IMG/VR virus record: IMGVR_UViG_3300035698_029912
Span: 1 to 23,940 of that record
Origin: a virus
Reading direction: 5' to 3' (one strand)
DNA length: 23,940 bases
Made by a program: the position numbers and the translations under genes
Part shown: positions 1 through 23,940 of the stretch, one piece after another
Position numbering within the stretch: position 1 is the stretch's first letter
Layout of the letters: each line of letters opens with the position of its first letter
Notes under the pieces: model-generated
Told to the model about the DNA's origin: nothing
The model's input: the letters and a program-made list of their open reading frames with translations, nothing else
Database searches by the model: none

Positions 1-1
1 A

Positions 2-529
2 GTGTGGATGCCAATTAGGGTTATTACAGCAATTAGAGCGTTTAAGCTATTGTTTGCTAATAAGTCTTCAGTGGTAGACATAGATAATTACTACATATAC
101 AACTGGGAAGAGTGGTTAGAACAACCTTCCTCTGAAGATGAAGCTACTGTATCTACTGTTAATTTTGAAGTAAAAGTTCCAGAAGTTATTATACTACCTA
201 AATATGATAAGGTATTTAATAAAAATGTAAAATTAACAAAAAGAAACATTTATATTCGAGATAATTACCGTTGTCAATATACTAATAAAAAAATTGATAA
301 ATCAGAAGCTGATATCGATCATGTTATCCCTCGTTCTCAAGGTGGTAAAAATTCATGGGAAAATATGGTAGTATGTTCAAAATCAATTAATAGAAAAAAG
401 GCTAATAAGACTCCAGAACAAGCTGGTTTGAAATTAGTTAAAAAGCCTTCTAAGCCAGATAGTAGTAGATTATTAATTGATCCAAAAATGAAGATACCTG
501 CATCATGGAGTAAATTTATACAAAAATGA
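2..529 (+). CDS. HNH endonuclease, 5' partial
   Basis: This is a small HNH nuclease, probably a free-standing phage endonuclease that cuts double-stranded DNA. The HNH core is at about residues 82-143: RDNYRCQYT, then the catalytic segment DIDHVIPRSQGGKNSWENMV (Asp-His plus the downstream Asn), then NRKKANKTPEQAG. Relatives usually carry two CxxC pairs that bind structural zinc. Here each pair keeps only one Cys (CQYT and CSKS), a variant I believe exists in a subfamily, so activity is still plausible. The gene very likely begins upstream of the window. Family members start with a short strand like 'VLN' just before the 'WMPIRVITAIRA' segment, and here the first codon read is a GTG at the window edge. 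The stop overlaps the next start (ATGA). Confidence 0.85.
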   Translation: MWMPIRVITAIRAFKLLFANKSSVVDIDNYYIYNWEEWLEQPSSEDEATVSTVNFEVKVPEVIILPKYDKVFNKNVKLTKRNIYIRDNYRCQYTNKKIDKSEADIDHVIPRSQGGKNSWENMVVCSKSINRKKANKTPEQAGLKLVKKPSKPDSSRLLIDPKMKIPASWSKFIQK

Positions 530-1278
530 ATAGGAATGAAAGAATAAAACAGAGAGCTAAATTATTGAAAAAAAATAGAGCTAAGATAAAAAATAGAACT
601 AGACCAAGTGCTCGTAAAAAGAATAAATCATCATCATTAAGCCCTTCTGAATGGACAGGAAGAATGAAAGATATTCCTTGTTTTATATTAGGTAATGCTC
701 CTTCTCTTAATAAAATGGACTTATCAGTATTAGATAATTATTTTACTGTTGGTATAAATAGAATATTTATTAAATATGATCCAACTATTTTAATATGGCA
801 AGATCTTGCTCTGTGGTCTCAAGAAAAAAAGAAAGTTGTTAAAACGAAAGCTATAAAATATTGCAGGGATGGGTCTTCAACTCAAGGAGGTTTTTATACA
901 TTTAAACTTGATGGTAGAGAACCTAAGATATCAGGAACCACTAAAAGACTACATGGCAGAGGGAGTAGTGGAGCTATTACTTATCAATTTGTTCATGCTT
1001 TAGGATGTAATCCAATTATATTAGTAGGCATGGATTGCCGATATAAAGAAGGACTAACTGATTTTTATGGAAACAACCCAATGCACAAAAGACATACTTT
1101 GCCAGCATGTGTAAAAGGTTTGAAATTTATAAAAGATAATAGCAAAAATAAAACTATAATTAATTGTTCTAAAAATAAAGTTTTTAAAGAAAGAAAGACA
1201 ATAGAAGAAGCAATAAGTATGTTTGAAGATAAAAAATATAATAGGGAAGAATTAGAAAAGATTTTACTTGGAAAGTGA
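526..1278 (+). CDS. MptE/DUF115-like phage protein
   Basis: The basic N-terminus (about residues 1-45, Lys/Arg rich) is followed by a Rossmann-like domain. It opens with FILGNAPSLNKMDLSVL and continues with FTVGINRIF, a later glycine-rich HGRGSSGAITYQF and the strand PIILVGMDCRY. The GNxPSLN opening and the following 'T-G-x-NRI' are the hallmark of the PF01973 group: 6-hydroxymethylpterin pyrophosphokinase MptE-like, also found in Maf flagellar glycosylation proteins. In phages such proteins are of unknown substrate; nucleotide-sugar or pterin-diphosphate chemistry are both possible. The gene overlaps the HNH stop by 4 nt and so is translationally coupled to it. I am confident in the family but not in the reaction. 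Confidence 0.72.
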   Translation: MNRNERIKQRAKLLKKNRAKIKNRTRPSARKKNKSSSLSPSEWTGRMKDIPCFILGNAPSLNKMDLSVLDNYFTVGINRIFIKYDPTILIWQDLALWSQEKKKVVKTKAIKYCRDGSSTQGGFYTFKLDGREPKISGTTKRLHGRGSSGAITYQFVHALGCNPIILVGMDCRYKEGLTDFYGNNPMHKRHTLPACVKGLKFIKDNSKNKTIINCSKNKVFKERKTIEEAISMFEDKKYNREELEKILLGK

Positions 1279-1330
1279 TTGAATATTTCTTATTATAATA
1301 ATATAGTAATTTAATTTATGGAGATGGTCA

Positions 1331-3790
1331 ATGGAAAGTGATAATATAATTTATAAATATTCAGAAGCTTTTGAAAATAGTAAAGAATATTTTGACGGAG
1401 ATGAATTAGCTGCTAAAGTATTTGTGGATAAATACGCCTTAAGGAACAAAGAAGGAGATATATTAGAAGATACTCCTTGTAAAATGCACAGAAGATTATC
1501 AAGAGAATTTGCTAGAATAGAAAAAAAATATCCTAATCCTATGTCAGAGGAAGAAATATTTAATTTAATAGATCATTTTAAATATATTATTCCTCAAGGT
1601 TCTCCAATGAGCGCTATTGGAAATCCTTATCATATTCAAAGCTCAGGAAATTGTTTCGCTATAGAACCACCACATGATAGTCATGGTGGTATTTTTTATA
1701 CTGATCAACAAATGGGACAATTGATGAAGAGAAGATGTGGGGTTGGTATTAGTTTAAACAAATTAAGACCTAAGGGAGAGATTGTTCAAAACGCTGCAAA
1801 GACAACTGATGGAATAGGTGTTTTTATGGAAAGGTTTAGCAACACATGTAGAGAGGTAGCACAAGCAGGAAGAAGAGGGGCTTTAATTCAATTGTTAAAT
1901 GTTCATCATCCAGAAATAAAAACTTTTATTACTATTAAAAAAGATAAAACAAAGGTTACAGGAGCTAATATCTCCATACAAGCAACAGATGAATTTATGA
2001 ATGCAGTAAAGAATAATGAAGAATTTGAATTAAGATGGCCAGTCGATAGTAAGAATCCTAAAATATCTAAGAAAGTTATGGCTAGAGAAATATGGGATTT
2101 ATTTATCGATGCAAGCTACGAGAGTGCTGAACCCGGTATATCATATTGGAGCACTGTTTTAAAAAATAGTGTATCTAATTGTTATGGAGTAGTAGATGAT
2201 ACATTTTATGATACTGCTTCAAATCCTTGTGGAGAAATAATTATGGGAGCAGATTCTTGTCGTTTATTAGCTTTAAATTTATATTCTTTTGTCGAAAATA
2301 AATTTACTTCAAAAGCCTTCTTTGATTATGACAAGTTTAAAACCTATGTTCAAAAAGCACAAAGAATGATGGATGATTTAGTAGATTTAGAAATAGAACT
2401 TATACAAAGAATTATAAGAAAAATAAAATCAGATCCTGAACCAGAACATATAAAACAAATAGAAAAAGAAACATGGAAGAAACTATTAGAAACTTGTAAA
2501 AAAGGAAGAAGAACTGGATTAGGAATAACAGGACTAGCAGACACTTTAGCTTCTTTAAATCTTAGATATGGTTCAAAGAAATCAATAGAGACAACAGAAG
2601 AGATTTATAAAACATTAGAAATAAATGCCTATAAGAGCACTTGTACTTTAGCAAAAGAAAGAGGACCATTCCCTATTTTCTCTTTTGATATTGAGAAAGA
2701 TAATATCTTTATAAATAAAATTTTAAAAGAAGATAAAGAATTAAGGAAGATGTATAAAAAATATGGAAGAAGAAATGTAGCACTAACTACTACTCCTCCT
2801 GCTGGATCAATATCATTAGAAGCTCAGGTTTCGTCAGGAATAGAGCCAGTCTTCTCTGTAAAGAGTATTAGAAGGAAAAAGATACATGAAGGTGATAAAA
2901 ATATTAAGGTAGATTTTATAGATTATATGGGAGATAAATGGCAAGAATTTATAGTCTATCATAAGGGATTTACAGATTGGCAAAAGATAACAGGAAAAAC
3001 AAAAATAGAAGATTCTCCTTATTATAAAGCAACTTCACAAGATATAGATTGGGTTGCTAGCGTAGATATTCAAGCTGCAGCTCAAAAATGGATATGTCAT
3101 TCTATATCTAAAACTTGTGTCCTTCCTAAAGACTCTACAAAAGATTTAGTAGAAAAAGTATTTTTAAGAGCATGGGAAAAAGGATGTAAGGGATTTACAG
3201 TATACAGAGATGGATGTAGATCTGGAGTGCTAATAGACGCTACTAAACAAAAAGAAGATATCGAAGTCTCTAATATAACTAAAACTACCTCTCCTAAAAG
3301 ACCTAATGAATTGCTAGGAAACTTGCATCATGTTTCTGTAAAAGGAGTTAAATATTTTGTATTAGTTGGAGTGTTAAATAATATAGAACCATATGAAATT
3401 TTTGCAGGACATAAAGATATACAAAAATTACCAAGTAAAGTAATTATTAAAAAGAAAAAAAGAAATACATATTGCATCTTAGATATAAATACAAAAGAAA
3501 TATTATTAGACGATATCTCAAAAAATATTAATGATGAGGAAGAATCTTTGACTAGAATGATATCATTAGGATTAAGGCATGGAGCTGATATTAACTTTGT
3601 TACTCATCAATTAGAAAAGACTAGTGGAGATATGCTAGGGTTTTCTAAAGCTGTTTCAAGAGCTTTGAAAAAATATATTAAAGACGGAAGTATGGTGCAT
3701 GGGGAGAATTGTCCAGAGTGTAGCGGAGAACTTAGAAGATCAGAAGGGTGTGTTTCGTGCTCTTTGTGTGCGTATTCTCGATGTAGTTAG
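1331..3790 (+). CDS. nrdJ: Class II (B12-dependent) ribonucleotide reductase
   Basis: This enzyme reduces ribonucleotides to deoxyribonucleotides using adenosylcobalamin, which supplies DNA precursors for phage replication. Its 819 residues fit the long NrdJ subclass. Visible active-site elements are C108 in SSGNCFAI, N298/C300/E302 in NPCGEI (thiyl-radical Cys and partners), and C310 in SCRLLALNL (redox partner of C108). A TTTPPAGSISLE loop lies near residue 487, followed by SSGIEPVF. The C-terminus has the NrdJ-type tail: a CPEC zinc-ribbon half, then GCVSCSLCAYSRC, which supplies the reducing cysteines. GGAG at 1320-1323 supports the start. The nearby dut gene fits a nucleotide-metabolism cassette. 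No intron or intein is visible: the reading frame is continuous and all motifs are present. Confidence 0.95.
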   Translation: MESDNIIYKYSEAFENSKEYFDGDELAAKVFVDKYALRNKEGDILEDTPCKMHRRLSREFARIEKKYPNPMSEEEIFNLIDHFKYIIPQGSPMSAIGNPYHIQSSGNCFAIEPPHDSHGGIFYTDQQMGQLMKRRCGVGISLNKLRPKGEIVQNAAKTTDGIGVFMERFSNTCREVAQAGRRGALIQLLNVHHPEIKTFITIKKDKTKVTGANISIQATDEFMNAVKNNEEFELRWPVDSKNPKISKKVMAREIWDLFIDASYESAEPGISYWSTVLKNSVSNCYGVVDDTFYDTASNPCGEIIMGADSCRLLALNLYSFVENKFTSKAFFDYDKFKTYVQKAQRMMDDLVDLEIELIQRIIRKIKSDPEPEHIKQIEKETWKKLLETCKKGRRTGLGITGLADTLASLNLRYGSKKSIETTEEIYKTLEINAYKSTCTLAKERGPFPIFSFDIEKDNIFINKILKEDKELRKMYKKYGRRNVALTTTPPAGSISLEAQVSSGIEPVFSVKSIRRKKIHEGDKNIKVDFIDYMGDKWQEFIVYHKGFTDWQKITGKTKIEDSPYYKATSQDIDWVASVDIQAAAQKWICHSISKTCVLPKDSTKDLVEKVFLRAWEKGCKGFTVYRDGCRSGVLIDATKQKEDIEVSNITKTTSPKRPNELLGNLHHVSVKGVKYFVLVGVLNNIEPYEIFAGHKDIQKLPSKVIIKKKKRNTYCILDINTKEILLDDISKNINDEEESLTRMISLGLRHGADINFVTHQLEKTSGDMLGFSKAVSRALKKYIKDGSMVHGENCPECSGELRRSEGCVSCSLCAYSRCS

Positions 3791-3868
3791 CCACAGTTAA
3801 AAAAATAAAGAGGAATTTGTATATTTTTAACTAATATAAATGTGGATAAAATATATTAGGAGAATAAT

Positions 3869-4615
3869 ATGACAAAAAGGGCTATTAACTTAAAAGGTAA
3901 GAAATTTGGCAAATTAACAGTAGTAGGTAGATCTAGTAGGATATGTAGTAGCGGCAATGCTTATTGGGATTGCAGTTGTGAATGTGGGGAAATAAAATCT
4001 ATTAGAACCGATGTTCTTAGAAAAACAAATGTGAAAAGTTGCGGGTGTACTTTCGATCATGTAAAAATTGGAGATAAAGTAGGAAAATTAAAAATTATAG
4101 AAAAAGTCAAGAAAGATAAGAGAAGAAGTTTTTATTGGATATGTGTTTGCGATTGTGGTAGTGATAAAAGGATTGAACTTTCTAGTCATGTTATTAGAAG
4201 AGAATCAATTAAGTCATGCGGGTGTCTAAAAAATCCTAGTGGACAAAAACATCCTAGCTATACTGGTTATAAAGATATAACAGGTCGTTTTTTTAGCAGG
4301 ATAAAAAAAGGAGCAGATATTAGAGAGATTGAATTTGATATAACTATTGAACAGTTGTGGGAATTATTCGAAAGTCAATTAAAAAAATGCGCGCTATCTG
4401 ATATTCCTTTGCAATTTGGGATCGAAAGCAAGAATAAAGATAAGAGAGTTGAATGCACTGCTTCTCTAGATAGAATAGATAATAATAAAGGATATATAAA
4501 AGGAAATATACAATGGATTCATAAACATATTAATTTTATGAAAAAAGATCATAATCAAGAGTATTTTATCAAAATCTGTAATTTAATATCAGATCATGCG
4601 AATATAATTAAATAA
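3869..4615 (+). CDS. Zinc-repeat HNH homing-type endonuclease
   Basis: Two tandem Cys-rich DNA-binding modules form the N-terminal half. The first has C35/C37/C39 in CSCECG and the SCGC at residues 57-60. The second has C92/C94/C96 in CVCDCG and C117/C119 in SCGC. Each module starts with a 'G-x-L-x-[IV]' strand. The C-terminal half has a nuclease-like core: CALSDIPL (C174), then TASLDRIDNNKGYIKGNIQW (about 198-216) followed by HKH. The 'SLDRID..KGY..GN.QWvHK' signature is typical of free-standing phage HNH/endonuclease VII-like homing enzymes. AGGAG precedes the ATG. Its position directly behind nrdJ is typical, since phage nrd genes are frequent homing targets. It is expected to be a selfish element and not needed for growth. 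Confidence 0.85.
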   Translation: MTKRAINLKGKKFGKLTVVGRSSRICSSGNAYWDCSCECGEIKSIRTDVLRKTNVKSCGCTFDHVKIGDKVGKLKIIEKVKKDKRRSFYWICVCDCGSDKRIELSSHVIRRESIKSCGCLKNPSGQKHPSYTGYKDITGRFFSRIKKGADIREIEFDITIEQLWELFESQLKKCALSDIPLQFGIESKNKDKRVECTASLDRIDNNKGYIKGNIQWIHKHINFMKKDHNQEYFIKICNLISDHANIIK

Positions 4616-4671
4616 TTATAAGGATAAACAAAATAAATAATGAAGAATTCGGCTAAAAAAAAGGATATAAA

Positions 4672-4956
4672 ATGACAAAACAAGAAGAAAATGAAGCACA
4701 AATATGTTTAAATCTGATGCAAACATATTTACAAATGTATGATAAAGGAATTGTTTCTAAACAAACAGTTTTAGAAAAGGTCGGTATTGATTGGGAAGAA
4801 GAAAAAAAAAGAATAAATACTGAATCACAAATAATAGAAATGACAGGAGATAACGTAGAAGTAGAGAATATTATAGAAGTAGAGGATCATGTAGAAGTAG
4901 AAACAGAAACAGAAGATCCTATAAAAAATAGATTTGACATATTAGATATAAAATAA
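4672..4956 (+). CDS. Small protein resembling a portal C-terminus
   Basis: This 94-aa protein has an N-terminal helical stretch (about residues 1-52) and an acidic, Glu/Val-rich tail with repeated VEVE-type segments. The part DKGIVSKQTVLEKVGIDWEE followed by EKKRI matches the common C-terminal signature of phage portal proteins ('G-x-[IV]-S-x-x-T-x-L-x-x-x-G-[IF]-D-x-x-x-E-x-x-R-[IL]'). Only this signature is present, with no portal stem or wing, so the gene could be a detached portal fragment, a paralogue or chance convergence. A weak purine-rich stretch (AAAAGGA) lies about 10 nt upstream of the ATG. The gene sits between the homing endonuclease and dut, a place where endonuclease-driven rearrangement is plausible. 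No function can be assigned. Confidence 0.6.
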   Translation: MTKQEENEAQICLNLMQTYLQMYDKGIVSKQTVLEKVGIDWEEEKKRINTESQIIEMTGDNVEVENIIEVEDHVEVETETEDPIKNRFDILDIK

Positions 4957-4969
4957 TAAGGAGTAAAAA

Positions 4970-5437
4970 ATGAAAGAAGTAAAAATAAAAGTTAAAAAAT
5001 TAGATCCAAGAGCAATAATTCCTAAATATCAAAGAGAAGGAGATGCAGGTTTTGATTTTCACGCTTTATTAGAAGAAGGAATAGAATATATTGTAGTAAA
5101 TCCTAGTAGTCAAATGATTATTAATACAGGTATATCTTGTACTATCCCTGAAGGATATGAGATACAAGTTAGACCTAGAAGCGGACTATCATATAAGTAT
5201 GAGATAACAGTAACAAATAGTCCAGGAACTATTGATTCAGGATATGTTATCCCTAATGAAATTAAAGTTTTAATTTATAATTTATCTTCTAAGAATTCTT
5301 TCGTTATTAAAAATGGAGATAGAATTGCTCAAGGAGTATTATCAGAAGTTCCAACTGCTATTTTCGAGGAAGTAGAAGAAATAGAAGATGAAGATAAAAA
5401 TAGGGGTGGTGGATTTGGATCAACCGGAATAAAATAA
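4970..5437 (+). CDS. dut: dUTP diphosphatase
   Basis: This enzyme hydrolyses dUTP to dUMP and pyrophosphate, keeping uracil out of DNA and feeding dTMP synthesis. All trimeric dUTPase motifs are visible in 155 residues: GDAGFD (24-29), RPRSGLS (68-74), SPGTIDSGY (84-92, with the catalytic-site Asp D89), GDRIAQ (116-121) and the C-terminal P-loop-like GGGFGSTG (147-153). One deviation is that the usual 'DYRGE' after GTIDS reads GYVIPNE, so that loop is slightly longer and lacks the Arg. An AAGGAG Shine-Dalgarno precedes the ATG, and a strong terminator lies about 20 nt after the stop. Together with nrdJ it supports phage control of nucleotide pools. Confidence 0.96.
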   Translation: MKEVKIKVKKLDPRAIIPKYQREGDAGFDFHALLEEGIEYIVVNPSSQMIINTGISCTIPEGYEIQVRPRSGLSYKYEITVTNSPGTIDSGYVIPNEIKVLIYNLSSKNSFVIKNGDRIAQGVLSEVPTAIFEEVEEIEDEDKNRGGGFGSTGIK

Positions 5438-5458
5438 AATTTTATGATTTTTCCTATT

Positions 5459-5493
5459 AAGCTCGATGTATTATCTTACATCGAGCTTTTTTA
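5459..5493 (+). terminator. Intrinsic terminator after dut
   Basis: A perfect 12-bp stem (AAGCTCGATGTA at 5459-5470 with TACATCGAGCTT at 5477-5488) encloses a 6-nt loop and is followed by a T-rich tract. This is the classic rho-independent layout. It separates the nucleotide-metabolism genes from the hydrolase gene. Confidence 0.93.
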
Positions 5494-5542
5494 TTAAATA
5501 AAGGAATTTTTGAGAAAAAATAGAATAAAAAAGTATTAAAAT

Positions 5543-5550
5543 TATAAATA
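5543..5550 (+). promoter_or_regulatory. Possible T4-late-like box TATAAATA
   Basis: TATAAATA lies 12 nt upstream of the hydrolase ATG and just after a terminator, where a new promoter would be needed. It matches the T4 late-promoter -10 consensus. However, this octamer is expected by chance several times in such AT-rich DNA and also occurs inside nrdJ, so support is positional only. Confidence 0.22.
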
Positions 5551-5562
5551 AGGGAAATTGTT

Positions 5563-7278
5563 ATGATAATAACTGCTGACCAAATTGAGTCAAAAACAAA
5601 TTTTGTTCAAGTAAATAATTATGTCGATGAGTCTAATATCGGATTAGGTTTTAATAATACTGATGGAAGGACTTATCTCGTTGGCGGACATTTGGCTCGT
5701 ATTCGTAAACGAGGAACTATAAGTGAAATTCACATGTATCTTAATAGCTTACTGAATTATCGAGATAATTCTTTAAAATTTTGTGTATTTCGATATAACG
5801 GAGCGTCATGGGACTCAATCGATGTAAGTTCAACGATTGCATCTTCAGATATAACTGCTGGAGTTTGGAACACGATAGGACAAGGTCTTTTAGAGGCAAA
5901 TCCTTCTGCCGACACCTTTTGTACTACTATATATGAAAGAGGAGATTGTTTGGGAATTTATGCTAAAGGAGATACCGGATCGTGGAATGGATTTTCCTAT
6001 GGGGTTGGAACAACTAGTGATGCTGAAAATTGGCAAGTAAAATATAATTTTGATGGAGGAGATCAAACTACATATAAAAACTGGGTTCCTGACACAAATC
6101 CAGCAAATGAGTGGAATTTTAATATTTATGCAACAATGACAGCACCAATGATAGTTGGTATTGGAGATTCGATAATGGAAGGAGCTGTTCCAGGTGGACA
6201 AACAAATGTTCGTAATTCTGTCAATTATGTATCTGCTGGGACATGGACTGACGTAGATGTAACAGGAAATATTACAAACGAGATTTCTGCATATAATGAA
6301 GATTTGCTAGGAAGTATGAATCATGGAATAGGTAGTATGTTTACAACTGACTGGGTTCTTGGCAACACAAAAAATATACCTTTTTTTGGGACAATTGATT
6401 TAATGCAAGTGTTGTGTTTAGATTATTATCCTCGTTATGTTCTTATTCAGTTAGGAATTAATGACCTGGCCGGTGGTGTTTTATGGGCATCAATGAGGTC
6501 TAATTATATTTCTATTTTTCAAACCCTTGCCGCCAATGGTATTACTCCTATTATGACTACTATTTGTCAGCTTCCATCTGCAGCAGGCAGCACACAAGCA
6601 ACTAGAGATAATTTAGTTATTGTTAATAATAATATAAAAGCACTTTGTTTAGAGAGAGGAATAGTTTGTGTTGATGTCTATACTTTACTAGCAGACTCTT
6701 CTGATCCTACTGATCGTAATATAATATTTGGAGCTAATTCTAATAATCATCCTATTAATATAGGGCATAGGGCTATAGCTAATGCTGTAGTACAAGCTAT
6801 GATAACTCCTGGTGTTCCAGTTATGGACTTAGCGACACAAACAAAACAAGATATTACTAACACTGCTTCTATTTTTATTCAAGGACAAACTGATCAATTG
6901 CAATTTGATAGTGCTAGTAATTTAGAAAATGTAATACTCGCTCCTGGCCAAGACATTGCAACTCAAACCGCATCAGATTCTATTGAAGGAAAGGTCGATG
7001 TTCTTAACTCGCAAACAGAACAATTACAATTTGATAGCGCTGGTAATTTAGAGAATGTCATACTTGCTCCCGAAGGGCTAGATAGTATTTCAGTTACAGA
7101 ACCATCTGGTAGAGCTACCTCATTTAGAGAAATGATAGTACAATTATTTATGAGATTCTTCAATAAATCAGACAAGACTTCTACACAAATAAGAACATAT
7201 GATGCAGATGGTAATATTATTACTACTCAAGCTCATGCTACAGTAGGAACAACTACAACTGTTGACAAATCTTCTTAA
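5563..7278 (+). CDS. SGNH/GDSL-family hydrolase, likely virion protein
   Basis: The 571-aa protein has three parts. Residues 1-195 look like a beta-rich domain, possibly carbohydrate binding. Residues 195-415 are an SGNH hydrolase: block I GIGDSIMEG (nucleophile S203), block III LGINDL (N300) and a block V-like NNHPINIGH (H396). The tail from about 425 has two copies of a repeat and a C-terminal REMIVQLFMRFF segment of a type common in phage structural proteins. SGNH enzymes are esterases or deacetylases; on phage tails they often deacetylate host polysaccharide, which is the inferred role here. The usual block V Asp three residues before the catalytic His reads Ser (S393). About half the Arg codons are CGN, unlike nrdJ, which suggests recent acquisition. 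AAGGGA precedes the ATG. Confidence 0.8.
   Translation: MIITADQIESKTNFVQVNNYVDESNIGLGFNNTDGRTYLVGGHLARIRKRGTISEIHMYLNSLLNYRDNSLKFCVFRYNGASWDSIDVSSTIASSDITAGVWNTIGQGLLEANPSADTFCTTIYERGDCLGIYAKGDTGSWNGFSYGVGTTSDAENWQVKYNFDGGDQTTYKNWVPDTNPANEWNFNIYATMTAPMIVGIGDSIMEGAVPGGQTNVRNSVNYVSAGTWTDVDVTGNITNEISAYNEDLLGSMNHGIGSMFTTDWVLGNTKNIPFFGTIDLMQVLCLDYYPRYVLIQLGINDLAGGVLWASMRSNYISIFQTLAANGITPIMTTICQLPSAAGSTQATRDNLVIVNNNIKALCLERGIVCVDVYTLLADSSDPTDRNIIFGANSNNHPINIGHRAIANAVVQAMITPGVPVMDLATQTKQDITNTASIFIQGQTDQLQFDSASNLENVILAPGQDIATQTASDSIEGKVDVLNSQTEQLQFDSAGNLENVILAPEGLDSISVTEPSGRATSFREMIVQLFMRFFNKSDKTSTQIRTYDADGNIITTQAHATVGTTTTVDKSS
6886..6955 (+). repeat. Tail repeat copy 1 in the SGNH hydrolase gene
   Basis: This encodes QTDQLQFDSASNLENVILAP. 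The second copy at 7012-7070 encodes the near-identical QTEQLQFDSAGNLENVILAP. The short beta-type repeat (x-L-x-F-D-x-x-x-x-L-x-x-V) is common in fibre and baseplate-associated phage proteins. Confidence 0.8.
7012..7070 (+). repeat. Tail repeat copy 2 in the SGNH hydrolase gene
   Basis: This is the second copy of the 20-residue repeat starting at 6886. It differs at two residues (D to E and S to G) and at many synonymous positions, so the duplication is old or under protein-level selection. Confidence 0.8.
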
Positions 7279-7297
7279 AAATAATTATTAGTTATTT

Positions 7298-7332
7298 AAA
7301 AGCCTATAGTTTATTATACTATAGGCTTTTTC
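7298..7332 (+). terminator. Intrinsic terminator after the SGNH hydrolase
   Basis: A perfect 13-bp stem (AAAAGCCTATAGT at 7298-7310 with ACTATAGGCTTTT at 7318-7330) has a 7-nt loop and a run of T on the 3' side. It lies 20 nt after the hydrolase stop codon. With the terminator at 5459, it isolates the hydrolase gene as its own transcription unit. Confidence 0.93.
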
Positions 7333-7376
7333 TATTTAACTAAAGGTATTTTTTATTATTTTCCGAAATATATTAT

Positions 7377-9362
7377 ATGTCAATAACAAAAGATAATTTT
7401 GTAGTAGTATACGTGTATGGTAATTTAAGTAGTGAAGAATTTGCTACTTATTATGCTAATACTCATGATATGGACACTTCAAATCAAGATCCTTCTGCAA
7501 GTAATGGAACTACTAGTAATGGAATATATTGGGAGGTTAATGGACAAACAGTTGGAATACAAATGAATATTACTACTGAGATATTGGGTTATGGTGATTT
7601 CTTAATAAATATAGAAGAACCTCTTTTAGAAGCTTTAAATTCTCCAGAATTAATGAGTAGAGAAATATGGGGAATAGTTTTAGGGTATAGGGTTCCAGGA
7701 GGTTTTAATTATGAAGGAGATGTATGCGATGTTTATATTGATTTGATTGATGAATTATCTCCTCCATTTTTACTTTCTTGTGGGACAGTAAGTGTGGTAG
7801 TTTCTGCAACTTCTAGATTATCTAGAATTAAACATACTTTCTCAGCAAAAAAAGAAAATAAAATATATAATAGACAGGTTTTTGAAAGGTTTGATGCCGA
7901 AGATGCAGAGCAACTTTTAATAGTATCAAGGATAGATGGTCCTACTTTATCATTCGCTAAAAACATTGTTGATAAAGCTGAGATATTAAATAAACAGTAT
8001 TTGGCAGAGGGTACTTTTTATATGGATCCTTATTCTGACAAAAGCACAACAGGGGCAGGAGTATATACTGATTCTTTATTAGACTTTTATGATAACATGT
8101 TGCCTACTTTAAATCTTAAAAGTTGGGTAACTACTTTTGTAGATCCTTATATAGATGCTACAATTCCTTATGTAGAAAATGATTCTTTTGTTTGGTCTTG
8201 GTTTTCAGATAGAGCTACTACCTCATTTTTTCAAAATACCAATGCTATTAGAACATTCTTTTATAATGCTGATTATGATGGAGGATTAACTATAAGAGAT
8301 GAAAGTGGAAAAACATGGCCATATTTAGCTTTAAATGCAGGATATGTTGCTACTGCTGGATCAATGTCTGACCCTACTATTCCTGGTTTTTTAGATCCTA
8401 ATGCATTTTTCTATTCTTTATTAAGAGGAGCAACAATAGGAGAATCATTTTATTTTAGTGTTCCTGATTTAGATTGGACAGTATCTTTATTTGGAGATCC
8501 ATTAACATCATGTTTTTTCCCAGGAGTGTCGATATCTCCTGAAACTGAAATAGGGGAGAATTATGTTTGGAATATGATGTCAGTTGATTTATCTAAAACA
8601 GCGGCTAATTTATATGAAAAAGAAAAAGAATTAAAAGAGATACTTTATGAAATGGTTGATCTTACTTCAGAAGGAGTGATAGAAGGATCTGATATTACTT
8701 CTAATACGGAATTTGTTGTACAAATGATGCCTTTTGCTAATCAGTTATATGAAAACAATCAATCAGTAGTATGGAATGGACATATATCGGCTCTTGTTGA
8801 TAAATTATTTGCTTTTCCTACTGCTCGGTATATAGGTGGAGATCGGCTATTCCGTTCACCAGATATTAATGATTATCTGTTAGAAAATGATTTTAAAGTT
8901 AGTAGATTGTTGGCTGATATCTCTTCTAGTTCTGAACCAATATTAGAAACTAATTTATTAGATGAAGGTTGGTGGCAATTCGAATTCACGCTTGAAGATA
9001 GTTCTTCTACCCAATATGTAAATTATCAATTTATATTAGAAGTATCAGAGAACGAAGATTTTGATGATAATATAAATCCTAGTGTAGGAGGGACAAATAT
9101 TATTTTTACTAAAAATAGTTTTGACATAACTAATTGGACTTATGAGAAAGAAAAAGAAACTTTTGTTCCTATAACATATAACGGAGTTAGTTCTAGTTAT
9201 ATAGGAAGAAGAATTATTTATGAAAGTATATTAGATCCTCTTATTGGAGTAAATGAATACTTAACAAGGGGGAAAACATATTATTTTAGAATTACACAAT
9301 ATAATATAGAAACTTTAGAAGAATATAATACTAGGGAGTATAGTAGTATAATATATAGTTAA
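7377..9362 (+). CDS. TIGR03790-like protein with FN3-like C-terminus
   Basis: Residues 1-385 follow the order of the uncharacterised TIGR03790 family, known mainly from planctomycete-type bacteria. It has an opening strand then 'FATYYANTH', WGIVLGYRVPGG (98-109, the GVP strand), DLIDEL, VSRIDGPTLSFAKNIVD (183-199), GYVATAGSMSDPTIPGFLDP (322-341), a 'LLRGATIGES' helix and LDWTVSLFGDPLT (365-377). About 390-500 is mixed helical. Residues about 510-661 look like a fibronectin-III-like domain (YQFILEVSENEDF, YIGRRIIYES, GKTYYFRITQYN). No signal peptide is visible, unlike what I would expect of secreted bacterial homologues. Position beside the SGNH hydrolase and ahead of terL suggests a virion or baseplate-attached role. 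The biochemical function of the family is unknown. The Shine-Dalgarno is weak. Confidence 0.75.
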   Translation: MSITKDNFVVVYVYGNLSSEEFATYYANTHDMDTSNQDPSASNGTTSNGIYWEVNGQTVGIQMNITTEILGYGDFLINIEEPLLEALNSPELMSREIWGIVLGYRVPGGFNYEGDVCDVYIDLIDELSPPFLLSCGTVSVVVSATSRLSRIKHTFSAKKENKIYNRQVFERFDAEDAEQLLIVSRIDGPTLSFAKNIVDKAEILNKQYLAEGTFYMDPYSDKSTTGAGVYTDSLLDFYDNMLPTLNLKSWVTTFVDPYIDATIPYVENDSFVWSWFSDRATTSFFQNTNAIRTFFYNADYDGGLTIRDESGKTWPYLALNAGYVATAGSMSDPTIPGFLDPNAFFYSLLRGATIGESFYFSVPDLDWTVSLFGDPLTSCFFPGVSISPETEIGENYVWNMMSVDLSKTAANLYEKEKELKEILYEMVDLTSEGVIEGSDITSNTEFVVQMMPFANQLYENNQSVVWNGHISALVDKLFAFPTARYIGGDRLFRSPDINDYLLENDFKVSRLLADISSSSEPILETNLLDEGWWQFEFTLEDSSSTQYVNYQFILEVSENEDFDDNINPSVGGTNIIFTKNSFDITNWTYEKEKETFVPITYNGVSSSYIGRRIIYESILDPLIGVNEYLTRGKTYYFRITQYNIETLEEYNTREYSSIIYS

Positions 9363-9363
9363 A

Positions 9364-9750
9364 ATGATTTCAATAAATTTTTACAAAACGATAACAGATT
9401 TAATAAATAATGCTCAGGATAGAGGTTCAGATATAGTTTCTAATGTTGACCAAATAGCAACAGATATATCTAATTCAGAAATACCAGAAGTTGATATCGA
9501 AAGACAAAGATTAGAGAGCCAAATATCTACTACATCAAATGTTCTTGAATCAAGGCATAATTCTTATACTCCTCAAATGACAGATTTTGTGTTTCAACTA
9601 CAAACATATATAACTAATAATTATTCTTCTGTAAATAATTATCTTTCTGATAATAATATAAAAGTGAAACCTGTTTTTGCAGAGATATCTGCCTATGTGG
9701 GATTCCTTATTGACCATAGTAATATCGAGGGTTGGTCTCCTTCTGCTTAA
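9364..9750 (+). CDS. Small helical protein upstream of terL
   Basis: I do not recognise this 128-aa protein. It is predominantly helical, with a heptad-like hydrophobic pattern over about residues 5-100 and few prolines, which is consistent with a coiled coil. It starts one nucleotide after the stop of the TIGR03790-like gene, with no room for its own leader, so it is probably translated by coupling. It ends 17 nt before terL. A tail, baseplate or terminase-associated role (for example a small terminase subunit) is possible from position. No DNA-binding helix-turn-helix is obvious. Confidence 0.65.
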   Translation: MISINFYKTITDLINNAQDRGSDIVSNVDQIATDISNSEIPEVDIERQRLESQISTTSNVLESRHNSYTPQMTDFVFQLQTYITNNYSSVNNYLSDNNIKVKPVFAEISAYVGFLIDHSNIEGWSPSA

Positions 9751-9767
9751 ATTTTAAAAGGGAAAGA

Positions 9768-11675
9768 ATGGCTAAAGAAAAACAATATATAGGAGATTTG
9801 ATTGATGATATACAATTAGATCTTAAAGATAATACAGTAAGAAAAATACCAGATATCATTACATTTGTAGAAGCTAAGGAATGGTTAGGTTTGTCTCATC
9901 GTGCAGCAAATCCTATTTATTTATATACTGTGCAAAGAATAATGTTAAAAACATTTTATAGAGGAAGTATTGGAAATGAGAATATAGAATTAACAGATAT
10001 AGAGATAAAATTACTTAAAGAAATAGGACTAGATGATAATAGTCATGGAAATGTTATAGAAAAATATAATAATGGAAATTTATTTAGAGAATTAGTATTA
10101 GTATGGGGAAGAAGAGCTAGTAAGGATTTTGTAACTTCTATTATAGCCGCTTATGAGGCTATGAAATTATTAGAATGTCCTGGTGGAAATCCTTATGCTA
10201 TGTATGAATTATCTTCTGCTAATACTATTAACATTCTTATTGTAGCTAACTCTAAACCTCAATCTAATATTGCTTTCTCAGAAATAAGAGAAAAAATATT
10301 TCATAGTGAATATTTTAAAGATAAATATATTAAAGAGGGTATTGGAGCTGGGGCTATTTATCTTTTAACTCCACAAGATAAAATAGATAATAAAGAATTT
10401 AAAGAAAAAGGGCTACCTCAGAAAAAAGGGTCTATAGGTATTATTGTTGGGCATAGTAACTCTGACTCATTACTTGGTATGGGATGTATCGTTCTTATTC
10501 TTGATGAGGTTGCTTCTTATAAAACAACAGGAGGGTCATCATCTGGAGACCGTATTTATGCTGCTCTTACTCCTACTGTTCAGACATACGTTAGGAAAAC
10601 ATATGTTAAAGATGAAAAAGGAGAATTTGTTTATAACGAACATAATCAAAGAATCATAAAAGAAAGAATTTATGATGGTAAGATAATTAGTATTTCTTCT
10701 CCAAGAGCTAAAGAAGGAAAATTTTATCAGTTATTTAATGAGGCCTGTAATGTTCCTACTAGACTTGTAATGAGGATAGCTACATGGGATGTAAATCCTT
10801 CTCATACTAGAAAGTCTTTGAGAGATGATAATAACAGTATGTCAGAGACTGAATTCAATATGGAATTTGGTGCTGAATTTAGTGGAACAGGATTGGAAAG
10901 CTTTTTCACGGAAGAACAAATAAAGCCGTGTTTCCTTGGTCATAATTTACAAAATATAACAATGGGGTCTACTGGAAAAACTTATTTTGTGCATTTAGAC
11001 CCAGCTACTTCAAGTCATAATTATGCATTAGTTGTGCTTCATAAGGAAGTATATATGAATCCGGCTACTCAAAAAGCCGATTATAGAATAGTTGTTGATC
11101 ATATTAAATATTGGCAACCTATAAAAGGGCCGATTAACCCTAATGAAGTTATGCAATATGTTATAGGTTTAAAACATAAATTTCATATAGGATTGATTAC
11201 TTATGATTCTTGGGCCTCTCAAGAAAGTATTTTAAAAATGAGAAAAGCAGGAATTCCTAATAAAGAAACAAAATTTACAGGTATTTATAAATTTAAAATT
11301 TATAAAGAATTAGAGACTTTAGTAAATACAGGAAGATTATTTATTCCTTACGAACATCTTTTATATAATGAAATGATAGAATTGCAAAGAAAATTTACAC
11401 CTACTGGTTTTAAAATTCTTCCTAAAAAAGATGGAGATGGGGTTAAGTCTGATGATGTCGTGGATTGTGTTGCAGGAGCTGCTTATATCGCAATAGAAAA
11501 ACAAATGAAAGGATTGCCTCATTCTAGACTGGTTAATTTCGGAGACCTTAGTGGGAATAATACTGTTTGGAAGAATATGCAGGGAGGAGTGATTGGAGTT
11601 GGTAGCGGACAAAAAGTCGCTGCTTCATTGGAAAACAGAAGTAGATTATGGAAAGATATCCATAGAGGAAGATAA
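9768..11675 (+). CDS. terL: Terminase large subunit
   Basis: This is the ATP-driven DNA packaging motor and headful/cos nuclease. I place the start at ATG 9768 because AAAAGGGAAAGA lies just before it; an in-frame TTG at 9732 inside the previous gene is unlikely. The ATPase domain has a Walker A-like LVWGRRASKDF (K119), Walker B CIVLILDEVA (D246, E247) and a coupling motif ISSPRAKEGKF. The C-terminal RNase H-like nuclease has VHLDPATSSHNYA (D411), ITYDSWAS (D480) and KSDDVVDCVAGAA (D562/D563). The Walker A is unusual: the Gly before the Lys is Ser and the following Ser/Thr is Asp. At 635 residues it fits a large-phage terminase. Confidence 0.93.
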   Translation: MAKEKQYIGDLIDDIQLDLKDNTVRKIPDIITFVEAKEWLGLSHRAANPIYLYTVQRIMLKTFYRGSIGNENIELTDIEIKLLKEIGLDDNSHGNVIEKYNNGNLFRELVLVWGRRASKDFVTSIIAAYEAMKLLECPGGNPYAMYELSSANTINILIVANSKPQSNIAFSEIREKIFHSEYFKDKYIKEGIGAGAIYLLTPQDKIDNKEFKEKGLPQKKGSIGIIVGHSNSDSLLGMGCIVLILDEVASYKTTGGSSSGDRIYAALTPTVQTYVRKTYVKDEKGEFVYNEHNQRIIKERIYDGKIISISSPRAKEGKFYQLFNEACNVPTRLVMRIATWDVNPSHTRKSLRDDNNSMSETEFNMEFGAEFSGTGLESFFTEEQIKPCFLGHNLQNITMGSTGKTYFVHLDPATSSHNYALVVLHKEVYMNPATQKADYRIVVDHIKYWQPIKGPINPNEVMQYVIGLKHKFHIGLITYDSWASQESILKMRKAGIPNKETKFTGIYKFKIYKELETLVNTGRLFIPYEHLLYNEMIELQRKFTPTGFKILPKKDGDGVKSDDVVDCVAGAAYIAIEKQMKGLPHSRLVNFGDLSGNNTVWKNMQGGVIGVGSGQKVAASLENRSRLWKDIHRGR

Positions 11676-11744
11676 AATAAAAAGGATTTTATTAAAAAAA
11701 ATAAAATATAAATATAACTTTTAATATATCTAGAGGATTATAAA

Positions 11745-12545
11745 ATGAAAAAATTTAATTTAAGAAAAAAAGCTAGTTCAAAAGATTATTCTATAGCTGA
11801 CAAAACATTAGATAAGAATAGAAAAGATATGAACCTATCTAGTGGACAACAAGGAGTAGTAGAAAAAAATATAAATCTTAGTTTGCCAATTAAGGACAAA
11901 GATAATACCGTTCCTTTTGAAAAACAACTAGAAGCAGAAAGAAAAAATGAAACAAAGGTTTCTATTATAGAATCTAGCATGAGTAAAGAAGAAGTGAATT
12001 TTGGAGACAAAACAGAAGGTGCAATACCCATTAATGTTAAAACAGAAGAATACAATCAAGATCATCTAAAAGATTTTAAAAGCGCAGAAGATAAATCTAA
12101 ATTAGATACTGGATTCTGGGATAAATATGTTGGAGTTCAGTTAGAAGGAGAAGGGTTTCCTACAAAAATTGATAATAATATCCCTGCTTCTACTAGTCAA
12201 TTACAAGATAATCCTGATAGATTTAAAGGAAAATCAGTTGATAAAATGATTATGGCTTCTATTAAAGATGCTGATGCAATGTTATTTCATATTTACTCTC
12301 TAGCTGCTAAATCAAATAGAGAACTTAATGATAGAGAACAACAACAAATAATTGATATTAATTCAGGCAAAATGAGATTAATTAGAGAAGCAAGAGTTCC
12401 TGTAGGTTATTCTCCAGGAGTAAAAATTACAGAAGGAAAAAGAGGAGAAGGAGTTGTTTCTGAAAACGGACAAGTAATAGACACTCTTCCTAGTGTAGTA
12501 GAGGCAAAAACTAATTACCCAGAAGGGGAAATTAATAATGCCTAA
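11745..12545 (+). CDS. Hypothetical hydrophilic protein after terL
   Basis: This is a 266-aa charged protein of unknown function. The N-terminus (MKKFNLRKKAS) is basic and similar in style to the short MK-type leaders of the later genes. Residues 1-90 are low complexity and probably disordered. The more ordered part includes SAEDKSKLDTGFWDKYVGVQ (about 113-132), a DRFKGKSVDKMIMAS segment and a helix DADAMLFHIYSLAAKSNREL. It looks like a conserved large-phage protein, and its place between terL and the following small genes suggests a head or connector-related role. The AGAGGA at 11731-11736 is an adequate Shine-Dalgarno. The stop overlaps the next start by 8 nt. Confidence 0.7.
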   Translation: MKKFNLRKKASSKDYSIADKTLDKNRKDMNLSSGQQGVVEKNINLSLPIKDKDNTVPFEKQLEAERKNETKVSIIESSMSKEEVNFGDKTEGAIPINVKTEEYNQDHLKDFKSAEDKSKLDTGFWDKYVGVQLEGEGFPTKIDNNIPASTSQLQDNPDRFKGKSVDKMIMASIKDADAMLFHIYSLAAKSNRELNDREQQQIIDINSGKMRLIREARVPVGYSPGVKITEGKRGEGVVSENGQVIDTLPSVVEAKTNYPEGEINNA

Positions 12546-12729
12546 TTGGTATAATAGACAACAACGAAGTAAATCTAGATATTCTTTTTCTGCTGAAGGA
12601 GATATTTTTGTAGAAGAACAAGAAGACAAAGAAAGAGAAAAATATGAAGCAGAAGAAAAACTTACTAATAATTTACCATCAGGAGTTAGAATTAATAATC
12701 ACAATATAGAACCTTATAGCCTTACATAA
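12538..12729 (+). CDS. Hypothetical 63-aa protein, MxNWY type
   Basis: This small polar protein is of unknown function. Its N-terminus MPNWYNRQQ resembles that of the next gene product (MSNWYKKSW). The middle is strongly charged (QEDKEREKYEAEEKL) and likely a short helix. It overlaps the upstream gene by 8 nt and the downstream gene by 1 nt (TAATG), so all three are probably one translational unit. That tight coupling is the main support that it is a real gene. Confidence 0.6.
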   Translation: MPNWYNRQQRSKSRYSFSAEGDIFVEEQEDKEREKYEAEEKLTNNLPSGVRINNHNIEPYSLT

Positions 12730-13181
12730 TGAGCAATTGGTATAAAAAATCTTGGAATCATGGTATTCCTTTAATGGACGAATATAGCGAAGGTCGCCGT
12801 CCGCCTTCTTCTAATCATAAAAAAGATCCTCGTAGTTTAGTTAATGCAAGACCAGAATTCGGTGGGAATAAAAGACCTGGGTATCCTAAGGGGATTAGTG
12901 CTGATCCTGATAATGAAGATACTTCTGATTATGAAAAAATACATGGTAGAATACCAGGAGAAGCTGTCTTAATGGATGATGGAGGAGATAGCCATGATGG
13001 ATTGGGAGATAGATTTGTATCTCAAGATGAGTTTAACACCGATAATGATAAATTACCAATAGCAGTGCAAAATGAATCTGTTAGACTGGACAATAGCTCT
13101 ATCGGACCTCATAATATGCAAGGAAATAATCTTTTTAATAGAATTAAGAAAAAAACTACTATAAAAGGGTTAAAAATGTAA
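12729..13181 (+). CDS. Hypothetical 150-aa protein, MxNWY type
   Basis: This unrecognised protein is Gly-, Pro-, Asp- and Asn-rich, probably largely extended. It starts with MSNWYKKSWNHGIPLMDEYS, which shares the N-W-Y start with the gene before it, and ends in a basic stretch (RIKKKTTIKGLKM). It contains an acidic centre with GEAVLMDDGGDS. Several Arg codons near the start are CGN, in contrast to the AGA-dominated neighbours. It is the last gene before the terminator at 13205, so it closes the terL transcription unit. A virion role is inferred from position only. Confidence 0.65.
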   Translation: MSNWYKKSWNHGIPLMDEYSEGRRPPSSNHKKDPRSLVNARPEFGGNKRPGYPKGISADPDNEDTSDYEKIHGRIPGEAVLMDDGGDSHDGLGDRFVSQDEFNTDNDKLPIAVQNESVRLDNSSIGPHNMQGNNLFNRIKKKTTIKGLKM

Positions 13182-13204
13182 TTTATTTTAATATTTTTAA
13201 TTTG

Positions 13205-13236
13205 AAAGCTACTGATATTTATATTAGTGGCTTTTT
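13205..13236 (+). terminator. Intrinsic terminator closing the terL unit
   Basis: A 13-bp stem with two G-T wobble pairs (13205-13217 with 13222-13234) has a 4-nt loop (TTTA) and is followed by a short T run within CTTTTTT. It lies about 25 nt after the stop at 13181 and is weaker than the two upstream terminators. Confidence 0.8.
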
Positions 13237-13304
13237 TAATATAAAAAAAGAAATATTCCGATAAATAATGGGTTGTGATTTATTTAAAAAATAAGGAGAA
13301 ATAG

Positions 13305-14273
13305 ATGATTTTTAAAGTATCTAAGGAATTTAAAGGTAGTTGTGTATTAAAAACTATAAATACAGTTATTTGGGCAGGTATGACTATCTCAATTGATGGT
13401 AATGATTTATATGGTTCTGATGTTAAAACAGTTATTAATAAAGGCATATTAGTACCTGTTAATGAAAAATATAGTGCGGAAATGCAAGAAACAGAACCAT
13501 ATGTCAATATTACAAACAATACAGATAAAACTTTAGTGTTAGGTAGTCTTATCTTAAGGGCATCTTCTACGTTAATGATTAGTAAGGATATTGCAAATAG
13601 TCATCATATTTTATCTGCAATAGAAAATAAATTAGTAAAAATTACTCCTTATGTTAACCCATCTAGTAAAAAAATTAAAACTACTAAAAAGAAGAAAGTA
13701 ACTAAAAAGAAAGTTATAAAGAAAAAAATATCCAAAAAGAAAGTTGTAAAAGAGGCAGATAAAAAGCCTGCAACTCCTAAAACAGGAGAAGATAGGAAAG
13801 TTACTCCTGTTGTATGGAATTTTAAAACTAAAGAAACAGAAATAGCTCCAACAGTTCCTAGATCAATTGATGAAGGAGAGGTAGAAAGTGATGAAAAAAT
13901 AAAAGAAATAAATTTTATTGATAAAAAAGAAGAAAATACTAAAAAGAAAACAAAGAAAAAAACGACTAAAAGAAAAAAGACTAAGAGAAAAAAAACTAAG
14001 AGAAAAAAAACAACTAAGAAAAAAACAAAAAAAAAGGAAATAGGCACTAAAAAAAAGAAAGTAAAGACAATAGAGCCTGTAGGAGAAGAAAAACTTCCTA
14101 AGACTATTGTTGATGCTGCTATAGAGTTAGATAGTAGAGGTAATCCAATTGGAGGAAAACCCTCTGATACTCTACAACATATGATAGATGTTTTAGATGG
14201 ACCAAAAGATGCTAGTTTTGTTGACAACGAACAGGCTCATAAAAGGTATAATAATAGAACTGATATGGGATAG
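13305..14273 (+). CDS. Protein with H1-histone-like Lys-rich tail
   Basis: Residues 1-118 form a beta-rich globular domain (MIFKVSKEFKGSCVLKT; YVNITNNTDKTLVLGSLILR) of unknown family. From about 122 onward it has two long Lys/Thr-rich segments built from KKKVTKKK- and TKRKK-type units, split by a normal-looking linker (about 160-205). A short ordered C-terminus follows, with SDTLQHMIDVLDGPKDASF. The Lys-rich part resembles eukaryotic H1 and bacterial KKK/AKP-type nucleoid proteins, so nonspecific DNA binding or charge neutralisation in the head is the likely function. The upstream AAGGAG is strong. The long reverse-strand reading frame across this region merely mirrors the Lys codons. Confidence 0.75.
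   Translation: MIFKVSKEFKGSCVLKTINTVIWAGMTISIDGNDLYGSDVKTVINKGILVPVNEKYSAEMQETEPYVNITNNTDKTLVLGSLILRASSTLMISKDIANSHHILSAIENKLVKITPYVNPSSKKIKTTKKKKVTKKKVIKKKISKKKVVKEADKKPATPKTGEDRKVTPVVWNFKTKETEIAPTVPRSIDEGEVESDEKIKEINFIDKKEENTKKKTKKKTTKRKKTKRKKTKRKKTTKKKTKKKEIGTKKKKVKTIEPVGEEKLPKTIVDAAIELDSRGNPIGGKPSDTLQHMIDVLDGPKDASFVDNEQAHKRYNNRTDMG
13965..14009 (+). repeat. 15-nt tandem repeat, 3 copies, encoding TKRKK
   Basis: Units at 13965-13979, 13980-13994 and 13995-14009 follow the pattern ACTAARAGAAAAAAR. The last two are identical. Each encodes the pentapeptide T-K-R-K-K, so copy number can change without breaking the frame. Confidence 0.85.
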
Positions 14274-15055
14274 TGCTTATGGATGCCTGGACCTTACTAG
14301 GTAAAGAGTTAAAATATTATGGCATTGAGTTAATAAATAATAAAAAATGCCGAATAATGGACGAAAATGGAAAAACAGAAACACAAGGTGTTATAAAGAC
14401 TGTTCGCACACTGAATAACTATATAAAAAAACAAAAGAAAATGCTTTTGTCTTTATGGAATGAAATGATAGATGTTCTTGACTATAGAGATGATAAATCT
14501 GAAATTATAGATGATAAAATGATAAATCTTTTTATATTTTCTTTAAAAGATTTAGAAAAATATCTTTTGTGTTTTGAAAAACGAGAAAATTCTAAATATG
14601 ATATATCTATTTCTTTAGCTCTTTCCAGAGATATTAAATCATTTAATAAAAAACAAATTTATGCAATTCCAGATTATAAAATTTCTATTGATTGGATTAG
14701 TAGAAACATTAATAGATTATTATATATTTCTAAAATGTTAGCTTTTGCCTCAATGGGTAAAAAAAGAGTATCTCAATATGATATAAAAACAGCAAAAGGA
14801 ATATCAGGGCCATGGGCTCATTTAGATTTACCTATGCTAGAACGTGTTTTTCCTTTTGGAAATAGTATTGAGGAAAGAGAAGTAGGTAAAAAAAATCAAA
14901 GAAGGTATAGAGATGGACTAATGAATTATAACAATGACGGAAAAGTAGGTGATGGGTATTATTGGAGAGAATTAAAGAATGAACCTTTTGAGTGGGCTGA
15001 TCGTGATTCTGAAGACCCTTACCCAAGCAGGAAGCAATTAAGTGGAAGAGGATAA
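14273..15055 (+). CDS. Hypothetical conserved-looking phage protein
   Basis: This is a 260-aa protein of unknown function. The first 170 residues are mainly helical (NNYIKKQKKMLLSLWNEMID; ISRNINRLLYISKMLAFASM). The C-terminal 90 residues carry an aromatic, motif-like region: GISGPWAHLDLPMLERVFPF (about 175-194), then QRRYRDGLMNYNNDGKVGDG, then YYWRELKNEPFEWADR. That strongly patterned C-terminus suggests a specific virion interaction. Start choice: the GTG at 14273 overlaps the previous TAG by one base, while an in-frame ATG at 14279 would shorten the protein by two residues. Either is possible. Confidence 0.7.
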   Translation: MLMDAWTLLGKELKYYGIELINNKKCRIMDENGKTETQGVIKTVRTLNNYIKKQKKMLLSLWNEMIDVLDYRDDKSEIIDDKMINLFIFSLKDLEKYLLCFEKRENSKYDISISLALSRDIKSFNKKQIYAIPDYKISIDWISRNINRLLYISKMLAFASMGKKRVSQYDIKTAKGISGPWAHLDLPMLERVFPFGNSIEEREVGKKNQRRYRDGLMNYNNDGKVGDGYYWRELKNEPFEWADRDSEDPYPSRKQLSGRG

Positions 15056-15175
15056 TATCTAAGAAATAAGCTCTTTGAAATGTAAAAAATAATAAAATTT
15101 GTTAGATAATTAAAGGATTTTAAAAAAATATATGGAACTTTATAAATAGAAGATAGTTAATTTATGGAGTTTGAG

Positions 15176-15472
15176 ATGAGTATTGTTAAAGAGTTGATGA
15201 AAAGTTGCAAGTATTGTGGTAAAGAATTTAGATCTAATAGTAAAAGAAGAATTTATTGCTCTGATGAGTGTTTTGAAAATTTTCAAAGAGATAGAAGGAG
15301 AAAGTATAGCAGAGACAATAAAGAAGTGATTTATAAGAGAAGAACTACATGTAAATATTGCAAAAATAAATTTAAGATGAAAGAATTAGAAGAAAGATGT
15401 TGTGAGAATGAAGATTGTAAAAAGAAGAAAAAAGAAGAAAAGCACAAAAGCAATATTACAATAACAATATAA
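15176..15472 (+). CDS. Zinc-finger half of a split HNH gene
   Basis: I choose ATG 15176 over ATG 15164 because GGAG at 15166-15169 then sits about 6 nt upstream. The product has two Cys-rich finger-like modules: CKYCGKEF with YCSDEC, and CKYCKNKF with CCENEDC. Both are followed by a strongly basic stretch, and the frame then stops at 15470-15472. Just before that stop, the -1 frame (open from 15421) continues without interruption into the HNH nuclease at 15580-15858. The two halves therefore look like one DNA-binding-plus-nuclease gene broken by a frame change in the purine run at 15419-15441. It could be a mutation, an assembly error or programmed slippage. Confidence 0.65.
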   Translation: MSIVKELMKSCKYCGKEFRSNSKRRIYCSDECFENFQRDRRRKYSRDNKEVIYKRRTTCKYCKNKFKMKELEERCCENEDCKKKKKEEKHKSNITITI

Positions 15473-15579
15473 AAAAGACTACAAAAAAGTTTAAAAAACA
15501 AGATGCCGAAAATAGTAGAAACTATAGAAAAATTCATAGAAAAGAATTAAATATTAGAAAACAATCTAGAAGTAGAGAG

Positions 15580-15858
15580 ATGAGAGATTGGATTGACAGT
15601 ATAAAGGAAAATAAGAAATGTTCTAAATGTAGGGAAGATAAATATTATATTTTAGATTTCCATCATTTAGATCCAAATGAAAAAGAGAAAACAGTATCAA
15701 GAGCAGTAAGTTGTGGTTATGGTAAAAAAAGAATACAAAAAGAAATTGATAAGTGCATAGTTCTTTGTAGGAATTGTCATGGAGAATTGCATTATTTACA
15801 AGATAATACCGAGGACTGGCAACCTATAGACGAATGGTTAAATAATAAAGAAAAATAA
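15580..15858 (+). CDS. HNH endonuclease half of a split gene
   Basis: This is an HNH nuclease core: KKCSKCRED (first CxxC), YILDFHHLDPNEKEKTVS (HH catalytic segment), then CIVLCRNCHGELHY (second CxxC plus the terminal His). That is the complete small HNH fold typical of phage and bacterial HNH proteins. ATG 15580 has no convincing Shine-Dalgarno. The same frame is open from 15421 and encodes a basic linker in line with the zinc-finger half. The natural product is therefore more likely a 15176-15858 fusion made by a -1 shift than an independent 92-aa protein. If the break is real, the element is probably inactive or decaying. Confidence 0.7.
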   Translation: MRDWIDSIKENKKCSKCREDKYYILDFHHLDPNEKEKTVSRAVSCGYGKKRIQKEIDKCIVLCRNCHGELHYLQDNTEDWQPIDEWLNNKEK

Positions 15859-15859
15859 A

Positions 15860-16471
15860 ATGAAAACAATTTTATCAAAAAAATATAAAAAGAAAAAAAT
15901 TTCATTTGTTTTAGTGCATGGGTGGGAAGGAAGCCCTAATAAAGATTGGTTTTTATGGATAAATAAGAAATTAATCAAAGATGGATATGATGTATTAAAT
16001 ATGTCTATGCCTAATTCTTTTCATCCAAATAAAAATGAATGGGTTAAACATTTAGAAGATCATGTGGATTTATCTAAAGATACTTTTTTTATTGCTCATA
16101 GTTTAGGGGCAATAGCCGTTTTAAAATATTTGGAAAAAATTAATAAAAAAGTAAAGGGAGCTATCTTAGTTGCCCCTTATATTATTAATGAGCAAGGATA
16201 TAAGACTGTTTCTTCTTTTTATAGTAGAAAAATTGATTGGTCAAAAGTTAATAAAAATTGCAACAAGTTTTTTACTATTTTTAGTGATAATGATCCATTC
16301 GTGTCTTTAGACCAATATTGTCATATGAAAGATAAAACAAATGTTGATTTAATGGTTCTTAATGATAGAGGGCATTTTTCAGATGACGATAATATTAAAG
16401 AATTGCCAGAGTTATATGATATTATAAAAAAGAGGTTTTTAAATGAAAATAATAAAAACAACAGAATATAA
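15860..16471 (+). CDS. RBBP9/YdeN-like alpha/beta serine hydrolase
   Basis: This is a compact 203-aa alpha/beta hydrolase. Visible elements are VLVHGWEGSP (oxyanion region, about 18-27), the nucleophile elbow FIAHSLGAIAV (Ser about 82), an acid loop FSDNDPFVS and the catalytic His in DRGHFSDDD. The HGW..SP opening and the short cap-less size fit the RBBP9/YdeN family, which acts on small esters; the true substrate is unknown. A basic extra N-terminal leader (MKTILSKKYKKKK) precedes the first beta strand and resembles the starts of several following genes. ATG 15860 lies just after the previous stop, and the 3' end overlaps the next gene by 29 nt. Confidence 0.85.
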   Translation: MKTILSKKYKKKKISFVLVHGWEGSPNKDWFLWINKKLIKDGYDVLNMSMPNSFHPNKNEWVKHLEDHVDLSKDTFFIAHSLGAIAVLKYLEKINKKVKGAILVAPYIINEQGYKTVSSFYSRKIDWSKVNKNCNKFFTIFSDNDPFVSLDQYCHMKDKTNVDLMVLNDRGHFSDDDNIKELPELYDIIKKRFLNENNKNNRI

Positions 16472-16625
16472 AGAGCTTTTTGATAAGATTTCTAATGAAG
16501 AAAAGCAAAAACATGTAGATAATTTTGAAAAAAATTTAAAGAAAGAATTAAATACTAAAAAGAAAAATGAAGAACCATTGCATTCTTTAGATATGCATTG
16601 TGATGGTTTGGACGATGGATATTAA
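16443..16625 (+). CDS. Hypothetical 60-aa protein with MK-type leader
   Basis: A small charged protein begins MKIIKTTEYKELFDKI and is otherwise a Lys/Glu-rich helix with an acidic C-terminus (HCDGLDDGY). AGAGG at 16431-16435, 7 nt before the ATG, supports the start inside the 3' end of the hydrolase gene. It is unknown in function. The leader is shared with the hydrolase upstream and the next two genes, which suggests membership in one co-targeted set. Confidence 0.55.
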   Translation: MKIIKTTEYKELFDKISNEEKQKHVDNFEKNLKKELNTKKKNEEPLHSLDMHCDGLDDGY

Positions 16626-16628
16626 TAA

Positions 16629-16886
16629 ATGAAAATACTTTTATCAAAAAAATATAATAAAGAGAATAAAATAATAGAAGAATTAGCGGAATTAGAGCAT
16701 AAACAATGGATGCTTTGGGCAAAAGATATTTTAAAATCAGAAGAAATAACAAAAGAAAGAGCAGATAGATGGGAGAAGGATAGTTTTAAACCTTATAAAG
16801 ATTTATCTGAAGAGCAAAAAGATATGGATAGAGAATGGGCAGAGAAAGTTTTAAAAATAGTTAAAAAACACAAGGTGGAGAAATGA
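16629..16886 (+). CDS. Trp-rich RyR-like small protein
   Basis: After the leader MKILLSKKYNKENK, residues about 17-80 read ELAELEHKQWMLWAKDIL, then RADRWEKDSFKPYKDLSEEQ, then DMDREWAEKVL. The order 'H-x-x-W … R-W-x … PY-x-x-L-x-E-x-x-K-x-x-D-R-x-[WA]-A' is that of small phage and bacterial proteins related to the RyR domain, which in other proteins is a nucleotide- or ligand-binding module. In phages the ligand is unknown. The gene starts 3 nt after the previous stop and overlaps the next start by 4 nt. Confidence 0.65.
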   Translation: MKILLSKKYNKENKIIEELAELEHKQWMLWAKDILKSEEITKERADRWEKDSFKPYKDLSEEQKDMDREWAEKVLKIVKKHKVEK

Positions 16887-17176
16887 AAATATTAAAAACG
16901 GCAAATTTTAATAAATTATCTGCACCTGTATCTTTTAAACATAAGTGTGATGATTGTGGGGAGTTTACTTATTTAACAAAAAGGGATATGGGTAGAGCCG
17001 CTATTCCAAGATGTCGTTTTTGTGGATCAACTTGGCTAGAACCTGCCACAGAATATGCTAAAAATAAAATACAGCAAGGTTATGACAAGCATCGCGGAGA
17101 TATAGAATTAAAACGAGATAAGACAAATTTTAAAAATAAGAGAATGAATGAAGAATTTTCTAATATGAGTATTTAA
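16883..17176 (+). CDS. Zinc-ribbon protein with MK-type leader
   Basis: The leader MKILKTANFNKLSAP is followed by a zinc ribbon: HKCDDCGEFTYL (CxxC) and a second pair in RCRFCGSTWLEP. The rest (about residues 55-97) is a Lys/Asn-rich basic tail. The two CxxC knuckles with a spacing of about 20 residues would bind one structural zinc. A nucleic-acid or protein-binding role is possible, and no catalytic residues are evident. An upstream GGTGGAG and the ATGA overlap with the previous gene support the start. Confidence 0.7.
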   Translation: MKILKTANFNKLSAPVSFKHKCDDCGEFTYLTKRDMGRAAIPRCRFCGSTWLEPATEYAKNKIQQGYDKHRGDIELKRDKTNFKNKRMNEEFSNMSI

Positions 17177-17186
17177 GGAAAATAAA

Positions 17187-17612
17187 ATGAAAAAATATGG
17201 TCAATCATCAGTTTGGGATAGTTTAATTAGAATTATGCCTGAATTTACAGAACAAGTTATAAAATCTCCTACCTATGTAAATCCTATAGCTGCTAAATTC
17301 TTATACAATATATGGAGAACAGGATCTCAAAAGAAAACTAATAAAATTTATAAGAAACCTGTTACACTAGGCCAGGAAGAAATGAGAGTAATGAAAGAAG
17401 CAGGACTAATAAAACTAATAGGAGATAATATAGAAATAACAGAAAAAGGGTCTGAAGTTATTAATGTTATGATTTTAGGAGATGATAGGTCTATTTTTGA
17501 GGATGATGGATTAGTTGTCGATTATAATCTGGCCTTAAATAATACGAGAGCAGTAAAAACTGCTAAAGTGAGAAAAATAGCTTCTAGTTGGTGGGATAGG
17601 TTTGAGAAATAA
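17187..17612 (+). CDS. Possible winged-helix protein
   Basis: This 141-aa protein starts MKKYGQSSVWDSLIRIMPEF. The central part (about residues 60-95) reads VTLGQEEMRVMKEAGLIKLI followed by GDNIEITEKGSEVI. That pattern of a recognition-like helix, a short beta wing and the 'ITEKG' turn is typical of winged helix-turn-helix proteins. The C-terminus TAKVRKIASSWWDRFEK is basic and aromatic. Fold assignment is by pattern only. It could be a small regulator or a structural protein. AAGGAAAATAAA precedes the ATG. Confidence 0.55.
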   Translation: MKKYGQSSVWDSLIRIMPEFTEQVIKSPTYVNPIAAKFLYNIWRTGSQKKTNKIYKKPVTLGQEEMRVMKEAGLIKLIGDNIEITEKGSEVINVMILGDDRSIFEDDGLVVDYNLALNNTRAVKTAKVRKIASSWWDRFEK

Positions 17613-17630
17613 AATTATAATGAGGTAGAG

Positions 17631-18065
17631 ATGGAGATTGTAACAATTTTTTATAATGTTAGTAATGATCATCCTAAAGAGAGTATAGAACAAGAGCTTA
17701 ATTGGTATGACCCTATTAAAAAAGAAATGCAAGTGTTAGTAGGTGGTAAATTAACATTTATATATGAAAAAGACGACTATTTAGTAAAGATGGGAGAAAT
17801 AGAGAGAAAAAGAAGAGGGATATCTAGTACTTATAGGATGTTGCCAAAAGCTGGAAAAGTAGAAGTAGAGAATTATAATATAACTAATAGAACTACTAAT
17901 CAAAAAGAAATAGAGAAATGGTTTAGTAGTTATTTAAATTATAATAATAGTAATATTTCGATAGAAAATAAAGAGTATGTTGCAATAGAATTTAATGTTC
18001 CAAATAGCGAAATAGACGATTTTACTTATCAAGCAGAAAGAAATGGTTTTAGGTATAAAATATAA
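17631..18065 (+). CDS. Hypothetical 144-aa protein
   Basis: I do not recognise this protein. It looks compact, with an alternating alpha/beta pattern: EIVTIFYNVS, QVLVGGKLTFIYEKDDYLV, a helix KEIEKWFSSYLNYN and a closing strand YVAIEFNVPN. A Shine-Dalgarno-like GAGGTAGAG precedes the ATG. The stop overlaps the next start (TAATG), implying co-translation with the 62-aa gene that follows. Confidence 0.65.
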   Translation: MEIVTIFYNVSNDHPKESIEQELNWYDPIKKEMQVLVGGKLTFIYEKDDYLVKMGEIERKRRGISSTYRMLPKAGKVEVENYNITNRTTNQKEIEKWFSSYLNYNNSNISIENKEYVAIEFNVPNSEIDDFTYQAERNGFRYKI

Positions 18066-18253
18066 TGGAAAGAAGAAAACATAAAAACGACACTAAAGCC
18101 AATACTCATCGGGATAGATGGGAAAGAGGGAAAGGATGTAGATGGAATTACAAACATAGTGATTGGACTATTGACGGAAAATTAAAGAAACTAAAAATAT
18201 TTGAATTAGAATTGGATAAATTAATAATATTAGGAGAATTAAATGAGATTTAG
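18065..18253 (+). CDS. Hypothetical 62-aa basic protein
   Basis: This small protein has a very basic, His/Trp-containing N-terminal half (ERRKHKNDTKANTHRDRWER) and an amphipathic Leu/Ile-rich C-terminal helix (KLKIFELELDKLIIL). It overlaps both neighbours, by 1 nt upstream and 11 nt downstream. Function is unknown. It may be a nucleic-acid-associated peptide, but it is supported only by position and coding-like composition. Confidence 0.5.
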   Translation: MERRKHKNDTKANTHRDRWERGKGCRWNYKHSDWTIDGKLKKLKIFELELDKLIILGELNEI

Positions 18254-18449
18254 AATTAACCCAAGAGGCGGAAGAGGATTAGGACCTTGTGGAGGAGGAA
18301 GAGTAAGAGGATTTGGTTGCGGCAGAGGCTCAGATAAAGCGATGGGACTAGGTAGAGGACTAGGTAGAAATACTGGAGAATGTTCTCAAGGAGGACCAGG
18401 ATATGGTCAGGGAAACGGTCAAGGAATGGGAAGAAATAGACAAGGATAA
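18243..18449 (+). CDS. Glycine-rich small protein (DUF5320-like)
   Basis: The 68 residues are dominated by Gly, Arg and Gln (RGGRGLGPCGGGRVRGFGCG, then GLGRGLGRN and GYGQGNGQGMGRN), with three cysteines. It resembles the glycine-rich DUF5320-type small proteins in low-complexity composition, although similarity of such sequences is weak evidence. AGGAGAATTAA lies directly before the ATG, which supports translation. It is likely disordered; RNA, DNA or metal binding are possible but unproven. Confidence 0.6.
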   Translation: MRFRINPRGGRGLGPCGGGRVRGFGCGRGSDKAMGLGRGLGRNTGECSQGGPGYGQGNGQGMGRNRQG

Positions 18450-18457
18450 ATTAATAA

Positions 18458-18826
18458 ATGATTAAACATTATTTAAAAGTAGATATAGCAGAAACTCCTT
18501 ATCAACATCAAAGAGGTTTGATGTATAAAACTAAATTAGGAGAAGATAGTGGTATGCTTTTTAAGTTTAAAAGACCACAAAATCTAAAGTTTTGGGGATT
18601 AAATACTTATATACCTCTTGCTATAGCTTTTGTTTCCCCAGAAAAAGAAATTGTTAAGATATCATATATAAGTCCATGTTCTACTAGTATGGTAGATAGC
18701 GAAATAGATTGTGACGTAGCAATCGAAGCGAATTATGAATTTTTTAAGAAAAATAAGATAAATGTTGGTAGCAAGGTAGAAGTAATACATCAAGATTATT
18801 CTACTCTTGTTAAGTTTGTAGATTAA
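18458..18826 (+). CDS. DUF192 family protein
   Basis: This is a 122-aa DUF192 (COG1430) domain covering almost the whole protein. It has the family order: VDIAETPYQHQRGLMYKTKL (the RGLM signature, about 8-27), GMLFKF, FWGLNTYIPLAIAFV (usually F-W-M-x-N-T) and a late strand ending AIEANYEFF. The family is small, beta-rich and functionally uncharacterised; bacterial members are often exported, but no signal peptide is seen here. It is found sporadically in phages and archaea. It is followed 11 nt later by the next gene. Confidence 0.85.
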   Translation: MIKHYLKVDIAETPYQHQRGLMYKTKLGEDSGMLFKFKRPQNLKFWGLNTYIPLAIAFVSPEKEIVKISYISPCSTSMVDSEIDCDVAIEANYEFFKKNKINVGSKVEVIHQDYSTLVKFVD

Positions 18827-18837
18827 GGAGAAATTTT

Positions 18838-19200
18838 ATGAAGTTTAAGTTGTCAGATGTTTATAATTTAGTAAGAAGTTTGCCAAAAATAACAGATAAA
18901 GAATTACCAATTAAAACGAGCTATAAACTGTTAAGGTTGTTAAAAAGCTGTTCAGAAGAAATGGAGACTCTTGAAAAATCAAGAATAAAAATAGTTGAGA
19001 AATATTCTGAAAAACCAGATGAGGCAGGAAACTTTAAAGTGAAAGATGAAAATAAGGATAAATTTACAGAAGAATTTACAAAATTATTAGAAGAAGAAGT
19101 AGAAATAGAATTCACAAAAATTGAAATTAGTGAATTAGGAAATATATCTTTTTCTGTAAATGACCTTGCTCCACTAGATAAAATCATAAAAGAAAAATAA
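18838..19200 (+). CDS. Helical phage protein, unknown function
   Basis: This 120-aa protein begins MKFKLSDVYNLVRSLPKITD, followed by ELPIKTSYKLLRLLKSCSEE, a helical-hairpin-like segment and a Glu-rich helix (FTKLLEEEVEIEFTKI). The pattern 'lp-x-K-x-[AS]-Y-x-[IL]-x-[RK]-L' with an E-rich middle recurs in small tail or assembly-region proteins of several phages in my recollection. No role is established. AAGGAG precedes the ATG with good spacing. Confidence 0.65.
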   Translation: MKFKLSDVYNLVRSLPKITDKELPIKTSYKLLRLLKSCSEEMETLEKSRIKIVEKYSEKPDEAGNFKVKDENKDKFTEEFTKLLEEEVEIEFTKIEISELGNISFSVNDLAPLDKIIKEK

Positions 19201-19236
19201 AACAAGGAATTTAATATTTTTTTTATAAACTAACTA

Positions 19237-21291
19237 ATGAAGATTATTACTGTAAAAAAAAATGCAAAATCATTTAACGAACTGTATGATTATATTGATG
19301 ATGATACAGTAGAACAGCTAGACAAGTATGAGACTAATGATTTTGATACTATAGATTATGACGCATTAGAAAGAGGAGAAGTTCCTGTAGTAGAAATTGA
19401 TGATAATGGCGTAGAAAGTATTTTAACTGATAATTTAGAAGAACAAGTAGAAGAAGAACCTATTGTAGAAGGTCCATTAGAAGAAGATAGAGTAGAAGAA
19501 GAACCATTAGAAGAAATAGCGATTGAGGGAGAAGATGTTCCTAATTTTGCTAATACTTTAGAGGCAATGCAATGGGCTATTGATGAGAATAGAGTTGTTA
19601 AAATATTTTATACAACAAAAGGTAAAATAAGCGGCCGCGGCGGTAAGGAATATCTATTAAGAGAAAAAGGTTTAAAAAAAGGACCTGCTGGAGGGGTTGG
19701 TATTTATAGAGTAGTTGAACCTCATTATATGTATTCAGCAGGAAATGGGAAACTTATTTTAGTAACATATGATAGATCGGTGAGACATATTAGAGCTTTT
19801 ATAGTTGATAATATTACTGATTATAATTTTACTAAAAATAGAATGACAAAGGAACCACAACATTTTAAATCTAGAATTAGGGTTATGCCAAAATCAGGAA
19901 AAGGAATAAAAAACATGGAAAATATAAATGATAACTTAACAGGAATAGAAGCCACACTTAAATCTAAAGGAATGGTTAAATCAGCTTCTATTGTTAATGA
20001 CGCTATCAAGGCATTTACAAATTTAAAAACAGCTCAGTATGTTGGAGTCCAGGGTTATTGGATTAGAAATAGAAGATGTTGGGATAATTGCTATAGACAC
20101 AAAAGAGCAACTCAACCTAAGTCTGCTGCACAAGAGGTATGGATGGAGTGCTGGGATGAGTATAGAGAATCTATAAATAATCCTCAGAGTGGATGGGAAA
20201 AATATGCTACAGAAAAAAAATCTATTAAAATAAGCTCTAAAGACGAAAAAGAATGGAATAAATTATTTATATCAAAAGTGGAAGGTAAAACTAAGGACGG
20301 TCTTTCTACTCCAGAATCTATTTATGCAACAATAGAAGAAGAATCTCAAAGATATTTAGATAAGCTAGTAAATAGTTCTTCTGATTTGTTGGTTTTGGCA
20401 GAAACATTTAATGACAATAATATGAAAGATGTAGGAAATAAGTTGGCAGAAATTTCTGCTGAGATGTTAAAAGAAGCTGGTCTTTTTGATTGGGTTGGTG
20501 GAAAAATTGGCGATTGGGCTGCTAAAAAGGGAGTTCTTTTAAAAGAATTAGAAAGTTTTGCTATTAAAGCAAATGAGTTAGCAGAAAGAGTTAGACAACA
20601 AATTAGATATCAGAGATCTTCGACTGAAAATAAAAGTATTATAATAGAAGCTGGTAAAAAAACAAAAATTGTGGAAGCAAAAGATTTTGGTGACTACCCA
20701 CCAGCATTTGGCGATACTCCTACTCCTGCTCCTGCTCCTGATCCTGCTCCTGCTCCTGCTCCTGCTGCAACAGGTGGGCAAATGGGCATTATTAGAGAAA
20801 TGTATCAATTAGCAAAAGAAGCGGATAATCTTATTGGGTGGATAGGTAGTAATGTTCCTATGGATAATCAAAGAGTTAGAGGAATTGCTCAATCAGCAAG
20901 ATATAATCTTATGCAAGGTGCAAAAAATATTAGGAATTTATTATCTCAAACTAATAATATTAATTATGCTTCAATGGCAAAATCATTAGAAGAAATGGCT
21001 CAAACGGTTAATATGGCACAAGAAGCATTGTATAAAGAAGACGATCAAGCTGCTCCTCAAGCTGCTCCTGAGGTTGCTCCCGAGGATATTCCTGCGGAAG
21101 CTCCCGAGCCTGCTCTTGAGGACACCCTTGAAACAGACTCTCCTACAATTGAGCAAATGTCTACAACTCCTTATTCTGTAGAGAATATTATTAAGAATGT
21201 AAGAGCAGAGGATATAAAATCATTAATAGATGCTTTATTAAGAGAAGCTCAATCAAGAAAAGTTATGGATAGAAACTTAAAATTTAAATAA
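19237..21291 (+). CDS. Large multidomain virion-type protein with WYL-like domain
   Basis: This 684-aa protein starts with an MK-type leader (MKIITVKKNAKSFNELYDYI) and an acidic low-complexity stretch (about 45-100). Residues about 105-205 resemble a WYL-type domain: LEAMQWAIDENRVVKIFYTT, a middle strand YRVVEPHYM and RHIRAFIVDNI, here without a DNA-binding partner domain. Next comes a Cys/Trp-rich module (WIRNRRCWDNCYRHKRA … VWMECWDEY, about 275-325), long helices, a Pro-Ala linker (about 495-510) and a helical C-terminus with a second AAPxxAPE acidic linker. The modular structure suggests a virion, scaffold or internal head protein. Function is unknown and no catalytic motif is evident. Confidence 0.7.
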   Translation: MKIITVKKNAKSFNELYDYIDDDTVEQLDKYETNDFDTIDYDALERGEVPVVEIDDNGVESILTDNLEEQVEEEPIVEGPLEEDRVEEEPLEEIAIEGEDVPNFANTLEAMQWAIDENRVVKIFYTTKGKISGRGGKEYLLREKGLKKGPAGGVGIYRVVEPHYMYSAGNGKLILVTYDRSVRHIRAFIVDNITDYNFTKNRMTKEPQHFKSRIRVMPKSGKGIKNMENINDNLTGIEATLKSKGMVKSASIVNDAIKAFTNLKTAQYVGVQGYWIRNRRCWDNCYRHKRATQPKSAAQEVWMECWDEYRESINNPQSGWEKYATEKKSIKISSKDEKEWNKLFISKVEGKTKDGLSTPESIYATIEEESQRYLDKLVNSSSDLLVLAETFNDNNMKDVGNKLAEISAEMLKEAGLFDWVGGKIGDWAAKKGVLLKELESFAIKANELAERVRQQIRYQRSSTENKSIIIEAGKKTKIVEAKDFGDYPPAFGDTPTPAPAPDPAPAPAPAATGGQMGIIREMYQLAKEADNLIGWIGSNVPMDNQRVRGIAQSARYNLMQGAKNIRNLLSQTNNINYASMAKSLEEMAQTVNMAQEALYKEDDQAAPQAAPEVAPEDIPAEAPEPALEDTLETDSPTIEQMSTTPYSVENIIKNVRAEDIKSLIDALLREAQSRKVMDRNLKFK
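20716..20769 (+). repeat. CCTGCT hexamer repeat encoding a Pro-Ala linker
   Basis: Near-perfect 6-nt units ([C/A]CT-CCT-GCT type) encode PTPAPAPDPAPAPAPAA. This is a flexible linker between helical domains of the 684-aa protein, and it is prone to length variation by slippage. Confidence 0.85.
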
Positions 21292-21365
21292 AAAAAGGTT
21301 TTTAATAAAATAATTAAAATAGTATAAAAGGATATAAATTTTAAAAATTTATAAAGGAGAAAGAA

Positions 21366-22169
21366 ATGAAGTTTATTACAGACAGAATTAGCACCGGAAA
21401 GGCTAAGAGTTTTGACGACCTTATTCAAGATTACAGAGACAAACAAGAAGTAAAAACTGCCTCTGTTAAAGTTGCAGAAGAAAAAGACGAAGGCCCTTCA
21501 AGCGGGCAGCTAGCTGTTGAGCCTCTTCATCAAAAAGGAGAGTCAACAACAATGCCTAAAAATGGTCCAAGTGCTAAAAAAGAAGGTGGAGATACTTCTT
21601 CTAAATCAAAGGGTTCGGGAGAAAAAGAAGAAGCTGCATCAAGTGGTCAGCCTGAAGCTGAAGGTAAACTAGTTAATGACCCTAAGGTTCCTTCAAAAGA
21701 GGAAAAGGGTGGTTCAACAGTAGAAAAAGTTAAAGTAGCAGAATCTAAGTGTGAAAAATGCGGAGAACCATGCGGAGAATGCAAATGCGATGATTGTGAT
21801 TGTAAGTCTTGCACAGCAGCTAAAGAAGATGCTAAAATTAAAGAAGCAGGTATAAAAGGCAATTGCTCAAAATGTGGCAAACCTAATTTCCTTTGCAAGG
21901 GTAAATGTAGTGGAGAAGAAAGTAAAGATGATGACGGCAAAACGAAGGAACCTGGAGTACCAGATGGCACAGGGCCTATGAAAGATAGTGATGAATGCCC
22001 TAAGAATAAGGAAAAAGATGAAGAAAAAGATGAAGAAAAAGAATCTGCCAATAAGACAGAATTTGTAAAAATTGCTAATCTTGATGGAAAGAATAAGTCT
22101 TTCTTAAAAGAATATTGGAGACAGTTGTTTGGCGATGACTATGTAAGTGCTCTAGTTGCTGATAAGTAA
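21366..22169 (+). CDS. Acidic disordered protein with Cys clusters
   Basis: This 267-aa protein shares with the previous gene an AKSF-x-x-L leader (MKFITDRISTGKAKSFDDLI). It then is Ser/Gly/Lys/Glu-rich and disordered. Two Cys clusters lie at about 127-148 (ESKCEKCGEPCGECKCDDCD, then CKSC) and at about 166-181 (CSKCGKPNFLCKGKC), suggesting bound zinc or another metal. The C-terminal 30 residues look ordered (IANLDGKNKSFLKEYWRQLF, then GDDYVSALV) and may be the binding end. The composition suits a head-internal, scaffold or targeting protein. A strong AAAGGAGAAAGAA precedes the ATG. Confidence 0.7.
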   Translation: MKFITDRISTGKAKSFDDLIQDYRDKQEVKTASVKVAEEKDEGPSSGQLAVEPLHQKGESTTMPKNGPSAKKEGGDTSSKSKGSGEKEEAASSGQPEAEGKLVNDPKVPSKEEKGGSTVEKVKVAESKCEKCGEPCGECKCDDCDCKSCTAAKEDAKIKEAGIKGNCSKCGKPNFLCKGKCSGEESKDDDGKTKEPGVPDGTGPMKDSDECPKNKEKDEEKDEEKESANKTEFVKIANLDGKNKSFLKEYWRQLFGDDYVSALVADK

Positions 22170-22199
22170 AAAATAATATTAAGTAATGGAGTTAGCAAT

Positions 22200-22919
22200 A
22201 TGAATATTTCGCCAGCAGGAAAAACGAGAGTAATGGTTGCACAGAATTTTTCTAGTCCTTTATCTGAAGGATATGGAGGGTTGTCCGCAGCAGATGAGTC
22301 TCCTTTAGAAACAGAGATCCCTTTAGAGTCAGAGAACCCTTTAGAAACAGAGAATGCTATGGAAGAAGATATTAATGATACCGTTGTTAATGACGATGTA
22401 TCTATTGATCAAGAAGAAGAACAGCAACTCTCTCCTAAAGAAAACGGTAGAAAAACTCTTACTACATATATATATGAGAAGTTACAAGGTTATGGATACC
22501 CTGGCAGGAGATTGCAAGATTTTAAAGCAGAATTTGTGAAAGAATCTATATCTCCTGAAGGAGTTAAGGATATTCAGGTAGTGATACCTGATAAAAAATA
22601 TCCTGATGAGAAAGGGTACACTGATACTATTGAGAATGAAGAGCTTAAAGAAATATCTCATGAAATTAATCAGACGTTTGGATTAAATTTTAATGGTGCT
22701 GAACGTTCAGATGGAAAATGGACTGTAAAGTTTACATCTGCTGATTTATCAGATCCAGAAGAAGAAGTTACTCATGATAATCTAGAGCAAGTCTATGGTA
22801 AGCCTGATAAAAATAAATCAGAGCAAAGACCAGAAAAATCTGCTTTTACTATTAGAGAGATGATTAAAGGGCAGAAAAATAAGACGATAAGTAAATTAAA
22901 GAAAATGATTGGAGATTAA
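22200..22919 (+). CDS. Acidic hypothetical protein with PLE[TS]E repeats
   Basis: In this 239-aa protein, the N-terminal 80 residues are very acidic and contain three PLE[TS]E[IN] units (about 35-52). The rest looks folded (about 83-175): KTLTTYIYEKLQGYGYPGRR, VKDIQVVIPDKKYP, ELKEISHEINQTFGLNF and KWTVKFTSADL. A basic helical end follows (IREMIKGQKNKTISKLKKMI). Function is unknown. It sits in a run of hydrophilic virion-like genes, so a role in head assembly is plausible. The ATG is preceded by a weak GGAG 9 nt upstream. Confidence 0.68.
   Translation: MNISPAGKTRVMVAQNFSSPLSEGYGGLSAADESPLETEIPLESENPLETENAMEEDINDTVVNDDVSIDQEEEQQLSPKENGRKTLTTYIYEKLQGYGYPGRRLQDFKAEFVKESISPEGVKDIQVVIPDKKYPDEKGYTDTIENEELKEISHEINQTFGLNFNGAERSDGKWTVKFTSADLSDPEEEVTHDNLEQVYGKPDKNKSEQRPEKSAFTIREMIKGQKNKTISKLKKMIGD
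22302..22355 (+). repeat. 18-nt tandem repeat, 3 copies
   Basis: Units at 22302-22319, 22320-22337 and 22338-22355 share CCTTTAGARWCAGAGAWY and encode PLETEI, PLESEN and PLETEN. The in-frame length multiple allows copy-number change without loss of function. Confidence 0.85.
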
Positions 22920-22920
22920 C

Positions 22921-23571
22921 ATGATCCAAAGAATGTCAGATCAACATAAAATTGGTTTTTTAAGCAGTAAAGAAGATAGTAAAACTGTTAAAAAAGCAGA
23001 AGGTAAAAATAAGAAAACATTAGATCAAATATCTGAAGAACAAAAAGAAAAGAAACTTACTAATAAAGATAATGGTTTTATGACTTCTAATCATATTTCA
23101 TCTGCTAGAACAGGTAGTATAAAAGACGATAGTGGGCCTGTAAAATATATTAAAAGCGAAACTTCTAATAGTATATGGGATAACAGCAAACTAGAAAAAG
23201 CATCTAAAGAAATAGATAGCAAAACTAAAAGTTCTCAAGAAAAAGAACAGATAGTTGCTAATAAAAGAGAAGCAGAGCAGAATAGAATGAATGATTTAGT
23301 TAAATCTTTAGAATCTACAGATCAATCAAAAGCTTCATCAGTTTCTCCTACTGGAACTTTTAGTGGAACTAATTATAAGGTTTCAGATAATAATTTAAGC
23401 ATATTTGATAAAAAAGATTTTCAAAGATTAGAAGAAAAAACTGGCGGAGAGAAAATATCAGAAGAAAGCAAAAAAAAAATGAGTCAAAAAGATAATTCTT
23501 GGAGAAATGAAAATAATTTCGTTTCATCTAAAAATATTACTAAAAAGCTCTTTGATGGATTATTTAGTTAA
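22921..23571 (+). CDS. Hydrophilic hypothetical protein
   Basis: I choose ATG 22921 because GGAG (22911-22914) lies about 6 nt upstream; an in-frame TTG at 22909 would overlap the previous gene and is less likely. The 216-aa product is Lys/Ser/Glu-rich with few hydrophobic residues, probably disordered with one coiled-coil stretch (KSSQEKEQIVANKREAEQNR). It ends with a short hydrophobic segment (NITKKLFDGLFS). No family is recognised. The C-terminal tail and charge pattern resemble scaffold-type or internal head proteins, as an inference only. Confidence 0.65.
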   Translation: MIQRMSDQHKIGFLSSKEDSKTVKKAEGKNKKTLDQISEEQKEKKLTNKDNGFMTSNHISSARTGSIKDDSGPVKYIKSETSNSIWDNSKLEKASKEIDSKTKSSQEKEQIVANKREAEQNRMNDLVKSLESTDQSKASSVSPTGTFSGTNYKVSDNNLSIFDKKDFQRLEEKTGGEKISEESKKKMSQKDNSWRNENNFVSSKNITKKLFDGLFS

Positions 23572-23583
23572 TAGGAGTAATAA

Positions 23584-23940
23584 ATGTCTTTTAATTTGAG
23601 TAAAAATAAGATAGCAATTAATATTAATGATCAATCTTCGATGGATCAATATTTGCAAATGCTAATTACTCAATTAAATTCAACTAGTACTTTGCCGACA
23701 GAAGATGCTCTCTCGGAATTAGTTAGTATGGATAGTTTAGCACAATACGGAGCTGCTTCTTTTGAAGAATTGAAAGATATGGTAATACAACAGCAAGAGT
23801 TAATACAACAGCAAGAAAATATGCAAAATAATATGGTTGCTCCGGAACAGGCAGAAGGAGCTCCAATTACTATAATACCAACAAGTAAAGGAAATAATAA
23901 AATGATAAAACCTTTTAATCTTAAAAAAGCACAATTTGAG
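23584..23940 (+). CDS. Unknown gene, 3' partial at the window edge
   Basis: An open frame of 119 codons runs off the end of the window. It is preceded by a good TAGGAGTAATAA, so it is a real gene start. The product begins MSFNLSKNKIAININDQSSM and contains a Gln-rich coiled-coil segment (EELKDMVIQQQELIQQQENM). The visible end has NKMIKPFNLKKAQFE, whose 'PFNL-K-K' resembles the start of the 11745 gene (MKKFNLRKK). The full length and function cannot be judged here. Confidence 0.7.
   Translation, partial: MSFNLSKNKIAININDQSSMDQYLQMLITQLNSTSTLPTEDALSELVSMDSLAQYGAASFEELKDMVIQQQELIQQQENMQNNMVAPEQAEGAPITIIPTSKGNNKMIKPFNLKKAQFE

Follow-up and report, generated by a model that had tools for sequence, protein, structure and literature searches.

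Short N-terminal leaders on unrelated proteins of a phage-G-like giant phage and their probable role as capsid-targeting signals

Introduction

Why should unrelated proteins of one phage begin with nearly the same few residues? The question is raised by a stretch of 23,940 nucleotides (the window), which is a complete viral record (IMGVR_UViG_3300035698_029912) and represents part of the genome of a giant, phage-G-like phage. The first-pass annotation had grouped six of its MK-starts as one set of basic leaders and proposed that they sort their proteins as the capsid-targeting sequence (CTS) of T4 does. T4 internal proteins have only this sequence in common and are diverse counter-defence proteins (PMC3012670). 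A propeptide of 7 residues is removed from T4 Alt, and 10 residues of IPIII are enough for targeting (PMC9026906).

Results

All six starts are present in the window, on the plus strand; gene starts are the calls of a simple purpose-made caller. We scored them with a 10-residue leader profile trained on related-phage leaders only, from which the orthologue of gene 16883 had been removed, against a background of 251 MK-starting proteins from the 548-kb relative G001 and from phage G. Four starts score higher than any background start (0/251 in each case). These are MKIIKTTEYKELFDKIS at 16443..16493, preceded by a ribosome-binding site and belonging to a 60-aa protein (gene 16443-16625; 18.2 bits); MKILKTA at 16883..16903 of a zinc-ribbon protein (gene 16883-17176; 15.7 bits); MKTILSKKYKKKKIS at 15860..15904 of a serine hydrolase (gene 15860-16471; 8.4 bits), in which K-I-S adjoins the first strand; and MKILLSKKYNKENK at 16629..16670 of an RyR-domain protein (gene 16629-16886; 8.0 bits). 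The start MKIITVKKNAKSF of a 684-aa head-module protein (19237..19275, gene 19237-21291) is marginal at 1.7 bits, a score equalled by 2/251 background starts. We retain it as a probable leader because the starts of its orthologues, MKRIDTKKYAVNF, MRIISSSKFAEQF and MLIINSSKFAQQF, resemble true leaders such as MKIIKTKKFADTF.

The sixth start, MKFITDRISTGKAKSF of a 267-aa protein (21366..21413, gene 21366-22169), scores -8.0 bits, and 39/251 background starts score as high, which removes it from the set. Its N-terminus is conserved within its own family, whose members begin MKLITNRISTGKAKRF and MQFITNKIKTGKAPRF. The AKSF-x-[ED]-L block that had been noted in genes 19237 and 21366 is kept only loosely by the orthologues, as xxF-x-[ED].

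The bodies behind the leaders largely agree with their earlier description as a serine hydrolase, an RyR-like protein and a zinc ribbon. The 15860 body matches Ser_hydrolase (E 7e-27) with a domain that begins at residue 17, and its start is unambiguous because no alternative start codon precedes the first strand. The RyR match of the 16629 body (E 7e-6) falls slightly below the curated cut-off, and the zinc ribbon match of 16883 is weak. An orthologue of 16629 in G003 is 80% identical but aligns only from residue 15 and has its own start, MKIIKTEKY, while the RyR homologues L240 and L242 carry no leader. For the zinc-ribbon protein we found one homologue (G004:13543), which retains MKILKTANYEKLA; for the window hydrolase, the viral contigs gave none. 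The leader DNA of 15860 and 16629 is 93% identical over 27 nt, against about 33-35% in the flanks (40 nt before the leader and 60 nt after it), and the pair therefore looks like a copied leader.

With the large terminase of the window as query (9768..11675, plus strand; 76% identical to those of G001 and G004), relatives of up to 548 kb were collected, whose major capsid protein shares 55% identity with gp27 of phage G. They retain the leaders, also on different bodies at one locus. After leader removal, the form MKIIKTA[NK]Y was found on 27 unrelated body families, the form MNWYKK[AS] on 29, and the phage G version MKRLIKK[AS] on 16. Carriers of the latter include gp17, gp38, gp126, gp251, gp284, gp336, gp345-347, gp351 and gp675. 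By domain, the bodies comprise ART-PolyVal, HicA, AAA_33 kinase and SLT proteins, the first three kinds occurring in G001, a 2H/Acb1-like protein in another relative, and ParB_N and SLOG proteins in phage G, in addition to the serine hydrolase and RyR bodies of the window. Many MNWYK genes of G001 lie outside the head module. A blind count of N-terminal tetramers gave NWYK 10 times in G001 (0.01 expected) and KRLI 8 times in phage G (0.13 expected).

The leaders also lead back to one virus lineage. Its major capsid protein is present in 10/13 records fetched by the heptapeptide MNWYKKA alone and in 13/18 records picked by the MNWYKKA or MKIIKTA leaders. The capsid match extends over most of the length at 72-84% in 12 of these 13, and is short and weak (E 7e-8) in the last, G010. 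A direct search for this capsid protein gave about 100 matches among 2.9 million viral contigs, and the pattern MKIIKTAKY gave two matches across 257 Gb of cellular genomes. An exact MKIIKTA scan returned 48 stretches, but its counts were not used as statistics because only about ten of them are true gene starts.

What the leaders have in common is a phi-K-x-[A/S] core, which matters more than the basic character that had first been emphasized. Among starts gathered without selection for K.[AS], this motif occurs by residue 16 in 37/43 MNWYK starts (mean 13.0 after shuffling, max 24) and in 25/32 MK[IV][IL][KR][TS] starts (mean 9.7 after shuffling, max 18), the motif being short and K-rich and the shuffles preserving composition, not phylogeny. 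Its share among ordinary starts is 8-10% for G001 and 14-23% for phage G. Profile, blind tetramers and K.[AS] counts all find the leaders enriched over other MK-starts, and together with their retention in relatives this bears out two expectations of the first-pass annotation. K.[AS] is absent from the leader of 16629, and in those of 15860 and 16443 it occurs solely as a distant K-I-S; cleavage may therefore not cover every leader.

The same core occurs at conserved junctions of the protease and of head proteins. It is found at the portal C-terminus, and its K.[AS] part in 37/42 divergent leaders of a 140-aa head protein (shuffle 11.6, max 20). In the head modules of G001-G004, phi-K-[TVIK]-A-[SNATQ] occurs 9-15 times against about 1.1 expected; outside them G001 has 23 against 15 expected and the others are near expectation. 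The major capsid proteins of the clade have no such site. On the plus strand of the window, four candidate protease sites fit this core. Two lie in the 267-aa protein: VKTAS (residues 29-33; 21450..21464), [IV]KTA[SA] in the G001-G004 orthologues, and VKIAN (residues 234-238; 22065..22079), FVKIAN in those of G003, G004 and G006. The other two lie in the 684-aa protein: VKSAS (residues 247-251; 19975..19989), [VI]KSA[SA] in the G002-G004 orthologues, and LKTAQ (residues 263-267; 20023..20037), K[ITK]AQYVG in those of G001, G002, G003, G005 and G007. A related leader, MKKFNLRKKA (11745..11774, plus strand), opens the gene that follows the terminase (11745-12545); this FNLxKxA-type start is common to G004:10332, G005:19086 and G007:34757, and PFNLKKAQ recurs at the 3' end of the window. 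Judged by these sequences, the leader represents one variant within a larger system that includes MNWYKKA, MKRLIKKA, FNLKKA and the start of the protease itself.

This protease matches the PHROG head maturation protease (E 2.5e-5) and continues into a very long fused tail that is scaffold-like, the entire protein comprising about 1,700-2,400 aa. Its first 12 residues contain K.[AS] in 34/39 sequences (shuffle 6.1, max 14). A second site, mostly [IVML]-K-T-A-S, is present in 36/39 (shuffle 7.7, max 15), where P1 and P3 are fixed by the search expression and only P4, P2 and the detail at P1' are independent. This site ([IVM]-K-T-A-S) directly precedes the catalytic domain, and all 28 sequences compared, among them phage G gp19 and Tunturi_5 gp331, have its Ala38. 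The catalytic His/Ser motifs, H103 and S154-M-G, are likewise invariant. Residues 1-43 are predicted to be disordered and residues 52-256 to be folded. A profile search yielded no useful match among solved structures, but a Foldseek search of the PDB with the model returned the proteases of HCMV, HSV-2 and pseudorabies virus and T4 gp21 as the closest folds, with a sequence identity of only 13-17% in the herpesvirus match. With the modelled fold and the His/Ser motifs, the enzyme is classed as an assemblin/gp21-type prohead protease.

Discussion

The leaders described here are non-random and lineage-specific, and they stand on unrelated bodies in variable head-module slots. We consider it likely that they are capsid-targeting and processing signals, T4-like in logic and cut by the assemblin-type prohead protease; packaging, cleavage, binding to the core and injection of the leader proteins are inferred. 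A protein whose leader ends in hydrophobic-Lys-x-Ala/Ser, such as MKIIKTA or MNWYKKA, or MKRLIKKA in phage G, would enter the prohead core along with the protease-scaffold fusion. The prohead protease, a serine protease of the assemblin/gp21 type, would then cut behind Ala/Ser and free the cargo within the head, from where it would be ejected into the host together with the DNA. New cargo could be gained by adding a leader onto an unrelated open reading frame. The capsid-targeting logic suggested by the first-pass annotation is the best-supported explanation given the enrichment of the leaders and their conservation in relatives, although it does not extend to all six starts. Against it speak the absence of such a core site from the major capsid proteins, which leaves the main substrate of the enzyme in doubt, the leaders with no K.[AS] or only a distant one, and the many MNWYK genes of G001 beyond the head module.

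The same data bear on other readings. The leader might be only a site for the prohead protease or for binding to the protease-scaffold protein, with the bodies or co-assembly bringing the proteins to the head and no independent targeting. Conservation lies mainly in the P4-P1 core, which is also found inside long head proteins, but the preceding residues MNWY, MKII and MKRL are strongly conserved per leader type across unrelated bodies and to a degree that exceeds the need of a P4-P1 site, and we regard this reading as unlikely. Routing to a phage nucleus, a replication body or some other compartment of the infected cell is conceivable for giant phages, in which a short common N-terminal tag could serve as an import signal. 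However, import does not account for the core at the pre-catalytic junction of the protease. Nor did a search of seven large relatives and of phage G, which recovered the phiKZ control but which a very diverged homologue would escape, give any match to the phiKZ nuclear shell protein; such routing is very improbable.

We give equally little credence to a translation-initiation feature of AT-rich, lysine-rich early codons or to a hitch-hiking 5' cassette. AT-rich phages often have MK starts encoded with AAA, and the near-identical leader DNA of 15860 and 16629 speaks for DNA copying. On the other hand, synonymous codons differ among 56 MNWYK starts, Trp-Tyr would be odd for initiation, the leader is unlike the usual MK starts in these genomes, and the core is also present at the portal C-terminus and far inside the protease. 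Chance resemblance of lysine-rich N-termini could appeal to the shortness of the motif and to the failure of 21366, but is contradicted by the profile background for four starts, by the blind tetramer enrichment and by the recovery of one virus lineage in the heptapeptide scan, and it is hardly credible. After these tests, the explanations by chance, translation initiation and a phage nucleus are weak.

Capsid targeting with processing has partial counterparts in known systems. As here, the gp21-processed T4 proteins IPI-IPIII and Alt carry a short N-terminal leader common to unrelated, fast-changing proteins; the T4 leader ends in the protease motif, for which the phi-K-x-[A/S] ends would be a candidate counterpart. 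T4 cargo includes an ADP-ribosyltransferase, a class also present among our leader bodies, and an anti-restriction protein, and the T4 protease has a site near its own N-terminus (PMC3012670, PMC9026906), where that of the lineage has a candidate one. T4 differs in having Glu at P1, whereas the leaders here have Ala or Ser at P1, Lys at P3 and other sequences; the leader is therefore CTS-like but is not classed as a homologue of the T4 CTS. The present system is also set apart by the very long scaffold-like tail of its protease and by the dozens of body families that carry leaders in each lineage. The prohead proteases of phiKZ and SPN3US cut at AXE or S/AXE (PMC5694885, PMC10052503). These giant myoviruses resemble the present lineage in head proteins with many sites of a single motif, in a preference for Val at P4 and Ser at P1', and in diverged paralogues with identical 15-residue N-termini (PMC5694885, PMC10052503). 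By contrast, they cut after Glu and most SPN3US propeptides exceed 100 residues, while here the motif is phi-K-x-A and leaders have about 7 residues. Phage G shares the capsid protein and a leader family of its own sequence, and its gp19 has LVKTA before the domain but is a separate short gene with no long fused tail. In the literature searched, neither the exact leader strings nor a description of MKRLIKK[AS] as a leader was found, and we found no mention of the leader in jumbo-phage overviews.

Herpesvirus assemblin (UL26; M/R sites), whose fold the protease model matches, cleaves the Ala/Ser bond at [VLI]-x-A|S. To our knowledge, this site is not known in herpesviruses as a tag on packaged effectors. 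Assemblin is also fused to its scaffold (PMC8537868), as is the lineage protease.

If capsid targeting holds, injected proteins could be found from sequence alone even though the cargo has no common fold, and the tag would list candidates, in phage G about 19 proteins. For the protease lineage, with its herpes-like fold and sites, it would also define a cleavage motif open to testing, and it would be a candidate tag for the laboratory loading of very large phage heads with proteins of choice. On balance, we think it rather probable that phage-G-like giants use a portable injection tag of about 7 residues with an assemblin-type Ala/Ser site that can be placed on any protein, and that each genome thereby holds an exchangeable cargo of effectors and anti-defence proteins, up to a dozen or more of them, which would be readable from sequence and released by a cleavage chemistry shared with herpesvirus capsid maturation.

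Results

The window is a complete virus record of 23,940 bases and itself a piece of a giant phage. The terminase it encodes shares 75–77% identity with the terminases of four longer IMG/VR records, including G001 (547,943 bases), and about 50% with those of another four. Beyond the window's end, the related record G004 carries on with genes for a portal, for a head maturation protease to which a long acidic tail is fused, for a small conserved protein and for a major capsid protein; the last is 55% identical to gp27 of Bacillus phage G. Protease and portal of G004 contain inteins (G004:28083-34892; G004:21936-25301, locus L111), that of the protease apparently right at the catalytic G-TSMG motif; such inteins are apparently present in several relatives and absent from others. 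By eye, the large protein encoded at 1331-3790 of the window has the look of a ribonucleotide reductase and lies beside a dUTPase-like gene (4970-5437).

The first-pass annotation had assigned a common leader to six genes of the window. With a profile built on 25 leaders of related phages, leaving out the window starts and the 16883 orthologue, the starts at 15860, 16443, 16629 and 16883 outscored all 251 background MK-starts, whereas 2 of the 251 scored as high as or higher than 19237 and 39 did so for 21366. Four of the six leaders are thus firm; 19237 is probably a leader, judged by the starts of its orthologues, and 21366 appears to be a family-specific start whose resemblance to the leaders is fortuitous. 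Gene starts came from a simple in-house caller, and the leader starts are backed by recurrence. On the hydrolase (15860) the leader lies ahead of the domain, whose Pfam match begins at residue 17. Homologues of the RyR protein (16629) align from residue 15 onward; two from other phages (L240, L242) start without a leader, and that of G003 carries its own, unlike the window's in sequence. Two window leaders are 93% identical in DNA while their flanks are not alike, and leaders can therefore be copied onto new genes.

The leaders are non-random and specific to this lineage. G001 has 11 M[NS]WYK starts, and both leader kinds occur in G002–G004. NWYK leads the over-represented N-terminal tetramers in G002–G004 and is among the most over-represented in G001; in phage G the leading tetramer is KRLI. 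DNA encoding MNWYKKA was found in 22 stretches among 2.9 million viral contigs, some on contigs of 104–548 kb, and across 257 Gb of cellular genomes only two matches to a MKIIKTAKY pattern turned up. The capsid protein was matched in 13 of 18 leader-selected records (12 of the 13 at 72–84% over most of its length) and in 10 of the 13 selected by MNWYKKA; since a direct capsid protein search matched only about 100 contigs, this association is far beyond chance. The bodies are unrelated and, stripped of their leaders, form 27, 29 and 16 families across the three leader types. Leader codons show synonymous variation, and we are almost certain that the leader is real and functional at the peptide level. 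The same phages harbor a second shared-start family, tandem genes starting MKI[RK]xGF[VI]SNSS with unrelated bodies behind (eleven at G001:88790-93786, L076; three at G003:83425-85078, L109). A blind N-terminal count also returned seven MGRDVY proteins genome-wide in G001 versus 0.01 expected.

From terminase to capsid, G001–G004 share a conserved gene order, which G005–G007 largely keep. Leader genes occupy two variable slots adjoining head genes, one flanked by the orthologues of 14279 and 17187, the other immediately before the protease, and the same slot holds different leader genes in different relatives, as would be expected of exchangeable cargo.

Both leader types converge on a hydrophobic-K-x-[A/S] core. 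Searched as K.[AS], it lies within the first 16 residues of 37/43 unselected MNWYK starts (mean 13.0 and maximum 24 over 2,000 shuffles) and 25/32 MK[IV][IL][KR][TS] starts (mean 9.7, maximum 18), and in 8–10% of ordinary starts outside the G001 head module. Where position 7 is not Ala or Ser, K-x-A often follows a few residues further on (MNWYKRQLKIA, MNWYKLLKIA, MNWYKLENYTKQA). Among the window leaders, a core at residue 7 is confined to 16883; in 15860 and 16443 a K-I-S comes further along, and no K.[AS] was seen in the 16629 leader.

The same core is common to conserved junctions of the protease and of head proteins: the protease start MxxxKxA (34/39; shuffle 6.1, maximum 14), its pre-catalytic junction with consensus [IVM]-K-T-A-S (36/39; 7.7, maximum 15) and the divergent N-terminus of a 140-residue head protein (37/42; 11.6, maximum 20), although shuffle tests overstate independence somewhat because orthologue sets are phylogenetically related. 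The pre-catalytic Ala is invariant and also present in phage G gp19 and Tunturi_5 gp331. The C-terminus of the portal and other proteins of the head module contain further sites. In G001–G004, each head module has 9–15 copies where shuffles predict about 1.1; outside, G001 has 23 versus 15 expected and G004 none. These are places where a prohead-protease site would be expected, and the core is probably one. No core site was seen in the capsid protein of this clade. Capsid proteins of two other giant phages, Tunturi_5 and LR745208 (L131:22358, L132:11419), have LKSAA or IKTAA near residue 20, possibly a capsid cleavage site, at a position that lacks any such site in this clade and in phage G.

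An AlphaFold model of the protease (37 homologues) is folded at residues 52–256 and disordered at 1–43, where both of its core sites fall. The best solved structures in Foldseek, all of one enzyme class, were the HCMV, HSV-2 and pseudorabies proteases (E ~1e-3, probability 1.0) and T4 gp21, in partial alignments with query TM-scores of 0.17–0.28; the best predicted viral structure was phage G gp19. The protease is thus of the right class for prohead processing. Herpes assemblins cut between Ala and Ser. Fused to the scaffold, they release themselves by cuts at two sites (PMC8537868).

Discussion

Leaders precede ART-PolyVal, HicA toxin, AAA_33 kinase, SLT transglycosylase, 2H phosphoesterase/Acb1-like and DUF5661 domains, in phage G also ParB_N (gp284) and SLOG (gp345), and in the window the serine hydrolase and RyR domains. 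Domains of the ART, ParB-like and related kinds are characteristic of proteins that are injected together with phage or plasmid DNA (PMC5512222). Several phage G proteins have Y/FHGT or YHHTS motifs shortly behind the leader (gp251, gp336 and the protein at 446709; gp123 and gp141) and by eye look like ADP-ribosyltransferases; those scanned had no Pfam match.

In T4, a 7-residue N-terminal propeptide is removed from Alt, ten residues of IPIII are enough for targeting, and gp21 has its own site at residue 9 (PMC9026906). The anatomy of the giant-phage system matches this, whereas the leaders differ in sequence and in the predicted cleavage residue. By analogy, the system would work like T4 capsid targeting, and we do not class it as a homologue. 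The comparison with T4 made in the first-pass annotation seems right, even if the window examples are weaker than those of related phages. Judged from sequence, the leader proteins are likely to be packaged in the capsid: the leader would bind the prohead core, the protease would cleave after Ala/Ser, and the cargo would remain in the head and then be ejected.
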